Program-made: the position numbers and the translations under genes | Part shown: one piece after another, positions 1 through 64,000 of the stretch | Numbering within the stretch: the first letter of the stretch is position 1 | How the letters are laid out: the number at the start of each line of letters is the position of its first letter | Source of the DNA: Candidatus Hydrogenedentota bacterium | GTDB lineage: Bacteria; Hydrogenedentota; Hydrogenedentia; Hydrogenedentales; JAEUWI01 | Direction of reading: 5' to 3' | DNA length: 64,000 bases | Assembly: GCA_016791475.1 (NCBI GenBank) | Contig: JAEUWI010000004.1 | Coordinates: 62,001 to 126,000 of the forward strand | The notes under the pieces: generated by a model | Databases searched by the model: none | The model's input: only the letters and a program-made list of their open reading frames with translations | Told to the model about the DNA's origin: nothing

Positions 1-712
1 CCAGCTCCGCTTCTTTCACGGGCAGGATCAGCTCCTGAAGTTGCATCTCGATCAGGCGACCTTCAATCCCGAGCTCGATAATGTAGGGCTCGATTTCCCG
101 CGCGATTCGCATCACCATTTCCATGCGCTGGATAGCCTTGCACACGTCAAAAATGGTGACCACGTCTTGAAATTCGCGTACCGTAAGATCCTGCATGGCC
201 TGATTCAATACGGCGATGTATTTTTCCAGCGTCTGGACGGCCTGCACGGCTTTGTTCACCAGCGTGGGGATACTGTCCAGAATGCGGCGGCGATCATGAA
301 CATACAAGGTCACACTGGAACGGCGTTGGGAGACGGCAATGACCATGCAGTTCGCCTGATTGGCAAGACGCTGCGCCGTGCGGTGGCGCGTACCGGTTTC
401 GTCGCTGTGGGTCTTCGCATTGGGCTTCAGGAAGCGGTTCGCCGCATGAATTCGGCTTCCGTCTTCATTCAAGATGATTGCGCCATCCATTTTCGAAAGT
501 TCATAGACCAACTGGGGCGTCACCTGCTCGTCCAGTTTCACCCCGCCTTCGGAAAGATCAAAAAGCCGCTTTGGCGGGCCGAAACACAACAGCGCTCCGG
601 TACCCGCCTGTATGATGGTGGAAATGGCTTCGCGTATGGTGGTACCCGGCGCAATGACAACAAGCGCATCGCGGTAGGCCTCTTCACTGGTCTTTTTCTT
701 CCGTCCCGCCAA
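1..712 (-). CDS. disA: DisA diadenylate cyclase, N-terminal part (3' end outside window)
   Basis: Makes cyclic di-AMP from two ATP and, as DisA, links it to DNA integrity scanning. The reverse strand reads open from a TTG near 712 to the window edge (about 237 codons; full DisA is about 350). The DAC domain is clear: Asp76-Gly-Ala and the Gly107-Thr-Arg-His-Arg signature that binds ATP and metal. The helical linker follows; the DNA-binding HhH domain would lie beyond base 1. The start is uncertain: TTG at 718 overlaps the radA stop, while TTG at 712 sits seven bases after a GGAGG in the end of radA and is preferred. Coupling to radA is the usual arrangement. No ATG start is available in this frame. 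Confidence 0.9.
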   Translation of the reverse strand, partial: MAGRKKKTSEEAYRDALVVIAPGTTIREAISTIIQAGTGALLCFGPPKRLFDLSEGGVKLDEQVTPQLVYELSKMDGAIILNEDGSRIHAANRFLKPNAKTHSDETGTRHRTAQRLANQANCMVIAVSQRRSSVTLYVHDRRRILDSIPTLVNKAVQAVQTLEKYIAVLNQAMQDLTVREFQDVVTIFDVCKAIQRMEMVMRIAREIEPYIIELGIEGRLIEMQLQELILPVKEAEL

Positions 713-714
713 AA

Positions 715-2076
715 TCAAGCCTCCAATGCCATTTCCAACGCGGTTTCCAAGTCACCCACGGGGTGTATTCGCACACCACCCGCGACTATGTTTCTAGCAC
801 ATCCGCGAGGCAAAATACACTGATTAAATCCAAACTTTTCCGCCTCCGATACCCGTTGCTGGGCCATGTCCACCGCGCGCACCTCCCCCGCCAGCCCCAC
901 CTCGCCAAAGGCGGCCAGGGTTTCGGGCAGGGGCACATTCCGAAAACTCGACACCAGCGCCAGCGCCACCGCCAGATCCGTCGCCGGTTCGTCCAGCTTC
1001 ACGCCGCCCGCGACATTCACAAATACATCCCGGTCCGAGAAATGTAGCCCCGCCCGCTTCTCCAGCACCGCCAACAGTAAATTAACCCGATTCGGATTGA
1101 CCCCCGTGACCGTCCGGCGCGGCGAGCCCGCGTGGCTGTCCCCCACCAGCGCCTGCACCTCCACCAGCAGTGGCCGCGTGCCCTCCACGCTCGGAATCAC
1201 AATTGAACCGCTCACCCCCTTGGGCCGCTCGCTGAGGAACAGCGCACTGGGGTTCGGCACCGGGTGCAGCCCACTCTCGCGCATCTCAAACACGCCAATC
1301 TCGTTGGTCGAGCCGAAGCGGTTCTTCACCCCCCGAAGGATGCGCAGCGCCTGGCGTCCTTCGCCCTCGAAGTAAAGCACGGTGTCCACCAAATGCTCCA
1401 GCAGGCGCGGCCCGGCGATCGTGCCGTCCTTGGTAACGTGGCCCACGAGAAAAATGGGGACATTGCGGCCTTTCGCCAGCCGCAGGAACTCGTTGGCGCA
1501 CTCGCGCACCTGGCTCAAGGAGCCGGGCACCCCGGAGAGCTGGCTGCTGTAGACTGACTGGATCGAGTCGATGACCACAAAGGCGTAGCCACCCTTCTGT
1601 ATCTCCTTGGCGATACTGCTCACCGAAGTCTCAGTGTAGATGAAAAGCCGGTCATGCACCGATTTCAGCCGGTTCGCGCGAAGCTGAGCCTGACTGAAGG
1701 ACTCTTCGCCGGAGACATACAGCACCTTGCCCGCATTCGCCGCGAGGTACTGGGAGAGCTGGAGCATCAGCGTGGACTTGCCGATTCCTGGATCGCCGCC
1801 CACCAGCGTGAGTGAGCCGGGCACGATACCGCCGCCGAGAACCCGATCGCACTCGGAAAGCCCCGTGGGAATGCGTGCGGGCGGCGGGTGCGTGCCATCG
1901 GTCACGGGAATAGGCTTGCTGTGGGAAACGATACTCGGCCGCTCGTGGGCCCCCGTCTCGGGGATCACCTCCTCCACCAGCGTATTCCACTCCGCACACT
2001 CTGGACACTTACCCATCCATCGGGCCGTCACGGCGCCGCAGGACTGGCAAACGAAGTGGCTTTTCTCCTTACTCAC
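715..2076 (-). CDS. radA: DNA repair protein RadA
   Basis: RecA-like ATPase that processes recombination intermediates (branch migration). In 453 residues it shows the whole family layout: a C4 zinc finger (Cys10, Cys13, Cys24, Cys27), Walker A at residues 93-102 (GGDPGIGKST), the RadA-specific KNRFG motif near residue 250 and a C-terminal Lon-like domain. The start is GTG at 2076, seven bases after GGGAGG in the end of the upstream gene, which it overlaps by 8 bp. The downstream disA start lies at the radA stop, so all three reverse-strand genes are probably one transcript. Confidence 0.96.
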   Translation of the reverse strand: MSKEKSHFVCQSCGAVTARWMGKCPECAEWNTLVEEVIPETGAHERPSIVSHSKPIPVTDGTHPPPARIPTGLSECDRVLGGGIVPGSLTLVGGDPGIGKSTLMLQLSQYLAANAGKVLYVSGEESFSQAQLRANRLKSVHDRLFIYTETSVSSIAKEIQKGGYAFVVIDSIQSVYSSQLSGVPGSLSQVRECANEFLRLAKGRNVPIFLVGHVTKDGTIAGPRLLEHLVDTVLYFEGEGRQALRILRGVKNRFGSTNEIGVFEMRESGLHPVPNPSALFLSERPKGVSGSIVIPSVEGTRPLLVEVQALVGDSHAGSPRRTVTGVNPNRVNLLLAVLEKRAGLHFSDRDVFVNVAGGVKLDEPATDLAVALALVSSFRNVPLPETLAAFGEVGLAGEVRAVDMAQQRVSEAEKFGFNQCILPRGCARNIVAGGVRIHPVGDLETALEMALEA

Positions 2077-2875
2077 CGGCGACCTCCCCCGCAGTCGCTT
2101 TCGCGGGTCGCGTCACGGCCAGTATTCCCACGTATTCGAGGCCCGCGCCGTCGCGGTCGATGGCAGGTGCGTAAAGTCCCGAAAGTGAACCATCCAGATA
2201 TAAAGCGTTCCGGCAGCCCAGCACTTCGCTGAAGAAACTCGCAAAGGTGTGAAGATTTACGGGCCAGTTGGAAATCACGATTGCGACTTCCGTCGGCGAT
2301 AGTACCCCGATACCGTTGCGCAGATGAAGACTAAGGGAATCCGCCTTGAATTTGGGATGGAGGGCGCCATCTATCACCAGCAGCGGTCCCGATTGGGTCG
2401 CCAGTATGGGCGCGGGCATCGCCACCTGATAGGCTTCCGTCGTGAGAATGCGGGCGCCGCTCTTGTCCACGTAAAACACACCGTTCGGCTTCAGCGCAAA
2501 ATTGCTCTGGCTGCCCTTGTGCAGGTTTAACGCGCGCAACTCCACCGACTGCTCCACATGGAGGCCAAGGGGCGTCCGATCTTCCGCGTAGATGCCAGCA
2601 TTGGTCGCCAGCACCAATTCTCGACCCTGCGCCTTAAGCTCATCCCGCAGGCCGTGAAAATTCTGATACGCCCTGCCGTCCGACCGCTTCCAGAAAAGCT
2701 GGAGCGACTCTTCTCCAAGTTTGATGCGCGCCACGGTAAAAGGCAAATCGTGGAAGCTCTTATTCTCCAGCGTGAGTCCGCCATCGGTGACGGGCTCCTC
2801 GCCCCCGGCGGCACCCGTGCTCGCAAGAACAGCGACACAGGCCAAGGCCAGGAATAAGGTGTGAGGAAGGGGCAT
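2069..2875 (-). CDS. Exported phosphodiester glycosidase-family (DUF2233) protein
   Basis: Predicted secreted protein of 268 residues with a signal peptide at 1-24 (hydrophobic stretch, then STGAAG). The body matches the DUF2233/NAGPA-like fold: a fixed sequence ATNAGIY near residue 105, SNFALKPNGVFYV near 148 and YLDGSLSGLYAP near 228, which stands for the usual N/LDGG-type active-site loop. Characterised relatives cleave phosphodiester-linked sugars such as uncovering mannose 6-phosphate; the substrate here is unknown. It is the first gene of the radA-disA transcript and overlaps radA by 8 bp, an association I cannot explain by function. Confidence 0.75.
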   Translation of the reverse strand: MPLPHTLFLALACVAVLASTGAAGGEEPVTDGGLTLENKSFHDLPFTVARIKLGEESLQLFWKRSDGRAYQNFHGLRDELKAQGRELVLATNAGIYAEDRTPLGLHVEQSVELRALNLHKGSQSNFALKPNGVFYVDKSGARILTTEAYQVAMPAPILATQSGPLLVIDGALHPKFKADSLSLHLRNGIGVLSPTEVAIVISNWPVNLHTFASFFSEVLGCRNALYLDGSLSGLYAPAIDRDGAGLEYVGILAVTRPAKATAGEVAGE

Positions 2876-3196
2876 TTTCGATCAATTCAAGGGTTCAGAC
2901 TCCACGCCAGGAGCCGCCTAAGTCCTTTATCTACCGTGTGATAAGCGTAACACACACGAAGGGGTGAGGGCAACCGAAAAAGCCGCCCGAAGCATCCTCA
3001 ATTCGTTTTGGGCTCGACAGCAAGCCCCATCGCACCTTCTATCCATCAACATGCGCATAGGTTCCGGGCAAAGCGTGCAATGCCATACGACGAGTTGATA
3101 AAATCCGCCTTTCGGGCAAGCCAACCTCAGTCTGCGCCGCCCAGTGCAACGACCCTGATCACCCCGCTCTTAACGACGCCAAGGATTAGTCCGCCC
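2876..3196. other. Divergent intergenic region upstream of lysA
   Basis: This 321-bp stretch separates two divergent genes and should hold both promoters. A forward reading frame is open through it in phase with lysA from 3008, but the composition and the family's usual N terminus argue that translation starts at 3197. I see no riboswitch or strong repeat. Confidence 0.4.
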
Positions 3197-4450
3197 ATGG
3201 AATCCCTTCGTTTTCTCTCCGCCGATCAAGTCCGGCGCCTGGCCGCCGAATTCGGTACCCCCTTCTATGTCTACAACGAAGCCACCCTGCGCCAGCGCGC
3301 CGCCGAAGTACTCGCCTTTCCCAACGCTTTCGGACTCACCGCACGCTATGCCATGAAGGCCCTGCCCACCGCCGCCGTTGTGCGGGTGCTCACCGATGCC
3401 GGGCTGAACATCGACGCCAGCAGCGGCTATGAGGCGGAGCGGGCTATTCGCGCCGGGGTCGCCCCTGATCGCATCCAAATCACGGCCCAGGAACTGCCCC
3501 GGAATCTGAAGTCCCTCATTGAGAAGGGCTGTCTCTTCAACGCCTGCTCCATGAACCAGCTCCGCGCCTACGGCGAGCTTTTCCCCGGCGCCGAGGTATC
3601 CGTGCGCATCAACCCCGGGCTCGGTTCGGGACACAGCAACCGCACCAATGTCGGCGGTCCCTCCTCCAGCTTTGGCATCTGGCATGAGCACCTTGACGAG
3701 GTGAAGGCCATCGCGGCGGCCAGCGGCGTTCGCATCACCGGCATGCACACCCACATCGGCTCGGGATCCGACCCCGACACCTGGGCCCATTGCGCGGGCC
3801 TCTCGTTGGGCATTGTGGAGCAATTGCCCGAGGTCACGCGACTCAGCCTGGGGGGCGGCTTTAAGGTGGGCCGAATGGCGGGCGAGATCTCAGCCGACTT
3901 GCAAGTCATCGGCGACCGCGTAAAGCACGACTTCCTGGCCTTTGCCGAAACCCACGGGCGCAAGCTCCACCTCGAAGTGGAACCGGGCACCTATCTCGTC
4001 GCCAATGCCGGCGCCCTGATCTGCACCATCATGGATATCGTGGACACAGGCGCGGAAGGCAACACCTTCCTCAAGATCGACGCGGGCATGACGGAAATCG
4101 TTCGCCCCGCCATGTACGGAGCCCAGCACCCCATCGTGGTGGTGCCGAAAGACGAAGGCGAGCGCGGTCACGGCCAGTACCTCATCTCCGGCCACTGCTG
4201 CGAGAGCGGCGACATCCTCACGCCCGAACCCGGCAACCCAGAAGGACTGCTGGCGCGGGAGCTCACCGAAGCGAGACTTGGGGACTATCTTGTGATTGAA
4301 GGCGCTGGCGCCTACTGTGCGGGCATGGCTTCGAAGAATTACAACAGCTTCCCCGAATGCGCCGAGACCCTGCGCGCCCTCGACGGAAGCGTGAAGCTCA
4401 TCCGCAAGCGCCAGGAACCGGAACAAGTCTGGGCGAATGAGGTGGTTTGA
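3197..4450 (+). CDS. lysA: Diaminopimelate decarboxylase
   Basis: PLP-dependent fold III decarboxylase that converts meso-diaminopimelate to lysine. From ATG 3197 the protein has 417 residues, the normal size. Seen: TARYAMKALPT with the PLP lysine near residue 55, the HTHIGSGSD phosphate-binding region near 190, SLGGGFKVG, the LEVEPGTYLVANAG segment, and the Cys-Glu-Ser-Gly-Asp catalytic loop contributed across the dimer. An in-frame extension to 3008 exists but is not family-like. A weak AAGGA lies about 12 bases before the ATG. Carboxynorspermidine decarboxylase is a related alternative but less likely. Confidence 0.88.
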   Translation: MESLRFLSADQVRRLAAEFGTPFYVYNEATLRQRAAEVLAFPNAFGLTARYAMKALPTAAVVRVLTDAGLNIDASSGYEAERAIRAGVAPDRIQITAQELPRNLKSLIEKGCLFNACSMNQLRAYGELFPGAEVSVRINPGLGSGHSNRTNVGGPSSSFGIWHEHLDEVKAIAAASGVRITGMHTHIGSGSDPDTWAHCAGLSLGIVEQLPEVTRLSLGGGFKVGRMAGEISADLQVIGDRVKHDFLAFAETHGRKLHLEVEPGTYLVANAGALICTIMDIVDTGAEGNTFLKIDAGMTEIVRPAMYGAQHPIVVVPKDEGERGHGQYLISGHCCESGDILTPEPGNPEGLLARELTEARLGDYLVIEGAGAYCAGMASKNYNSFPECAETLRALDGSVKLIRKRQEPEQVWANEVV

Positions 4451-4457
4451 GGGACAG

Positions 4458-4500
4458 GACGGATAGGACCGATTGCCGAATCAAATCGGCCCTATCCGTC
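4458..4500. terminator. GACGGATAGGACCGAT hairpin (copy 1) between convergent genes
   Basis: Arms 4458-4474 and 4484-4500 are 17 bases with one mismatch around a 9-base loop. It lies between the ends of lysA and the reverse-strand ceramidase-like gene, so it could stop both transcripts, though there is no long T tract. The left arm is repeated exactly at 33468-33483. Confidence 0.6.
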
Positions 4501-4522
4501 TCATCCGTCCGATCGGTCCGAT

Positions 4523-5923
4523 CTACTCCCCCGCCACCTCCCCAATCAGCCGCTTCGTGGTCTCCAGCATCACCCGCTCCACATCCTCTGAAAAGAAGCC
4601 CGCACGGGTGCTCAAGTCTTTGCCCCAGAGGTAAGTGGTCACGCCGATGGTCTCGTGTCCCCCCTCGCGCACGATCTGCGCGCTGGGCACATACCCGAAG
4701 AAGTCATTCGCATAGGCCGATACCCAGAGCGGCGCATTGGGCAAATCAGCGTAGAGCCGATTGGCATACTCCGCCACGCTCTCGCTCGGCAGGCCCACCA
4801 GCGTGAGATCGTCGCCAAAGGCCCATACGGCGATGGGCGCATCGTAGTACGCCGGCAAGGTCCCGCCTGCTTCCAGCACGCTGATCATGTGCTTGGCCAT
4901 GAGGTTTTCCGTGGTCTTGCGCGCCGCATAGGGCTGCAATTCCTCCACGGTCAGTTTCTTCAGGGGCAGCGGCGTCATTTCATACACGAAGCGGAGCTTG
5001 CCCTCGATCGTTCGCACATCCTTCGCCAGCGCACGCTCCACCGCCTCACCCAGGTCTCTCCCCAGTTTGCGCACACCGGGAATATCGCTTCGCGGCTCGG
5101 GATTCGCATCCGCCCCGCAGCCCGATGCGAAGAGCACCGTGGACCCGGGGAACTGCTGCTCCAGATATTCCTGCGCATAGCCCGCGTAGTCGCCTGTGAT
5201 GATATTGTTGTCCCCGGTGAAGCCCGTGTTATGGCAGGCGCAGCCGATGAGCAGCGCGCGCGTCTGGCCTTCGGGCGACGTCACGCGCAGCACGGGCACG
5301 CGCTTGTCCGTCGGGCCATTCGGGTTGGGCTTCATCCACACGCCCTCGGGCGTCACCTCGCGACGGTTCATGGGAAACTCCACCCGGTCCACGCCCCAGG
5401 CCAGCATCGCAGGCGCAAGACGCTCCAGAGCTTCCAGCGCGACTGTGACCACCTTCTGCTGCAACACGCGGGTGTACTTCACCACGTTCTCCGCAGACGC
5501 AGCATCCGAAAACGGTGCATAAGCCACATTCCCGTTCACATCGGGATTCAGGCTCATCAAGGGCCCCGTGTGGTTGTGGGACGCATTCAACATGATCTGC
5601 GCGCGGGTCAACCCGGATTCCTCCATGATCCGCTTGCAGGAATCTTCAAAAAAGATCGCCTGAAAGCCCACCAGATCGCCCGTGATGATCACGCCCCGCT
5701 CACCAGCATCATCCTCAAACGCCAGCGCCTTCACGAAGATGTCGATGTCCACCCCCTGGAAGGGTTTGTCCCGACCGCCATAACCTACGAGCGGCACGGG
5801 GAGGTCGGGCGTGATAACGACCGAAGCCACGCCCGCCCGCCACGCGGATGCACTGGAGACAGGCACCAAAAAAGCCAAGACAAAAAACACATATGAGAGT
5901 CGAAATTGAAGATAGTTTTTCAT
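4523..5923 (-). CDS. Neutral/alkaline non-lysosomal ceramidase-family exported protein
   Basis: About 466 residues from ATG 5923 (an in-frame ATG lies at 5959). It has a signal peptide of hydrophobic residues ending at SSASA. The N-terminal domain of the neutral ceramidase family is visible: AGVASVVITPDLPVPLVGYGGR, then GVIITGDLVGF and the zinc-ligand motif NASHNHTGP near residue 110, and IGCACHNTG further on. Characterised relatives hydrolyse ceramide amides, but such proteins in PVC-type genomes usually lack the C-terminal domain and their substrate is untested. The gene stands alone, convergent with lysA. Confidence 0.75.
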   Translation of the reverse strand: MKNYLQFRLSYVFFVLAFLVPVSSASAWRAGVASVVITPDLPVPLVGYGGRDKPFQGVDIDIFVKALAFEDDAGERGVIITGDLVGFQAIFFEDSCKRIMEESGLTRAQIMLNASHNHTGPLMSLNPDVNGNVAYAPFSDAASAENVVKYTRVLQQKVVTVALEALERLAPAMLAWGVDRVEFPMNRREVTPEGVWMKPNPNGPTDKRVPVLRVTSPEGQTRALLIGCACHNTGFTGDNNIITGDYAGYAQEYLEQQFPGSTVLFASGCGADANPEPRSDIPGVRKLGRDLGEAVERALAKDVRTIEGKLRFVYEMTPLPLKKLTVEELQPYAARKTTENLMAKHMISVLEAGGTLPAYYDAPIAVWAFGDDLTLVGLPSESVAEYANRLYADLPNAPLWVSAYANDFFGYVPSAQIVREGGHETIGVTTYLWGKDLSTRAGFFSEDVERVMLETTKRLIGEVAGE

Positions 5924-5981
5924 GCCCAGAAGCATACCCCATGAGCAGGCCCTATCCAAAGGGCCTCTTCAATCAATCCAC

Positions 5982-6004
5982 CCCATAAGACCCATAAGAC
6001 CCAT
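5982..6004. repeat. CCCATAAGA direct repeat tract
   Basis: Two adjoining copies of CCCATAAGA are followed by CCCAT just upstream of the first DinB gene. A related tract on the other strand (TTATGGGTC, TATGGGACC) lies at 28130-28165, so this belongs to an interspersed intergenic repeat. Confidence 0.4.
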
Positions 6005-6109
6005 CCAGCCTACAGCCTACAGCCTTCGCCCCCCTGACTTCACTTCCCCCCGCGCCGGAATGTATCCTAAGTGCGCATGCCACGGCGTACTTTCGAAGGA
6101 GATCACCCC

Positions 6110-6613
6110 ATGAACAACCCCAAAATGTCCGTTCTTATCGAGTTGCTCAAACAAGCACGGGCGCAAACCCTCAAAGCCGCCCACGATGTGCCCGAATCCC
6201 ATCGATTTAAACAGCTTCAGGCGGAAAAGGCCACGCCCATCTGGCTCCTCGGCCATCTCTCGCGCACGATGGACCGCGTCATCCTCGAATACATGCTGCA
6301 GGAGTCCCAGGTCCTGAGCGACGAGGATCGCCAGCGATTCGCCCCCTCCATGGCGGGCGGCACACCCCCGACCAGCAATCCAGAGGATTACCCCGCTTGG
6401 GACGCGGTCGTCGCCCTCTACGAGACCGCCAGCGCACAGGCGATTGAAAAATTAAGCGCGCTCGCCGACACGGATTGGGACAAGCCCCTGCCCGGCGAAA
6501 TGACGCCCGCCTACCGCGAACTGTTCCCCACCATTGGGGCCGCCCTCCAGCGGGTCATCAACCACGACGCCTACCACCGGGGACAAATCGGCCTGCTCAG
6601 CAAACTGAACTGA
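6110..6613 (+). CDS. DinB-family protein, copy 1
   Basis: A 167-residue four-helix-bundle protein of the DinB/YfiT superfamily. The start ATG 6110 follows GAAGGAG by a normal distance; the frame stays open further upstream but is not family-like. Seen: LGHLSRTMDRVI near residue 45 and the C-terminal HDAYHRGQIGLL, which carry the histidines that bind a divalent metal in this superfamily. Members act as thiol transferases or metal-dependent hydrolases, and no specific reaction can be assigned. It is followed 33 bases later by a paralogue. Confidence 0.8.
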   Translation: MNNPKMSVLIELLKQARAQTLKAAHDVPESHRFKQLQAEKATPIWLLGHLSRTMDRVILEYMLQESQVLSDEDRQRFAPSMAGGTPPTSNPEDYPAWDAVVALYETASAQAIEKLSALADTDWDKPLPGEMTPAYRELFPTIGAALQRVINHDAYHRGQIGLLSKLN

Positions 6614-6646
6614 TTCCCCGCAACGAAATCAACGCAAGGAAATCAC

Positions 6647-7150
6647 ATGTCCAACACGAAGATTCAGCTCTACACCGAAATGCTCGAGGGCGCCCGCAAA
6701 CACACGCTTCAGGTTGCCGAAGGCGTGCCCGAGGGCAAGCGATTCAAGCAACTCCAGGAAGGCAAGGCCACACCCGCCTGGCTCGTCGGCCACCTGGCCA
6801 ACACCATGAACGTCCTCGTGGTCATGTTCATCCTCGAAGGCGACTCCCTCCTCACCAAAGAGCAGGGCAACACCTTCGCCCCCGACTTCGCCGGTGGAAA
6901 AGCCCCAACGGAAAACCAGGACGAATACCCTGCCTGGGACGAGATCATCGCGCTCTACAACAAGGTCTTTGACGCGGCCATCGCGGGGCTCTCGAAGCTC
7001 GACGACAACGCCCTGCCCAATCAACTCTCCAGCAAAATGCCCGACCGCCTGCGCGACTACTTCTCCTCCGTCGAAGTGACCCTCGGCTTCATGGTCAGCC
7101 ACGACGCCTACCATCGTGGCCAGATCGGCCTCCTCGCCAAACTGAATTGA
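6647..7150 (+). CDS. DinB-family protein, copy 2
   Basis: Paralogue of the preceding gene with the same 167-residue length. Shared blocks include FKQL near residue 28, W-L-x-GHL near 46, the FAP..AGG loop near 85 and the ending HDAYHRGQIGLLAKLN. Spacing of 33 bases suggests one transcript. The pair is a tandem duplication that has diverged considerably, so the two copies may now differ in substrate. Confidence 0.8.
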   Translation: MSNTKIQLYTEMLEGARKHTLQVAEGVPEGKRFKQLQEGKATPAWLVGHLANTMNVLVVMFILEGDSLLTKEQGNTFAPDFAGGKAPTENQDEYPAWDEIIALYNKVFDAAIAGLSKLDDNALPNQLSSKMPDRLRDYFSSVEVTLGFMVSHDAYHRGQIGLLAKLN

Positions 7151-7158
7151 CCCGCGAC

Positions 7159-7262
7159 GGGACCGTCCTGCACGCAAGGCCACGCCAACAACGCACCGCG
7201 CCGATGCCCCACATCAGCAATCGTCAACGCGTAGAAGGCCGCCACGCGTGCGGGACCGTCCC
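7159..7262. repeat. GGGACNGTCCYGCACGC inverted-repeat element, copy A
   Basis: Arms 7159-7175 and 7246-7262 are inverted copies of a 17-base sequence with 15 matches, enclosing about 70 bases. The right arm is identical to the right arm of the element at 14941-15040, which also has the same overall size. It looks like a small REP/REPIN-type element between a forward gene and the end of a reverse gene. Confidence 0.7.
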
Positions 7263-7288
7263 GCGTTTTTTCTCGCCCCAAGAAAACG

Positions 7289-7326
7289 CAAAGAGCACAA
7301 AGAAAATCGTTTCCTTGTTCTCTTTG
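7289..7326. repeat. Imperfect hairpin CAAAGAGNACAA
   Basis: Arms 7289-7305 and 7310-7326 match at 15 of 17 positions around a 4-base loop. It sits beyond the end of the reverse-strand gene at 7369 and may act as a transcription stop or be a separate small palindromic repeat. Confidence 0.45.
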
Positions 7327-7368
7327 AATCTTGTCTTCATGACCGCTCCACCCAACGCGCGTCTGTCC

Positions 7369-8001
7369 CTACCCCGGCGTATGAAAATCGCTCACCACAG
7401 GATTCGTCGACGAGCCCGGCGTCGGTAAAGAAACATCGATACGCTCAGACAGTTTTGTCATGAAATCAAGCATGTAAATGAGCAGGATACCGCAACTCAA
7501 AACCATAGACGAACTCAGCAAACTACACGTGCATAACCAGCCGAGCAAAACACCCAGCAGTCGATTGGAGCCCGTTCCGTAGATGTGCTCCGGTAGTGTG
7601 CCACGCTCAGGGCGCCAGGAGGTCAGGAGGAGCCGAAGCATACCGTTGTACGGACTGCCAAATCGGTAGGGCGCCACAATCAGCTTGGCCCCATCGCGAA
7701 AGTAGAGTTGTCCACTCAATCGATTGAAGTATTGCAGGGAATCCGAGTGAAGAAAGACCCTCTGCCCTCCACTGTGAAGGATCGCTAAACTCCGGCGGGA
7801 GATCACAAATGCAAGTTTGATTGGGTCTTGAAAGTAAGTCTGTCGCACGATATAGACCAACGCCCCCGTGGACGCAAACACTCCACTTGCGCTGCAGAAC
7901 ACGGCAAGCATTTGCGCGGTCATGTCGCCCTCTGAAATATACCCTGAAACGATTTCTCCCCAGTATTGGACGACAAGCAATACAAATCCGGCACCAATCA
8001 A
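7369..8001 (-). CDS. Membrane protein, unnamed W-W/R-P family, member 2
   Basis: About 210 residues from TTG 8001. Two N-terminal membrane segments (about 1-20 and 27-50), a middle soluble region of beta-rich character (FVISRRSLAILHSGG to APYRFG), the family mark LTSWRPERG and a C-terminal membrane segment near 150-175. Compare the genes at 8029, 42759, 43903 and 44717. The open frame continues upstream without a stop only as far as the TGA of the previous gene, and that upstream stretch is also hydrophobic, so the true start is unclear; no ribosome-binding site is seen. Function unknown. Confidence 0.6.
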   Translation of the reverse strand: MIGAGFVLLVVQYWGEIVSGYISEGDMTAQMLAVFCSASGVFASTGALVYIVRQTYFQDPIKLAFVISRRSLAILHSGGQRVFLHSDSLQYFNRLSGQLYFRDGAKLIVAPYRFGSPYNGMLRLLLTSWRPERGTLPEHIYGTGSNRLLGVLLGWLCTCSLLSSSMVLSCGILLIYMLDFMTKLSERIDVSLPTPGSSTNPVVSDFHTPG

Positions 8002-8028
8002 CGCGCAAACCGCGAGGGAAAGAATTTG

Positions 8029-8598
8029 TCAGACCGAGTGTGATCTGCCTGCGGTATAGACGAGAAGCGGATCGCGCCCATCAGGCCGCCCGTATAAATC
8101 CACCATCAGGTCAAGTGTTCCTTCCGGATCGCCTTCCACAATCCCCCTCCAGAGCGGCGTCCCATAAAAACCCGGCCACCAGGCTTTGCACAGTCCCGAA
8201 ACGAGGTCCTTCAGATACGGTTTCGCACTCACCGAACCCAGCGGCAGGTGTCCTCCATTCCGAAGCACCAACTTCCAAGACCCCGGCAGCACCCCCGTGC
8301 ATTCGTTGCGATGCACAAACATGCGCGGTTGCCCAGGCAGCACAATAGCCAGCGTATTGCTAGTCAGCACATAGTGCCCGTGAATCCGCCCCGCCCTCGC
8401 CTGAAAAATCCGTACCGTCAGGAATGCGATGGTGCAAAAAAGAAGCACGATCAGAGACCAGGATGTCCCCCGCAGCCCGTTCGACGGTCCATCAAGCAGT
8501 ACCACCAGGCCCACCACCGCTACCAGATGAACAATGCCGAAGATCCGAATCGCGTAGTAGCTCTGCTCCTGGACCTTGGATATCCTGAAGGTCTGCAT
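8029..8598 (-). CDS. Membrane protein, unnamed W-W/R-P family, member 1
   Basis: A 189-residue protein from ATG 8598, preceded by AGAGGGA. It has membrane segments at about 12-36 and 45-64, then a soluble domain with FVHRNECTGVLPG, GHLPLG and CKAWWPGFYG. The histidine-arginine-asparagine-glutamate and WWP positions line up with PHRNEVLL and AWWPEIDL in the genes at 42759 and 43903. Unlike the others it has no C-terminal membrane segment. Its TGA stop is in the same frame as the next gene, nine codons ahead of that gene's TTG. Function unknown. Confidence 0.6.
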   Translation of the reverse strand: MQTFRISKVQEQSYYAIRIFGIVHLVAVVGLVVLLDGPSNGLRGTSWSLIVLLFCTIAFLTVRIFQARAGRIHGHYVLTSNTLAIVLPGQPRMFVHRNECTGVLPGSWKLVLRNGGHLPLGSVSAKPYLKDLVSGLCKAWWPGFYGTPLWRGIVEGDPEGTLDLMVDLYGRPDGRDPLLVYTAGRSHSV

Positions 8599-8784
8599 GG
8601 CGTCCCTCTCGCATGTTGCGACGACCATAGCCGATTAGCGCTTCCTGAACCGAGTACACGGCCCACAATCAGGATACCACGGGTCTGAGGGAAATATTCA
8701 ATGCGTGGCGGAGCCGCCCAGAACAAAGCACGGGGCGCGAAGCTTCAACACGCGCCTCGCTCTGGTGACGGAACTTAAATTGCG

Positions 8785-9354
8785 CTACTTCCCCGCCCTT
8801 CGAGCGATGAAGGCGTTCAGGATGGCCCGTTTCACCAGGCCCCCCATCGGGTCGCCGCTGTAGGCGTCCAGCACGGCGAGATCCAGCTTGTTCCCCGCAC
8901 GGCGGAAGTAGTACACCCAGACCGGCGCATGGTACGCAAACCGATCCGTGATGTCGTTCACGCTCGGCTTCGCGCCCCGCGTCCGAAGAATGTAGCGCAC
9001 CACGCCCTCCCGGGCGAGCTCTTCCGTACGCGCCTCGTCCAAAGTGGCGTCGAGCACGTCGCCCTCCGCCGGGTCGCCGTCCACCAGCTCCTTCACCCGC
9101 CCCAGGAGGGCGAAGCCGCCGAAGTTGGCGTCCACGGTGACCCAGGAGTGTACTTCTTTGCCCTTGTGAATCATGGCGAAGCGATAAGCCCGGGCGGGCA
9201 TCCAGATTAGCTCCAGAGAGATCGCCTGGCCGTACTCGTCCACTCGCGCGGGCTTGCGCCGCAACAGGCCGAAGAGGTTGCTCGTCTTTCGGCACAGGAA
9301 GCTGGTGCGGGCATGCTCCAGATCGATGCGTGGCGGAAGAAATTTACCGGTCAC
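8785..9354 (-). CDS. Conserved hypothetical soluble protein of the symporter operon
   Basis: A 189-residue protein with GTG 9354 overlapping the upstream TGA as GTGA, a sign of translational coupling. No signal peptide or membrane segment. I do not recognise a family. It has a basic N terminus, a mixed alpha/beta body with FAMIHKGKEVHSWVTVDANFGG and HAPVWVYYFRRAGNKLDLAVLDAYSGDPMGG. It is the last gene after an SSS symporter and two small membrane proteins, so it may serve the transporter or handle its substrate, but this is inference from position only. Confidence 0.6.
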   Translation of the reverse strand: MTGKFLPPRIDLEHARTSFLCRKTSNLFGLLRRKPARVDEYGQAISLELIWMPARAYRFAMIHKGKEVHSWVTVDANFGGFALLGRVKELVDGDPAEGDVLDATLDEARTEELAREGVVRYILRTRGAKPSVNDITDRFAYHAPVWVYYFRRAGNKLDLAVLDAYSGDPMGGLVKRAILNAFIARRAGK

Positions 9355-9614
9355 GCCCGCTCGTTCGCGACCGCGCGCTTGAAGAGCCCCCAGCCGTACC
9401 AGGTTGCTCCGGCGCCAATGGCCAGCAGCACAACGCCGCAAATGGCGTTAACGATGGCGGCCCGAGGATTATCGAGCGCCCAAATGGTGCCAATCAGTAC
9501 AGGCAACCCGATCGCCAGAACGAAGAGCCCTACGGCCATGCTCGTCTCGCCGTCCCGCTTCAGCATCTCATTTTCGGTATGGCGCGGTTCCACTTTTTCG
9601 ATGGTCTTGCTCAT
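9351..9614 (-). CDS. Small two-segment membrane protein
   Basis: 87 residues with an N-terminal charged cytoplasmic stretch (about 28 residues) and two hydrophobic segments, about 29-46 and 52-75, ending in a basic tail. AGGGA lies nine bases before the ATG. It lies between the 107-residue membrane protein and the GTGA-coupled soluble gene. Function unknown; an accessory subunit of the SSS transporter is a reasonable guess. Confidence 0.6.
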   Translation of the reverse strand: MSKTIEKVEPRHTENEMLKRDGETSMAVGLFVLAIGLPVLIGTIWALDNPRAAIVNAICGVVLLAIGAGATWYGWGLFKRAVANERA

Positions 9615-9626
9615 GGTCGAATTCCC

Positions 9627-9950
9627 TCAATAAAAGTAGAAGTACACGAAGATGTGGGGCAACATGGAGCACGCGGTCCAGATACGGAGATCGGTATACC
9701 ACGCCTTCACCGGACGGCCCACGTTGACGTAGGACTCTTTCAAGATAAAGCCCACCCATATCATGGTTCCGACAAAGAAGCCAATGGCGAAGATATTGGC
9801 CCAGGGCTGATAGATGCCGGAAAGAAAGGTATTGATCGGCCCGAAGAACTTGATCAGGACCGGGTAAAACACCGTCTTACAAAGATTCGTGAAGGCTGCG
9901 CCTACGGCGCCAAACAAGGCGGCGACCGCATTGTTGATTGCGTCAAACAT
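9627..9950 (-). CDS. Small membrane protein coupled to SSS symporter
   Basis: 107 residues. The start ATG shares one base with the symporter stop (TGATG), with GGAGG eight bases before it. Hydrophobic stretches lie at about 5-30, 50-70 and 88-105; the protein ends FVYFYFY. The tight coupling suggests it is made in step with the transporter. No family recognised. Confidence 0.65.
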   Translation of the reverse strand: MFDAINNAVAALFGAVGAAFTNLCKTVFYPVLIKFFGPINTFLSGIYQPWANIFAIGFFVGTMIWVGFILKESYVNVGRPVKAWYTDLRIWTACSMLPHIFVYFYFY

Positions 9951-11512
9951 CAGGAATTCCTCCCTTCAAGTGCGTCCTGCGCCTCGTCACTGTGTACCAC
10001 GGAACTCCAGGTCAGACCGCGAAGCTTTTCTTCGGGATCCTTCGGGGTCAGCAGACTCACCACGATGGTGACAATCATGGAGAAGATGAACGACCACCAG
10101 GCGACAAACAGGAAGGGATTTTCCGATGTGAACAGCCCGGGGGTGTTGTTCAGCACGAAGCAGAAGGGCACGCCGAGTGCGAGGCCCGCGAGGCCGCCCC
10201 ACTGATTCGCGCGCGGCCAGACGATCCCCAGCAGCAGGATGGCGAAGCACGGACCCTGGAACATGCTCAAAATCGTCTGCGAGAACACATAGATACTGTC
10301 GCGATCCGCAATCACCTTGCAGAACACCGCCGAGATGATGATCATCGCCGCCGTGAAGCCCCGGCCCATGTTCAGCGCCTGGCGCTCGGTGTAGTTGGGT
10401 TTGCCTTTCCACTTGCGGATCTGGCCCCAGATGTCGGTGATGAAGATGGTCGTCGCCGAATTGAGTGTGCCGGAAATACTCGACATGAGCGCGGCGAACA
10501 GCGCGGCGAACATCAGCCCGCGCAAGCCGGACGGCAGCAGCTCGCGAATCATGGCGGGCACCGCGCGGTCCGCGTCATCCATCGTAAGTTCGGGCAACAG
10601 CACCAGCGCGCAGAGGCCGGGCAGCGCCACCATCAGCGGGATGAAGGCCTTCAGGAAGCCGCCGGTCAACATGCCCGCCTTGGCGTCCCATTCGGTGCGG
10701 GCGCCCAGGGTGCGCTGGACGATGACCTGGTTGCCGCTCATGTAGGCCACGGCCATCACGATGCCCAGGCCGAATACGATACCCGTCCATGGGAAGGGCC
10801 CTGTGGTATCGTGGGGCAGCAGGATGGTGAAGTGATGCTGGAATTCGGGACCTTTGGCCAGAATCTTCGTTTGGAGTTCGCCCCAGCCACCCACTTCCCA
10901 CAGGGAGAGGGCGAGCAGGCCGAGGCCGCCAACATACATCACAATGAGCTGCACGACGTCGGTGAAGACCACTGCCGTCATGCCACCGGAGAACGTATAG
11001 AGACCCGTCACCGTGGCCATCAGAATCACGCAGAACCACGGATCCCAGCCGAGGATCGTGTACATAAGCTTGTCCGCCGTCACCCACAGCATGATGGCGA
11101 GGCCGAGGAAAAGTACGACCGCCCAGATGGTGGCGTTAATGAACTGCACAGCGGTGTTGTAGCGACGGCCCAGGAACTCGGGAATGGTAAACACGCCCGT
11201 GCGCCAGAAATAAGGTACGAATATGAAGGCCGCAAACACCATCGCGGGCATGGAGCCCATCCAGTCGAAGTTTGCCGCCGATACGCCGTGTCGGAAGGCC
11301 GCGCCCGCCACCGCCACGAAGTCCGTCGCGCCGATGTCGCTCACGACAATGGAGAAGCCGATGGCCCAGAAGGGGAGCGACTTACCCGAAACAAAGAAAT
11401 CCTCGGCGTTCCCGATGTACTTCGTGGTGAAAAAGCCGAGGGCCAGGGTGCCGACCATATAGACGCCGATGATGACGTAGTCTATAAAGTGGAGTTGGAC
11501 AAAATCTTCCAT
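9950..11512 (-). CDS. Sodium:solute symporter (SSS family)
   Basis: Sodium-driven uptake of a small organic solute across the inner membrane. From ATG 11512, which follows AAGGA, the protein has 520 residues with about 13-14 hydrophobic segments, typical of the family. Seen: GFFTTKYIGNAEDFFVSGKSLP near residue 30, GATDFVAVAGAAF, a YTFSGGMTAVVFTD block near 175 and ALMSSISGTLNSATTIF near 355. The upstream extension to 11635 lacks family character. The substrate (sugar, amino acid or acid) cannot be told. It heads a four-gene operon. Confidence 0.88.
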   Translation of the reverse strand: MEDFVQLHFIDYVIIGVYMVGTLALGFFTTKYIGNAEDFFVSGKSLPFWAIGFSIVVSDIGATDFVAVAGAAFRHGVSAANFDWMGSMPAMVFAAFIFVPYFWRTGVFTIPEFLGRRYNTAVQFINATIWAVVLFLGLAIMLWVTADKLMYTILGWDPWFCVILMATVTGLYTFSGGMTAVVFTDVVQLIVMYVGGLGLLALSLWEVGGWGELQTKILAKGPEFQHHFTILLPHDTTGPFPWTGIVFGLGIVMAVAYMSGNQVIVQRTLGARTEWDAKAGMLTGGFLKAFIPLMVALPGLCALVLLPELTMDDADRAVPAMIRELLPSGLRGLMFAALFAALMSSISGTLNSATTIFITDIWGQIRKWKGKPNYTERQALNMGRGFTAAMIIISAVFCKVIADRDSIYVFSQTILSMFQGPCFAILLLGIVWPRANQWGGLAGLALGVPFCFVLNNTPGLFTSENPFLFVAWWSFIFSMIVTIVVSLLTPKDPEEKLRGLTWSSVVHSDEAQDALEGRNS

Positions 11513-11711
11513 GGTTTCCTTTCCGCGATCATGAAGGCTCCGTTTCCCGAGAACGGAAAGATAAGAATTGATGACGGCGGAATTATGGCAGAATACCCGC
11601 CCCGCTTCAAGCCCGGCACGTATCTGGCTTGGCAAACATTACGCGGTCGGGCGGAGCGCACCGTCGTTTGGACGATGCGCGTGTAGAGCATCCCCTTTAG
11701 CTTCCTTGTAT

Positions 11712-11764
11712 TTCCGTGCCTTTCCGTGGTCAATCAATTTTCTTGACCACGGAAAGGCACGGAA
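11712..11764. repeat. Perfect 22-bp hairpin (CCACGGAAAGGCACGGAA type)
   Basis: Arms 11712-11733 and 11743-11764 are perfect 22-base inverted copies with a 9-base loop, and imperfect pairing continues outward. Dispersed palindromes with CACGGAA motifs are known from PVC-type genomes, so this is probably an interspersed repeat rather than a simple terminator. Confidence 0.7.
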
Positions 11765-11973
11765 GGAAGAGAGAAGAGAAATACTCCCGCATTGAGTGCT
11801 GGAAAGCAGTTGGTCGCAGAAACACATGACGAAAGTGCAGACTCTTTTCATTGTGCGCTTTGCGCCCTTTTGCGGCCAACTTAAGAGTCTAACGCCGAAA
11901 TTCCAGCTTCCGAGCGGTTAATTGCAAAGGCTCTGTTCAAGTCCGACAAGGCGTTCGCTCGAACCCCTACGGA

Positions 11974-11999
11974 CCGCCGCGAAGCTCCCTTCGCGGCGG
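11974..11999 (-). terminator. GC-rich hairpin after the pirin gene
   Basis: CCGCCGCGAAG at 11974-11984 pairs perfectly with 11989-11999 around CTCC. It lies 15 bases beyond the pirin stop. There is no T tract, so intrinsic termination is only possible, not certain. Confidence 0.45.
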
Positions 12000-12013
12000 C
12001 CCGATTCGACAGG

Positions 12014-12712
12014 CTAGTTCAAATCGAACACCAACACCTCGGTATCCGTTGACGCCGTGATCTCCAAGCGCCCCGCTTCGGCGCGCGCTGCGGCGTCGCC
12101 CGCATCCAGCGCTTCGCCGTCGACCGTCACGCTACCGGAGAGCACCTGAACCCAGATATGCCGCTCCCTGGCAACCTCCAGCGTTGCGGTCGTGCCCTCT
12201 GCCAGGCGACCGGCATAGATCGTGGCGTCCTGCCGGATCACCAGCGAGCCATCCCGTCCGTCGGGCGATACGATCACCTTGAGTTGGTCCGCCAGCTCCA
12301 CGTCAGCGTAGTGCCGCTCCTGGTAGTTCGGCTCCAGCCCCTTCTGCGCGGGCCGGATCCAGATCTGGTAGAGGTGCGTGGGCGCGTCGTTTAAATGGTT
12401 GAACTCCGAATGCTGTACACCCGTACCAGCCGACATCAACTGCACGTCGCCCCGGCGCAGCACGGACCCATTACCCATGCTGTCCTTGTGCTCCAGCGCG
12501 CCCTCGGTCACATAGGAGAAGATTTCCATGTTGTCGTGGGCGTGGAAGGGGAAACCTCCCCCACCCTGGATGATATCGTCGTTCAACACGCGGAGCGAGC
12601 GAAAGCCCATGTGCTTCGGGTCGTAGTAATTGGCGAAGGAGAAGGTGTGGTGCGAATCGAGCCAGCCGTGGTCGGCATGGCCCCTTTCGTTGGCGCGGCG
12701 GATAGTGAGCAT
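12014..12712 (-). CDS. Pirin-family (quercetinase-like) cupin protein
   Basis: 232-residue bicupin of the pirin/YhhW group. The N-terminal cupin carries GGGFPFHAHDNMEIFSYVTEG near residue 50, with the His-x-His and Glu metal ligands, and QLMSAGTGVQHSEFN near 95. Relatives bind Fe or another divalent metal; some oxidise quercetin and others act in regulation or redox sensing. AGGAGG lies just before the ATG, and a good promoter lies about 110 bases upstream. It is transcribed alone. Confidence 0.88.
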   Translation of the reverse strand: MLTIRRANERGHADHGWLDSHHTFSFANYYDPKHMGFRSLRVLNDDIIQGGGGFPFHAHDNMEIFSYVTEGALEHKDSMGNGSVLRRGDVQLMSAGTGVQHSEFNHLNDAPTHLYQIWIRPAQKGLEPNYQERHYADVELADQLKVIVSPDGRDGSLVIRQDATIYAGRLAEGTTATLEVARERHIWVQVLSGSVTVDGEALDAGDAAARAEAGRLEITASTDTEVLVFDLN

Positions 12713-13044
12713 GGTGTTTCCTCCTTGATTTGGGCGGCGGGTTGTTTTCGCGACGGCGATACTTTACATATCAACTAACTGCCCGGTTTTATCGCGGCGG
12801 CCCGGGGACCACCGCGACAAAGTAGTTGTACCACACAATCCTTTATGTGTCAAGTATATGCCCCAGGGGTAATTAATTTGACTCGCGGACCGCGACGGAC
12901 CTACCATCCCGCAATTTCGTGTGGGCCGGTCCCGCCCGAAGAACCATCAATGCGCACCGCGCCAACCGCGCGAAAGCCACGCTGGCAAGCGGAAAGTCAC
13001 AGCGGATAGCTGAGTCACACCTCCTCCCAACCTGTTCAGGCGCC
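12713..13044. other. Divergent intergenic region between pirin and kup
   Basis: 332 bases holding the pirin promoter. The part nearest kup can form small hairpins (for example GCCACGCTGGC) and has a CTCCTCCC run just before the start region. I compared it with c-di-AMP and other known riboswitch signatures and found no match. Confidence 0.4.
12825..12853 (-). promoter_or_regulatory. Predicted sigma-70-type promoter of the pirin gene
   Basis: On the reverse strand TTGACA (12853-12848), a 17-base spacer and TACAAC (12830-12825) give a near-consensus promoter. Transcription would begin near 12818, leaving an mRNA leader of about 105 bases. Confidence 0.5.
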
Positions 13045-14937
13045 ATGAAACATTCCAACCACCATAACCACAACTCCATCCTCCCCCTGACCCTCGGCGC
13101 CCTCGGCGTTGTCTACGGGGACATCGGAACCAGCCCGCTCTACACCATTAAAGAGGCCCTCGGCGGACCCCACGGCTTCGGTGTGTCCAGCGGCAATGTG
13201 CTCGGGGTTCTCTCCCTGATCTTCTGGGCGCTGGTTATCGTCGTAACCATCAAGTATGTACTCTATGTACTTCGGGCCGACAACGGCGGCGAGGGCGGTA
13301 TTCTCGCCCTCATGGCCCTCGTATCCCGCCGCGAAGGGAAATCGAACTTGGGGGAACGGACCGTGCTTGTTGCCCTGGGCATCTTCGGGGCCGCGCTTCT
13401 CTACGGCGACGGCACCATCACGCCCGCCATCACGGTTCTGAGTGCGGTCGAAGGACTCGAAGTGGCCACCCACCTCTTTGAACCCTATATCGTGCCCATC
13501 GCCATCGTGATCCTCGTCGGGCTCTTTCTGATTCAGCGCCATGGCACCGCCCGCATCGGCAAGCTCTTCGGTCCCTTCATCCTTCTGTGGTTTGCCGCTA
13601 TCGGCCTCCTCGGCGCCCGCGCGATTGTCTCCGCTCCCGGCGTCCTCCTCGCCTTGAATCCCTGGTACGCCCTGCACTTCATCTCCGAGTACGGCCTGCA
13701 CGGCCTCATGATTCTCGGCACCGTATTCCTGGCCGTGACCGGCGGTGAAGCCCTCTATGCGGATATGGGCCACTTCGGTCGCGTCCCCATTCAATTGGGC
13801 TGGATTGCCGTTGCCATGCCCGCCCTCGTGCTCAACTACTTCGGGCAGGGCGCCGTGCTCCTGAACCAACCGGAGAAGATATCGAATCCATTCTACGCCC
13901 TCACCCCCGATTTCCTCCTCTATCCCATGGTGGTCCTTTCCACCCTCGCCGCCATCATCGCTTCCCAGGCCATTATCACCGGCGCATTTTCGCTCACGCG
14001 ACAGGCCGTCATGCTCGGGTTCCTGCCGCGCATGCGCATCCTTCATACTTCCAGCGCGGAAATTGGTCAGATATACGTCCCCGTGATCAATTTTCTGCTC
14101 ATGCTCGCCACTATCGGACTCGTCCTCGGTTTCGGCTCCTCCAGCAACCTGGCTGCGGCCTATGGCGTCGCCGTTACAACCACCATGCTGATCACCACGC
14201 TCTTGCTCATGTACGTCATGCGCGAACGGTGGAACTGGTCCCCCCTCCATATCGCTTGTGTTGCGGGTCCCTTTATCCTCATTGACTTCGCCTTCTGGGT
14301 CGCCACGATGACCAAAGTCCCCCACGGCGGATGGTTTCCGCTCCTCGCCGCCATGCTCATCTACGCCGTCATGGGCACCTGGCGCATGGGGCGCAAGGCC
14401 CTGTCGGAACGTTTCAAAAACCGTACCCTGGCCATCGACAAGTTCGTGGAAAGCGTCTTCATGCACGGACACCGTCCCAAGAGTGTTGATGGCGCGGCCG
14501 TCTTCATGTCGGGCACGCCGAATGTCGCCCCCGTGGTGCTGCTACACAACCTCAAATATAACAAGATCGTCCACGACAAGACCGTCGTGCTCTCCATAGT
14601 AATCGAAGAGCGTTCCCATGTACCCGACGAGGAGCGTGTGGAAGTCCAGGAACTCGGTTATGGCTTTTTCAGCATCACGGCCCACTACGGGTTCATGGAA
14701 TCCCCCCATGTTTTCGATATTCTGGACCTCGCCGCGAAGAAGGGAGTCCAGTTTGACCGGCGCACCACCGGGTTCTATCTGGGGCGGGAAAGTATCCTAA
14801 TAGGAGAGAAGTCCTCCCTCAGACGCTGGCGGGGACAACTCTTTGCCACCATGTCGCGCCTGGCCCAGGCACCCACGGCCTTCTACGGCATTCCGCCCAA
14901 CCAGGTTGTGGAGCTGGGGGTGCAAATCGAATTGTAA
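13045..14937 (+). CDS. kup: Kup-type potassium uptake protein
   Basis: Inner-membrane K+/H+ symporter. From ATG 13045 it has 630 residues, the usual size; the frame extends upstream to 12919 without family character. The N terminus GALGVVYGDIGTSPLYTIKEA is the family signature, followed by ADNGGEGGILALMALV, YGDGTITPAITVLSAVEGLE and TGGEALYADMGHFG. About 12 membrane segments precede a cytoplasmic C-terminal domain of about 170 residues. The start is preceded only by CAGG. In other bacteria Kup proteins can be controlled by c-di-AMP, and a DisA is encoded 12 kb away. Confidence 0.95.
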   Translation: MKHSNHHNHNSILPLTLGALGVVYGDIGTSPLYTIKEALGGPHGFGVSSGNVLGVLSLIFWALVIVVTIKYVLYVLRADNGGEGGILALMALVSRREGKSNLGERTVLVALGIFGAALLYGDGTITPAITVLSAVEGLEVATHLFEPYIVPIAIVILVGLFLIQRHGTARIGKLFGPFILLWFAAIGLLGARAIVSAPGVLLALNPWYALHFISEYGLHGLMILGTVFLAVTGGEALYADMGHFGRVPIQLGWIAVAMPALVLNYFGQGAVLLNQPEKISNPFYALTPDFLLYPMVVLSTLAAIIASQAIITGAFSLTRQAVMLGFLPRMRILHTSSAEIGQIYVPVINFLLMLATIGLVLGFGSSSNLAAAYGVAVTTTMLITTLLLMYVMRERWNWSPLHIACVAGPFILIDFAFWVATMTKVPHGGWFPLLAAMLIYAVMGTWRMGRKALSERFKNRTLAIDKFVESVFMHGHRPKSVDGAAVFMSGTPNVAPVVLLHNLKYNKIVHDKTVVLSIVIEERSHVPDEERVEVQELGYGFFSITAHYGFMESPHVFDILDLAAKKGVQFDRRTTGFYLGRESILIGEKSSLRRWRGQLFATMSRLAQAPTAFYGIPPNQVVELGVQIEL

Positions 14938-14940
14938 CGG

Positions 14941-15040
14941 GGGACTGTCCTGCACGCACGCGTTCCAAATCCGCAAAGAGCGCTTCGCTTATACAGACCG
15001 CCCAACCGAGGGCATCGTACTGGGCGTGCGGGACCGTCCC
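14941..15040. repeat. GGGACNGTCCYGCACGC inverted-repeat element, copy B
   Basis: Arms 14941-14957 and 15024-15040, 17 bases each, differ at two positions. Right arm identical to that of copy A (7246-7262). The internal part carries GCGCTTCGCTTA, which also occurs in the element at 25891-26213. It starts four bases after the kup stop. Confidence 0.7.
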
Positions 15041-15055
15041 CCGCTTTCCGCCTTT

Positions 15056-15087
15056 AAAAAAAACGCGCCATCAAAGACGGCGCGTTT
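15056..15087 (-). terminator. Intrinsic terminator of nrdR
   Basis: Read on the reverse strand, AAACGCGCC (15087-15079) pairs with GGCGCGTTT (15069-15061) and is followed by further T residues down to 15056. It lies 24 bases after the nrdR stop and is a strong rho-independent terminator. Confidence 0.8.
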
Positions 15088-15110
15088 CTCATTTCTCTTC
15101 TTAAATCGTA

Positions 15111-15560
15111 TCAGGTCAACATGCTCTTGAGCTCGCCCATAAACTCGTTCAGATCTTTGAATTGACGATAGACCGACGCAAAGCGCACGTAGGCCACTTC
15201 ATCCAGCTTCTTCAGCTTGATCATCACCGCCTCGCCCACGGCGTCGGTGTTGACTTCATGATCGGTCGAATTGAAAAGCTCGCGCTCGACCTCATCGATG
15301 AGCGCGTCCACCTGCTCCAAGCCGATCGGTCGCTTCTCCACCGCCTTCAATATACCGCTCTTGAGCTTCCAGCGATCAAAGTTCTCGCGCCGTCCATCCT
15401 TCTTGATGACCATCTGCGCCACTTCTTCAATGCGCTCATAGGTGGTAAATCGACGACCACACTTGAGGCATTCACGGCGGCGGCGTATCGCGTCGCCTTC
15501 CTTGGATGATCGAGAGTCTACGACACGACCGTTGGTATCATTACAAAAGGGACAACGCAT
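15111..15560 (-). CDS. nrdR: Transcriptional repressor NrdR
   Basis: Zinc-ribbon and ATP-cone repressor of ribonucleotide reductase genes. From ATG 15560 it has 149 residues, the standard length, beginning MRCPFC; a TTG further up at 15581 is less likely. Cys3, Cys6, Cys31 and Cys34 form the zinc ribbon, with the highly conserved RRRRECLKCGRRFTTYER region, then an ATP-cone starting VIKKDGRRENFD. A possible pair of NrdR boxes lies in its own promoter region. It follows rsmD by 132 bases on the same strand. Confidence 0.95.
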   Translation of the reverse strand: MRCPFCNDTNGRVVDSRSSKEGDAIRRRRECLKCGRRFTTYERIEEVAQMVIKKDGRRENFDRWKLKSGILKAVEKRPIGLEQVDALIDEVERELFNSTDHEVNTDAVGEAVMIKLKKLDEVAYVRFASVYRQFKDLNEFMGELKSMLT

Positions 15561-15644
15561 ATTGGCTTTTCCACCTTCCAAGGTCCATTACGCAGCGACG
15601 AAGCCATCAGGGTAACCCCACAGGGCCACCAGGGAACCGCAATC

Positions 15645-15693
15645 ACTCCACATATTGTATCGTAGAGAGGGTAGCAAATACCATATACAGTGT
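15645..15693 (-). promoter_or_regulatory. nrdR promoter with possible NrdR-box pair
   Basis: Reverse strand: TTGACA overlaps the rsmD stop and is followed after 17 bases by TACCCT. Two 16-base stretches resemble the NrdR box consensus ACACWATATATWGTGT: ACACTGTATATGGTAT (15693-15678) and ATACAATATGTGGAGT (15660-15645), with 17 bases between them. Matches are about 13 and 12 of 16. Confidence 0.35.
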
Positions 15694-16229
15694 CAAGCGT
15701 AAAACGTAAGCTCCGTTTTCCCGTATCGACGTTCCTGAAGCCGCTGAAATCGCCCCACCGTCTCTGGCAAGTCTGTCTTGAAGCCATGCTCCACAATAAG
15801 TTGACCGCCCGGCGCCAGCAAGTCCGCCGCCGAAATCCCCTCCAGGAGCGCCCCGTAGTCGGTGAAGTCGAAGGGAGGATCCGCAAAGATCAGCGAAAAG
15901 GTCCCCGGAATCCGACGAATGTCCTCCGGAAGCCTGTAACTCATGCAGGCGCCACGATCTTCACACTTGGTTGTCGCAAGATTCTTGCGGATACAGCGCG
16001 CGGACTCGGGATGATTATCGATGAACACCGCACGGGAAGCGCCCCGGCTCAGCGCTTCGATGCCATTCGCGCCACTGCCGGCATAGAGGTCAAGAAAAGT
16101 CGCACCCTCCATGCGCGGCGCCAGAATGTTGAACAACGACTCCCGCACCCGGTCCAGCGTAGGCCGAACCCGGTCCCCCGAGGGGGCCTCCAGCCGTTGG
16201 CCCCGCATCGTGCCCGCGATTATCCGCAT
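15693..16229 (-). CDS. rsmD: 16S rRNA (guanine966-N2)-methyltransferase RsmD
   Basis: 178-residue Rossmann-fold methyltransferase that modifies G966 of 16S rRNA. Begins MRIIAGTMRGQRL, the family's usual opening; RPTLDRVRESLFNIL follows. The SAM-binding motif LDLYAGSGANGIEALSRGA lies near residue 46 and the catalytic DPPF near 118. AAGGGA precedes the ATG. The stop codon overlaps the predicted nrdR promoter. Confidence 0.93.
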   Translation of the reverse strand: MRIIAGTMRGQRLEAPSGDRVRPTLDRVRESLFNILAPRMEGATFLDLYAGSGANGIEALSRGASRAVFIDNHPESARCIRKNLATTKCEDRGACMSYRLPEDIRRIPGTFSLIFADPPFDFTDYGALLEGISAADLLAPGGQLIVEHGFKTDLPETVGRFQRLQERRYGKTELTFYA

Positions 16230-16641
16230 CTTGTGTCCCTTTCCTCAGTTGCATGCCCCGCCGGGCACGGCCGTTATCGTATTTATCCTCCCCCACCATC
16301 GTAAACCTTTCGACATACAATCCACATCTCCGCTGAATATTCTGTCCGGAAGATGGTTAATTACTTGGGCTTATGAGGGCTCCGACACGAATTGGCGATC
16401 CGATGGAGGCGTTTTAGCACCAACCTCAAAGCCTTTTAAACAAACACTTTACAACTGTTTCTTTCCGCTACTACAGCAATGGATTCGCGGCGGAAAGACC
16501 TGTGGATAACTTGTGGATAAAAAGGTAAAGCCCGCCCCCCGGTTTGCGGATGAAGCCTGCTCGAAAATCAATTAATGTCCAAAATACCCTTTCTCTGCCC
16601 CCGTCCGGTCCCTTCCCCTCCTCAATGCGCCCCTGCTCGCC
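16230..16641. other. AT-richer intergenic region between argG and rsmD
   Basis: About 410 bases without a gene, clearly richer in A and T than the surroundings, especially 16320-16460. It contains two perfect DnaA-box nine-mers (16501-16520). It also holds the rsmD promoter. No coding signal on either strand. Confidence 0.5.
16501..16520. other. Two perfect DnaA-box nine-mers
   Basis: TGTGGATAA occurs at 16501-16509 and again at 16512-16520 in the same orientation, the exact consensus (TTATCCACA on the other strand). Near-matches such as CAATCCACA lie about 180 bases to the left. Could be part of an origin, a DnaA titration site or chance. Confidence 0.5.
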
Positions 16642-16644
16642 ATA

Positions 16645-16680
16645 AAAACAGCCCCCCCGGTCCGGGCACCGGGAGGGCAC
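16645..16680 (-). terminator. Intrinsic terminator of argG
   Basis: On the reverse strand a GCCCTCCCGG / CCGGGGGGGC stem (one mismatch) with an 8-base loop is followed by TGTTTTTA. It begins about 30 bases after the argG stop. Confidence 0.75.
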
Positions 16681-16708
16681 AACATATAGCGTATACAAAC
16701 CGAACCGA

Positions 16709-17935
16709 TCAGTCGTTGAAGAGCCCCGCGCGGTTGCGCACGCGAAGCCGGAGGGCGTTCAAGTTGATGAAACCCGTGGCGTCCATCTGGTTGTAGGCGC
16801 CTTCGTCTTCTTCAAACGTTGTGATCTTCTCATCATAGAGCGACTTCAGCGCCTTCCGGCCGACGACCGTGCAATTTCCCTTGTAGAGGCGGATGCGCGC
16901 TGTGCCGGTAACGTTCTCCTGGCTCTTGTTTACGAAAGTCTGGAGCGCGTCGAATTCGGGCGAGAACCAGAAGCCGTTGTATATAAGCTGAGCGATCTTC
17001 GGGGAGAGCTGGTCGCGCTGAAGCATGACTTCGCGATCCATGGTGAGCGATTCAACGGCGCGGTGCGCGGCATACAGGATTGTGCCGCCGGGCGTCTCGT
17101 AGACGCCGCGGGACTTCATGCCCACGAAGCGGTTCTCGACCAGGTCCACACGGCCGACGCCATTCGCGCCTCCGAGTTTGTTGAGCTCCGCCAGCAGAAC
17201 TTCCGGCTCCATACGCACGCCGTTCACGGCGACCGGATAACCCTGCTCGAAATCGATTTCGACGTAGGTGGGCTCGTCGGGAGCACGGCGCGGGTCCACC
17301 GAAAGCAGGAACATGTCTTCACTCGGCTCGTTCCATGGATCTTCCAGCACGCCGCCCTCGTAAGAGATGTGAAGCAGATTGCGGTCCATGGAGTAGGGGG
17401 CTTTTTCGCGCTTGGACGCCGGCACGTCAATGCCGTGCTGTTCCGCATAGGCCACCATCTTTTCCCGGCTGTTCAGCGTCCACTTCGGGTCGCGCCAGGG
17501 GGCGATAATACGAACGCTGGGCTCCATGGCGAGACAGGTGAGCTCGAATCGAACCTGATCGTTGCCCTTGCCGGTCGCGCCGTGGGCCACCGCGTCCGCA
17601 CCGGTCTCGCGCAGGATCCGAATTTGCTCCTTGGCGATGACAGGACGCGCCACGCTCGTGCCCAGCAGGTACGTGCCTTCATAGATGGCGTTGGATCGCA
17701 TCGTGGGGAACACGAAATCACGAACAAACTCGCGCTTCAGGTCGCTCACGAAGACTTCGGAGGCGCCGGTGGCAACCGCCTTCACGCGCGCGGGTTCGGT
17801 CTCCTCGCCCTGGCCCACATCGGCGATATAGGCCACAACGTCCGCCTGATAGGTTTCCTGAAGCCACTTGAGAATAATAGAGGTGTCGAGGCCGCCGGAG
17901 TAGGCCAGTACGATTTTCTTGATGTCTTTTGCCAT
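16709..17935 (-). CDS. argG: Argininosuccinate synthase
   Basis: ATP-dependent ligation of citrulline and aspartate to argininosuccinate in arginine synthesis. 408 residues, normal size, with the P-loop [15 protein letters not shown] at residues 9-23, [11 protein letters not shown] near 121, [15 protein letters not shown] near 177 and the [21 protein letters not shown] region near 265. It follows argF on the same strand after 169 bases that contain a palindromic element, so it may have its own promoter. Confidence 0.97.
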
Positions 17936-18001
17936 GGGGGTTGGGGGTCCTTGTCTATTTATCGGTAACCAGAATTTATGTGGGATAGTCCGCCCAAGTC
18001 G

Positions 18002-18069
18002 CAGGGACAGCAGAGACAGCAGCCACAGCAGTATATTTCCTGTAGTCCCTGCTGACGCTGTCGTCCCTG
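18002..18069. repeat. CAGGGACNGCAGAGA palindromic element, copy 1
   Basis: CAGGGACAGCAGAGACAGC begins the element and GCTGTCGTCCCTG ends it in inverted orientation. A related element with the same ends lies at 26573-26653. It interrupts the gap between argF and argG. Confidence 0.55.
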
Positions 18070-18104
18070 AAGCAATTCAGGGGGCCAACGAGACGAAATA
18101 ACTT

Positions 18105-19010
18105 CTAGGCCATCAATGTCGCCAGCACGGCCTTCTGCGCATGCAGGCGATTCTCCGCCTGATCGAAAACGATCGAGTTCGGCGAATCCATCACGCTGTC
18201 GGTTACTTCACTGCCGCGATGGGCAGGCAGGCAGTGCATGAACAGGGCATCCTTCTTTGCGAGCGACATTAGGGCGTCGTTCACCTGGTAGGCGGCAAAG
18301 GCGCGCTCGCGCTCGATAGTCTCCTTTTCCTGCCCCATGCTCGCCCACACGTCGGTATAGACGGCGTCGGCGTCCTTCACGCCCGATTGGACGTCGTGGG
18401 TGATCTCGATCTGGCCTTCCGCCTGACTGCGGGCCTGGGCCACGATCTTCTCGCTGGGCTCATAGCCGGGAGGGCACACCAACGTCAGATTAATCGGAAC
18501 ACGCGCGGCAAACATGGCCCATGAATGGAAAACGTTATTGCCATCGCCGACAAAGGCCAGTTTCAGGCTGCTCAAGTCCCGGCCCTTGTGCTCGCGAATT
18601 GCCTGTGCGTCCGCCAGAATCTGGCAGGGGTGCAGCATGTCCGTCAGCGCGTTGATAACGGGAACGGAAGCGTATTCCGCAAGCTGGATCACATCGGAAT
18701 GGCGGAAGGTTCGCGCCATGATGCCATCCACCCAGCGCGCAAGATTGCGCGCCACATCGGGCACCGACTCCCGGGCGCCCAGCGTCGTCTCAATGAGCAC
18801 CGAATCACCGCCAAGCTGGAACATGCCCGTGTGGAAGGTGACGCGCGTGCGCAGGCTGGGCTTCTCAAAAATCATGGCCAACGTCTTCCCCTCCAGCAGG
18901 CGATGGGGAATCCGGTTGCGCTGTTTCGCCTTCAGATCGTCCGCCAGGTCCAGAAAGGCCACGATCTCGTCCCGGCTGAAGTCGGCCAGGGAGATAAAGT
19001 CTTTTACCAT
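18105..19010 (-). CDS. argF: Ornithine carbamoyltransferase
   Basis: Makes citrulline from ornithine and carbamoyl phosphate. From ATG 19010 it has 301 residues, the usual size; a long upstream extension lies inside argD and is rejected. The carbamoyl phosphate motif reads SLRTR (FEKPSLRTRVTF near residue 43) rather than the common STRTR. HPCQ near 130, GDGNNVFHSW near 150 and HCLPAHRG near 260 are intact. The start overlaps the argD stop by 7 bp, so the two are coupled. Confidence 0.95.
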   Translation of the reverse strand: MVKDFISLADFSRDEIVAFLDLADDLKAKQRNRIPHRLLEGKTLAMIFEKPSLRTRVTFHTGMFQLGGDSVLIETTLGARESVPDVARNLARWVDGIMARTFRHSDVIQLAEYASVPVINALTDMLHPCQILADAQAIREHKGRDLSSLKLAFVGDGNNVFHSWAMFAARVPINLTLVCPPGYEPSEKIVAQARSQAEGQIEITHDVQSGVKDADAVYTDVWASMGQEKETIERERAFAAYQVNDALMSLAKKDALFMHCLPAHRGSEVTDSVMDSPNSIVFDQAENRLHAQKAVLATLMA

Positions 19011-20233
19011 TTCAATTCTCCGAGACAGGCCTTCAAGAGAGACACCATCCGGTCGATGTGTTCTTTTTCCACGATAAGGGGCGGCAGGAACCGCAGGACA
19101 TTGGGGCCGGCGGGCCCGCAAATGATACCGGCTTCGATTAAATTGCCCACGAGGGGCGCAACAGGCTGGTCGAATTCAACACCGGCCATGAGTCCCTTGC
19201 CCCGCACTTCGACAACAGATTCGAAGTCCCGGGCAATCTCGGCCAGTCGTTCAAAGAGGTAGGCGCCGGATTCGGCAGCTTTCTCGAGAAATCCCGGCGC
19301 GGTCAAAGCGCGAATGGTGGCCACCGCCGCCGCCGCGCTAAGAGGATTTCCGCCAAAGGTACACGCGTGAGATCCGGGTTCGAATCCGTTAGCGACTTCA
19401 TCCGTGCACCCCATGGCCCCGATCGGCACACCGTTGCCGAGCCCCTTCGCCAACGTCATAATATCCGGCGTGATGCCATAGCCCTGATGGGCAAAGAGGG
19501 TGCCGGTTCGACCCAGACCCGTCTGAACTTCGTCCAGAATCAAAAGGACGTTTTTGTCATCACAGAGCGTGCGCACCTGATGCCAGTACTCCGCCGAGGG
19601 AACGCGCACGCCGCCCTCGCCCTGGATCGGCTCCAACAGAACCGCGCCCACCTCCGGCGTGATTGCCGCCTCCAGCGCGCCAATGTCGTTGTAGGGAACA
19701 TAGTGGAAGCCCGGCATCATCGGCTGAAAGCCATCGTGGTACTTCGGTTGCCCCGTGGCCGTTACCGTCGCCAGCGTGCGGCCGTGGAAGGACTGGTGGG
19801 CGGTCACGATGGCGGGCTTGGGCGTCCCCTGCTTGTGCCAGTAACGCCGCGCCAACTTAATGGCCGCTTCGTTCGCTTCGGCGCCGCCATTGCAGAAGAA
19901 CCACTTCTCCGCGAAACAGCTCTTCGAAAGGGCGGACGCCAGCAGGGTCTGCGCCTCAATATAATAGAGATTGGAAACGTGGACCAGCTTCCTGGCCTGA
20001 TCGCAGATCGCCTGCGTCACCTCCGGGTGGCAATGGCCCAGGTTACAGACCGCTATGCCCGCGAAAAAATCCAGGTACTCCTTGCCCTCGGCGTCCCACA
20101 GGCGCATGCCCTCGCCACGGCTGAGCGCCACCTTGCGCGCGCCATACGTGTTGATAATGTGCGCGTCGTTCAGGGCTTTGATTTCATCGGTCAGGGTCAT
20201 GTAGGGGGAACTTTCCACGATCATGCTGTTCAT
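19004..20233 (-). CDS. argD: Acetylornithine aminotransferase
   Basis: PLP enzyme that converts N-acetylglutamate semialdehyde to N-acetylornithine (and may also act on succinyl-diaminopimelate in lysine synthesis). 409 residues. Seen: NLGHCHPEVTQAI, FFCNGGAEANEAAIKLAR near 115, LDEVQTGLGRTG near 235 and the PLP lysine in LAKGLGNGVPIGA near 265. ATG 20233 follows GGGAG by eight bases. It heads argD-argF-argG. Confidence 0.95.
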   Translation of the reverse strand: MNSMIVESSPYMTLTDEIKALNDAHIINTYGARKVALSRGEGMRLWDAEGKEYLDFFAGIAVCNLGHCHPEVTQAICDQARKLVHVSNLYYIEAQTLLASALSKSCFAEKWFFCNGGAEANEAAIKLARRYWHKQGTPKPAIVTAHQSFHGRTLATVTATGQPKYHDGFQPMMPGFHYVPYNDIGALEAAITPEVGAVLLEPIQGEGGVRVPSAEYWHQVRTLCDDKNVLLILDEVQTGLGRTGTLFAHQGYGITPDIMTLAKGLGNGVPIGAMGCTDEVANGFEPGSHACTFGGNPLSAAAAVATIRALTAPGFLEKAAESGAYLFERLAEIARDFESVVEVRGKGLMAGVEFDQPVAPLVGNLIEAGIICGPAGPNVLRFLPPLIVEKEHIDRMVSLLKACLGELKW

Positions 20234-20328
20234 TGCGCTTCTCCCGGGGCCTGCAGGTTCAATTGGAATACAGAACCCGCAAGTATGCGCAGTGCACAGC
20301 GATGTGCCGGTAGATGGGTTGGGGAAGT

Positions 20329-20667
20329 CTAGCTGTTGGCCGCCTTCTTCTTCGCGCCGCCGCTCCTGGCCTTCTCTACGGCGGGCTTCGGTTCGGCCTT
20401 CTTCTCCGTCTTGGATTCGGCCTTGGACTCCGTCGCCGACGGGGTTGTCCCCTCGGCTTTCGGCTTCTCCGGGGGCGTACCCTTCTTATCTTTGAAGTCC
20501 GTCTCGTAAAATCCGGTACCCTTGAAGATAAATCCGGCCCCGCTACCCATCAGGCGCTTGCACTTCTTTCCGCACCGCTCGCACTTCACCTTGGGCTCGG
20601 CGGACATTCCGTGAAAGACGTCGAGGACATGGCCGCAACCGCCGCATTCATAGGAATAGGTAGGCAC
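20329..20667 (-). CDS. FmdB-type zinc ribbon protein
   Basis: 112 residues. The N-terminal 60 residues form the FmdB/CxxC regulatory-type zinc ribbon: MPTYSYECGGCGHVLDVF with Cys8, Cys11, Cys29 and Cys32, then KGTGFYETDFK. The rest is a low-complexity tail of Lys, Glu, Ala and Pro, common in these proteins. Start GTG 20667. It lies 95 bases before argD. Function not established; a nucleic-acid or redox role is guessed for the family. Confidence 0.85.
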   Translation of the reverse strand: MPTYSYECGGCGHVLDVFHGMSAEPKVKCERCGKKCKRLMGSGAGFIFKGTGFYETDFKDKKGTPPEKPKAEGTTPSATESKAESKTEKKAEPKPAVEKARSGGAKKKAANS

Positions 20668-20870
20668 AGCACTGTTACTCCATAGCTGCCCGGCTCAGGG
20701 CCGGGATTCGGCAACAAAGCCCCGCCGCGACCGGGTTGGCCGCTGGCCTAAGGGCCTGAAATCAAATACGTTGGCCTGAAGAGACCAACGTAGTCGAGGA
20801 AACCGTGTATTGTAGCAGAGCGCCTGGGGCAGATCAAAAATCGGAAACGACGCGTGGCGTCAGACAATCC

Positions 20871-20900
20871 GATCGATCAGTCGGAGCCGACTGATCGATC
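20871..20900. repeat. Perfect 14-bp-arm palindrome GATCGATCAGTCGG
   Basis: Arms 20871-20884 and 20887-20900 are perfect inverted copies separated by AG. It lies about 75 bases before the start of the following membrane protein gene and could be a hairpin or a protein-binding palindrome. The surrounding 20668-20973 gap otherwise holds promoters only. Confidence 0.6.
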
Positions 20901-20973
20901 AGACCAAAAGCCACAAGATTTGGGAGGGTCCAGGAAAAGACGATATACTGCGGGCGCAACCAAGGAGTACATT

Positions 20974-21618
20974 ATGGAAGAACTACTGGCCTGGCGTCTG
21001 GAAGATGTTCCACCAGAACAGGTTATGCTTGTGGTGGCCGGCATGGCGGGCGTCGGTTTCCTGTACTGCTTTCTTGGTTACCGCCTCATCAAGCTCATCC
21101 TCGGCCTCACGGGATTCCTGCTGGCGGGAAGCGCGGCCGCGGTTATCGTCGGCTTCCTGAGCTACGGACACCTCATCGGTATGGGCATCGCCCTCTGCGT
21201 AGGCGGCTTCTGCGGCGCCATGGCCCTCTTCTTCCTCTACCGAACCGGCATCTTCTGCCTGGGCATGCTCGGGGCCAGCGTCGCGGCCTACTCCGTGCTC
21301 CAGGGACGTGAAGACCCGTGGATCCTCTGGGCCGTCGCCGGAATCGGGCTCGCCGGTGGACTCCTCGCCATTCTCGTTGAGCGGCCAGTCATGAAGCTCG
21401 CCACCGCTGCGATCGGCGCGATGCTTATGACACAGGCGGGCCTGGCCCTGGCCCGTGCGAAAGGACTTCTCGACCTGGCCCCCGGATCCACTCCCGAAAC
21501 CGCCCCTGGAACACCGGCACCCTACTTCGGCTGGATGGTCGTCGCAATCTGGCTCTTTATTACCCTTGTCGGCGCCGCCGCCCAGTTCGGCACGGGCGCC
21601 AGAAAAAAGGAGCGTTGA
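20974..21618 (+). CDS. Multi-pass membrane protein (DUF4203/TM198-like)
   Basis: 214 residues from ATG 20974, which follows AAGGAG. Seven or so hydrophobic segments fill residues 15-205, rich in Gly and Ala, with the pattern GYRLIKLILGLTGFLLAG and FLYRTGIFCLGMLGA that resembles the TM7S3/TM198-like DUF4203 group. No catalytic motif. It ends 9 bases before the stop of a convergent gene. Function unknown. Confidence 0.65.
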   Translation: MEELLAWRLEDVPPEQVMLVVAGMAGVGFLYCFLGYRLIKLILGLTGFLLAGSAAAVIVGFLSYGHLIGMGIALCVGGFCGAMALFFLYRTGIFCLGMLGASVAAYSVLQGREDPWILWAVAGIGLAGGLLAILVERPVMKLATAAIGAMLMTQAGLALARAKGLLDLAPGSTPETAPGTPAPYFGWMVVAIWLFITLVGAAAQFGTGARKKER

Positions 21619-21626
21619 GGTTCCGC

Positions 21627-23474
21627 CTATCCGCGACGACGTCCAAGTACGCGCCACCCCGAAAACCCGATCACTCCCGTCGCCACCATCAGACCAAGTG
21701 TCCCCGTCACCGGCAGGCCAGCCGGAGCCGCAGCCGTAAGCAGCGTATAGACCGTGCTCTCCAGTATGGTGCCCGTTCCATCGTCGTAGGTCACGGTGTA
21801 AACCGCTTCGTCGCTCTGCAGCACCGGTGAGAATTCGAGTGATGCCCCGCGCGTGCCCGTAATACGCGGTGCGTTCTCATTCATCACAAGGCCGTTACGT
21901 TTCCAAACATATTGGGAAAAGCCCGCCGGCGCAATCAGTGAAAGAGGCTGGTTCCTGAAGATATCTCCCGGCGTGGGGTTGCTGGTGATGGCCGCCCCGG
22001 TTTTCGGGACCTGCTTCATGATAAACGTATCAAAGCTGCCCGCGGCGGTCAGATTGGTCGCGCTCGCACTCGTATCAAAGTCCAGCATGTTGGAATAGAG
22101 CCCCGTGGTGAACAGGCTGCCCGCCCCGTCGGTAATGATCGTGCCTCCTAATTCACGCCCGAGCGTCCCCCGCTGCTCCGTCCACTTCCACACGCCGGTC
22201 GACGTGAGCTTGGTCATGTAGAAGTCCTCGTCACCGATGCTCGTGGCACTGGCCGCCGTGGCCGAGGCTGGGTCAAAGTCCGCCGTACCTTCAAAAGAAC
22301 CAACCACAATCACACCGTCGGAACTGTCCACCGTCAAACCATATGCAAACCCATCGTCCATCCCGGTAAAGCCACCGGCCCAGTCAAAGGCGCCAATGGG
22401 ACTGTACTTCGCCACATAGATGGAACGTGCCGAAAAACTGTCCAGGTTCACCACACCCGCGAGGGGGTCGAAATCCACGGTCCCCTGATAGGTGCCCGCG
22501 GCAATTACGTTGCCCCCGCTGTCTATCGCCACACTCAGGCCGTCGTCCTCCCCCGCATCACCGAAACGGTGGGCCCACTGGTATGCGCCGCTGGCGTCCA
22601 GCTTGAGCAGAAAAGCATCATTCCCGCCCGCGCTGGCGTGTGAAGCTACCCCGGCGCCGGGATCGAGGTCGACGGTTCCCTGAAAGCTCGCTGTAACGAA
22701 TATATCGCCCGAGGGTCCCACGGCCAGAAAGCGGCCAAAATCCCGGATGGTTCCCGCAATGCCCACTGCCCAGACGAAACTACCCGCTGAGTCCAGTTTC
22801 TGCACGTAGACGTCACTTGGATTCACCGACGTCAGGTTAAATACGCCGGCGCCCGGATCAAAGTCCGGGGTATTACCGAATTGGCCGAAGGTATAAATAT
22901 TGCCCGCGTCATCCAACTCGAGGGAAATACCAATCTCCGATCGCGGTCCGCTGATGACCTTGACCCAGACAAAATCGCCGGAGGTATCCAGCTTCAACAC
23001 GAAGGCCTCACTGAAGGCCGAGACCGCGGTCACGCTGGCATCGCCCGCGCCGGGGTCAAAATCGACCGTGCCCAGAAACATACCCGTCACGTACACATTC
23101 CCGCCCGCGTCTGCCTTCAACCCGAAGCAGTAATCCACGTTGGTGGAACCAAAAGTATGGACCCACTGGAGCGCGCCCGCGGGATCGTACTTCGCCACGA
23201 AGCCGTCATACATTCCGGCACTCGTCCGAGTTACGCTGCCCACCCCGGGATCGAAGTCCGTGGTACCTTCAAAAAAGCCCGACAGGTAGATATTCCCCGT
23301 ACCGTCGAGCGCCACGCCGGAAGCATTCTCCTCAAGCGTCCCGCCGATACCTTGAACGAATTCGAAGGCCACGTCCTGCGCACGGGCCGCCGAATGCATA
23401 CCTCCGATTAGAATCAGTGTGCAGACCAACGCCCTGTAAACACCGCAGCGTTGCGTGAAAATGCGACAAACCAT
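21627..23474 (-). CDS. SBBP-repeat beta-propeller surface protein with LPVTG-like C-terminal tail
   Basis: About 615 residues from ATG 23474 (GGGAGG ten bases before). A signal peptide ends at ARAQ. The body carries about eight copies of a 55-60 residue repeat whose core is F-x-G-T-x-DFDPGAG, followed by YVxKLDxxGxFxW; this is the SBBP (seven-bladed propeller) repeat. A bacterial Ig-like stretch near residue 510-590 follows. The end reads GLPVTG, a hydrophobic stretch of 20 residues and a basic RRRG tail, like a cell-surface sorting signal. Probably exported and anchored; ligand unknown. Confidence 0.75.
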   Translation of the reverse strand: MVCRIFTQRCGVYRALVCTLILIGGMHSAARAQDVAFEFVQGIGGTLEENASGVALDGTGNIYLSGFFEGTTDFDPGVGSVTRTSAGMYDGFVAKYDPAGALQWVHTFGSTNVDYCFGLKADAGGNVYVTGMFLGTVDFDPGAGDASVTAVSAFSEAFVLKLDTSGDFVWVKVISGPRSEIGISLELDDAGNIYTFGQFGNTPDFDPGAGVFNLTSVNPSDVYVQKLDSAGSFVWAVGIAGTIRDFGRFLAVGPSGDIFVTASFQGTVDLDPGAGVASHASAGGNDAFLLKLDASGAYQWAHRFGDAGEDDGLSVAIDSGGNVIAAGTYQGTVDFDPLAGVVNLDSFSARSIYVAKYSPIGAFDWAGGFTGMDDGFAYGLTVDSSDGVIVVGSFEGTADFDPASATAASATSIGDEDFYMTKLTSTGVWKWTEQRGTLGRELGGTIITDGAGSLFTTGLYSNMLDFDTSASATNLTAAGSFDTFIMKQVPKTGAAITSNPTPGDIFRNQPLSLIAPAGFSQYVWKRNGLVMNENAPRITGTRGASLEFSPVLQSDEAVYTVTYDDGTGTILESTVYTLLTAAAPAGLPVTGTLGLMVATGVIGFSGWRVLGRRRG

Positions 23475-23715
23475 ACCCAAGTACCTCCCGGCCCGTTCAC
23501 CGAACCCATCTCGCCCAGGATGCCTCGTTCCCTCGTATCCCATAAGTCCAGCCACAATCGACACTTTATCACAGAAAATGAGTATACAATTCAAAAAAGC
23601 AACGGAGTTCTCTTAATGTCGCGGACCATCAAGACGACAGGTCCCCCCTGCCCGTATTCGTCTGCTATACTCCCGCATCAACCCGATTAATCACCCTTAC
23701 GGAGTCGAAGAACTT

Positions 23716-25119
23716 ATGAGCAAACAGCCCACCATCCACTTCTCAGGCATTGGCGGCACCGCGATGGTGGCCGGGGCGCGTCTGGCGCTGGAAGCTGGTT
23801 GGGAAGTTCGGGGCAGCGACAATCCGCTCTATCCCCCCACCTCAACCATGGTGGCCGCCCTGGGCGTTCCCGTGGCCGACGGCTATGCGGGCGAAAACCT
23901 GGATTGGAACCCCGATGTGGTGCTCCTGGGCAATGTATTGAGCCGGGGCAACGCGGAAGTGGAGGCCGCCCTCGCACAGCGCCTGCGCTATATGAGCCTG
24001 CCGGAATGGCTGAAGGAACACGTGCTACGCCAGCGACGCCCCGTGGCCATCTGCGGCACCCACGGCAAGACCACCACCACGGCCATTACGGCCCACGTGC
24101 TTGCCGAATGCGGCCTTGCCCCCGGCTACCTCATCGGAGGACAACCCCTGAATGTGGAGCACTCCGCCCATCTTGGCCATGTCAGTGCCCCCTTCGTCAT
24201 CGAGGGCGACGAATACGACACCGCCTTCTTCGACAAGCGGGCGAAGTTTTTTCACTACCTCCCCGAAGTCGCCGTGGTGACCTCCCTGGAATTCGACCAC
24301 GGCGACATCTATCCCGATCTCGCAGCCATCGAAGTGGCCTTCCAGCGCATGCTGCGTCAGATCCCTTCGCAAGGCCGACTGATCTGCTGCGCCGACAACC
24401 ACGCCGTCAGCTTGAAGGACTACGCGTACTGCCCCGTGGAGACCTATGGTTTTTCGCAGGACGCAGACTGGCGCGGCGAAGCACTCGGTGCGGAAGGCGG
24501 AATGCAACGAATGGCCGTGTATCATGGCGGCAACAAAGTCGGCGAGGTAAGCACCACGCTGACCGGGAAGCACAACCTCCAGAACCTGCTCTCAGCCGTT
24601 GCCGTGGCCCACTACTTTGGTGCGCCCATGGGCGCCATCGCAACAGGAGTAGCGACCTTCAAGGGCGTGAAGCGGCGCATGGAGGTCTTCCTCGAATCCG
24701 AAGGTGTAACCTACATCGACGATTTCGCCCACCACCCCACGGCCATCACCGAGACCATCGCCGGCGCGCGCATGCGATGGCCCGGACAGCGCCTGCGGGT
24801 GCTCTTCGAGCCCCGAAGCAACACGACCGTGACCAATCGCTTCTTCGACGACATGCTCTCCTGCTTCCGCGGTGCGGACGAAGTTTACCTCGGCCCTATT
24901 TATCGCGGCGAAAAGATCCCTGCCGATGAACGGCTGGATCGCGAACGGCTGGTCTACCTGCTGACCTCGGCGGGGCTGACGGCGGCGGTAGCCGATGCCC
25001 CCAAGGCGCTGGCGCAAGAAATTCACGAATCAGGCAGGGCAGGCGACATCGTGTTGATTCTGAGCAATGGCGCGTTTGGTGGCATTTACCAGCATTTCCG
25101 GGATCTGGCCGGGGATTAA
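23716..25119 (+). CDS. mpl: UDP-N-acetylmuramate:L-Ala-gamma-D-Glu-meso-DAP ligase
   Basis: Mur ligase that attaches recycled murein tripeptide to UDP-MurNAc. 467 residues. The N terminus HFSGIGGTAMVAGA binds the UDP part, GNVLSRGNAEVEAAL near residue 75 is typical of Mpl rather than MurC, the ATP loop is CGTHGKTTTTA near 112 and EGDEYDTAFFDKRAKF near 170 is the Mpl signature. Its presence implies a meso-DAP peptidoglycan and recycling, and it fits lysA in the same window. GGAG lies upstream of the ATG. Confidence 0.93.
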   Translation: MSKQPTIHFSGIGGTAMVAGARLALEAGWEVRGSDNPLYPPTSTMVAALGVPVADGYAGENLDWNPDVVLLGNVLSRGNAEVEAALAQRLRYMSLPEWLKEHVLRQRRPVAICGTHGKTTTTAITAHVLAECGLAPGYLIGGQPLNVEHSAHLGHVSAPFVIEGDEYDTAFFDKRAKFFHYLPEVAVVTSLEFDHGDIYPDLAAIEVAFQRMLRQIPSQGRLICCADNHAVSLKDYAYCPVETYGFSQDADWRGEALGAEGGMQRMAVYHGGNKVGEVSTTLTGKHNLQNLLSAVAVAHYFGAPMGAIATGVATFKGVKRRMEVFLESEGVTYIDDFAHHPTAITETIAGARMRWPGQRLRVLFEPRSNTTVTNRFFDDMLSCFRGADEVYLGPIYRGEKIPADERLDRERLVYLLTSAGLTAAVADAPKALAQEIHESGRAGDIVLILSNGAFGGIYQHFRDLAGD

Positions 25120-25129
25120 GGGGGAAGCC

Positions 25130-25892
25130 TTGCTGCAAGCGAAGCCCTATCTCCGGGAGGTGATACTCCAGCGGGAAACGATACCTGACCCACTGGCTTA
25201 TCCCTTCAACATCCCTGCGTTGCGCGCACTCAAACGGGTCGAATTCCACCCCGACGTGACCTTCATCGCAGGAGAAAATGGCACAGGCAAATCTACGCTT
25301 ATTGAAGCCATCGCAATGAAGCTCGGCTTTTCGCAGGAAGGCGGCACAAAAAACATGCAGGTGCAGACCGCACACACCGTCTCCGGGCTGAGTGAGCACC
25401 TCAAATTAGTCCGCAGTTTCGCGCGCCCGAGCGATGGTTACTTCTTTCGGGCGGAGAGCCTCTATAACGTCGCAACCTACATGGATCAGGACGAGCGCGA
25501 CAAATACCACCTGAGAGCGTACGACAACTTGTCCATGCACAAGCGATCTCATGGTGAATTGTTCTTCACAACGCTGACGAAAAAATTTTCATGGCGACGG
25601 ACTCTACATTCTGGACGAACCCGAGGCGGCCCTTTCGCCCAACCGGCAGTTGGCAGCGCTAACGGCGATTCACGAACTGGTAAAGGACAACTCACAGTTC
25701 ATTATCGCCACCCACTCCCCCATTCTCCTGGCCTACCCCAGAGCGAAGATACTCCTCCTCGACGATGAGGGCATTCGTGAAGTGGCGTATACCGAAACCG
25801 AGCACTACGAAGTGACAAAGAATTTTCTCAATAGGTACGAGTCGATGCTGGAAATCCTCCTCGAACCACAGATGGAAATTCCCTTCGAATAG
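25130..25892 (+). pseudogene. AAA-type ATPase (ABC/SMC-like) with a frameshift
   Basis: The first frame, from TTG 25130 after GGGGGAAG, gives a P-loop GENGTGKSTLIEAIAM near residue 46 and SHGELFFTTLTKKF, then goes out of frame. The next frame gives LYILDEPEAALSPNRQL (Walker B), ATHSPILLAYP (H-loop) and a complete C terminus ending at 25892. The break is at the run AAAAAATTTT (25580-25589); one base fewer there would restore TKNFHGDGLYILDEPE as in relatives. It is a real mutation, an assembly error or slippage. If intact the product is a predicted 250-residue ATPase of the AAA_21/AAA_23 type. It starts 11 bases after mpl. Confidence 0.85.
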
Positions 25893-26213
25893 GGACAGCG
25901 TCGCCTCGGGATTACGGGTGGAAAGAAGCACCTTTTGCCCAAAATATCACCAAGTCGAAAAGGGCAAACGTCAACCGGCGGGGCTGTCCTGTCGTGTGGC
26001 GTCGTGGCTCGGATCAATTCGATGAACCCATGACAACGCTACGGGCCATGTAAAGAGGGGCGCTTCGCTTACTGGATCATGTCTGCACATGCTGGTCAGC
26101 CTCGCGGACGACAGGACAGCCCCGCCGATTGTCGTCAAGCTCGTTCGGTCAAGGCGACCGATTGAACGCATATCGGCCTTTGCACAGTCGGGCCATCGGG
26201 CGACGCTGTCCCT
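25891..26213. repeat. Nested double inverted-repeat element
   Basis: The outer arms AGGGACAGCGTCGCC (25891-25905 and 26199-26213) are perfect 15-base inverted copies. The inner arms, 25976-25995 and 26108-26127, are perfect 20-base inverted copies beginning CGGCGGGGCTGTCC. Between the inner arms lies CGCTTCGCTTA, shared with the element at 14941. It fills the gap between the broken ATPase gene and the glutaredoxin-like gene. No coding frame supports a protein. Confidence 0.8.
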
Positions 26214-26282
26214 GCGGCGTGTGAATACGCCTTCACACCAAAGCTATAATGACGCGAATCTCAACCCTTCAGGAGTACCCCA

Positions 26283-26543
26283 GTGAGCAGTGACACCATC
26301 ATCGTTTATTCCGCCAAACTTTGCGGCGATTGCCAGCACCTCAAGGCCTTCATGGACGCCAATGGCATCCCGTACGAGAATCGGGACATCCGCGAAAACC
26401 TCGCCTATGGCGAGGAACTCGAAGCGAAAACGGGCAAGCTCGGGGTCCCCTATCTCATCGTCAATGGCGAGTGGAAGCGTGGCTATGAGCCGGGCCAGCC
26501 CTTTTCGGAAGCTTTCGCGAAGTCGTTGTTCGGGATGGCCTGA
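26283..26543 (+). CDS. Glutaredoxin-like thiol-disulfide protein
   Basis: 86 residues from GTG 26283, after CAGGAG. Thioredoxin fold with active site Cys14-Gly-Asp-Cys17 after a first strand TIIVYSA; the cis-proline region VPYLIVNGEWKRGYEPG follows near residue 58. The CGDC active site is not the classical CPYC, so reduction of protein disulfides, a glutathione-independent role or electron transfer to another enzyme is possible. Neighbours do not clarify it. Confidence 0.8.
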   Translation: MSSDTIIVYSAKLCGDCQHLKAFMDANGIPYENRDIRENLAYGEELEAKTGKLGVPYLIVNGEWKRGYEPGQPFSEAFAKSLFGMA

Positions 26544-26572
26544 GTCGAGCCACTGGTCACTTTGTAAAAGAT

Positions 26573-26653
26573 CAGGGACGGCAGAGATTCCGGTGACCGC
26601 AGAAAACAACGAATTGTTCTGAACTGCTGTCACTGTCGTCGCTCCCGTCCCTG
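26573..26653. repeat. CAGGGACNGCAGAGA palindromic element, copy 2
   Basis: The left end CAGGGACGGCAGAGA (26573-26587) and right end CCCGTCCCTG are inverted. It resembles the element at 18002-18069. It lies between two convergent genes and might also act as a terminator. Confidence 0.5.
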
Positions 26654-26690
26654 CAATTTTTCAGCGGGTCTTAGCGGTACCAGGCCGAGA

Positions 26691-28016
26691 TCAGTCGAGC
26701 TTCTTGATCGCGATATTGCGGAACATCACCGGATCGTTGTGCCCGGCGAAACCAAAATGTCCCTTCTTCAGATCCTTGCCAGGGTGGGCGGAATTCGCCA
26801 TGAATTCGGTGATGGTGCTCACGTCCGCGTTCAGGGTCACCGTGCCGTTCAGTTCCACCTTGATGGTCGATCCCTGCACCGTTACCTCCTGGTAATTCCA
26901 CTCACCAACCGGGCGAAGGTAGCCCCGGTGCGCGGGCGCCATGCCATAGACCGAGCCGTGGTACTGGCGCTGATCCAACGCCTTGTACATATCCGCCGTG
27001 TCATCCAGCACCTGCAGCTCCGTCATCCCATCGTAGGCAGGGTTACCCTGACCGGGATAGCGAATGGCAAGGCCGTTGTTACCGCCCGGAGGCACCTTGA
27101 ACTCCACGCGAACGACAAAGTCACCATATTCTTCCTCGGTGAAAAGATTGCCGCCGGTGCCTTCCTTGCAAATGATCGCGCCGTCGCGCACTTCGTAGCT
27201 GTCCGTCGCACCCGCCCAGCCGGTCAGGTCTTTGCCATTGAATACCGAGGTAAAGCCCGCGGCGGCGTCATCGCCCCGCAGCTTCGCATTGGCTTCTTCC
27301 GCTGGAATTTCGCGAATGTAAATATTCCGCCAGCGAATTTCTCCGCCGTGGGTCTGAAGAAGTATCGGGCCAAACGCGGGCAGCGGTTTCGTCCGGTCCC
27401 AGTAGTTCTCCATCGGGGCGTTATCGACAACCAGCTTGTCGTTGAGAAAAACTGTCGTGCGTGCGCCCAGTTGGGTAACTTTGAAGCTGTTCCACTCGCC
27501 GAAGGGCTTGTCGGCAAGCACCATAGGATCCTTGCCCGCCGCGCCGGGGCTGTTGTTCCACAAGCCGCCGGAACCCTTGTCCGCTCCCAGTTCAAACTTC
27601 TTCTGCTCGGTATAGTCCCAGATCTGCACCTGCGGGGTTGCGCGGAGGTAAATACCGCTGTCCGCGAGCGGCACGGTCTTGTAATCGACATGGAATTCCA
27701 CGTCGCGGTAGTCTTTCACCGTCGTGGCGTACGGACCGTTGCCATCGTTCACCAACTCCCCGTTCTGGGCCGACCAGTGGGCCTTGAATTCTTCCTGCTG
27801 CGCCGCTATGGAGGCAAACTGACCATCCCGGGAGGTCTCTTTCAGCGTCGTGTGCGGGTTATTGCCGTACCAGCCGGTCAAATCTTTGCCGTTGAAGAGC
27901 TCCGTAAAGCCGTCGGGAGCACCCGCCAGGGCCATAGGCGCGGTCAGGGTCAGCGCGGACGCCAGAACGGCGTGACGAACCGCCCGACCTGTGAGGAAAA
28001 TTTGGGTTGAGTACAT
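26691..28016 (-). CDS. Exported protein with two DUF1080 (3-keto-disaccharide hydrolase-like) domains
   Basis: 441 residues with a signal peptide ending near ALAG (about residue 32). Two DUF1080 domains, each opening with ELFNGKDLTGW or SVFNGKDLTGW (about 37-235 and 255-440), the lectin/glucanase-like jelly-roll fold. Some family members hydrolyse 3-ketodisaccharides and others bind carbohydrate. SGGLWNN and MTELQVLDDTAD blocks are typical. CGGAG precedes the ATG. In PVC-type bacteria these are abundant and usually exported, in keeping with the polymer-degrading genes around it. Confidence 0.88.
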   Translation of the reverse strand: MYSTQIFLTGRAVRHAVLASALTLTAPMALAGAPDGFTELFNGKDLTGWYGNNPHTTLKETSRDGQFASIAAQQEEFKAHWSAQNGELVNDGNGPYATTVKDYRDVEFHVDYKTVPLADSGIYLRATPQVQIWDYTEQKKFELGADKGSGGLWNNSPGAAGKDPMVLADKPFGEWNSFKVTQLGARTTVFLNDKLVVDNAPMENYWDRTKPLPAFGPILLQTHGGEIRWRNIYIREIPAEEANAKLRGDDAAAGFTSVFNGKDLTGWAGATDSYEVRDGAIICKEGTGGNLFTEEEYGDFVVRVEFKVPPGGNNGLAIRYPGQGNPAYDGMTELQVLDDTADMYKALDQRQYHGSVYGMAPAHRGYLRPVGEWNYQEVTVQGSTIKVELNGTVTLNADVSTITEFMANSAHPGKDLKKGHFGFAGHNDPVMFRNIAIKKLD

Positions 28017-28382
28017 GCTTTATTCTCCGGTTTACTTGGACAACGGTCAATCAGGCCCCGCAACAATAGGGACCGCGATTCTAACGAATTCCCGCGACAG
28101 AATAAAGGATAAGGACGGGACAAGAAAAATGGGCCTTATGGGTCGTATGGGACCCATGGAGTCTTCAGGAGGTCTATCTCCACAATTTCCGTCTCATAAG
28201 TCCCGTACCACCCATCGGACCCATGTGCGCGTGGCCAGCCCCCAACCCGAGATTGATACCGACCTCACGGTTCCTATAGATTGGCGCATTCGCCCCGCGA
28301 CGGCTGCGGGCCCCACGGCCCCGCCGTCGCCCTCAGTCGTCCGTCACGGGCCGTGAGTCCCGCCAAGAGGAATCGTTTCGAG
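28017..28382. other. Intergenic region with TATGGGTC-type repeats
   Basis: 366 bases between divergent genes. At 28130-28165 it carries TTATGGGTCGTATGGGACC and at 28190-28222 a partly inverted copy (CATAAGTCCCGTACC and CCATCGGACCCAT). It should also hold the promoters of both genes. Confidence 0.45.
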
Positions 28383-31300
28383 ATGCAGATAGCCACCTTT
28401 TCCCGTCCCTTTCTGGGATTTGCTGTCCTGTTCGCCTGCCTGACACTCACGGGCGGTGTTGCCGTGGCCGATGGTAATCGACTGGCCTACCTGGACGAAT
28501 CCGACCCCTACTACGTGCACCGAACCTTCCCGAAACTCACCACCCCCATGTGGGTGGGCGAGCCGGGCGTAGAAGCCGTGGTGGTGCTCGCCATTGACGA
28601 CATGAGCGACCCGGTGAAATACGAGGCCTACCTCCGCCCCATACTTGACCGCCTGAAGCAGATCGATGGCCACGCCCCCGTGACAATTTTTGCGAACAAG
28701 CCCGATCCGGCCCACCCCATGCTCCAGCAACTCCTCCAGGAAGGGTGCAGCATCGATGTGCACACCGTCAGCCACCCCTGCCCCCTCCTCAATGAGAAAG
28801 GTTTCCAGTTTTCCAGCGACGATGTGCACAACTGCACGTCTTTGTTGAATCGGATTCCCGGCAACAAGGCCGTTGCCTTCCGCATGCCCTGCTGTGATTC
28901 CCAGAATACCCCCAGCCCGCGCTTCTACGACGGCATCTTCGACCAGGTGGCAGCCGACGGCTCCTTTCTCACCATCGACTCCTCGGTTTTCAACATCACC
29001 ACGCCCAACGACCCGGAGCTGCCCCGCGAACTCGTCCTCGATGCTGACGGTGGCGAGAAGTTTCGCAAATACCTGCCCTTCCCCTCCTTCGTCAACACCA
29101 TCGAAGACTACCCCTATCCCTACGTGATCAATCGGGTCTGCTGGGAATTCCCCAACGCCGTGCCCAGCGACTGGGAAGCCCAAAATCTCAACGGCAAAAA
29201 CAATCCCAAGTCCATCGACGACATGAAAGCTTCCCTGGATGCCGCCGTCATCAAGAAGGGCGTCTATACCCTGGTCTTCCATCCCCATGGCTGGATGGAG
29301 AACACCCAGGTCGTCGAACTTATCAATCATGCCGTGACAAAGTACGGCAAGAAGGTGAAGTTCCTCAATTTCGCCGAAGTGCAACAGCGCATCGACGCCA
29401 ACCTCCTCGACGGCACCCCCCTGCGCGATGCCCAGGGGCGCGACAACGGTGTCCGCATTCTCGACCTGAACGACGACGGCTACCAGGACGTGGTCATCGG
29501 CAACGCTGCAGCGCAGCGCACGCGGGTGTGGAACAACCACAACCAGACCTGGATTGAAGAGGAATTACCCTTCCAGATCGTGAATGATGAAGGGAGCATC
29601 CGAGACACGGGCGTGCGCTTTGTCCCCGATCTGGACCCACGCGGCGCTGTAGTGGCGGTGTCCAATGACTTTGATGAATCCTTCGCATATGCCTTCACCC
29701 GCGAGGGTTGGACCGCAATGTCCGATTTGACCGAGGCGCTGAGCGGAGATCTGCACGATGTGGCCCGCTTTCGAGATCTGGATGGAGACGGGAAACCAGA
29801 GCTGGTGGATGGACACTACGGAATAAGCCGCTGGGATTCTGGATTTCAGGGCCTTGGCTATAGCTACCCCAAGGCAGTCGCGGAAGCATTCAACGGGGTA
29901 TGGCCCCCAGCCGCAAGACTCGTCGATCTGGACGAAGATAAGGACCTCGATATCGTACTGGCCGATGGTACGGTCTCCGGCGTCTATCTCTTCGATTCCA
30001 TCGAGAAAGGCTGGGGCGAAAATGTCCTACCCGAGGGCGCGACCCTCCCGCCCATCGCCATTGACGGTAAGAACAACGGCGTATGGTTCCACTCCCGCCA
30101 CATGTGGATGGTCAACGAAACCACCGCCAAGCTGCCCGATCTCGCCGACCGACGCTCCTTCAACGAACTCCTGAGCGGTGTCGCCCCCACTTCCCGCTCT
30201 CCCGAGGCGTCCCTGGCCTCCATACGCGTGAAGCCCGGCTTCAAGGTCGAACTCGTGGCCGCCGAACCGCTGGTGGTGGATCCTGTTGCATTCGAGTGGG
30301 CTGCGGATGGCGGTCTCTTCGTTGTGGAAATGCGGGACTACCCCCTGGGGCTCGACGGGCAGGGCAAACCCGGCAGCCGCATCCGCCTGCTGCGCGATGA
30401 CGATGGGGACGGCAAGTATGACCGCTCCACCATTTTCCACGATGGCCTCGCCTTCGCCATGGGCCTCTTTCCCTGGCGCAAAGGCCTCCTGGTAACCTGC
30501 GCGCCCGATATCCTCTATCTCGAAGACACCAACGGCGACGACGTGGCCGATATCCGCGAAGTACTCTACACGGGCTTTGGCGAGGGCAACCAGCAGCACC
30601 GCGTGAACGGGTTGCGATGGGGTCTGGACAACTGGATCTATGGCGCCAATGGCGACAGCTCCGGCGAGATCACTTCAACCAAGAGTGCGGAAACCCTGAA
30701 CCTTCGCGGCCGCGACTTCCGCATTCGGCCCGATGGCGGACACATCGACGGACAGGCGGGCCAGACCCAGTTCAGCCGCGCACGAGACGACTGGGGCAAC
30801 TGGTTTGGTTGCAACAATTCCTATCCCATCTATCACTACACACTGGCCGACGAGTACGCCCGGCGCAATAACCACTATGCCTTCCCCCGGGCCACCAATC
30901 TTCTGATTGAGGACCGGGCAAACTATGCGATCAGCCGCTATATAACCCGATTTAATGAAGAGTTCAACGCCAACAAATTCACCTCCGTCTGCGGTCTCGA
31001 CATCTACCGCGACACCCTCCTGGGCGATGCGTTCTATGGAAACGCCTTTGTCGGCGAACCGGTTCACAATCTTGTCTTCCGCATGGATCTGTCTCCCGAA
31101 GGCGCAAGCTTCACCGCACAGCGCCCTCACGGTGAAGAAAAGAAAGAGTTCCTGGCCTCCACGGACAACTGGTTCCGTCCAGTCATGGTTCGCACCGGCC
31201 CCGACGGCGCACTCTACGTTGCCGACATGTATCGCGCCCATATTGAACATCCCGAATACATTTCCGAAGTAGACAAGGCCCGGACCAACTTCCTGCTGGG

Positions 31301-33443
31301 CAACGACATGGGCCGCATCTACCGCGTCTACCCGGTGGGCAAAGAACCTCGCACCATTCAACCGCTGAACACGAAAAAGACGGCGGACCTGGTCGCCAAG
31401 CTGGACCACCCCAACCCCTGGGTGCGGGATACGTCCCATCGACTCCTCATCGAATCCAGTGATAAAGCCGCCGTGGAACCCCTCGCCGCCCTCGCCTCAA
31501 GCAGCAAGAATCCCGTGGCCCGGGTTCACGCCCTCAACGTCCTCGACGGTCTGGCGGCGCTGGATGAAAAAGTGATCCTGAGCGCCCTCGCGAGCGAGAA
31601 CCCCGGCGTAGTGCGGCACGCCATTCGGCTCGCCGAGCACTTCCTCGGCATGTCACCGGATGTCGGCACGGCGGTCCTGGCCCATCAGAGCGACACGGAC
31701 AAGCAGGTCCAGCTCCAGCTTGCCTATTCCCTCGGCAACTGGGACAGCCCGGAAGCCGCTCAGGCCCTCGGTGCGCTCCTCGCAGCCAACACGGCGGACC
31801 GACAGTTGGCCCACGCCTGCATCAGTTCGCTCAATGCTACGAACTCCCCGCTGCTGCTTGATTCCTTGTTGGCCTATCTCCAGTCAGCCGACCTCGACGA
31901 AGACCACCGCAACGACGTGCTGGCCATGTCCGTGCGGCTTTCTGAAGCGGGCAACAACAACGATATGCTCGCGAGACTGGCCGAGGCCATGGCCCTTTCA
32001 TCCGACGGTGCCTATACCGAGTCCCACTTCGCGGCCGCCACCACCCTGCTGAATGCCGCCCGTGGTGAGGCCACACTGGAAACACTCGCCGGGTCCCACG
32101 GGCTGCTCGTTCCCGTCTTCTCCGCCGCCCGCGCCGTCGCGCCGGACCACGCCCAGTCCGAGTCCCTCCGGGTCTCGGCCCTCGCGCTCATGGCGCGCCA
32201 GCCCGGCGAACTCGCGGCGGATCAGGCTCTGGCGCAAACCCTCATCGATCCCCGCGAAGACCTGGCCGTCTCCCGCGCGGCCATCGACTGCCTCGCCCGC
32301 AGCGGCGGCGACGGCGCAATAGGCGCACTTCTCGCGGGCTGGTCTACCTATACCCACGAGATTCGCGGTCAAGTGCTCGATGTGCTCCTCGCCCAGCCCG
32401 CGGGCGTCGAGGCGATCCTCGCACAGATGGAGGCCCAGGTGATCTCCCCGCGGCAACTCGACGCCGGACACCGCCAGGTACTCCTCACCAGTCAAGATAG
32501 CGCGGTCCGGGCGCGCGTAGACACGCTGATGGCGGGTCTGGTGAACTCCGACCGCGCCGCCGTCATCGAGCAGTTCATGCCCGCCGCGGATCTTGCCGGT
32601 GATCGCGTCAATGGCCGGAAAGTTTACGAAGAGCGTTGCTCCAAGTGCCACCAGATGGGCGATCTCGGCTTCGTGGTCGGCCCCGATCTCGCCGCGGCGG
32701 GCAGCGGCTCCTTCGAAACGCTGATCACCTCGATTCTCGATCCCAACCGGGTTGTCGAAGGCCGCTACACCAGCTACACCATTGAAACGAAGAACTTCGA
32801 GACCTTCACGGGCGTACTCGCGGGTGAAGACGCCAACAGCATCACCCTCGCCAATGCGGGCGGCGTGCAGCAATCCGTACTTCGCGACGACATCGAGACC
32901 ATGACGGCGGGCGACCAGTCCATCATGCCGGCGGGCCTGGAAGAAGGCCTCCAGCCGCAGGATTTGGCGGATCTGATTGCCTATGTTCGCGGCGAAGACC
33001 GCAAGCCCAAATCTTTTCCGGGAAATGCCCCCGCAGTAGTGGAAGCGAGTGCCGAGGGAATCATTGAACTCCAGGCGAGCAACGCAGAAATCTATGGCGA
33101 TACCCTGCAATACGAAGAAACCTACCGCAACCTGGGCTACTGGGGCAGCATCAACGACCACGCCGTTTGGAAAGCGAAGGTTCCCGCGGCGGGCAATTAC
33201 CAGGTCACGCTGGAGTATTGCTGCGACGACACCATCGCCGGCAATCTCTATCGACTCGAATCCGGCGCAAACGTCCTCGGAGGCAAGGTTTCCGGCACCG
33301 GCACCTGGGACCGCTATCGAGAGTCCGAGATCGGCACCCTCGCACTCGAAGCCGGTGAGCAGCGCATTGTTTTCCGCGCGGGCGGCCCGATCAACCAGTA
33401 TCTGATCGATCTCCGCGCCATCAAACTTTCGCCCGTGAAATAA
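28383..33443 (+). CDS. Giant exported polysaccharide deacetylase-like / PVC-type dehydrogenase / cytochrome c fusion
   Basis: 1686 residues from ATG 28383. Order: signal peptide (1-29); polysaccharide deacetylase-like domain (about 60-340, VVVLAIDDMSD, IDVHTVSHPCP, FRMPCCDSQN); FG-GAP/VCBS repeats (about 360-600, LDLNDDGYQDVV, RDLDGDGKPEL); PVC-type membrane-bound dehydrogenase domain (about 610-990, VELVAAEPLVVDP, RHRVNGLRWG-like region); HEAT-type repeats (about 1000-1390); cytochrome c domain with Cys1419-Ser-Lys-Cys-His1423; a C-terminal carbohydrate-binding-like domain (about 1550-1686). The dehydrogenase and cytochrome parts are a known PVC pair, while the deacetylase-like head is unusual. 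It probably acts in the periplasm on a polymer and passes electrons to a cytochrome chain. Confidence 0.85.
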   Translation: MQIATFSRPFLGFAVLFACLTLTGGVAVADGNRLAYLDESDPYYVHRTFPKLTTPMWVGEPGVEAVVVLAIDDMSDPVKYEAYLRPILDRLKQIDGHAPVTIFANKPDPAHPMLQQLLQEGCSIDVHTVSHPCPLLNEKGFQFSSDDVHNCTSLLNRIPGNKAVAFRMPCCDSQNTPSPRFYDGIFDQVAADGSFLTIDSSVFNITTPNDPELPRELVLDADGGEKFRKYLPFPSFVNTIEDYPYPYVINRVCWEFPNAVPSDWEAQNLNGKNNPKSIDDMKASLDAAVIKKGVYTLVFHPHGWMENTQVVELINHAVTKYGKKVKFLNFAEVQQRIDANLLDGTPLRDAQGRDNGVRILDLNDDGYQDVVIGNAAAQRTRVWNNHNQTWIEEELPFQIVNDEGSIRDTGVRFVPDLDPRGAVVAVSNDFDESFAYAFTREGWTAMSDLTEALSGDLHDVARFRDLDGDGKPELVDGHYGISRWDSGFQGLGYSYPKAVAEAFNGVWPPAARLVDLDEDKDLDIVLADGTVSGVYLFDSIEKGWGENVLPEGATLPPIAIDGKNNGVWFHSRHMWMVNETTAKLPDLADRRSFNELLSGVAPTSRSPEASLASIRVKPGFKVELVAAEPLVVDPVAFEWAADGGLFVVEMRDYPLGLDGQGKPGSRIRLLRDDDGDGKYDRSTIFHDGLAFAMGLFPWRKGLLVTCAPDILYLEDTNGDDVADIREVLYTGFGEGNQQHRVNGLRWGLDNWIYGANGDSSGEITSTKSAETLNLRGRDFRIRPDGGHIDGQAGQTQFSRARDDWGNWFGCNNSYPIYHYTLADEYARRNNHYAFPRATNLLIEDRANYAISRYITRFNEEFNANKFTSVCGLDIYRDTLLGDAFYGNAFVGEPVHNLVFRMDLSPEGASFTAQRPHGEEKKEFLASTDNWFRPVMVRTGPDGALYVADMYRAHIEHPEYISEVDKARTNFLLGNDMGRIYRVYPVGKEPRTIQPLNTKKTADLVAKLDHPNPWVRDTSHRLLIESSDKAAVEPLAALASSSKNPVARVHALNVLDGLAALDEKVILSALASENPGVVRHAIRLAEHFLGMSPDVGTAVLAHQSDTDKQVQLQLAYSLGNWDSPEAAQALGALLAANTADRQLAHACISSLNATNSPLLLDSLLAYLQSADLDEDHRNDVLAMSVRLSEAGNNNDMLARLAEAMALSSDGAYTESHFAAATTLLNAARGEATLETLAGSHGLLVPVFSAARAVAPDHAQSESLRVSALALMARQPGELAADQALAQTLIDPREDLAVSRAAIDCLARSGGDGAIGALLAGWSTYTHEIRGQVLDVLLAQPAGVEAILAQMEAQVISPRQLDAGHRQVLLTSQDSAVRARVDTLMAGLVNSDRAAVIEQFMPAADLAGDRVNGRKVYEERCSKCHQMGDLGFVVGPDLAAAGSGSFETLITSILDPNRVVEGRYTSYTIETKNFETFTGVLAGEDANSITLANAGGVQQSVLRDDIETMTAGDQSIMPAGLEEGLQPQDLADLIAYVRGEDRKPKSFPGNAPAVVEASAEGIIELQASNAEIYGDTLQYEETYRNLGYWGSINDHAVWKAKVPAAGNYQVTLEYCCDDTIAGNLYRLESGANVLGGKVSGTGTWDRYRESEIGTLALEAGEQRIVFRAGGPINQYLIDLRAIKLSPVK

Positions 33444-33467
33444 CGGACAAACCCATACGACGAATAA

Positions 33468-33511
33468 GACGGATAGGACCGATATACCTCCTCAAATCGG
33501 TCCTATCCGTC
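33468..33511. repeat. GACGGATAGGACCGAT hairpin (copy 2)
   Basis: Arms 33468-33483 and 33496-33511 are perfect 16-base inverted copies; the left arm is identical to that at 4458. It follows the giant fusion gene by 24 bases and may terminate it. Confidence 0.6.
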
Positions 33512-33633
33512 CAATCAGTCCTATCAAACCTGACCCGCCGGTTTGCCAAGGCAAGCACCCGGCCGATATACTGGCCCCCCAGACAAGGCAATGTTCTGTT
33601 GCCCCCGCGCCCTTACCTTCCGGAGGCAGTATT

Positions 33634-36600
33634 GTGAAATATGGTCGCATCCTACCCTCTCTCTTCCCTTTAGCCCTGCTGTGTATCGTCGTCGCCGGGC
33701 TTCCCATCGCCAATGCCCAGCAGGCTGCCGCACCGGCACAGGCGGCGCCCGCACTGGACGCTGCCGCCATCGACGCACGCTTTAAGGCCGCGCAGGAGAA
33801 AGCCGATCTTGACGAGGGCACCAAGGCCCGCGTTGCCGAACTCTATGGCCAGGCACAGAACCAGCTTCAGGAAGCCGCGAAATCAACCGCCACCGCAACC
33901 CAGTTCACTGAAATGATTGCCGGTGCGGAGTCCATCACCAAAGCCCTGCAACAGGCTCTCGTAGAACCCCTCGACAGCCCCTCCCAGCAGATTCCGAAAG
34001 ACGCCACTTCGGCGGAAATCGACCAGCGCGTTGCCGATGCCGACGCCGCACTCGCCGCCGCCCAGGCGGATCGCGCCGCACTCGAACAGGAGTCCGCCCA
34101 GCGCCCGGAGCGCCGGCGCCAGATCCCGGAGCTTCAGGCCGCCGCCCGCCAACGCCTCTCCGAGGCACAGGCCGAATTGGACGCGCCCCCCGCCGCAACC
34201 GATGCCGCCGAACTTGTGGATGCGCGCCGCACGCTGGCCGCCGCCCGAAAAGAAGCAGCCCAGCAAGAGCTCAACGCCTATGATGCAGAGTTACAGAGCT
34301 ACGACCTGCGTGGCCGCGTTCTCGCGCTGAAGCTCGACGCCTCCACCCGGCGCGCCGAACACCTGAAGCGGGAGGCTTCCCTGCTCCGCGAAGCTCTCGC
34401 GGCGAAGCGACAGGACGAGGCACTCGAGGCCGCCACCCGCGCACGCGAGGCCATGCTCGAAGCCAGCAACGCCCCGGCGGCGATTCGCGAATTGGCCGGT
34501 AAACTCGCCGAGACCAACACCCGGCTGACCCTGGAACGCACTGGACCCGAAGGGCTCCTCAGAAAAGTGGAGCAGGCGAGCTCCCGCCTCACCCGAGTAC
34601 GGGAGAAACTCGCCACGCTCACCAGCGATTTCACCGCCGTAAAGGCCAAAGTGGACGCGGCGGGCATTGGCGCGGGCACGGGCGCCCTGCTGCGCACCTA
34701 CCAGCGGGATCTTGAGGATACACGGCAGCTCGCCCGCAATATCCGGGCGCGCCAACAGGAAATCGCCGCGACGCAGGTGGAGGAGATCCAGTGCGAAGAG
34801 GACCGCCGGAAACTGGCGGACATCGGCTCCCTGATTGAGGAGAACCTCTCCGGACTCCCCGCCGAGGTTACGGAAACCCAGCGGACCGAATTCGCCAAGG
34901 TGCTCCGCGCCCTCTACACCACACAGCGCGAAGCGCTGGATGAAAAGATCGAAGACTACGAAACCTATTTTGCGACCTTGATTGACCTGGATGCCCAGGA
35001 ACAGCAACTCATCGCACAGACCCGAGAATTTCAGCGCTACATCACCGAGCGCGTGCTCTGGCTACGCAGCGGTGATTTGATCAGCCTCGATGAACTCGGG
35101 CCCGCACGGGAAGCCTGGCTATGGCTCGTCGACGTGGAAAATATGGCCACCTTCGCGGCCGCCCTCAAGAGCGATTTCTCCACGTCGCCACTCCCCGTCA
35201 TCTCGTGCGCCTTTGCCGTCCTCGTGCTGATCGCTTTTCGCTGGCAGTTCCGGCGTCGCATCGCTATTGCCGCCGAAAGCGCCAGCAAGCGCGGATGCAT
35301 GGAGTTTCGGCCCACCGCCACGGCGACCATTTACACCGTGCTGGTCTCCCTCGGCATTCCCCTGCTGCTGGCCCTCATCGGATGGCGCTGCTCGGTCTCC
35401 CTCGCGAGCACCGATTACACCCGATGGCTCGGTGAGGCACTCGGCGCCTGCGCCTTTTACCTCTGGAGCCTCGAGTTCATCCGGGAGGTGCTACGCCCCA
35501 ACGGCTTGGGAATCGCCCACTTCGGCTGGTCGGAAAGTTCCTGCAAGACCGCCGCGCGGCGCATACTGGGCTTTGAACTCGCCGCCTTCCCCCTCGCCGT
35601 CATCATCGCCACCATGGACATCGTCAAAGACGACAACAACTGGCAGGAAACCCTCGGGCGATTCGCCTTAATACTGGCCCTTCTGGCGCTCGCCATTTTT
35701 GGACACGTGATGCTCCGAAAACGCAACGGCGCCCTGCTCGAAATCATCGAGCGCGCGCGCAAGCGGAGCGACTTGAGACTCCGGCGCCTGTGGTACGCCA
35801 TGGGGGTCATGACGCCCATCGCCCTTCTGCTGGCCGCCGCCTACGGCTACTCCTATTCCGCACTGCAGATTGCCACCAAGCTGCATTACCTGCTCATCTG
35901 CGCCTTCTGCCTCACCGTCGTCGTTCAGCTCGTCCTCCGATGGATGCTCGTCGCGCGGCGCCAGATGGCCCGCGCCCGCGCCAGGAAGAAACTGGAGGCC
36001 ATGCGCGAAAGCGGAAGCGAAAGTGAAGCAACCCCGGTGGTGGAAGAGGAAGTCGACCTCGACAAGATCGACACCCAGGCCATGCGCCTCATTCGCAGCA
36101 GCTTTGCCGTGGGGCTTGCCCTCTGCGTCTGGTGGATCTGGGCCGATGACCTTCCGGCCCTCAGCGTGCTCAACCGCGTCGAACTCTGGACCGTCACCGA
36201 CACCATTACCACCGAGACCAAAGATGCCGCCGGCGCCATTATCCAGGATACGCAGGAACAGCAGGTGCCTATCACACTGCGCCACGTCGCCGCGTTCATC
36301 TTTATCGCTGGAATGACCACCATCGCCGTGCGCAATCTGCCCGGTCTACTGGAAATCCTCGTCTGGCAGCGCATGGCGCTCATGGCAGGCGAACGCTACG
36401 CGGCAAACACCATCATCACCTACGCCCTCACCCTCATCGGCGGGACCTGGGCCTTCAGCGCCGTGGGGTTAAGCTGGGGCAAGCTGCAATGGCTCTTCGC
36501 CGCCGTCGGCCTCGGTCTGGGATTCGGATTGCAGGAGATCTTCGCCAACCTCGTCTCCGGCATCATTCTGCTCTTCGAGCGGCCCGTCCGCGTCGGCGAC

Positions 36601-37104
36601 ACTGTCACCGTGGGCGACATCGTCGGCACCGTTACCCGTATCCGCATTAGGGCTACCTGGATCACCACGTCCAACCGCCAGGAACTCATCGTGCCGAACA
36701 AGGAGTTTGTCACCGGACGCCTGATCAACTGGACCCTCTCCGATCGCGTTCTCCGGATCGAGATTCCCATCGGCATTGCCTACGGTTCCGACATCGCCCT
36801 GGTGAAGCAGTTGATTCTGCAAACCGTTGAGCGCCACGAAGCCATCCTGAGCGATCCGGCCCCAACTGTCTTCTTCATTGGCTTCGCCGACGGCGTCCTG
36901 AATTTCGTCGCTCGCGCGCACTGCGCCGACCTCGACAATGCCTCGGCCACGAAAGACGAACTTCTCACCGCGATCGAAGCATCCTTCCGTGAAAACGGAA
37001 TCCAGCTTCCCTTCCCCCAGCGCGATATCCACCTCCACGGCATTGGTGCGCTGCCGGGCGGCGAACTGAAGCTTATCGACGAAAAGGCTCGAGAAAACAA
37101 ATGA
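33634..37104 (+). CDS. MscK-type mechanosensitive channel (MscS superfamily)
   Basis: 1156 residues from GTG 33634, eight bases after CGGAGG. Signal peptide ending at ANAQ, then about 450 residues of Ala/Glu/Arg-rich coiled coil predicted for the periplasm, a set of membrane segments (about 515-930) and the MscS core: LGFGLQEIFANLVSGIILLFERP near residue 960, VTVGDIVGTVTRIRIRAT and the IVPNKEFVTG pore-linked motif near 1018. This matches the KefA/MscK layout. It relieves hypo-osmotic stress by opening under tension, and in E. coli MscK depends on K+. It fits the Kup transporter of this window functionally. Confidence 0.9.
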   Translation: MKYGRILPSLFPLALLCIVVAGLPIANAQQAAAPAQAAPALDAAAIDARFKAAQEKADLDEGTKARVAELYGQAQNQLQEAAKSTATATQFTEMIAGAESITKALQQALVEPLDSPSQQIPKDATSAEIDQRVADADAALAAAQADRAALEQESAQRPERRRQIPELQAAARQRLSEAQAELDAPPAATDAAELVDARRTLAAARKEAAQQELNAYDAELQSYDLRGRVLALKLDASTRRAEHLKREASLLREALAAKRQDEALEAATRAREAMLEASNAPAAIRELAGKLAETNTRLTLERTGPEGLLRKVEQASSRLTRVREKLATLTSDFTAVKAKVDAAGIGAGTGALLRTYQRDLEDTRQLARNIRARQQEIAATQVEEIQCEEDRRKLADIGSLIEENLSGLPAEVTETQRTEFAKVLRALYTTQREALDEKIEDYETYFATLIDLDAQEQQLIAQTREFQRYITERVLWLRSGDLISLDELGPAREAWLWLVDVENMATFAAALKSDFSTSPLPVISCAFAVLVLIAFRWQFRRRIAIAAESASKRGCMEFRPTATATIYTVLVSLGIPLLLALIGWRCSVSLASTDYTRWLGEALGACAFYLWSLEFIREVLRPNGLGIAHFGWSESSCKTAARRILGFELAAFPLAVIIATMDIVKDDNNWQETLGRFALILALLALAIFGHVMLRKRNGALLEIIERARKRSDLRLRRLWYAMGVMTPIALLLAAAYGYSYSALQIATKLHYLLICAFCLTVVVQLVLRWMLVARRQMARARARKKLEAMRESGSESEATPVVEEEVDLDKIDTQAMRLIRSSFAVGLALCVWWIWADDLPALSVLNRVELWTVTDTITTETKDAAGAIIQDTQEQQVPITLRHVAAFIFIAGMTTIAVRNLPGLLEILVWQRMALMAGERYAANTIITYALTLIGGTWAFSAVGLSWGKLQWLFAAVGLGLGFGLQEIFANLVSGIILLFERPVRVGDTVTVGDIVGTVTRIRIRATWITTSNRQELIVPNKEFVTGRLINWTLSDRVLRIEIPIGIAYGSDIALVKQLILQTVERHEAILSDPAPTVFFIGFADGVLNFVARAHCADLDNASATKDELLTAIEASFRENGIQLPFPQRDIHLHGIGALPGGELKLIDEKARENK

Positions 37105-37177
37105 GCGAGGCCCAACATCGGCGACCCGCAGTCCTGTACGCCCCGTAACCCCGAACTGAAGAAAGCCCCCGCACGCC

Positions 37178-37498
37178 ATGAACTGGATCTTGCTCATCAT
37201 CGCCGGACTGCTTGAAGTCGGCTGGGCCATCGGCCTGAAATACTCCGAGGGCTTCACCCGACTCTGGCCCTCTGTTTTCACCGTTGTCACCATGGCCATG
37301 AGCGTCTTCCTGCTGGCGGTCGCCATGCGCTCTCTGCCCGTGGGAACCGCCTACGCCGTCTGGACCGGCGTCGGCGCCGTGGGCACGGTGATACTCGGAA
37401 TTGCGCTCTTTGGCGAGTCCGCCTCCCTTGCCAGGCTCCTCTGCGTGGCACTGATCATCGCCGGCATCGCCGGATTGAAGTTCATCACTAAAAAGTGA
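37178..37498 (+). CDS. SMR-family transporter, SugE/Gdx type
   Basis: 106 residues with four membrane segments, the size of the small multidrug resistance family. The N terminus has the conserved Glu in [20 protein letters not shown], and [14 protein letters not shown] and [14 protein letters not shown] follow, which is the guanidinium-exporter (Gdx, formerly SugE) form rather than the EmrE form. It exports guanidinium or quaternary ammonium compounds as an antiparallel dimer. No guanidine riboswitch was found in the 73 bases upstream. Confidence 0.88.
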
Positions 37499-37525
37499 TT
37501 CCGGAGGCCATGCCGCGCTGTCGGC

Positions 37526-38668
37526 CTATCGTTCCAGCCCTTTGGGTATGACATCGCCCAGACAGACCGACACATCGCGCGCGGCCCTCACCCAGGGGTG
37601 GTCCAGCGTAACCAGTCGCTTCTTACCCACCACGTCTTCCAGGGGCACCGCAACAAACTCCTCACCCTGCTTGCCCACCATACAGCCGAACTGACCATTG
37701 AGCGCCAGATCCGCCGCGTGGGTGCCAAACTTCGTGCAGAGCAGCCGGTCGGTCGGCGTCGGTATGCCCCCCCGCTGCAGATGCCCCAGCGACGTCACGC
37801 GCGTTTCCAGGCCGGTCACATCCTCCAGATGCTCCGCCAGAATCGCGCTCACAGGCTCCTTGATGTGCTCGATTTCCTTCGAGCCTTTCTTCTTCTTTTT
37901 CTTCCCGCCCTTTTCACGTTCCTCGGCGGCCTCCGAAACTGAAACTGCCCCTTCGGCCACGGCCACGATGCTGAACATCTTGCCGCGCCGCATACGTCCC
38001 AGCAGCGACTTGCCCACCACCTCCAGATCGTAGGGAATCTCGGGAATCAGGATAACGTCCGCACCGCCCGCGATGCCCGCGCCCAGTGCCAGCCAGCCCG
38101 AATTGTGCCCCATGATATCCACCACCATCACGCGGTGGTGGCTGCTGGCCGTGGTGTGGAGCCGATCAATCGCCTCCGTCGCAATGCTCATGCCCGTGTC
38201 AAAACCAAAGCAGACGTCCGTCCCCCAAACGTCGTTGTCGATGGTCTTGGGCGTGGTAATCACGTTAAGCCCGCCTTCCTTCATCAGATGGTAGGCATTC
38301 TTCTGCGTGCCCCCGCCGCCCAGGCAGAAAAGACAGTCCAAATTCATGCGCCTGTAATTCTCAATCGCCGCACCGGTCATATCCCGGAAGCCGCCATCCG
38401 GCGTGGGCATCTTGTGGGGCTTGTTCCGGCTCGTCCGCAATATCGTACCGCCAATCGTCAGCAGCCCGCTCGTGTCCGTGTCGTTCAACCGGACATACTT
38501 GTTGTGCACCAGGCCATTGAAACCCTCAAGAATCCCAAAGATCTCCGTTCCGCCCGGGGTCAAGGTCTTGGTGATGGCGCGGATCACCGCATTAAGGCCG
38601 GGGCAGTCGCCGCCTGAAGTAAGAATGCCAACGGTTCTGAGTTTATTGGGCATGGATCTGGTCAACAC
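37526..38668 (-). CDS. 6-phosphofructokinase (atypical motif)
   Basis: 380 residues (start GTG 38668, or ATG 38653). Glycolytic phosphorylation of fructose 6-phosphate. [14 protein letters not shown] near residue 16 binds the phosphate donor; PKTIDND near 140 and [10 protein letters not shown] near 190 are present. The usual GGDG(S/T) motif reads GGGGTQ near 116, so the catalytic-loop Asp is missing, while the Lys of PKTIDND is the residue found in pyrophosphate-dependent and mixed enzymes. A Lys-rich insert ([12 protein letters not shown]) lies near 266. Donor (ATP or PPi) is undetermined. Confidence 0.85.
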
Positions 38669-38773
38669 TTTCCTTGGTGGTTGGGGCGTTTCCCGACGCG
38701 CCGGTTGGGGGAACCATCGCCATTATACGCCGTGGCGCGTGCCGACCCCAAACAACGAGCATTCGGCTGAGCA

Positions 38774-40588
38774 TCACCACGGTAGGACGAGTGCCGAACC
38801 AGGCTCCGATGTGGCTGTGGCTTTAACCCCGGCGAAGGTCGTTTCATGATCGTCATCCGACACATGGACGCTATAGGTACCCTCGGAAAACACCTTCGGT
38901 CGCCACGGAAGACGAGGCACCCGCAGGGTATACAGCACCTCGCCCCCGGGTTCCGAGGACACCTGCACAACCGGAAGGGAATCTCCTCCGCCCTGGATTT
39001 CCGGCAACCACGCGGTAGCCCTGCGGCCGTAGTTGTCTTCCTGCGCTATCGTCACCGGCCAGCCGGGGTGCTGGCGCGCATCCGGCTGCGTAACATCCAC
39101 AAAGCGGGGCCAGCACTCCATCGTTATGCTGCGTTCGCCCTTCTTGAAGCGAACCAGGCCATAGCCCGCGCCCTGAAAGTTTTCATCCGTGGGATTGGCA
39201 TAGGCCCGCATGGTGATCTTGTTCTTCAGCCCGTCCAGATACTCGCCCGTGTACGGCAGCACCCCCTCAGGGTGATTCCGGGGCGCTTCCAGCGGAAGCC
39301 ACCATCGCCCATAGTAGTTTGAGATCGAAGGCACGCAGAAGGAGTATCCCGAATCATTCCAATCGTCGACGCCATGGTGTATCACAGTCGCCAGGTGCTG
39401 ATCGCCGCCGATCATGAACGCGAAGGGCTTGCGAATTGCCTCCAGGGCCTTGCGACGCCCCGTCTGGGGCCACCCGTTGGAATCCAGATCCGCCAGAAGG
39501 CGCTCGGAGTTCGCCCCATGAAGATGGGCCGCGTTCGCAAAAACCGTTTGCGAAAGGACCGCTTTCATCGACACGCCGTCCCAGTCACGGCCCCAGACAT
39601 CCAGAAAATGCAGTTGTCGTTGGCCCAGCAACTCCGCGCCGGACACGTCGGCCAGCATGACGTCAAAGGACGGGTCATTGATGTGATCCGGACGGGGGCC
39701 GTGAGGCGGCACGAGCCCCTCGGGACCCGACTTGAACTTGCGATCTTCGATAACCGCGAAATCGATGCCACCCACCTTCAACGATGTGTAGTACACACCA
39801 ATACCCCGGTCGATTGGCGTCGGATCAAAGGGATCGGGTAGATGACTCGTCTGGGCGCGCTGCACTTCGTTCACATAGTCCACCGGCATGAAATAGCCGC
39901 CGTCCGGGCCCGCGGCCGTCTTGGCCACTTTGCCGCCCGCCCCCCAGATGTTGCCCTGGCCCACATCGTGGTCATCCGGAATGGTGATGGTGGGCCGGTC
40001 TCGAATGATCTCCCCGAACTGCTGGCCGAATAGAAGCCACGCTTCGTAGTGACGGGTGTGATCGTAGGACTGATCGCCGGAGAAGAAGAGCAAATCAGGA
40101 TCCTGCGCGCGGATGTTCGCAATGATGTCCGGCTTCGGCCCCCGCTCCTTGTTGGAGTTCCCCGTAAAGGCCGCAACCACGATCTCGTCCTTCTCCACGG
40201 GATCCCGTCGAATCCGCCCGGCGTAAAACTGATCGGTGCCATAGGCCACCCGGTAGTTCCAATCGCGCGAATGATCCCAGGTTCTCACGCGAAATGGCGC
40301 GGTCCACCCCGGATTTATCACCACTGTCGTGGCAACCTCGCGCCACACACCGCCGTCCTCGATTTCCAGCCGAACCCGACGCTCGCTCCCTTCAGGCAGC
40401 GGGTAAAGCTGCGCGGTCAATTTGAGCACGCCGTCGTCCACCGTATACAACGCAAAGCAGAAAACCTCATCCGCGTCGTAGGTCACTATCACTTCCTGCG
40501 CAGCCTTCGTCCCGCCCTGCGCAATCGCGGAAGCCGCAAACGACCCAAGGGTGAAGATCATGCCCGCGCCTCTGATAATAGCCTTCAC
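38774..40588 (-). CDS. PhoD-like phosphatase/phosphodiesterase, exported
   Basis: About 604 residues from GTG 40588, which follows CAGGAG 13 bases after the sulfatase stop. A signal peptide ends at AIAQ. The PhoD-type metallophosphatase domain is visible: SGDQSYDHTRHYEAWL near residue 195, TITIPDDHDVGQGNIWG near 230, and QHLATVIHHGVDDW near 440, with the Asp and His metal ligands. A C-terminal extension includes beta-rich sequence. Known relatives cleave phosphodiesters or phosphomonoesters; the substrate is unknown. It is a probable operon partner of the sulfatase gene. Confidence 0.8.
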   Translation of the reverse strand: MKAIIRGAGMIFTLGSFAASAIAQGGTKAAQEVIVTYDADEVFCFALYTVDDGVLKLTAQLYPLPEGSERRVRLEIEDGGVWREVATTVVINPGWTAPFRVRTWDHSRDWNYRVAYGTDQFYAGRIRRDPVEKDEIVVAAFTGNSNKERGPKPDIIANIRAQDPDLLFFSGDQSYDHTRHYEAWLLFGQQFGEIIRDRPTITIPDDHDVGQGNIWGAGGKVAKTAAGPDGGYFMPVDYVNEVQRAQTSHLPDPFDPTPIDRGIGVYYTSLKVGGIDFAVIEDRKFKSGPEGLVPPHGPRPDHINDPSFDVMLADVSGAELLGQRQLHFLDVWGRDWDGVSMKAVLSQTVFANAAHLHGANSERLLADLDSNGWPQTGRRKALEAIRKPFAFMIGGDQHLATVIHHGVDDWNDSGYSFCVPSISNYYGRWWLPLEAPRNHPEGVLPYTGEYLDGLKNKITMRAYANPTDENFQGAGYGLVRFKKGERSITMECWPRFVDVTQPDARQHPGWPVTIAQEDNYGRRATAWLPEIQGGGDSLPVVQVSSEPGGEVLYTLRVPRLPWRPKVFSEGTYSVHVSDDDHETTFAGVKATATSEPGSALVLPW

Positions 40589-40601
40589 ACTCCTGCTCCT
40601 G

Positions 40602-41996
40602 TCATTTCTTCCGCAACGGGAAAAGGGTAGAATCCACATGCGCCTCCTTCATTAACCCGGCAAGCTCCGCCGCCACCGCCGGAAACTCCGAAGCCCGATT
40701 GCGTGCTTCACCAGGGTCCTCTATCAGATTATAAAGCTCCAATGGACCATCCGGAAACTCCGCCACGTTCAGGCGTATTCCCTTCCACTCTCCTTTGCGC
40801 ACCGCCTGCTTCCCGCCCTGCTCCGTGAACTCCCAATACAAGTAATCATGTTTTTTCTGCGCGGCATCGTTACCCATAAGCGCCTGAACGTACGAGTGGC
40901 CATCGAGATCCGCCGGCGGGGAGGTCCCCGCAAGTTCCGCCGCCGTGGGCAGGAAATCCCAGAAGGCCGACACGTGGGACGAGGTCGTCCCCGGCTGGAT
41001 CCGCCCCTGCCACCGTGCGATAAGCGGCACGCGGATACCGCCCTCGTACAGATCGCGCTTGATCCCCCGCAGCGGGCCATTGCTGTCGAACCACGTGGGG
41101 TCGTTGCCCCCCTCCTTGTGGGGACCATTGTCGCTGCTGAAGATCACCAGCGTGTTCTCGTCGATACCCAGTTCTTTCAACAAGTCCAGCAAGCGCCCCA
41201 CGTCCCGATCCAGTCGCGACACCATGGCCGCCATATTCTTCTTGTTTTCCGGCCAGTCCCTGTCCTGGTAGATGCCCTGATCCGGCACCTCCATCCCCGC
41301 CTCGCCCGCTTCATTGTTCGCGTGGGGCAAGGTGAGGGCCCAATAGAGAAAAAAGGGTCGTTGAGCACTCCGCCGAACAAAGTCCAGCCCTTCCTGGGCA
41401 ATCAGATCGTGGCTGTACGCCACTTTTTCGCTCGCCACGCCCGCGCCCGATTCCTTCGGCTCCGGCACCACATTGTTCAGCGTCACACGCTCTTCGTTGC
41501 GCAGCAGAAAGGTCGGAAAGTAATTGTGGGCGTGCTTCTGGTCGAGGTACCCGTAGAAGTAGTCAAAGCCCTGGCGATTGGGAACGCCCTCTTCCCCCTC
41601 AACGCCCAGGCCCCACTTCCCGCACAACCCCGTCGCATAACCCGCACCCTTCAGCACCTCCGCCACCGTCACGTCCTCCGGACGCAGATTCACCCGCTGA
41701 TTCCCGCGAATATAACCGTGCCCCGTGTGCAGGCCCGTCATCAACGCGCACCGGCTCGGCGCACACACCGTGCTCCCCGCATAATGCTGCGTGAAGCGAA
41801 TCCCCTCCGCCGCAAGCCGGTCGATGTTCGGCGTCTGAATGTCCTTCTGCCCATAGCAACCCAGATCGCCATAGCCCAGATCATCCGCCAGGATATACAC
41901 GATATTCGGCTTCGATTCAGCCTTTGCCCTGTTCCCCAGCCCGGCAATGGCCAGGGTCGAAAGGCCGGTCGCGGCCAGAAAGTCTCGTCTGCGCAT
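40602..41996 (-). CDS. Tat-exported sulfatase (CAPSR type)
   Basis: 464 residues from ATG 41996, preceded by AAGGAGG. A twin-arginine signal MRRRDFLAATG opens the protein. The sulfatase signature Cys78-Ala-Pro-Ser-Arg carries the cysteine that is converted to formylglycine; metal residues lie in VYILADDLGYGD and SSDNGPHKEGG near 290. Hydrolyses sulfate esters, probably of a polysaccharide. No maturation enzyme is encoded in this window, so it must lie elsewhere. It precedes the PhoD-like gene by 13 bases. Confidence 0.93.
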   Translation of the reverse strand: MRRRDFLAATGLSTLAIAGLGNRAKAESKPNIVYILADDLGYGDLGCYGQKDIQTPNIDRLAAEGIRFTQHYAGSTVCAPSRCALMTGLHTGHGYIRGNQRVNLRPEDVTVAEVLKGAGYATGLCGKWGLGVEGEEGVPNRQGFDYFYGYLDQKHAHNYFPTFLLRNEERVTLNNVVPEPKESGAGVASEKVAYSHDLIAQEGLDFVRRSAQRPFFLYWALTLPHANNEAGEAGMEVPDQGIYQDRDWPENKKNMAAMVSRLDRDVGRLLDLLKELGIDENTLVIFSSDNGPHKEGGNDPTWFDSNGPLRGIKRDLYEGGIRVPLIARWQGRIQPGTTSSHVSAFWDFLPTAAELAGTSPPADLDGHSYVQALMGNDAAQKKHDYLYWEFTEQGGKQAVRKGEWKGIRLNVAEFPDGPLELYNLIEDPGEARNRASEFPAVAAELAGLMKEAHVDSTLFPLRKK

Positions 41997-42358
41997 GAAT
42001 TGGCCTCCTTCGGCACTCAGCACGGGTAAATACCGTCATGACCCGATTGTAGAGTCTGGGATCGGAAGTTACAAGGGGCTAAATCCAAGCTAATCCACCG
42101 GCTCCGCCGGCAAGGATTTATTAGGCTCTACCGTTCCGCCATGGTAAACGTTGGCTAGCGAACGAGTCGGGCCTAAGGGCTTTGATCGAATTTAAGTTGC
42201 CAACTTCGAGTTTCTGTGCGATTTTGAAATCGCTCTCGGCGTTATATTGGCGAGCGAAAAGCGATCCACGAGGCTTCAGATCGGAACAAAACTTGGCAAG
42301 TTTAAATTGGCCACCGCCCTAAGTAGCAACAAGCATTTGAAACGAAAGGACTGTATTA

Positions 42359-42495
42359 GCTCCGTAGGAGCGGCATATCGTAGCCCAGGGTGAAGCGAGG
42401 TACGAGCGGAACCCTGGGTATTGGATCGCAACAATTTCGAGCCCCAGCGGGGCGGCATAGGAGAACGAGGGAGTTCGTCCCCGGTCTTCTATGCC
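42359..42495. repeat. Tandem GCYCC-N3-GGRGC-GGCATA hairpin modules
   Basis: Module 1 at 42359-42418 has GCTCC-GTA-GGAGC-GGCATA followed by a perfect 8-base stem CCCAGGGT (42384-42391 with 42411-42418). Module 2, 82 bases on at 42441-42495, has GCCCC-AGC-GGGGC-GGCATA and closes by pairing GGCATAG (42454-42460) with CTATGCC (42489-42495). The T-A pair in the first stem becomes C-G in the second. Similar TAGGAGCGGCAT repeats are recalled from PVC-type genomes, where short frames through them are sometimes mis-annotated as proteins. Confidence 0.6.
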
Positions 42496-42697
42496 ATCCC
42501 CACGGGATTAAAAGTTATGGGCAGATATCCGAGGGTTCGCTCGTGCGCCGCTTCACCGCGGGCTACGATATGTCGTCCCTTCGCGACTAAACCCAACGAA
42601 GTCGTTTTGCATGTACCAGCGTGTTCGGTCCTCTGGGGTGGCCTTTCTGAAACCACTGGTTCTACCGGTGGTTACTGATTAAGTACAAACACGTACC

Positions 42698-42726
42698 TTG
42701 CGCCGAAAGCCCATTTCGGTTACGAT
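42698..42726 (+). promoter_or_regulatory. Predicted promoter of the 42759 gene
   Basis: TTGCGC (42698-42703), 17-base spacer, TACGAT (42721-42726). The same TTGCGC-N17-TAGGAT arrangement precedes the paralogous gene at 43903, together with a conserved downstream GATAATCCCAGCGGTACCAA leader. Confidence 0.45.
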
Positions 42727-42758
42727 AATCCCAGCGGTACCAATGAGGGAGTTAAGAC

Positions 42759-43529
42759 ATGCGAGACGAAGTCCTCCAACCAGCGCCAAGCGAATACGCC
42801 GAGGCAACATCTGCGTCCAACGGCGAGCGCCTGTCCGTGAACCAGGTTATCAAACCAACCCGGATCTCCATTGCCGGTGAAGTCGCACTCTACGCCCTCG
42901 AATCCGTTCCCCTGGCCATCGGTATCGCGCTCGCGACCCAACTCTCCTGGCCCCTTGAACCCGACGAGCATTTCATTATCATTCCCGTCGCTATGATTAG
43001 CGGGGTTGGCATACCGGCCTTCTACCGCCTCGCGGACTACCTCCTGTGCCGTCGATACCGTGGCGAACTTCACTTCGACGGCTCCACCGTCGTCTGCATG
43101 GCCCCGGGCAAATCCCCCGAGTCCTTCACCCGGGGCGAAGTCCTGGGCTACTTCCCCCACCGCAACGAAGTGCTCCTGGTCGATGGCCGTACAATTCCCC
43201 TGCCCGGCTCCGGAACCCACCTCCGCTACCATGAATCGAAAATGGTCACGCCCTGGCTGAAAGCCTGGTGGCCGGAGATCGACCTGACCACAGCAATCAG
43301 CACCGCAGAGAAGGCCCAGGGCTGGATACGACACCTTCCCAATGCTGTAAAGGCGATCATAGGCACCACAGCTTTCTGTTGTATTCTTACTTCCTCTGAC
43401 TTCTCACTGGGAATTATGTTTGCCTCGATATTCCTGTTGTCTTACTTTCCCGACTGGATCGAAAACCGATTGCGTCGAAACGTCATGATTACCCTGGGCT
43501 CAGGGACTTACGCGCCCACAAGCACCTGA
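42759..43529 (+). CDS. Membrane protein, unnamed W-W/R-P family, member 3
   Basis: 256 residues. Cytoplasmic N terminus of about 35 residues with NQVIKP, two membrane segments (about 42-62 and 72-92), a soluble beta-rich domain (RYRGELHFDGSTVV, PHRNEVLLVDGRTIPLP, AWWPEIDL), then two C-terminal membrane segments near 205-235 ending in PDWIENRLRRNVMI. Very similar to the next gene. GGGAG precedes the ATG. The middle domain resembles a PH-like sheet in its alternation, but this is only an impression. Function unknown. Confidence 0.65.
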   Translation: MRDEVLQPAPSEYAEATSASNGERLSVNQVIKPTRISIAGEVALYALESVPLAIGIALATQLSWPLEPDEHFIIIPVAMISGVGIPAFYRLADYLLCRRYRGELHFDGSTVVCMAPGKSPESFTRGEVLGYFPHRNEVLLVDGRTIPLPGSGTHLRYHESKMVTPWLKAWWPEIDLTTAISTAEKAQGWIRHLPNAVKAIIGTTAFCCILTSSDFSLGIMFASIFLLSYFPDWIENRLRRNVMITLGSGTYAPTST

Positions 43530-43902
43530 ACGATCAACGCATGTCATAACCCACAGGGGACATGGACAAGCCAATTGCAACGTCGCCGGGCGTGGCTGTA
43601 CCGTCGTCAGCGACGGTGGCCCGGCCACCCCACATCACTTCCCGTGAGTACATGTCGCCTGACCAAGTCCCCTCGAGAATCTCGGCACACGCCCCGCGTG
43701 ACGGGACACCCACGCCCAGAGACATCGGCGCGATTTATGGCAGCGCGCAGCAAGTCCGAGTGCGCAGTACCCCGGCGAGCAAACGTGGGCGCGTCAGTCC
43801 CTGTGTGGCCTCCATACATCATGCCCAAGCGCCATACCCCCTTGCGCCGCAATCCCATTTCCGCTAGGATAATCCCAGCGGTACCAAAGAGGGAGTTTAA
43901 AC
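43530..43902. other. Spacer between tandem paralogues
   Basis: 373 bases. The last 70 are nearly a copy of the sequence before 42759, including promoter and ribosome-binding site, so the whole gene plus its leader was duplicated. The first 300 bases have no recognisable gene; a 63-codon reverse frame at 43534-43725 is unsupported. Confidence 0.5.
43842..43870 (+). promoter_or_regulatory. Predicted promoter of the 43903 gene
   Basis: TTGCGC (43842-43847), 17-base spacer, TAGGAT (43865-43870), matching the promoter of the upstream paralogue in position and spacing. Confidence 0.45.
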
Positions 43903-44730
43903 ATGCAAGACGAAATCCTCCAACCAGAACCCGGCCAAAACGCCGAGCCAACATCTCCCTCCAGCGGCGAGCGCCTGCCCGTGAACCAGGTTATCAAGCC
44001 AAGCGGGCGCGCCATTGCGGGTGCGGTCGTACTCTACGTCCTCCAGGCTCTTCTTCTGGCCGTCGGCCTCTTTGTTGCCGCCGAGTTCTGGTGGCCCCTT
44101 GACCCCGACTTCTACATCATGGTCATTCCCGTAGCCATCACTACCTGGGTTGGCTTCCTCGGCGTGTACCACTTCGCGGACTTCCTCATCTTTCGCCGAT
44201 ATCGCGGCGAGCTTCACTTCGACGGCGCCACGGTCGTCAGTAAGGTCGTGGACTCATCACCCCAGTCTTTTACCCAGCGCGAAGTCCTGGCCTACTTCCC
44301 CCACCGCAACGAAGTACTTCTGTTCGATGGTCGTACCATTCCCCTGCCCGTCTGCGTGACCCACCTTTACTGCCACGATCCGGCAATGGCCACCCCGTGG
44401 CTGAATGCCTGGTGGCCGGAAGTGGACCTGGCCAGAGCAATCCGCATTGCAGAGAAGGCCCAGGGCTGGATACGGCACATTCCCAATGCTGTAAAGGAAA
44501 TCATACTCACCGTAGTTTTCTGTTGTTACCTGCAACTCTTTCCGTTCGCAAGCGAAATCATGCTTTCCTCGCTTTTCCTGCTGCTTTTCTTTCCCGACTG
44601 GATCGAAAATCGATTGCGTAGAAGCGTCATGATTGCGTTCCAGAGTAACCAGGGCACCGGGAGCGGCCTGGCGCAGGAGGACCATTCAGGAGCAAGCCCT
44701 TCGGAGCCCGCCCAGCATGATCGTCCTTAG
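43903..44730 (+). CDS. Membrane protein, unnamed W-W/R-P family, member 4
   Basis: 275 residues, paralogue of the preceding gene. Identical or near-identical blocks: NQVIKP, RRYRGELHFDGATVV, YFPHRNEVLLFDGRTIPLP, AWWPEVDLARAI, EKAQGWIRHIPNAVKE and FPDWIENRLRRSVMI. Membrane segments fall in the same places. The C-terminal tail is about 25 residues longer and hydrophilic. Its end overlaps the next gene by 14 bases. Function unknown. Confidence 0.65.
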   Translation: MQDEILQPEPGQNAEPTSPSSGERLPVNQVIKPSGRAIAGAVVLYVLQALLLAVGLFVAAEFWWPLDPDFYIMVIPVAITTWVGFLGVYHFADFLIFRRYRGELHFDGATVVSKVVDSSPQSFTQREVLAYFPHRNEVLLFDGRTIPLPVCVTHLYCHDPAMATPWLNAWWPEVDLARAIRIAEKAQGWIRHIPNAVKEIILTVVFCCYLQLFPFASEIMLSSLFLLLFFPDWIENRLRRSVMIAFQSNQGTGSGLAQEDHSGASPSEPAQHDRP

Positions 44731-45436
44731 CTCCCCACCGCCCAGAAAGGCCGCCCGCCAATTCTTTCTCTCCCTGACTATCCTTGGTGCATTGGGACTA
44801 CTAATCAAGGGCGCAGTGGACTTTGGCCAGCTCCCGGAGGCCTGGAGCGATCCCGACCGCCTGGCTGTCTTCAACATAGTAATCGGCATTGCTATGGGGT
44901 TGGCGGGCATGGCTGCGGCAGCATGGCAAATAGTCCATCACTTCACTGGCCCCGAACCGCTCCAACGTCTGGTGGCCACGGAAGAAACCCTGGCCATCAA
45001 GACCCTCGGCAAGCCAATCCTCTTTGTCAAACGCCGCAATTGTATCGCCCTTTCGCACGATGGCTCCATCCTCGTTCTGAATGACGGAAGCCGGGTGGTA
45101 GTCCACGCCTATGGTGCCGACAAGAGGGAAATGGACGCGTTCCTCAGGTCGCTCTACGAGCTCTGGTGGCCCAGACTTATCCGCGCCGACGTGCAGGCTT
45201 ATCTGAAGCAGCGCGAACCCCGAATCTGGCCCCTCCTCTTTCTCCCGATTGCTACGACACCCCTCTTCACCTTAGTCATCATCAACCTCGATTCAAGAGA
45301 TAGTGTCTTGACCCTGACCGGGATACTATTTGGCGCATTGATCGCCTCCTTTGGATTTATCGGCTGGTGCTTCTACCGAGTCCAGATTTCGATCGCCAGG
45401 AACCAGTACCCGCTTCACGACACGAACGAACGGTAG
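44717..45436 (+). CDS. Membrane protein, unnamed W-W/R-P family, member 5
   Basis: 239 residues from ATG 44717, overlapping the previous gene. Membrane segments at about 14-33, 45-68 and, near the end, 170-215. The soluble part has ILFVKRRNCIALSHDGSILVLNDGSRVVV and LYELWWPRLIRAD, placing it in the family, though it is more distant. Coupled expression with the previous gene is likely. Function unknown. Confidence 0.6.
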   Translation: MIVLSSPPPRKAARQFFLSLTILGALGLLIKGAVDFGQLPEAWSDPDRLAVFNIVIGIAMGLAGMAAAAWQIVHHFTGPEPLQRLVATEETLAIKTLGKPILFVKRRNCIALSHDGSILVLNDGSRVVVHAYGADKREMDAFLRSLYELWWPRLIRADVQAYLKQREPRIWPLLFLPIATTPLFTLVIINLDSRDSVLTLTGILFGALIASFGFIGWCFYRVQISIARNQYPLHDTNER

Positions 45437-45532
45437 TGCACCACTCCCCAACGAAGGCCCGTTTATGGCCCGCACGCCCCCGCCCCATTTGCGAAATTCG
45501 CGCAAATTTTCCGTTCCCTCCGCCGCTCCGGC

Positions 45533-45733
45533 CTATCGCGCCTGCATCGCCATCCACGCCATGATGGCAATGATGATGAAAGCAAACAAGGCCCCCGCGC
45601 AACCAAAATATAGCCGCACCTTGAACCAGGTGCTCTGATAGGTACAATCAGGATTCGGGCAGACACCCCGGTTGACGCCCATGGGCTGGCCGCATTCGGG
45701 GCAGTTTTTTGTGAGATCGGCAGGGGTAGGCAC
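45533..45733 (-). CDS. Small zinc-ribbon membrane protein
   Basis: 66 residues from GTG 45733, seven bases after AAGGAAG; the frame continues upstream but without a good start. CPECGQPMGVNRGVCPNPDC near residues 12-31 is a zinc ribbon, followed by one membrane segment near 40-64. Function unknown. It lies convergent to the membrane family cluster. Confidence 0.55.
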   Translation of the reverse strand: MPTPADLTKNCPECGQPMGVNRGVCPNPDCTYQSTWFKVRLYFGCAGALFAFIIIAIMAWMAMQAR

Positions 45734-45831
45734 GGTGGTACTTCCTTGGTGTTGGGTGATGCCCCCAAGTATAGCGCGAAGCAGCCAGACGACGCCACCG
45801 GAGCCCGCCCCGGACTCCATCCCCCCCTTCT

Positions 45832-46929
45832 TCAGCCGCCTCTGCCGGTCAAGTCCCGCGACTTCAGCTCGGGATCCATCCCCGCAATCCAGGCCTCGAT
45901 AAGCGCTATCCCCTCGGCGTGGGGTAAGGTGCGTCCCGTGCGCGGCATCATGATGACCGGGTCGGTCGCGCGGAGGCGGTTGAGCAGAAAGGACCGATCC
46001 GGCGCACCTGGTTGAATGGCATGGATATACCCCCGCGATGCGGGTCCCGCCGCCGTGGGTTGTTTATTCACGCCATAGGCCACGGGTTCGTGCTGCGCCC
46101 AGCGCAGGTCCAGGCCCGTGCTCGCGGCCTCGCCCCCGGGGTTGTGGCAATGGGCGCAGTTCGCATCCAGATAGGCCCGCGCGCGGGCATCCAGGCTGCC
46201 CGTTTCCGGCGCGTTCCAAACAGGAAAGCGGGGAACCTCTTCCGCCCCGTCGGGCAGCCCCGCCAGCAGGCCCATCTGGGCCCACGCACCGAGCTGGTTG
46301 TCCACCTCGCCGTGCCCGCGGTTGAGCTGTTGCGCTTTAAAGCCAATGGGGCCCATGACGTCGCCGTTCTCGTGGCACTGCTTGCACTGATTCATGTTCG
46401 GCACGTTGTAGCGAATCTCGCGCGCCATCCCATCGTCGTGAATCCACGACAGATCCAGCCGCGCCCCCGCGACCGCAAGCCGGGCCTCGCTCAGGTCCGC
46501 GTTCCACACATAGGGATAGCCCACCCAGCCCTCGGGACGGTGCATGAGGATCCGCGTCTCCACCACCTGCGCGCCCTGCGCCGGATCGCGGCGGTCCCGA
46601 GGAAAACTGAAGGTCTTCACCAGCACGCTCCCCACTGGAAGTTCCAGGGCGCCCTCGGAGGTGTAGGTGACCTGCGCGCCCGGCGGCAAATAGAAAAAAC
46701 GATGCTTCTCCGCGTAGTCGGAGAACAGGGGCGTGTTTATGGTGTACGCATGAAGCCCCTCATTGGGAATCTGCCGCGCCACATCCCGAAAGAGGTTATA
46801 CGCCGACAGAAAACGCGCCGGGGGCGTCGTCACATCGACGGACACAGGAGGCAAGCCCTCGGCCCACACGAAGGACGCCCCCGCCACAAGGGCCAGGGGC
46901 GTCCAATTAAACCAATTCCTGAAAACCAT
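45832..46929 (-). CDS. SO2930-type diheme c-type cytochrome
   Basis: 365 residues from ATG 46929, four bases after the stop of the upstream gene. Signal peptide ending near VWAEG. Two heme-binding motifs, CKQCH near residue 181 and CAHCH near 257, plus a WIHDDGMAREIRYNVPNMNQC stretch and MPRTGRTLPHAEGIALI near the end. This family is known to occur next to a beta-helix protein of the kind encoded here. Its electron partner and substrate are unknown. Confidence 0.82.
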   Translation of the reverse strand: MVFRNWFNWTPLALVAGASFVWAEGLPPVSVDVTTPPARFLSAYNLFRDVARQIPNEGLHAYTINTPLFSDYAEKHRFFYLPPGAQVTYTSEGALELPVGSVLVKTFSFPRDRRDPAQGAQVVETRILMHRPEGWVGYPYVWNADLSEARLAVAGARLDLSWIHDDGMAREIRYNVPNMNQCKQCHENGDVMGPIGFKAQQLNRGHGEVDNQLGAWAQMGLLAGLPDGAEEVPRFPVWNAPETGSLDARARAYLDANCAHCHNPGGEAASTGLDLRWAQHEPVAYGVNKQPTAAGPASRGYIHAIQPGAPDRSFLLNRLRATDPVIMMPRTGRTLPHAEGIALIEAWIAGMDPELKSRDLTGRGG

Positions 46930-46933
46930 TGCG

Positions 46934-48199
46934 CTATTTGCGTTCCGCAAGCTTCACCGGTGGCAACGGCTTCACCTTGCCGTCGTGCGCCCCGAGATCA
47001 CGCTGTATCGCCGCCTGGTTCAGCGTCAGAAAAGCTTCCGCACCGCCGAGATTCGCAAAGGTGACCTCGCCATCGCCGGTCTTCTTGTTGTCTTTGATCA
47101 CAATGCGACGCTCTTCCGCGATCTTGCCGTCCACCAGCTTGGTGGGGTCATAGGACCCGTCCCAGATGATGTCAGGCAGCGGCACGCCGGCGTGCTTCGC
47201 CATGTGCTCGCCCGAAACGCCCAGGGGCGCATAGCCCCCCTTGCCGAAGCGGTTCGAGTGGACATAGATCCCCTCGGAAAAGGGATTGTACTCCGGGTCC
47301 GTGATCGGCTGACCACCGGAAAGCCAACTGGTAAGAATCACATTGGCCGTCTGGTTGTTGTAAATATCGTTATCGAAGATCTCGACATTGTAGTTCGCCA
47401 TCACGATGACGCCCGTGCCCGTGGGGACCGTCCCGACGATATTGCCGGCCGGCGCAAAATTGACCGTATCGTTGTCGTAGATCTTGTTTCGGAATACCCG
47501 GCTGCGCTGCCCGTCTTTCATGGGTAGACCGGGCATGTCGAACACCAGAATCCCGCCCGTGTTGCGCGTGGCGATGTTGTCAAAGACGTCCGCATCGTGG
47601 CAATTCTCGATTTCGATGCCGGCAACATTGAACTCCACCAGATTGCGGCGAACGATGACGTTCTTCGTCTGCCCCACATAGATCCCCGCGTCAGAGGCCC
47701 CGCGCACGATGCAATCCTCGATGAGCGTATTCGTCGCACTCACGGGATAAAGGCCATAGGCGCCGTTGGTCTCTTTCGGCCCGCCCGTCCACTCCGCCCG
47801 GATCCGACGGATGATGAGGTTGTCCGCCCCATTCGATTTGAAGGCGTTCCCCTTCGTGTCTTCGATGGCAAAATCTTCCAGCGTCACGTTGTCGCTCGTC
47901 ACGTACAGCCCCTCGGCCCCGGCGTCCTGCGATTGGAACGTGAGCACGCTCTTGTCCATCCCCTCGCCGCGAATCGTGCAATCCGCAACGTCCAGCGAAA
48001 GGCTCTGGTCAAAGGTGTACTTCCCCGCCTTGAACAAAAAGACTGTTCCGGGCGGACTCAGGATAAAGGCCTCCTGCACCTGCGTCTGCACTTCCGGCCC
48101 CGGTTCAAACGTCACCGTTTCGGCGCTGGCGTTCAGCGCGCCGCTCCCGGCCAGGATCGCTGCCACCGCAACACTCAGCCACACCTGGTTTCTACGCAT
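46934..48199 (-). CDS. Exported parallel beta-helix repeat protein
   Basis: 421 residues with a signal peptide ending near ASA. Repeating units of about 22-25 residues with N-x-x-I/V and G-x-x-I turns (for example ADNLIIRRI, ATNTLIEDCIV, TKNVIVRRNLVEFN, CHDADVFDNIATRN) are the parallel beta-helix of the NosD/pectate-lyase type. It pairs with the following diheme cytochrome as in Shewanella SO2929/SO2930 and others, so the two probably act together on a polymer or in the periplasm. AGGAG precedes the ATG. Confidence 0.8.
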   Translation of the reverse strand: MRRNQVWLSVAVAAILAGSGALNASAETVTFEPGPEVQTQVQEAFILSPPGTVFLFKAGKYTFDQSLSLDVADCTIRGEGMDKSVLTFQSQDAGAEGLYVTSDNVTLEDFAIEDTKGNAFKSNGADNLIIRRIRAEWTGGPKETNGAYGLYPVSATNTLIEDCIVRGASDAGIYVGQTKNVIVRRNLVEFNVAGIEIENCHDADVFDNIATRNTGGILVFDMPGLPMKDGQRSRVFRNKIYDNDTVNFAPAGNIVGTVPTGTGVIVMANYNVEIFDNDIYNNQTANVILTSWLSGGQPITDPEYNPFSEGIYVHSNRFGKGGYAPLGVSGEHMAKHAGVPLPDIIWDGSYDPTKLVDGKIAEERRIVIKDNKKTGDGEVTFANLGGAEAFLTLNQAAIQRDLGAHDGKVKPLPPVKLAERK

Positions 48200-48317
48200 C
48201 GTAATTCTCCTGGCTCGCGAGCCGGTTTAACGTCGTCGTCCCAACCTGTTCTGCAAACCCCGGGGACCTCGGGGAGAGCACGTCGCAAATCTGTCTTGCT
48301 GTCCCTGAAATATACCG

Positions 48318-48347
48318 GGCGGTCGGACTCGTGCGAGTCCGACCGCC
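48318..48347 (-). terminator. Perfect 14-bp-stem hairpin after the pseudopilin gene
   Basis: GGCGGTCGGACTCG (48318-48331) pairs perfectly with 48334-48347 around TG. It lies 35 bases after the pseudopilin stop. No T tract follows, so it may act as a terminator or be another palindromic repeat. Confidence 0.5.
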
Positions 48348-48382
48348 GCGGAACTCAGTATGACGTGGACGTCGTCAACCTA

Positions 48383-49372
48383 TCAACCGATGGATGCCGC
48401 AACACCGCGGGCCGTCAAGGCATTCGCAGGCGCTTCACCATTCGGATCATACTTCTGAAACTCGACATGGCCATCCATGTAGAGCACATTGGCGCCGCCC
48501 GGAACGTGGTTGTAGTCCACCCGGTCAATATCGACCGTCGTGGTCACGGCGTCAAAATACACAAACACGTCGGACTGGGCTTTGGCGCTTGCGCCCGGGT
48601 TATTGATGTCCGTAATCATGAAACGCTCTACGCCTTCACGCAGGCGAAGCAACTCCGCGCCGAATCCACTGCCGTAGTTTCCACTCGCGGGCTGCCCAAG
48701 CAAGCCTGCGGCCGTATTCAGGTTCACGTTGCCCTGTACCGCCGTCTCCGTGGTGTTTCCGGGATTGGCCCAGCCGGCCAAATCACGCACCGAGAGGTCC
48801 CACAAGGTCGTCTGGAGGCAAATGTTTCCAAAACCCACGTCAACCGCGCGATCATCGCTGTCGCACTGATCGATAACATAGCCAAAGTACAGATAGCTAT
48901 CCTGCCCCGCGCGGCTGCCATGATCATCGTCACCCTCGCAAACCTTGTGAAAGTACGATGCGCCTTGATCGGTCGTCCACGCCTCGGTTGTCAATGTGGC
49001 GTCGGAAGGACACACCAAAATTCCAGGATCGGTCAAGTATTCCGGGTAGATCTGTCGCGGATCCGCCATGGGCTCAAACACGTTTTCATCCGTGCTCGAT
49101 ACGGCGCCCTCGATCGATGCCGAGTTTGTGAACGAATTGCAATCGTAGGATGGCGCTTGGTAGTCGACGTACAGCGGAGGAAAGACTTGGCCCTTCGATT
49201 CATTCGCGTACATTTTCAATACGATGCCCATCTGTTTCAGATTGTTCTGGCAGCTTGCGCGCCGTGCGGCCTCCCGGGCGCGGGCCAGCGCGGGCAGGAG
49301 AATGGCCGCAAGAATCCCGATGATGGCAATCACCACCAGCAATTCGATCAAGGTAAATCCTTTGCGATTCAT
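48383..49372 (-). CDS. DUF1559-type pseudopilin
   Basis: 329 residues. Class III/IV prepilin-type start [29 protein letters not shown] is cleaved before Phe by prepilin peptidase. A body of disulfide-rich globular type follows and the C-terminal H-X9-DG motif ([14 protein letters not shown]) is present, the mark of DUF1559 proteins common in Planctomycetes and Lentisphaerae. Probably exported through or part of a type II-secretion-like system. GGAGG precedes the ATG. The GntR-type regulator gene lies just upstream. Confidence 0.9.
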
Positions 49373-49499
49373 AGTAACAAGACCTCCGTTGAATTTTTTT
49401 GGGGTTATGAGTACGTGACTTGACCACTGCGCTGCGCCGGCTACGCCCGGCCTTCACACTCCTTTCCTGTTATGCCGTCCGGCACTCCCGCGCCATGCG

Positions 49500-50564
49500 C
49501 TAGCACCAGGCGTGCTCCATCGGTTCCACGAGTTCCACGGGGATAAGAAAATGATCCGGGTCCGCCTTGAGTCCCCGATTCATCTGGTGCACCATGCGGT
49601 ACAGGGCGTCATTCGACTCCCGAGTGGTACCCCAGCGCGTAAACGCGTATTTGGGCTGGCGGCCCACCGGTGTTCGTATCAACACCGTCCCGACGACAAA
49701 ATCCTCTGGGATTCTCATCGACAGCTTTTCGGCTACACCCACGGCAAGCTCAGCGGTAAAGCGGGTCGTGCAGAAAACGCCTGTGGGCGGTGCTTCACTG
49801 CGCAGGGCCTGTAGCAGGACCGTCTCAATAGCGGCGGCATCCCACTCCACGCTGCGCACCCGCGCTTCCGTCCCACCGCCCGCAAAACGCAGGCCCTCAT
49901 CAATACCGTCCAGAAAATCATTGTCCCCGCAGCCCCAGAGATGATTCATCAGCACGAGAAAACGGCGATGCCCCAGACCACGTGCATAGGCCGCAAGTAG
50001 CCGCCCCGCACTGCGGTGATCCATGTCGATCCACGGCAGGGCGCAATTGTCTTTGGCCACACCGCCCGTAGCGACGACAGGTACGTTCGTCTCGCTGAAA
50101 AGCCGCTGGATCTGCTGGCTGCAGGACACCAGAACGACGGTACGCGGCTCGCGCCCCCCCTCCCACCGCTTGATCACCTGACCACAGAAAGCGGTCGGCT
50201 TGGACTCGGGCACAAATACCTGCTCGATGGAGTCGGTCGGAAACTCACGGTGTACTGTGGCGACAATATTCTCCACCACGACACGATACACATGATAGAA
50301 ATTCGAAGAGATGACGATCTGGACGTGACGTAAATCGGAAGCAGCCAGTTCACTCACAGCCTCGCCCACGTAGGTACCGGAACCATGGCGCCGGGCAAGC
50401 ACCCCCGTCGAGGCCAGCCGTCGCATGGCGCGATCCGCCGTCATCGGGCTTACATCAAGCATCTGGGCCACCTCGCGGGCGCTCTGATACGGCTGCCCTG
50501 GCCGCAGTCCGCGCGCGCGGATGTCCTGCTCAATAGCACTCATGACCTGTGTGTTTTTACTCAC
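49500..50564 (-). CDS. GntR-type regulator with LacI-like sensor domain
   Basis: About 354 residues (start GTG 50564; GTG 50567 and ATG 50543 are alternatives). The first 70 residues are a GntR winged helix (PYQSAREVAQMLDVSPMTADRAMRRLASTGVLARRHGSGTYV). The rest is a periplasmic-binding-protein-like sensor as in LacI/GalR, a combination seen in sugar regulators of PVC and Lentisphaerae genomes. A TATCAC-N9-GTGATA inverted repeat lies in its promoter. It probably regulates nearby genes on a sugar signal. Confidence 0.85.
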   Translation of the reverse strand: MSKNTQVMSAIEQDIRARGLRPGQPYQSAREVAQMLDVSPMTADRAMRRLASTGVLARRHGSGTYVGEAVSELAASDLRHVQIVISSNFYHVYRVVVENIVATVHREFPTDSIEQVFVPESKPTAFCGQVIKRWEGGREPRTVVLVSCSQQIQRLFSETNVPVVATGGVAKDNCALPWIDMDHRSAGRLLAAYARGLGHRRFLVLMNHLWGCGDNDFLDGIDEGLRFAGGGTEARVRSVEWDAAAIETVLLQALRSEAPPTGVFCTTRFTAELAVGVAEKLSMRIPEDFVVGTVLIRTPVGRQPKYAFTRWGTTRESNDALYRMVHQMNRGLKADPDHFLIPVELVEPMEHAWC

Positions 50565-50583
50565 CACGCCTCTCCCGCTCCCA

Positions 50584-50604
50584 TATCACTGCAACACCGT
50601 GATA
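50584..50604 (-). promoter_or_regulatory. Possible operator TATCAC-N9-GTGATA
   Basis: A perfect 6-base inverted repeat separated by nine bases, 17 to 37 bases before the GntR-type start codon. Position suits autoregulation. Low statistical weight on its own. Confidence 0.3.
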
Positions 50605-50717
50605 GCACGATTGGAAGAGTTTGTCAACGATTTCACCACGGGTGTACCAAAGCGCGATACACTTCGGGGCGGGCCAGCCTATTTAATTGATTTTCACATG
50701 GAGTGAGCGAGGTTCGG

Positions 50718-53700
50718 TTACTTCCGGCTGGCCAGGAACTCCACCAGATCGCGAAGCTCCGACAGGGTAATAAACTGCGCGAGGCCTTCCGGCATGGAGG
50801 ACAAGGCGCGTTCGCGCGCGGTGATACTGCTCTTGGGGATGGTCTTCGTGATCGTGCCCGGTGCGGCCACGACGGCCCCCCCGGCTTCTCCATGGCTGCC
50901 GGAGTTCTCCGCCACAACGTCCACTTCGCTGTGGGGCTTGTCGGCATCGGTCCAGTCTTCAAAGGGGTCCTCTTCCTCGGGAACTTCCAGCACAAGCTCG
51001 GTTTCGCTCTCCTGTAGCAGGCGTCCCGTGATATAGGTGCCATCGGCCAGCGTGACACTGACGTTCTCGAAGCCCGCCGCGATCGCCGCGTTGGGGGTTA
51101 CAATCGCCGCGAGGATATGTTCCCGGTCGACGCGGGCGCCAATTCCCGTCAGTTCGGGACCCACCTGGCTCCCGCCCTGACCTTCCAGGCTGTGGCAACG
51201 CAGACACTGGGTTTCCGCCCGTTCGAAGAATATTTTTCTCCCTTTCTCGGCCACGCCGCCCAGAAGTGCGGGACGGTACGCCGCGAGGAGGTCGTTCGGG
51301 TCGAAGGGGGCCTCCCTCCGGGCCAGCGCATCCTTCACTGCTTGGGGCTTCGCCTGCTCGGCAGTCTGCAACAAATCCAACTGCACGGCGCCATCGATCC
51401 CGCCCCGGCTCAGTTTTTCCAGCAGGGATACCAGGAGCTGTTCCTGAAGAGACTCATCCATCGTGGAAATGGCCTGGATGGCCGCCTGCTTTTCGGCCAC
51501 GCCGCCGGATTCGATGCGCGCCGGAATCAGTTCCCGCGCCACCGGTTGATCCAGCGCCGCGATCTGGCTGATGGACTCGGCCCGAACCAATTCGCTTCCG
51601 TCGTCCAGCGTCTTTTCGAGAAGGGGGCGCAGCCGCTTCCCGTCCATCCTGCCCAGATACTGCATCGCACGAACCCGTGATTCCACGGGAGTCGCTTCAT
51701 CCATCACCAGCGTCGCCAGTGTCGGCTCCACGCCGGGAATCTTATGATTCTCACAGACCGAGGCCAGCGCCAGAAGTAGCTCGGGTGAAGTCGCCTGGAT
51801 AAGTTCCTCCAGGCGCGGGCTGACGGCTTCTTGCACGTCTTCCGAGGTCCCCGGCTTTCGCGGACGCCATTCGCCGGTAACGGGATCCAGGGCTGGCGGA
51901 TCGCTCCATGCCGCAAGTGCTTTCAGACCGCCGAGGCGTGCGATCTCCGGTATGTATTCCGCAGTGGCCAGACGCGCCAGTGTCGCCGCATTCTCGGACT
52001 GCCCCAGGCGGAAATGAGCGTTCACAATGCGCCGCCACGTATACGTCTTTTCGAAGGCGACACTGGAAGCGTGCTCTGCCAGCGCCGCAAGTGCCGGGTA
52101 AGCGTCCAATATCATCTCGTCATGTATCGCGCGGACCGCCTCCTCCACGACAAGCGGGTCTGAATCGATGAGGAAACGCCCCGCCTCGGGGCTCTTGAGC
52201 CGACGCAACGCCAGCAACCCGCCCAGCCGCACGGCGGGCGAAGGATCCAGCGAGAGCGCCGCCAGCATCTCCGTCGTGGCCGTTTCCTGGAGTCCGACGA
52301 CGGCGGCATGGCGCAGGTTCGGATCGGTGTTGTCGTTTGAGCGGAGCAACTCCACGAGATCGGACGCGGCACTATGATCGAGCACTCCGAGCCGCCCGAT
52401 GCTCGTCGCCGCATGAAATTGAACCCGTGGACTCGAATCTCCCAGCGCCTTCCGAAGGAGCGGGAGTACCAGCGGCGGTGCGGCATCCCCGAGGACGCGG
52501 GCGGCCTGCACTCGAATTTCCTCGGACTCATCCTCCAGCAACGGCACCAGCGCCGTGGCGTCCGCGTCCCCCTGCAGGATCAATTGCCACTGGCCCCAGA
52601 CGCCGTGAATCCGCGCCATGAGACTCTTTCCCCCGGTGGCCGCCCGGCTGAAGATGGGCAGGGCCGCCGCATGCAGGTCAGCCAGGGCATACTGGGCCTC
52701 CAGTCGAACGCGCTGATCGGCGTGTCCCAGAAGGGCCTCGAGTTCGAATTCTTTGCGCTGGGCCATCCCCTCGCCGAGCAGGCGGACCGCTTCCGTGTGG
52801 AGGGCGTCGCCCTCGAGAGCGGACTCATAGATGCGATACAGGCGCCCCTTCATGGGCTGGTCCCACCCCTGGGTCCAGTCCGAAAAGTAAATGCCGGGTT
52901 CCATGCCAAACTCCACATCGGTCACAAGCATGTGATTGGCAAAATCGCGGCGATTCACCAGTTCGAAACCCGCCCCCTTGGGCTGTACCTGAAAGGCGTG
53001 GATCAGGCTCCGGCCGGCGTCTCCTCGAAAATCGGCCAGAAAAAACGTGTCGTTATAGGCGGACGACATGCCCGTGCCTGGGTAAAAGGTCAACCCCGAA
53101 GGACCGGCCCCGATATTCAGGATCGGCGGCACGATGTGGGCCGGCTGACCTTCGTGCCAGGGCTCCCACATCTTTTCCGCATTCCACGGACCTCGGGGAT
53201 TGGGCTCCGCAACCCACTGATACCCTATGCGCCAGCCGCTGTCGCCCCCTTCAACGATCCATACCCATCGGGCCTGATCGCCACCGTCGGAGTTGTTGTC
53301 GCCCGTAAAGAGATTCCCGTAATTGTCAAAGGCCAGCTCCTGCGGATTGCGCAGGCCGCGGTGAACGATCTCCAGCCCGGAGCCATCCATATTGCAACGA
53401 AACACCGCCCCCGTGTCCGGCTCTTCCAGTCGCGATCCATCGGGATTCTTGATACTGACACCGCGATCGCCGATGGTGAAATAGAGGCGACCATCCGGCC
53501 CCTTGCGCAGCCCATGAAGATCGTGTCCCAGGAAATTGATGTGGACACCATAACCCGAACTCAGCACCTCCCGCTGGTCCGCTTTCCCATCACCATCTTC
53601 ATCCACCAGACGCCAGAGCTCCGGAATGCATGTGTAGTAGATCGAGCCCCGATCCGCCAGCAACCCCGCACCGATGCCCGTGAGCGCATCCATGAATCCA

Positions 53701-54173
53701 TCCGCAAATACCGTATCCACATCCGCTTCGCCATCGCCGTCCGTGTCCCGAATCATCTTGATACGGTCATGCTCGCCCACCCAGTTCGCAAAATCGGCCC
53801 CGAGATTCTTCTTCATCACCACCAGACGGTCTTCCACCGTCCTCGACGCCAGGTCGTCCACCAGCCATTCGCGATGCCCCCGCATGTCGCCCACGCCCTT
53901 GTGGTGCCGATAGGTCTCCGCCACGTAGAAATTGCCCTGATGGTCCACATGGAACGCCACCGGATTGGCCAGGCGCGGCTCCGCGGCAAACAACTCAAAA
54001 ACAAAGCCCTCGGGGGCCGAAAAGTTCTTCATCGCCCGCACGCCTTCGTCCGAAGCCGGAGCAATCGGGGGATTGTAGGGCCTTGGCGCGGCTTCAGGCG
54101 CTGCAAACGCAGCCACAGACGCCATCATGATCAAGAGAACCGGCACTCGGCGGGTGAGGAAACGAAACAACAT
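50718..54173 (-). CDS. PVC-type membrane-bound dehydrogenase with HEAT repeats and cytochrome c
   Basis: 1151 residues from ATG 54173; GGAG lies about eight bases upstream, and the longer frame to 54449 has no family character. Signal peptide ending at FAAP. PVC-type dehydrogenase domain (about 35-470): FVFELFAAEPRLANPVAF, ETYRHH, calcium-like DTDGDGEADVDTV and DEDGDGKADQREV. HEAT-type repeats occupy about 530-900. A cytochrome c domain has CLRCH near residue 990. Compared with the giant fusion it lacks the deacetylase-like head. Oxidises an unknown substrate in the periplasm. Confidence 0.87.
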   Translation of the reverse strand: MLFRFLTRRVPVLLIMMASVAAFAAPEAAPRPYNPPIAPASDEGVRAMKNFSAPEGFVFELFAAEPRLANPVAFHVDHQGNFYVAETYRHHKGVGDMRGHREWLVDDLASRTVEDRLVVMKKNLGADFANWVGEHDRIKMIRDTDGDGEADVDTVFADGFMDALTGIGAGLLADRGSIYYTCIPELWRLVDEDGDGKADQREVLSSGYGVHINFLGHDLHGLRKGPDGRLYFTIGDRGVSIKNPDGSRLEEPDTGAVFRCNMDGSGLEIVHRGLRNPQELAFDNYGNLFTGDNNSDGGDQARWVWIVEGGDSGWRIGYQWVAEPNPRGPWNAEKMWEPWHEGQPAHIVPPILNIGAGPSGLTFYPGTGMSSAYNDTFFLADFRGDAGRSLIHAFQVQPKGAGFELVNRRDFANHMLVTDVEFGMEPGIYFSDWTQGWDQPMKGRLYRIYESALEGDALHTEAVRLLGEGMAQRKEFELEALLGHADQRVRLEAQYALADLHAAALPIFSRAATGGKSLMARIHGVWGQWQLILQGDADATALVPLLEDESEEIRVQAARVLGDAAPPLVLPLLRKALGDSSPRVQFHAATSIGRLGVLDHSAASDLVELLRSNDNTDPNLRHAAVVGLQETATTEMLAALSLDPSPAVRLGGLLALRRLKSPEAGRFLIDSDPLVVEEAVRAIHDEMILDAYPALAALAEHASSVAFEKTYTWRRIVNAHFRLGQSENAATLARLATAEYIPEIARLGGLKALAAWSDPPALDPVTGEWRPRKPGTSEDVQEAVSPRLEELIQATSPELLLALASVCENHKIPGVEPTLATLVMDEATPVESRVRAMQYLGRMDGKRLRPLLEKTLDDGSELVRAESISQIAALDQPVARELIPARIESGGVAEKQAAIQAISTMDESLQEQLLVSLLEKLSRGGIDGAVQLDLLQTAEQAKPQAVKDALARREAPFDPNDLLAAYRPALLGGVAEKGRKIFFERAETQCLRCHSLEGQGGSQVGPELTGIGARVDREHILAAIVTPNAAIAAGFENVSVTLADGTYITGRLLQESETELVLEVPEEEDPFEDWTDADKPHSEVDVVAENSGSHGEAGGAVVAAPGTITKTIPKSSITARERALSSMPEGLAQFITLSELRDLVEFLASRK

Positions 54174-54520
54174 GGGAACTCCGGAATTGCCCATCGCTCG
54201 GACGCCCGCGGCCTTAGCCATGGGGCCTCCAACGGGCCGGGACTGGGAAGAACGACGCAACAATGAAACGGGATAGTGGGTTCGAGGTACTATTCGACGA
54301 CGATACCGAAGGGTAGCACGTTCTCCCCGGTTTCCCCAAGCCCGACACCGCATCTTCCGCAGTATTTGCATTGTTTTTCCAAACCCTTTACCATGCCCGC
54401 CGGGATGTAACATTCTCCGTTCCACGAGCCACAACCTGAGCGAAACCAACGGTTACCGGATGTTGCCCGACGTGCGGGGCCCCCGGGGACCCATGAAGTG
54501 CCCTGCTGTTGACTGATTCC
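54174..54520. other. Divergent region between dehydrogenase-cytochrome and ECF genes
   Basis: 347 bases with promoters for both directions. Motifs resembling ECF -35 elements (for example TGTAAC near 54408) occur but none is convincing. A GC-rich palindrome GGGGCCCCCGGGGACCC lies close to the sigma gene start. Confidence 0.4.
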
Positions 54521-55096
54521 ATGACCGATGCTCCCTTTGCCGCTGAAGTGGCACGGGTCGCCGCCGCGCTGGCGGGCGACGAGCGTGCCTACATGGCCAT
54601 TGTGGAAGAGCATCAGCCCATGGTTGCAAAGCTCATGTGGCGATTTACCCGGGATCCGCTTAAGTTGGAAGAAATGGTCCACGACACTTTCGTCCAGACC
54701 TACCTGAGCCTCCCAAAGTACCGGGGTACAGGCCCGCTGGGCGGATGGATCCGCACCATTGCGGTGCGAACGGGTTACCGCCACTGGCGAGAGAAAGCGA
54801 AAGACAAAGACAAAGAGGTCCTGAACGAGCAGATAGCCCTGGAGCCCTGGCAGCAAAGCGATCAGGAGCTTCCGGAAGACAGCCCGGAAGCCGCCCATCG
54901 CGAACTCTACGATGCCCTGGCCCAGTTGCCGCCCCGAGACCGATTGGTGTTAACCTTGCTCTACTGGGAGAACTGTACCACCGATGAAGCCGCCAAACTC
55001 TCCGGATGGAGCGGCAGCATGGTGCGGGTTCAGGCCTTCCGCGCGCGCAAAAAGCTGAAGAAACTATTAGAGGCAAAAAAAAATGGAAACACTTAA
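54521..55096 (+). CDS. ECF-type RNA polymerase sigma factor
   Basis: 191 residues from ATG 54521 (a TTG 12 bases upstream is the alternative). Region 2 covers about 25-95 (LMWRFTRDPLKLEEMVHDTFVQTYLSLPKYRG); region 4 covers about 130-185 (LPPRDRLVLTLLYWENCTTDEAAKLSGWSGSMVRVQAFRARKKLKKL). No clear ribosome-binding site. It overlaps the next gene by 14 bases, which is typical of a sigma/anti-sigma pair. It may control the divergent dehydrogenase gene. Confidence 0.9.
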   Translation: MTDAPFAAEVARVAAALAGDERAYMAIVEEHQPMVAKLMWRFTRDPLKLEEMVHDTFVQTYLSLPKYRGTGPLGGWIRTIAVRTGYRHWREKAKDKDKEVLNEQIALEPWQQSDQELPEDSPEAAHRELYDALAQLPPRDRLVLTLLYWENCTTDEAAKLSGWSGSMVRVQAFRARKKLKKLLEAKKNGNT

Positions 55097-55343
55097 ACGC
55101 GTTGAAGAACTGGCCCGGCGCTCTCAAGGCGCCGCCGTGCCCCAGGTCGACGTTCAGGCCCGGGTCCGCGCAACCCTGCGCGGCATGGCCCCCGAACCCG
55201 CCGCACTCTTCGATACGCCGACCCTCGCCTTCGCCGGCCTCTCCCTGGCCATCATGGCCATGATGTTCTCCCTCTCCCTGCCCGCTATCAGCGCACTACG
55301 CGATCCCTGGGCCGCCTACATGAACACTCCCTGGAGCTTTTGA
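55083..55343 (+). CDS. Small single-pass membrane protein, probable anti-sigma factor
   Basis: 86 residues. A cytoplasmic-looking N-terminal half (about 45 residues, METLKRVEELARRSQ), one membrane segment near 46-70 and a short outer tail. Its start lies within the sigma gene end and its stop TGA overlaps the next ATG, so all three are coupled. The size and layout match CnrY-type anti-sigma factors, but no sequence family is recognised. Confidence 0.6.
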   Translation: METLKRVEELARRSQGAAVPQVDVQARVRATLRGMAPEPAALFDTPTLAFAGLSLAIMAMMFSLSLPAISALRDPWAAYMNTPWSF

Positions 55344-55813
55344 TGTTCGGTTGCTGCAATAACCGGCCCGCGCGCCCCGCCCTTCGACTGCTCTTCAAAC
55401 TGGCGGTCCTGGTATTGATCTTTTCCGCGGGAGGCGTCTCCGGATTCCTCTATGGCATCAACTTCTCCTTCCGCGAAATGCGCTTCCACGCCGAGCACAT
55501 GGACGAACTCCCGGATCACGCCATTCCACGAATGGCCGAAGACCTCGCCCTGACCCCGGAGCAGCTCCCCGAATTCGAACGCATCTTCCGAAAATACCAC
55601 ACCGACATCGCCACCGCCGAAGGCCAGAACGCCGTCAAAGTCCACGAACTCTTCTACGAAATGGGCAAAGAAATCCTCCCCCTCCTCAACGAAACCCAGG
55701 CCGCCGAATTCCGCGAGCTCCACCGCAAGATCTGCACCGTCTTCCTTCCGCCCATCCCCATGTACCTCAAAGTCGACGGCAAGTCCCCGCACCATCCGTG
55801 TGAGGATTTATAG
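55343..55813 (+). CDS. Membrane-anchored periplasmic sensor of Spy/CnrX-like type
   Basis: 156 residues from ATG 55343 (TGATG overlap). Membrane segment about 15-38 with a short Cys-rich lead (GCCNN), then a helical periplasmic part with MRFHAEHMDELPDHAIPRM near residues 48-66 and LALTPEQLPEFERIFRKYHTDI, resembling the Spy/CpxP and CnrX helical sensors. The His and Met residues could bind a metal ion. The order sigma, small membrane protein, sensor recalls CnrYXH. Confidence 0.6.
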   Translation: MFGCCNNRPARPALRLLFKLAVLVLIFSAGGVSGFLYGINFSFREMRFHAEHMDELPDHAIPRMAEDLALTPEQLPEFERIFRKYHTDIATAEGQNAVKVHELFYEMGKEILPLLNETQAAEFRELHRKICTVFLPPIPMYLKVDGKSPHHPCEDL

Positions 55814-55825
55814 GGCAATGTGCCA

Positions 55826-57277
55826 TTAACGAGTCGGTCGCGGCTCGCCGGATGCCACAGCGCGGCCAACCTCCGTCAGTCGGTACTTTTGCATGCGGCT
55901 GTTTGGTTTCTCCGGAATGGTCATCTCAATCAAGCCCGCATTCAGGGCGGGTTGCAAGTAGTCGCGGCTGAAATGCATCCGGTCACGGAGCCCAACCAGA
56001 CGCATCAATTCGCTTCGCGATTGCTCCCCCCGATGCCGCGAAATTAGCTTCCCCACTTGCGGGGTAACTTGCGGGGTAACTTGCGGGGTAACTTGCGGGG
56101 TGACTTGCGGGGTGGGCACCGCGACCCGAAGGGGCTCTGCCAGATGAACGATGACACGCATGCCCATTGCACCCTCGATAATCTCCGGCGCGGCAAGTCC
56201 AAGCGACTCCGCCTCATCAAACATGCGCCGGACGCCGCTGCCCCATTGCTCAATGAGACCCAACTCGCGAAACACACGACCAACAACACGGTTGCGAAGC
56301 TTGGAAACACCTTGGCGGACATCGTCGAGGGTGAGGCCGGGAAGCAGCATGCCGGGATTGTCCACCTCAATTCGATCATCGTAAATGGCAAGCCGCAAGG
56401 GCGAGCCCGCCTGGGAGTAGTCTGCATGCACGACAGCATTGATGATCGCTTCCCGAAGAATTCCCTGCGGAATGCTCCAGACGTCCTTGCGGCGGACCCC
56501 GGAAAGATCTGCCCCGCGCAACGAATGCTTTCGCGTGAATTCCATGGCGTGCTCAATAGCACTCGGAAGATGATCGTGGATTTCCGTATGATCCAGAATC
56601 ACATTCTTCGTTTTTCCCTCAAACCTCCCGCATTGTATCCATGCATCGGGAAATTGCACGTCCCTGTTTTTTCCGAAGAGCAATACGCCCCCCGTGGTGG
56701 GAACCAATCGCCCCTGCGAGCGAACTAGGAGCCGAAGCGTTAGCAACGCCTGCTCGTCCAGTTTTCGAAGCCCGCTAAATGCCTTGTTCGCCGCATCAAG
56801 ATCGATCGCGTCCGCGTCCAACGACTCCATGGGCGATTCATCGAAACCCGCGCCGGAGGCACTACGCCTTAACTCTTCCACCAACGCAATGTCGGCTCTT
56901 CGATTTGTCGAACCCAGTCGAACGTAGACGCCCTCGGCCCCTTCACTTTTCAAGCGATGAGGGCGGCTGCCGCTGGGGTAGACTTCTATAGCAAGCAGGG
57001 TTCGACCTTCAATGGGAATTAGCTCAACGTTGGGAACCAGGCGTGGCTCAATTCCGTCGGCGATCAAACTGCAAATTCGTTCTTCCTCATCCAATGGCTC
57101 GGATACGCCGTAAACAGTCCTGCACTTGTCATCCACGCCCACAACGAGCATGCCGCCCGCCGAGTTCGCGAATGCCACCAAGGTCTTGAGAATGTTCTTG
57201 CTGGAAGTCAGCTCGCGCTTGAATTCGAGTGTCTTTCCTTCAGGCCATTGGATAAGTTCTTCGATGGGAATAGTCAT
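55826..57277 (-). CDS. AlbA_2-domain transcriptional regulator (ATP-binding-like)
   Basis: 483 residues. N-terminal AlbA_2/Schlafen-like domain (about 1-130): EGKTLEFKRELTSSKNILKTLVAFANSAGGMLVVGVDD. The middle part resembles the HATPase_c_4 domain of these regulators (REAIINAVVHADYS near 285, DNPGMLLPGL, VGRVFRELGLIEQWGSGVRRM). A TPQV tandem stretch (residues about 395-412) and a C-terminal winged helix follow. Such proteins are putative DNA-binding regulators linked to stress or mobile DNA; target unknown. Confidence 0.85.
   Translation of the reverse strand: MTIPIEELIQWPEGKTLEFKRELTSSKNILKTLVAFANSAGGMLVVGVDDKCRTVYGVSEPLDEEERICSLIADGIEPRLVPNVELIPIEGRTLLAIEVYPSGSRPHRLKSEGAEGVYVRLGSTNRRADIALVEELRRSASGAGFDESPMESLDADAIDLDAANKAFSGLRKLDEQALLTLRLLVRSQGRLVPTTGGVLLFGKNRDVQFPDAWIQCGRFEGKTKNVILDHTEIHDHLPSAIEHAMEFTRKHSLRGADLSGVRRKDVWSIPQGILREAIINAVVHADYSQAGSPLRLAIYDDRIEVDNPGMLLPGLTLDDVRQGVSKLRNRVVGRVFRELGLIEQWGSGVRRMFDEAESLGLAAPEIIEGAMGMRVIVHLAEPLRVAVPTPQVTPQVTPQVTPQVTPQVGKLISRHRGEQSRSELMRLVGLRDRMHFSRDYLQPALNAGLIEMTIPEKPNSRMQKYRLTEVGRAVASGEPRPTR
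56055..56114 (-). repeat. Five tandem 12-bp repeats inside the AlbA_2 gene
   Basis: ACTTGCGGGGTA occurs three times, followed by two copies of ACTTGCGGGGTG. Each unit codes TPQV, giving a flexible linker of TPQV repeats. As the unit is four codons, copy number can change without frameshift. Confidence 0.85.
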
Positions 57278-57528
57278 ACTGCGGGCGTTCCCCGGCGATT
57301 AAATATGCAGTCCAAGCAAAAGCTGCGATACATGCTGGATGGGGGCGTCCCTCCGTGCAGAAGGCAACGCCCCCTTTATTGTACGCCATTCTTCCGCAAT
57401 TTAGAATCTCGCCAATCTGGCAACACAGCCTTCTTCTCCCGCCCATTGATTCCGCCGTCGCCGCGCGCCGACACCCAGACGGACGCCGGTCGCGTTCGAC
57501 CGACGACCGGCTGACCGTTCCCGAATTG

Positions 57529-58128
57529 TCAGGCGCGTTCAGACGCCCCCTCCGGCGGGCCCGCCGAGGCGGGGCGGTTTTCTTTCGCCTGTCGTCGCTT
57601 CTCAAGCGCGGCATTCAAAAGCCATAGCTTCTTCTTCCGGTCGGGCACAAATCTCCGTTCCAGGATCGACTTGATTGTTTCGCCGGACTCTAACTGGATC
57701 TCGGGGTCCGCTCCCGCCGCAATCAACAACGCAAAGGTCTCGTAGCTGCAATACTCTGCGGCCCGAACCAGTGGTGCTTCCGACCCGTCATAGACCCTCG
57801 GATTGGGAATCGCACCGTAGGCAAGGAGCAAAGCGACCATATCGAACTGATCCCCATCGGGCGGCCCGAAGAGCCAATCGCCAAACACGGCATACTGCAG
57901 CAACGTTCCGTCCGGACCTTTTTCCACTTCAGGATTACCACCGCCCTTCAAGAACGGTTCAACTATATCCGTTCGCCCTTCGGCCACGGCCATAAAATAC
58001 TGGTCGTCGTTTACCAGGCTGGCGAAGAAGAAGGGAACTATGCGGGGCACCACCTGCATGGAAATATAGATCCAGAGGGTCAAGGAAGACACCACCAAAA
58101 ACACATAACGCCTTTTCGATATGGTCAT
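57529..58128 (-). CDS. Membrane-anchored ankyrin-repeat-like protein
   Basis: 199 residues from ATG 58128, after GGGAG. An N-terminal membrane segment (residues about 7-32), then ankyrin-like helices: FMAVAEGRTDIVEPFLKGGGNPEVE, LLQYAVFGDW, MVALLLAYGAIPNPRV, LVRAAEYCSYETFALLIAAGADPEIQLESGETIKSIL. Probably anchored to the membrane and binding a protein. The C-terminal tail is low-complexity and basic. Neighbours do not indicate a partner. Confidence 0.72.
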   Translation of the reverse strand: MTISKRRYVFLVVSSLTLWIYISMQVVPRIVPFFFASLVNDDQYFMAVAEGRTDIVEPFLKGGGNPEVEKGPDGTLLQYAVFGDWLFGPPDGDQFDMVALLLAYGAIPNPRVYDGSEAPLVRAAEYCSYETFALLIAAGADPEIQLESGETIKSILERRFVPDRKKKLWLLNAALEKRRQAKENRPASAGPPEGASERA

Positions 58129-58450
58129 AGACAAGCTCCCTTTGTGTCCTGGTCGGGTACGTACCAAATAGTACCACGGCCCCGCCTTCGGCGTGACCAC
58201 CCAAGTACTTCAAATCAAATCGCCTTTATAGGTTTACCTCGCCTGTAACGATACGATTCATTCTGCCTTTCCCATTGATTCCGCCGCGCACAGGCGCTAG
58301 AATGGCCCCAAACGGATAGCGGTCTCACTCGGCCGACTACCTGCTGATGGTTTCGGGTTCCGCATCGCCGGAGAGAGCCCCGGACATCACCTTCCCCGGG
58401 GATGCCCGCAATGCGGAGCCCATTGGACATGCCAAGCATGGAGATGACCA
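58129..58450. other. Intergenic region before the oxidoreductase gene
   Basis: 322 bases between divergent genes with promoters of both. Short palindromes such as GGTACGTACC occur but nothing stands out, and no gene is seen. Confidence 0.4.
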
Positions 58451-59725
58451 ATGAAGCATCCCTCGTCCCCCCTGCGCCCATCCCGGCGCGGATTCCTTCG
58501 AACGTCGGCCGCCACTCTCGGCGGCCTGGCGGCCTTCCCCAACCTCATGCTCCGGGCTCCCCATGCCCATGGCGCCGCCACGAACCGCCTCGGTATCGGC
58601 GTCATCGGCCTCGGTGGCCGCGGACTCCGCGTCATGCAGGCCTTCCTCGAACAGCCTGACACTCAGGTTGTGGCCGTGTGCGACTGCTACGCCGAAAAGC
58701 GCAAGCAGGGTATGGCCCAGGTTAATACGTTTTACGGCAATCAAGACTGCGCCGAATACATCGACTTTCGCGATCTTCTGGCCCGACCCGACATCGACGC
58801 CGTGCTCATCGCCACCGGCGACAACTGGCACTCCGGCATCTCCCTCATGGCCGCCCGCGCCGGCAAAGACATCTACTGCGAGAAACCCCTCAGCGTGACC
58901 ATCGCGGAATCCCGCGCCGTCGCCGACACCATGCCCCGACTGGGCCGCATTTTCCAGTGCGGCACGCAGCGCCGCAGCATCGGCAACTTCCGCTTTGCGG
59001 TCGATCTCGCCCGCAGCGGCAAACTGGGCAACCTGACGGAGCTGCACGCCGAAGAAGCCCCCGGCATGAAAATACTCAAGACCACCGTGCTACCGGAAGA
59101 GCCCGAACCGCCCCGGGAAGTCTTCGACTGGGATATGTGGCTCGGACCGTCACTGTGGCGCCCCTACAACCACGAATACCCCACGCGCGGATTCTGGAGC
59201 GATCACGTGGACTGGAGCGGCGCCTCCATCACCGAGTGGGGCAGCCACACGGTCGATCTCTGCCAGTGGGCCAACAATTCCGACGATACCGGCCCGGTGG
59301 AATACTGGCAGGAAGGCGATCGCTGGGTAAGCAAGTACAAGAACGGCACCAAGCTGATTCTGCGCAACGGCCTGCGCTTTGGCTCCTGCCCGGTTCGCTT
59401 CGAAGGCGATGAAGGCTGGGTGGAGACCGGTGACTCGGGCGAAATCGACGCCTATCCGAAGTCGCTTCTGGGCAACCGCGGCTTCGAAGGCGGCTACCCG
59501 CCGGAAAACCACGTGCGCGCCTTCCTGGACAGCGTCGTTTCGCGTCAGCAGTGTGTCGCCACCGCCGAAGTGGCCCACCGTTCCATCTCCGCATGCCACG
59601 TGGCCAATATGGTCAAGCGCCTCGGTCGCCCCATGAAGTGGGATCCCATTACGGAAACCATCATCGACGATCCCGAAGCCAACCGTCTGGTGTCCCGTGC
59701 CTATCGCGAGCCCTGGTACCTCTAG
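58451..59725 (+). CDS. Tat-exported Gfo/Idh/MocA-family oxidoreductase
   Basis: 424 residues. A Tat signal with SRRGFLRTSAATLGG (residues 11-25) shows export in folded form with its cofactor. The Rossmann fold begins GIGVIGLGGRGLRVM near 50, with VCDCYAEKR, then the family signature EKPLSVTIAE near 138. The C-terminal catalytic domain includes WLGPSLWRPYNHEYP and WSGASITEWGSHTVD. Catalyses NAD(P)-dependent oxidation or reduction of a sugar-like substrate. GGAG precedes the ATG. Often near polymer-degrading genes in PVC-type genomes, as here. Confidence 0.92.
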   Translation: MKHPSSPLRPSRRGFLRTSAATLGGLAAFPNLMLRAPHAHGAATNRLGIGVIGLGGRGLRVMQAFLEQPDTQVVAVCDCYAEKRKQGMAQVNTFYGNQDCAEYIDFRDLLARPDIDAVLIATGDNWHSGISLMAARAGKDIYCEKPLSVTIAESRAVADTMPRLGRIFQCGTQRRSIGNFRFAVDLARSGKLGNLTELHAEEAPGMKILKTTVLPEEPEPPREVFDWDMWLGPSLWRPYNHEYPTRGFWSDHVDWSGASITEWGSHTVDLCQWANNSDDTGPVEYWQEGDRWVSKYKNGTKLILRNGLRFGSCPVRFEGDEGWVETGDSGEIDAYPKSLLGNRGFEGGYPPENHVRAFLDSVVSRQQCVATAEVAHRSISACHVANMVKRLGRPMKWDPITETIIDDPEANRLVSRAYREPWYL

Positions 59726-59768
59726 AATTCAGCGCCGCATCCGCATAGTCCGGGGCGGCAGCAGAAAG

Positions 59769-61712
59769 ATGATGATCATGCATTTTGCATTGCGCTATAG
59801 ATCCGCCGTCTGGGCCGCCGGCCTCGTAACGGCCTCCCTACTGACCGTCACCGTGCGGGCCCAGGTCATCCCCATCCCCGCCGAGGATCAGAGCATCGCC
59901 ACCCTTCAGTCCGAAGCGGACTACATCACCCACCTCGAAGCCTTTCGCGCCCTGCGCCAGAACGGCACCGAGAAATCCATTCCGGCCATTGCCAAGTACC
60001 TGCACGACGTGAAAAAGTCTCACCTCGCGCGCTACGCGCTGGAAGACATGCCCTATCCCGAAGCCGGAGCCGCCCTGCGCGCCGCCCTCGAAGGGGCAAC
60101 ACCGGAAACACTGCCGGGGATCATCGCCACGCTCGGCGTTCGCCGCGACGCCGAGGCCGTCTCCGCATTGACGCCCCTGCTGGCCGATGGGCACGTCGAA
60201 ACTTCGGCCGCCGCCGCGAGCGCGCTGGGTCGCATCGCTTCGGCGGAGGCCGTCGCCGTGCTGACCACCGCCTACACGGCCGCCACCGACGAGGCCCAGA
60301 AAGCCCGCCTGGCCGAAGGACTCCTCGCCGCAGCGGAGCAATTCATGAAAGATGGCAAAGGCACCGAAGCCGCCGCTATCTATCGCCCCCTGCGCAAGAA
60401 GGGCAACCCGGAATTCGTTCGCGAAGCCGCCTTCATGGGCCTCGCCCTCGCGCTGCCGGAGAAGGCCCCGGATCGGGTGCTGAAGAACATCGTTGGCGAA
60501 GATCCGCTCTATCGCAACCTGGCCCGTGAAGTGGTCGCCGAGACCGAAGGGGCCGCTGCGACGGCCCGTTATGTCGCAGCACTCCCCACGCTTCCGGAAG
60601 AGGCCCAGGCCAATCTGCTGGACGGCCTCGCACGCCGTGGCGACTGCACCGCGCGCGATGGCGTCGTGGCTGCGCTGGACAGCAGCTCTCCCGTCGTAAA
60701 GGCCGCGGCGGCAACGGCACTGGGTTCCCTCGGCAGCGAAGCCGACGTGCCCCTTCTCGCTCCACTGATGCTTTCGTCGGACGAGGCTCTGGCCACCGCC
60801 GCGCGCAACAGCCTCATCCGCCTGCAGGGTGATGCCATCAACCCCACCATCGTGAAAACCCTCCAGGCCTCCGACGCCCCGACGCGTGCGAAACTGCTGG
60901 AGCTCCTCTCGGTCCGCATTGCGCCGGAAGCCGTTCCCCAGGCCACGGGACTGCTCGGCGACGCCGCGGGCGAAGTTCGACTGGCAGCCCTCGAAGTGCT
61001 GCTGCAACAGGGTTCCGTGGCCGAAATGCCCGCCCTGCTTGACGTCATGAAGTCGTCTAAAGTTGCCGACGAACAATCCCTGGCCGCGCGCACCTTCAAC
61101 GCCATTGCGGGCCGTTCGGGTGACGAAGCCCTGCCGGTGATTCTAAAGAATCTCGACACCGCCGAGCCGCCGGTGAAGAAATCCCTCGTGGAAGCCCTCG
61201 GCAAAGTCGGTGGCGCCGCCGCGCTCCCCCCTGTCGTCGCGTTGCTTAAGGACGCCGATCCCGCCATGCAAAAGACCGCTCTCGGCGTCCTCGCCGACTG
61301 GCCCACCGCCGATGCCCTCGGCCAGTTGCTCGAACTGGCTAAGTCCGATGACGCAGCGTTGCATGACGCGGGCCTGCGGGGCTATACCCGCCTCGCTCGG
61401 GCCGCCGCGGACAACGCCATGCTCGACACGGCCATGAGCCTCACGAGGTCAAAGGAAGAAAAATGGGTGGTCCTGTCCGCACTGGGCACGGTCCACTCCG
61501 GTCCCTCCCTTGATGCCCTGGCGAAACATCTGGACGACCCCGAAGTTCAGAAAGAGGCCGCCGCCGCGATACTCACCGTTTCCGAAGCCGTGAGCAAACA
61601 CAGCCCGGAAGCCAAAGTAATCGCCCGCAAGGCCGTTGAAAACGTGAAGGCCAAAGTGCCGGCAGAATCCGTGCAGAAACGCGCCAGCGACCTCCTGGCC
61701 AAGTTGCAGTAG
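59769..61712 (+). CDS. Exported HEAT-repeat protein
   Basis: 647 residues from ATG 59769, 43 bases after the oxidoreductase gene, so probably one operon. A signal peptide ends near VRAQ. The rest is tandem HEAT-type helical repeats of about 30 residues (for example AVSALTPLLADGHVETSAAAASALGRIASAEAVAVL, VPLLAPLMLSSDEALATAARNSLIRL, ALPPVVALLKDADPAMQKTALGVLADW). A scaffold that binds other proteins, perhaps the oxidoreductase; no catalytic motif. Confidence 0.82.
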   Translation: MMIMHFALRYRSAVWAAGLVTASLLTVTVRAQVIPIPAEDQSIATLQSEADYITHLEAFRALRQNGTEKSIPAIAKYLHDVKKSHLARYALEDMPYPEAGAALRAALEGATPETLPGIIATLGVRRDAEAVSALTPLLADGHVETSAAAASALGRIASAEAVAVLTTAYTAATDEAQKARLAEGLLAAAEQFMKDGKGTEAAAIYRPLRKKGNPEFVREAAFMGLALALPEKAPDRVLKNIVGEDPLYRNLAREVVAETEGAAATARYVAALPTLPEEAQANLLDGLARRGDCTARDGVVAALDSSSPVVKAAAATALGSLGSEADVPLLAPLMLSSDEALATAARNSLIRLQGDAINPTIVKTLQASDAPTRAKLLELLSVRIAPEAVPQATGLLGDAAGEVRLAALEVLLQQGSVAEMPALLDVMKSSKVADEQSLAARTFNAIAGRSGDEALPVILKNLDTAEPPVKKSLVEALGKVGGAAALPPVVALLKDADPAMQKTALGVLADWPTADALGQLLELAKSDDAALHDAGLRGYTRLARAAADNAMLDTAMSLTRSKEEKWVVLSALGTVHSGPSLDALAKHLDDPEVQKEAAAAILTVSEAVSKHSPEAKVIARKAVENVKAKVPAESVQKRASDLLAKLQ

Positions 61713-61726
61713 CACCACCCCACAAT

Positions 61727-61760
61727 CAAAACCGCCCGCGAGCACGCTCGCGGGCGGTTT
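61727..61760. terminator. Bidirectional intrinsic terminator
   Basis: A perfect 16-base stem, AAAACCGCCCGCGAGC at 61727-61742 with 61745-61760, with AC between and T/A tracts on both ends. It serves both the HEAT-repeat gene and the convergent sulfatase gene. Confidence 0.9.
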
Positions 61761-61780
61761 TCATTTCCGTTGCACTCGCG

Positions 61781-63346
61781 CTACTGCCGGCCATTTCCCC
61801 GAAACTGTTCCGCGGCCTCCGCCCACATCCCCGCAAGCCGCGCAGCCACTTCGGGTTGCTCCTCCGCCAGATTCTTCATCTCACTGCGGTCGACCGCAAG
61901 GTCATACAACGCCCACGCGGTTTCGTCCTCCCGCTTCACCACCTTCCAGTCCCCCGCCCGAAGCGCCCCGCGCCCTTCATGCAGCCACCAGAGCCAGGGG
62001 CGCTCCACGCTGTTGTCCCGCGAAAAACTCGACACCAGACTCCGCCCCGGTGCCTCGGGCGCCCCGGAAAAGACCGGCCTCGCCACGCCGGAAATTTCAA
62101 GGATCGTCGGAAAGATATCGATAAAATGACCGACCTGTTGCCGCACTTCACCACGCGCCGCGATACCCGCAGGCCAGTGGATAATCAGCGGGGAAGAAAT
62201 GCCGCCCTCGTTGGTCCAGATCTTGTGTAATCGAAAAGGCGTGTTGGCCAGACTGGAAAAGCCCGGACCCAGGCAGAGATAGGAGTCTGCAGAACCGGCT
62301 TCGGCGTGCGTGTCGTGCCCCTCGCCCCGAATTAGCTGCTCCGCACTTGCGCCATTGTCCGACATGAAGAGAACAACGGTGTTGTCATAAGCCCCCATCG
62401 CCTTCAGTTGCGCCAACACCCGCCCCAGCTCCCGGTCCATCCGATCAATCATGGCCGCATGGATAGCCATCTTTGTCGCCTGAAAGCGTCGTTGCTCATC
62501 CGTGAGGCTGTCCCAGGGCACGGCATGGGCCACTTCCTCGGGGCCAATCCGCGCGGCAAGTTCTTCGGCAGGCACGTTGTAAGGAGGGATGATGGCAGGG
62601 TCGAAGTCGGACAGGGGGCAATGAATAAGCCCCTGGTCGCTCAGCCGTTTCCAGCGCGCCTCTCGGAGCGCATCCCACCCCGCAAGGAAGCGGTCGCGAT
62701 AGCGCTCTATATCTTCCGGCAGGGCGTGAAGCGGAAAATGGGGCGCGGTAAAAGCAAGGTAATGAAGAAAAGGCTGGTCCGAATGATTCGCCGCGTGCTC
62801 CTTCAGAAAATCCACCGCGTAGTCCGCGATGACCCGGGTAGCATAGTAGCCACTATCCGGCGCTGGCTGGGGCAACGACACGCCGTCCAGAAAATGTACT
62901 TTGGGTGAGAACACCCGGTCCTGATCCTGGAGAGAATAGGAGCGATCAAATCCATTCGCCAGCGGCTCCCCGTCCAGGTGCCACTTTCCTGTATGGTAGC
63001 AACGGTATCCCGCCTCTTTCATTATGGTGGACAACAATGGCGCCCACGAAGGTCTGCCCCCGAGGTCCTCGTCCGAAAAAGCATCCCGCCGTACCTGCTG
63101 GGCATAGTAACCTGTCATCAACGCCGCCCGCGACGGCCAGCAGCGTCCCGTTGAATAGAACTGGGCATAACGAAGCCCCCCCTCCGCCAGCGAGTCCAGA
63201 TTCGGGGTCTCTATCTCGCCCCCGTAGCACCCCGCATCGGAATAGCCCATATCATCGGCGAGAACGATGAGGAAATTCGGGCGCGGATCAGCCCCTGCAT
63301 CCGGAAGAAGCCCGACGAAGCACAAAATCAGCAACAGGTAGCGCAT
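61781..63346 (-). CDS. Exported sulfatase (CWPSR type)
   Basis: 521 residues from ATG 63346, which follows AAAGGA. Sec-type signal MRYLLLILCFVGLLPDAGA. The sulfatase signature reads Cys69-Trp-Pro-Ser-Arg; LIVLADDMGYSDAGC and MSDNGASAEQL carry metal residues. Hydrolyses sulfate esters after formylglycine maturation. It differs from the other sulfatase of this window in signal type (Sec rather than Tat) and subfamily. Transcribed alone. Confidence 0.92.
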   Translation of the reverse strand: MRYLLLILCFVGLLPDAGADPRPNFLIVLADDMGYSDAGCYGGEIETPNLDSLAEGGLRYAQFYSTGRCWPSRAALMTGYYAQQVRRDAFSDEDLGGRPSWAPLLSTIMKEAGYRCYHTGKWHLDGEPLANGFDRSYSLQDQDRVFSPKVHFLDGVSLPQPAPDSGYYATRVIADYAVDFLKEHAANHSDQPFLHYLAFTAPHFPLHALPEDIERYRDRFLAGWDALREARWKRLSDQGLIHCPLSDFDPAIIPPYNVPAEELAARIGPEEVAHAVPWDSLTDEQRRFQATKMAIHAAMIDRMDRELGRVLAQLKAMGAYDNTVVLFMSDNGASAEQLIRGEGHDTHAEAGSADSYLCLGPGFSSLANTPFRLHKIWTNEGGISSPLIIHWPAGIAARGEVRQQVGHFIDIFPTILEISGVARPVFSGAPEAPGRSLVSSFSRDNSVERPWLWWLHEGRGALRAGDWKVVKREDETAWALYDLAVDRSEMKNLAEEQPEVAARLAGMWAEAAEQFRGNGRQ

Positions 63347-63914
63347 AGAAAGTCCTTTGAAGTAAGCCGGCACCGTATCACCGCGCAGGACCATAGACTA
63401 ACACGACAAGCCCCTGAATCGGATACGCCGCCAATGAGCGAAGGCACAATTTTTAACGTCCCAGGACAGACCGAAATTCGCGTCGATTCGCAGCCACCGA
63501 TTTCACTACCTTCCGCATCCGAAGAGCAAAGTAAAATGGCGGTTACGAACATTTAGTTTAGATGATCCATCAGGATTGAGCATACGCAACACGTTCTTTC
63601 CTCCACAGATGACCCCGCAGGTGTGCCACGCGATCCGCCTCCGGCGGTTCGTGTGCCCGTGGCGAAGTGTGCCTCAGATTTGGACCATAATTCGACCCGC
63701 CCTTGTGCCCCACACCGCCTTCTTGATGGTCGAAGCGGGCTCAAGGAATTTTGACGGACGAACAAGCCGCACGGTCGTGGAGCGCTCCAAAGCCTGAGGT
63801 ATCGGAACTCAACGCACACGAATCGGCGTTGCCGAATCGCGTGGCACCTCCGTAGTGATCCTGAATATCTGAATGCCCACCCCGCACGTCTGTACTGGAT
63901 GAACCCGAAAAGCA
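63347..63914. other. Intergenic region with a REPIN-like inverted element
   Basis: 568 bases without a supported gene. It contains the inverted 34-base arms described separately (63623-63656 and 63814-63847). Reading frames through it on both strands lack family character. Confidence 0.6.
63623..63847. repeat. REPIN-like element with 34-base inverted arms
   Basis: Arms 63623-63656 and 63814-63847 are inverted copies. The first 12 bases (GTGCCACGCGAT) and last nine (TTCGTGTGC) are identical. The 13 bases between form a hairpin stem in each, CCGCC/GGCGG in the left and TCGGC/GCCGA in the right, so the stem is kept although the bases differ. Two inverted REP-like units with a 157-base interior match the REPIN arrangement. 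Confidence 0.75.
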
Positions 63915-63998
63915 TCACTCAAAGGCCAGTTTTCCCGCCCACTTAGGATCGCGCCACGCCTCAGGCCTCGGCGGAAACCAGCGCAGCCGATCCGCCTC
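63915..63998 (-). CDS. C-terminal end of a reverse-strand gene (partial)
   Basis: The reverse strand reads open from the window edge to TGA at 63917-63915 and gives 27 residues, of which RWFPPRPEAWRDPKWAGK looks like real protein. Too short to name. Confidence 0.4.
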   Translation of the reverse strand, partial: EADRLRWFPPRPEAWRDPKWAGKLAFE

Positions 63999-64000
63999 CT

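Follow-up and report, generated by a model that had tools for sequence, protein, structure and literature searches.

The closest described systems are the REPtron, REP-BIME and REPIN arrangements of TnpA_REP (RAYT) transposases, in which hairpins carry a 5' tetranucleotide foot, inverted pairs surround a Y1 transposase gene, and further inverted pairs are dispersed without a gene. In the available text of PMC8266576, the foot tetranucleotide of TnpA_REP systems contributes to recognition and helps to select where single strands are cleaved, and the available text of a 2018 survey gives Y---NP as the signature of these class 2 enzymes (PMC6006769). The same text describes a subclass 1.2-type Y1 group near IS200 that has neither insertion sequence properties nor a REP partner (the REP entry for subclass 1.2 is "no"), is found mainly in Cyanobacteria and Bacteroidetes, and comprises proteins of about 150 aa with DH[IV]H, WQ and Y---Q--HH motifs and a C-terminal extension (PMC6006769). 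It further gives IS200/IS605 elements separate left and right ends on the same strand, places 20 of 26 TIRYTs in subclass 2.1, and describes a class 3 of TnpA_Y1 from Planctomycetes and Acidobacteria that is present in many copies per genome, with atypical structures close to the gene, a YV[VI][AENY]EQ motif and a CnGA foot (PMC6006769). Inverted repeats also surround the tyrosine transposase genes of TIRtrons (TIRYT), and the text of PMC3733652 reports GTAG repeats from PVC species and, in other bacteria, REP dimers within longer palindromes.

Here we describe an intergenic locus in a 64,000-nt stretch of DNA (hereafter the window) from a Candidatus Hydrogenedentota bacterium (GCA_016791475.1, contig JAEUWI010000004.1). 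In our reading the locus is a transposase-free inverted pair of three-hairpin units that is REPIN/BIME-like and belongs to a REPtron-like family served by an IS200-type TnpA and not by a RAYT. Among the titles and abstract openings listed by the literature search, none reports a three-hairpin partner for subclass 1.2.

Anatomy of the Inverted Pair

The complete unit is about 105 nt long and reads TTAG-H1-GGCATATCGTAG-H2-22 nt-H3-GGCATAG, so that three ordered hairpins follow one another and a tag, GGCATA, is repeated after the outer two (Table 1). Unit 1 is complete and is matched by a covariance model at G000:C4:104354-104460 (own genome, 89.9 bits). Unit 2 is inverted and decayed, its H2 keeping 5 of 8 pairs and its H1 having one mismatch when read by eye from the letters, and the model matches it with 73 bits (G000:C4:104489-104592). 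The arms of the pair are 74% complementary. The upstream H2 beside an intact TnpA gene elsewhere in the genome (L009) differs from the window H2 by one base. The pair sits between divergent reading frames; the right-hand frame and 43903-44730 are tandem paralogous genes with similar upstream sequence and 78% DNA identity over about 800 bases.

The original prediction placed two tandem modules here, 82 bases apart, and both are present in the letters (GCTCC-GTA-GGAGC-GGCATA at 42359-42377 and GCCCC-AGC-GGGGC-GGCATA at 42441-42459), as are the change of the middle pair from T-A to C-G and the 8-bp second stem CCCAGGGT/ACCCTGGG. The hairpins are real but the units are delimited otherwise here, the two modules being H1 and H3 of one unit that is followed by an inverted unit absent from that prediction. 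Likewise, GGCATAG and CTATGCC, proposed as the second stem of the second module, are complementary, but their pairing would join the tails of two units, CTATGCC being the tail of the inverted one.

Table 1. Coordinates of the inverted pair and its surroundings in the window.
Feature	Positions	Strand	Description
Reading frame	40602-42023	-	left of the pair
Larger repeat frame	42081-42680		AAATCCAAGC...TTACTGATT, 600 bp, round the pair; ends recur with other interiors
Unit 1	42356-42460	+	complete: TTAG foot, H1, linker, H2, spacer, H3, tail
H1, unit 1	42359-42371	+	GCTCC-GTA-GGAGC (first module of the original prediction)
Linker, unit 1	42372-42383	+	GGCATATCGTAG: tag GGCATA and GTAG foot of H2
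H2, unit 1	42384-42418	+	long hairpin CCCAGGGT...ACCCTGGG
H2 stem, unit 1	42384-42391 with 42411-42418		8 bp
Spacer H2-H3, unit 1			22 nt
H3, unit 1	42441-42453	+	GCCCC-AGC-GGGGC (second module of the original prediction)
Tail, unit 1	42454-42460	+	GGCATAG, second copy of the tag
Centre	42461-42488		28 bp between units 1 and 2
Unit 2	42489-42590	-	inverted, decayed
Tail, unit 2	42489-42495	-	CTATGCC
H3, unit 2	42496-42508	-
H2, unit 2	42529-42562	-
Linker, unit 2	42563-42574	-
H1, unit 2	42575-42587	-
Arms of the pair	42356-42421 / 42525-42590
Reading frame	42759-43529	+	right of the pair

Dispersal, Covariation and Ends

The three-hairpin unit is a dispersed repeat with sharp ends and covarying stems. 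The genome (7.7 Mb) holds 28 occurrences of the string GRCATATCGTAG and 0 of the same string read backwards; the signal of the shorter GGAGCGGCATA is weaker (10 occurrences vs 4 in the control), and in the window alone a search with the linker 15-mer allowing up to 3 mismatches found 4 sites, 2 of them exact, against 2.68 expected, which is not significant and was set aside as evidence. A covariance model (R1) matches 74 places in the own genome at E<=0.1, a few with other tag sequences. Copies are probably undercounted because the repeat breaks the assembly.

Covariation was assessed in 19 own-genome copies chosen by linker sequence and not by pairing, all of them complete (L023 was dropped as incomplete). 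Their stems are 92.1% paired, although H2 pairing is probably understated because MAFFT shifted the 3' arm of H2 by one column in some rows. Seven of 16 stem pairs vary on both sides, a number reached by 1 of 500 shuffles, and the covariation score is reached by 0 of 500; the count of further pair types does not exceed the shuffles (431 of 500 as high). G-U pairs occur at one H1 pair in 6 of the 19 copies and at one H3 pair in 5.

At the upstream edge, information is 0.32 bits at position -18, 0.11 at -17 and 0.97 at -16, where the TTAG foot begins, in a set of 59 copies with differing upstream flanks that includes a few chance linker matches. Downstream, it drops after the eighth base of the tail, GGCATAG(G), among 36 copies of which four are not true H3 by eye.

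Gene-free pairs in the own genome fall into tag groups: GGCATA as in the window, GGAACTTAG (L288-L293, resembling L009), a looser ACA group (L296-L298, resembling L011) and GGCAGTCAATAG (L064, L070, L300, L306), the last with no TnpA seen. In several loci (L288, L289, L291, L293, L175, L177) a small palindrome, TTCGCCGCGGCGAA or TCCGCCGCAGGCGGA, stands in place of one H2 arm. Tandem arrays in a single orientation occur in L042 (G000:C46:3073-3836, spacing about 165 bp) and in congener contig G001:C4, and own-genome contigs C15, C23, C31, C32, C43, C46, C88 and C100 end in or near unit copies.

Units Around Y1 Transposase Genes

Y1_Tnp is matched at 14 places in the own genome. Among them, L009 is an intact TnpA gene with inverted units on both sides, whose tag is CGGAA instead of GGCATA, and L011 and the frameshifted L012 have the inverted-unit layout with other tags; the flanks of L010 show no clear unit. 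L013-L019, L021 and L022 are other, longer Y1_Tnp genes, several with quite different inverted flanking repeats. Units carrying the window's own tag flank L020, whose TnpA has stops. Because this sole TnpA found between units with that tag is broken, the window-tag family is probably inactive in its own genome or dependent on another enzyme.

Congeners carry complete copies. Inverted units with GNCATATCGTAG enclose intact TnpA genes of about 150 aa in L212 and L213 (both G003) and L214 (G002), and coordinates indicate a further intact case between units in G001. The gap that holds the gene is 547-561 bp in four congener cases and 553 bp in L020, compared with 26-31 bp in 17 gene-free close pairs picked from G002 and G003 and 28 bp in the window. 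The position of the 28-bp centre of the pair is that of the tnpA gene in complete copies of congeners. R1 matches at E<=0.001 number 21, 64 and 36 in the three congeners.

A search for empty sites with the window neighbourhood and with L213 gave no clean case. A sulfatase-like gene (named by eye) is 74-76% identical in three congeners, with a match that ends before the intergenic region. L053, a larger frame that lacks a unit, was considered as an empty site and rejected, its break not lying at the unit's ends.

Related Transposases in Other Phyla

The three-hairpin layout recurs beside related transposases in several phyla, built there from hairpins and tags of other sequence. We surveyed the best 80 of 269 relatives in named genomes, picked by similarity to the own-genome TnpAs, whose record titles include Planctomycetota, Verrucomicrobiota, Acidobacteriota, Chloroflexi-type and other bacteria. 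The remark in the original prediction that such sequences are widespread in PVC-type genomes holds in part: the architecture, with other tags, is present in Planctomycetota and Verrucomicrobiota records, and other phyla have it too; the comparison is one of architecture and not of the exact string TAGGAGCGGCAT.

With a strict detector at a score of at least 22, modules were found upstream of 38 of these best 80 relatives and in 34 of the 78 flanks downstream, against none in 80 distant stretches or in 158 shuffles. At a score of at least 21 it returned 78 modules in 54 of the 80 loci, 24 of them on both sides; control counts for the strict detector exist at 22 and above, and about six of the 78 modules were judged mis-assigned (e.g., L095, L121, L126, L127, L134 upstream, and L152). 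A looser detector at a score of at least 20 found modules in 55 of 80 loci; in the controls it scored 13 of 522 stretches taken at a distance and 9 of 790 after shuffling. No module of at least 21 was present on either side of 26 of the 80 loci, nor any with the looser detector in 25.

The linker ends in TAG, CAG or AAG in 74 of the 78 modules and is 10-13 nt long in 74, and the commonest H2-H3 spacer is 23 nt. The sequence following H1 matches that following H3 at 3.38 of 7 positions vs 2.79 when shuffled (0 of 2000 as high; 74 modules). TnpA identity correlates with linker identity (rho 0.46, 0 of 2000; 51 loci), and linkers on either side of one gene share 6.0 of 8 bases vs 3.0 between loci (23 loci), although physical linkage alone could also yield both the correlation and the likeness of the two sides. 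These cross-species modules were left out of the covariation evidence because they were selected by pairing.

Among 60 genomes, the own genome counted, 41 have R1 matches at E<=0.001. Matches and TnpA occur together in 34, matches only in 7, TnpA only in 6 and neither in 13 (Fisher p 2e-4), so one partner lacks the other in 13 of 60; with one genome per genus the counts are 22, 5, 4 and 8 in the same order (p 0.008). By eye, a gene on a Persicobacter plasmid (CP012861.1, Bacteroidota) shows the layout on either side, its H2 being unrelated in sequence, and a TnpA gene on a Bernardetia plasmid does not show the layout. A related TnpA with a DHTH motif (L286, NZ_CP147018.1, Bernardetia) has a different inverted repeat, AGTTGCAGAGCAACGTAATATT.

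By their motifs, the flanked enzymes fit TnpA_Y1 subclass 1.2. Among the best 80 of 269 relatives, WQ and Y..Q..HH are present in 80 of 80 and [DN]H[VI]H in 76. The IS200/IS605 model NF033573 scores 9 of 10 tested TnpAs over its cut-off (L011 is below, at 40.1 vs 55), the REP-transposase model NF047646 leaves 10 of 10 under its cut-off, five with no listed match, and PDB relatives by sequence include ISHp608. The proteins resemble the published subclass in length, motifs and C-terminal extension; unlike the available text of the survey, which gives it no REP-like partner, we find three-hairpin units in many flanks, and our members, chosen by similarity, come mostly from PVC and Acidobacteria records (PMC6006769). 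Class 3, which our loci resemble in host phyla, structures near the gene and copy number, was rejected on the Y..Q..HH motif and the NNAG feet, since neither its published motif nor its CnGA foot fits here (PMC6006769, available text). The TIRtrons share with our loci the inverted repeats round a tyrosine transposase gene, and H3 of the GGAACTTAG family has GGGGTGAC, which agrees with the TIR motif GGGGWSAS; a three-hairpin unit does not appear in the available text of PMC3733652.

Larger Repeats Enclosing the Pairs

Many copies of the unit lie inside larger repeats. Exact patterns for the ends of the window-type frame occur at 13 right-end and 9 left-end places (L051-L072). The ends bear hairpins and are constant, and the interiors hold a unit pair, another unit type or, in one case, almost nothing; seven frames with both ends measure 176-600 bp. 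No target duplication was seen at the ends as set for these frames. In every left end inspected, AAATCC is preceded by T.

Pairs with the GGAACTTAG tag sit in a MITE with inverted ends of about 25-30 bp and 8-bp duplications, which are exact in 3 and 7/8 in 4 of 12 distinct frames, as counted from the flanks. Its inverted ends, GGTTCATCCGGTTTGAGCGTAC, give 25 matches at up to 3 mismatches and 0 in the control, and its centres hold inverted unit pairs of different tag groups, including the ACA-type pair L297, or other DNA (L288, L289, L291, L293, L297, L308, L315). Other inverted ends, GTCATTACCCATAAGT, surround a unit pair in L231 (G003:C384), and one such end adjoins a unit pair in the own genome (L304, G000:C9). 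Part of the dispersal of units may be passive, carried by the larger repeats that enclose them.

Interpretation

We consider that the window pair is a transposase-free inverted pair of a unit that partners a subclass-1.2-type Y1 (HUH) TnpA, with a probability of roughly 0.75. The presence of this kind of repeat on both sides of the transposase gene in many bacteria probably indicates the DNA on which this little-understood enzyme acts. Complete copies are two inverted units enclosing tnpA, and reduced copies keep just a centre of about 26-31 bp, as in a REPIN or BIME. When the strand becomes single the hairpins would fold, and a TnpA dimer may then recognize hairpins with NNAG feet together with the family-specific tag after H1 and H3, here GGCATA. 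Its tyrosine would cut beside the tag and the unit would be moved or copied, gene-free pairs depending on TnpA supplied in trans. We infer binding, cutting and movement by TnpA from this arrangement, and the NNAG feet and repeated tag are putative guide and cut-site elements by analogy with the TnpA_REP foot (PMC8266576, available text). A cut-site prediction from published guide rules was dropped, CA and CT being too common in the tags. Against the partnership stand the loci with no module on either side, the mis-assigned modules, the 13 of 60 genomes with a single partner, the Bernardetia TnpA without the layout, the fact that linkage by itself would let TnpA and flanks vary in step, the lack of a clean empty site in our searches and the many copies in larger repeats.

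The last of these points raises the possibility that the inverted pairs are passengers spread by the enclosing elements, with TnpA minor in present dispersal. The recurring ends of the 600-bp frame round the window pair, and the MITE with its 8-bp duplications and two tag groups, speak for such carriage, but pairs and single units also lie outside frames (L030, L032, L036, and the arrays in L042), pairs occur within different frames, and frames leave the conserved link to tnpA across phyla unexplained; we therefore regard this account as rather unlikely. That the units are what remains of the two ends of an ordinary IS200/IS605 element after loss of its gene is improbable. It would suit the transposase family, which is that of IS608 and ISDra2, and the scores and the ISHp608 relative given above; the flanks, however, are inverted copies of one three-hairpin unit, which IS608 and ISDra2 do not have, instead of separate left and right ends carried by the same strand, and units are found alone and in arrays.

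Two further accounts are very improbable. A classical REP of a class 2 TnpA_REP, with H2 and its foot as the REP, would explain why GTAG immediately precedes H2 in the window family and would agree with the GTAG repeats of PVC species (PMC3733652, available text). The window family does have a palindrome with a GT[AG]G foot, inverted pairs and dispersed copies, but GTAG is not kept across loci, where the foot is NNAG, and the enzymes, with Y..Q..HH and not Y---NP, stay under the REP-transposase cut-off. A structured RNA repeated by coincidence (a regulator, a terminator or a small RNA), slightly less probable again, would account for covarying stems with G-U pairs. Yet the window copy lies between divergent reading frames and not after a gene, and Rfam gives 0 matches in the window at gathering thresholds. 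Of the original prediction of a structured RNA or DNA repeat, the structure, covariation and repetition stand, and the outcome named there as refuting it did not occur, since both additional copies and covariation were found; mobile or transposase-bound DNA fits better than RNA because the units flank Y1 transposase genes as inverted pairs.

The original observation is in this way confirmed and enlarged, and its reading moves to a REPIN-like inverted pair tied to a subclass-1.2-type TnpA. Tentatively, and at somewhat less than even odds, subclass 1.2 TnpA_Y1 proteins would cease to be orphans and would serve a third type of element that acts through single-stranded DNA, beside IS200/IS605 and RAYT-REP: the substrate would be an ordered triple hairpin, specificity would be set by one enzyme-specific cleavage tag shared by the outer hairpins and not by the hairpin sequences, and inverted pairs would seed gene-free families and lie in the centres of other mobile elements. 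If the units are substrates, the subclass 1.2 Y1 transposases gain a testable function, and hairpin repeats of a kind common between genes in several phyla are explained. The system would then represent an intermediate between an insertion sequence and a domesticated REP system, in which enzyme and DNA tags vary together.

Follow-up and report, generated by a model that had tools for sequence, protein, structure and literature searches.

Three neighboring genes for membrane proteins, two of which resemble each other even upstream of their start codons, raise the question of what family they belong to and what has kept them. They lie in a window of 64,000 nucleotides (the whole stretch of DNA analyzed here; G000:C4:62001-126000) from a 7.7-Mb metagenome-assembled genome (G000) of Hydrogenedentota, a candidate phylum known chiefly through metagenomes.

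Layout of the locus

A sequence-only reading had described three neighboring genes of one layout (membrane pair, soluble domain with PHRNE and WWP, membrane pair), the first two being clearly recent copies. All three open reading frames (ORFs) are intact in the window (Table 1), and each encodes a predicted transmembrane (TM) pair of hydrophobic segments, a soluble part of about 105 aa, and a second such pair. P0003 is a distant relative of the other two. The PHRNE mark is absent from P0003, which has LSHDGSILVL at that place and carries WWP. P0001 and P0002 are indeed paralogues (61% identity across 249 aa, zero gaps); they do not appear to be very recent, given that 24% of their coding bases differ, with a synonymous distance of about 0.4 to 0.5. 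Their dN/dS ratio was 0.66 overall (bootstrap 95% interval, 0.46 to 0.94; 1.1% of replicates at or above 1), with the lowest value in the soluble domain (about 0.44) and values of about 0.7 in the TM hairpins. These ratios indicate weak purifying selection, in agreement with the earlier proposal that retention of the copies implies selection.

At a register of 1,144 bp, the likeness of the two DNA segments has a sharp upstream boundary at about 42700/43844 and extends to around codon 244. The duplicated stretch comprises about 60 bp upstream (instead of the 70 bases proposed before) and most of the gene, and the promoter-like boxes (TTGCGC-N17-TA(C/G)GAT) and leader that had been described as duplicated are present at both genes. 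Because the 350-bp spacer between P0001 and P0002 has no duplicate and matches neither flank, a simple tandem duplication of a 1,144-bp unit was rejected. The spacer also holds a dispersed repeat of 25 to 37 bp (43577 to 43613), which recurs at several further sites in the genome and in two relatives. Upstream of P0001 is an inverted repeat (42356 to 42590; 66-nt arms, 74% complementary) that contains the palindrome CCCCAGCGGGGCGGCA.

The first 14 bp of P0003 lie within the end of P0002, an arrangement that puts P0003 in a predicted operon with P0002 instead of under a copied promoter of its own. P0001 and P0002 are referred to here as A type and P0003 as B type. Judged by layout, the unit is an overlapping A-B pair plus an extra A gene, which the description as a three-gene cluster had overlooked; the pair is a candidate transcription unit, and its co-transcription is likely but not certain.

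Table 1. Positions of genes and associated elements in the window
Feature	Position	Strand	Basis or comparison
P0004, divergent B-like protein, WWP changed to WRP, same frame as P0005 past one TGA	7369..8001	-	ORF, frame, profile
P0005, divergent protein without C-terminal TM pair, likely start at second ATG	8029..8628	-	ORF, hydropathy, frame
Promoter-like boxes of P0001, TTGCGC-N17-TACGAT	42698..42726	+	Sequence; conserved before P0002 and G036 P0006
P0001 leader GCGGTACCAnnGAGGGAGTT with ribosome-binding site	42734..42753	+	Sequence, genus-wide comparison
P0001, A-type membrane protein, 256 aa, 2TM-soluble-2TM	42759..43529	+	ORF, pairwise alignment, hydropathy
Promoter-like boxes of P0002, TTGCGC-N17-TAGGAT	43842..43870	+	Sequence; conserved before G036 P0006
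Leader GCGGTACCAnnGAGGGAGTT of predicted P0002-P0003 operon	43878..43897	+	Sequence, genus-wide comparison
P0002, A-type membrane protein, 275 aa	43903..44730	+	ORF, pairwise alignment, hydropathy
14-nt overlap of A stop and B start, ATGATCGTCCTTAG	44717..44730	+	Equal length in G036 and G035
P0003, B-type membrane protein, 239 aa	44717..45436	+	ORF, profile matches, domain model, tree
Soluble domain of P0003, probably PH-like, region modeled	44924..45226	+	AlphaFold, Foldseek PDB

Extent of the family and persistence of the pair

Members were sought in the four genomes of the genus and in 64 other genomes of the phylum. The ten identified all belong to the one genus: G000 has five (the whole-genome copy count that had been suggested as a check), G036 (JAJRPE010000186.1) a pair, G037 two singles, and G035 one. 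The other 64 genomes yielded no convincing member. A single-protein search of the phylum gave two matches (E, about 0.004 to 0.005) over short stretches that the profile search did not recover, and matches with E above 0.01 were counted as chance. When 84,980 species were scanned with P0002 and, separately, the A alignment, the G036 locus alone was returned; the scan relies on short patterns and is weak for a family this divergent. No member was found on plasmids or viral contigs. The restriction to one genus is thus firm as far as the phylum is concerned and weak for other groups.

Sequence comparison places P0001 to P0005 and their relatives in a single family. A-type profiles retrieve B-type proteins and conversely, and hhalign of A against B aligned 74 soluble-domain columns at a probability of 97% (E, 5.8e-11). 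In the soluble-domain tree, A (P0001, P0002, and P0006) and B (P0003, P0007, and P0010) separate with local support of 0.92 and 0.94, which indicates that the A-B split is older than the divergence of species within the genus; G037_C76 groups with B.

The two more distant members that had been noticed in the window are true homologues by profile searches and span 7369 to 8628. The idea of a membrane layout common to all five proteins fails at P0005, which has HRNE and WWP and lacks the C-terminal TM pair; P0004 carries SWRP in place of WWP. This pair looks decayed, since the P0004 frame continues that of P0005 after one TGA. It has no counterpart at the DinB junction of G035, where 39 bp separate the flanking genes.

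The full A-B pair with the exact 14-nt overlap is present in two species (G000 and G036). The junction reads ATGATCGTCCTTAG in G000, ATGTTGGTCTATGA in G036, and ATGTTGAAGATTAA in G035, i.e., 14 nt in all three. In G035, the third species, the ORF ahead of B has only 31 codons, with the leader and overlap kept. This small ORF (MYSGNALHFRGVSSPPDSQSDLIPEAAYVED; L011 1988-2083, reverse strand) replaces the A gene between the leader and B and would be consistent with an A gene shortened by deletion.

The upstream region is conserved as well. The leader GCGGTACCAnnGAGGGAGTT is exact at P0001, P0002, and G036 P0006; at the last of these, the leader (GCGGTACCAGAGAGGGAGTT) and the TTGCGC-N17-TAGGAT boxes are both intact. 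It has two mismatches before B in G035 (GCAGTACCACGCAGGGAGTT, with TTGCGG-N17-TACCAT boxes). The 20-mer GATAATCCCAGCGGTACCAA is identical before P0001 and P0002 and occurs at those two places alone in the 7.7-Mb genome, even when three mismatches are allowed (expected count in the window, 0). Leader identity between G000 and G036 was 65 to 68%, compared with 49 to 50% for coding DNA and at most 58% for shuffled leaders; the whole G035 leader (48 to 60%) did not exceed shuffles, and the case there is the 20-base core and its position. Across about 28 Mb of the genus, the core with up to two mismatches was detected at five places, four of which are family loci and the fifth of which (on C44) has no family member after it. 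At three mismatches, it was no commoner than a reversed control pattern. No larger regulon sharing the leader was seen in these sequences beyond the family loci and the C44 place. In G037 (L027 1387-2202), the region ahead of the likely P0009 start is, by eye only, loosely like the family leader (GGCAGTATCCAAGGGGATTTCAAATG).

The A proteins of G000 and G036 are only 24 to 28% identical, yet the same boxes and leader stand upstream of both. This recurrence in another species strengthens the earlier claim of promoter retention and suggests that the family promoter changes more slowly than its proteins.

The proteins also diverge faster than their surroundings. In a colinear block of G035, B is flanked by the same sulfatase and Zn-ribbon/TM protein as in the window, and the neighbors are 74% (sulfatase), 77% (PhoD-like), 90% (phosphofructokinase), 78% (beta-helix), 66% (Zn-ribbon), and 50% (MscS-type channel) identical. 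P0003 and its positional counterpart P0010 share 33% over only 105 residues, against 62 to 90% for most flanks, and this block contains no complete counterpart of P0001 or P0002. The small protein with a Zn ribbon and one TM segment adjoins B in both genomes (window 45533 to 45820; G035 L052 7322-7498). Its gene and B run in opposite directions in the window; in G035 they share a strand, and their ORFs overlap by 25 nt. A DinB-symporter block lies near the sulfatase in G036 and G037 (L091 and L092); the two are 33 kb apart in the window (6071 to 7150 and 40602 to 42023), and both family loci of the window sit at DinB-symporter/sulfatase rearrangement junctions.

Proteins that diverge fast between conserved flanks, are duplicated in tandem, and vary in presence among syntenic sites could serve in membrane immunity or resistance; the paralogues would then guard against peptides or toxins of neighbors that form pores or act on membranes, and their divergence would track those toxins. 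We consider this quite improbable: no toxin or bacteriocin gene was recognized among the neighbors examined, PADLOC models matched none of the ten members (0 families at E 10), and conservation is highest, rather than lowest, in the soluble domain.

Predicted fold and comparison with known membrane PH systems

Hydropathy gave a TM pair, 100 to 110 soluble residues, and a TM pair in all members except P0005, the first segment of P0007 being weak. The short loops that join paired helices carry mostly neutral or acidic residues, and K and R are more frequent in the rest of the protein; by the positive-inside rule, the N terminus, the soluble domain, and the C terminus are likely, but not certain, to be cytoplasmic.

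A structure prediction of the soluble domain had been proposed in the sequence-only reading. The AlphaFold model of this domain of P0003, built on a shallow alignment of seven sequences from the window and L056, reached a pLDDT of 79.9 and a pTM of 0.68 (a full-length model of P0002 with window sequences was unusable; pLDDT, 41). It has seven strands (3-7, 14-18, 22-27, 33-36, 40-43, 49-52, and 57-59) and a C-terminal helix (67-81) that bears the first W of WWP, an order that agrees with that of the PH superfold, whose seven strands form two sheets under a C-terminal helix cap. Most of the top 50 Foldseek matches in PDB belong to this superfold (GRK2 PH, FERM F3, Rtt106, Pob3, SSRP1, APPL, and Sin1), with probabilities up to 0.99 and TM scores of about 0.5; the best E value was 0.025, and none was individually significant. 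Foldseek against a viral library gave nothing useful. Given this best E value, a PH-like fold of the soluble core is likely, not proven. That the domain is some other small beta-sandwich or barrel with generic PDB matches seems improbable to us; such a fold would suit the lack of any Foldseek E value under 0.02 and a model alignment of only 7 sequences, but the order of seven strands then a helix is that of PH, and the matches are concentrated in one superfold.

PHb domains have seven strands and a C-terminal helix, and membrane PHb proteins have been proposed to oligomerize as transporters or pores (PMC2817789). YdbS/YdbT (bPH_2, PF03703) and DdE/DdF are paired, co-oriented genes encoding TM hairpins and PH-like domains; YdbS/YdbT-like pairs share one locus, and DdE and DdF, relatives of YdbS/YdbT, were both reported to be needed for leaderless bacteriocin export (PMC8657885). 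The ydbST genes belong to the sigma-W regulon (PMC3498285). Two co-oriented, adjacent TM-plus-PH genes likewise occur in G000 and G036, the PH part being model based. YdbS has two TM segments and one PHb2 domain, and YdbT has six TM segments and three PHb2 domains, whereas each protein here carries a single domain flanked by TM hairpins on both sides. The solved members of PF08000 (bPH_1) share the seven strands and C-terminal helix (PMC2817789); unlike the domain studied here, they are not inserted between TM hairpins, and their Pfam model does not match the family. YcxB (PF14317), present in one copy per genome of the genus (on C14 in G000), is alike in having a TM hairpin followed by a short PH-looking domain; it differs in lacking the C-terminal TM hairpin and WWP and in a conserved N-terminal segment that is missing from this family.

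Profile comparisons gave no place in these families. There was no match to the bPH_2 Pfam model at E 10, hhalign against Hydrogenedentota bPH_2 proteins gave 0.1%, and the G000 genome has no PF03703 match; neither the YcxB Pfam model nor the profile of Hydrogenedentota YcxB proteins matched. Filing under bPH_2 or YcxB was rejected on these profiles. DUF6232 (PF19744) weakly matched P0004 (E, 0.006; 17.4 bits against a curated cut-off of 27.4) and one further member, below the cut-off. No accepted family was found in Pfam, NCBIfam, PADLOC, or PHROGs, and a PDB sequence search matched nothing. The earlier statement that no named family has this layout holds for sequence and not for layout, which is similar to that of bacterial membrane PH proteins (YdbS/YdbT and YcxB). 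The anatomy is probably that of a paired membrane PH system with a sequence outside those families. We regard the sequence family as new and limited to one genus, and as probably a variation on a known kind of system.

A proposed role for the A-B pair

The explanation that we favor, with somewhat less than even confidence, is a fast-evolving accessory operon in which A and B are inner-membrane paralogues that act as a PH-like hetero-oligomer with an envelope role. Each would consist of an N-terminal TM hairpin, a cytoplasmic PH-like domain ending in WWP, and a second TM hairpin at the C terminus. With a single mRNA and the fixed 14-nt overlap linking their translation, A and B would probably be made in step and could assemble into a membrane hetero-oligomer, whose PH-like domains would hold the subunits together or bind lipid or a partner. 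We infer the hetero-oligomer and the envelope role by analogy with YdbS/YdbT-type pairs, which would suggest envelope stress response or peptide export; none of the neighboring genes points to export or stress response. In G000, A would have been duplicated along with its promoter, giving a second A copy.

B or B-like proteins without a full A occur in G035 and G037 (singles), so that the A-B pair and the hetero-oligomer would not be obligatory. These unpaired members also suit a reading in which the fold is PH-like, A and B are independent membrane proteins, the overlap is inherited operon layout, and the genes are lineage-specific accessories under loose constraint and with marginal function, as do the dN/dS of only 0.66, the decayed second pair, and the absence of the family from the syntenic DinB junction of G035. 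Independence nevertheless seems rather unlikely, because the exact 14-nt overlap and the leader are kept in three species whose proteins are down to about 25 to 33% identical, and B in G035 retains the leader, the mini-ORF, and the overlap. A bolder form of the hetero-oligomer reading, to which we attach a low probability, is that A and B, ancient paralogues of an unrecognized sequence family of bacterial membrane PH-like proteins, are locked together by the overlap and constitute a heteromeric machine in the membrane. Its protein sequences would be diversifying rapidly under a conserved promoter, a pattern to be expected if it served export, sensing, or immunity in an arms race.

A promoter, leader, and overlap geometry more durable than most of the protein sequence make an unusual combination, and they offer a handle for locating more members and for studying the causes of the divergence. 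An "orphan" family confined to one lineage can thus be a rapidly diverging offshoot of an old fold, invisible to sequence libraries.
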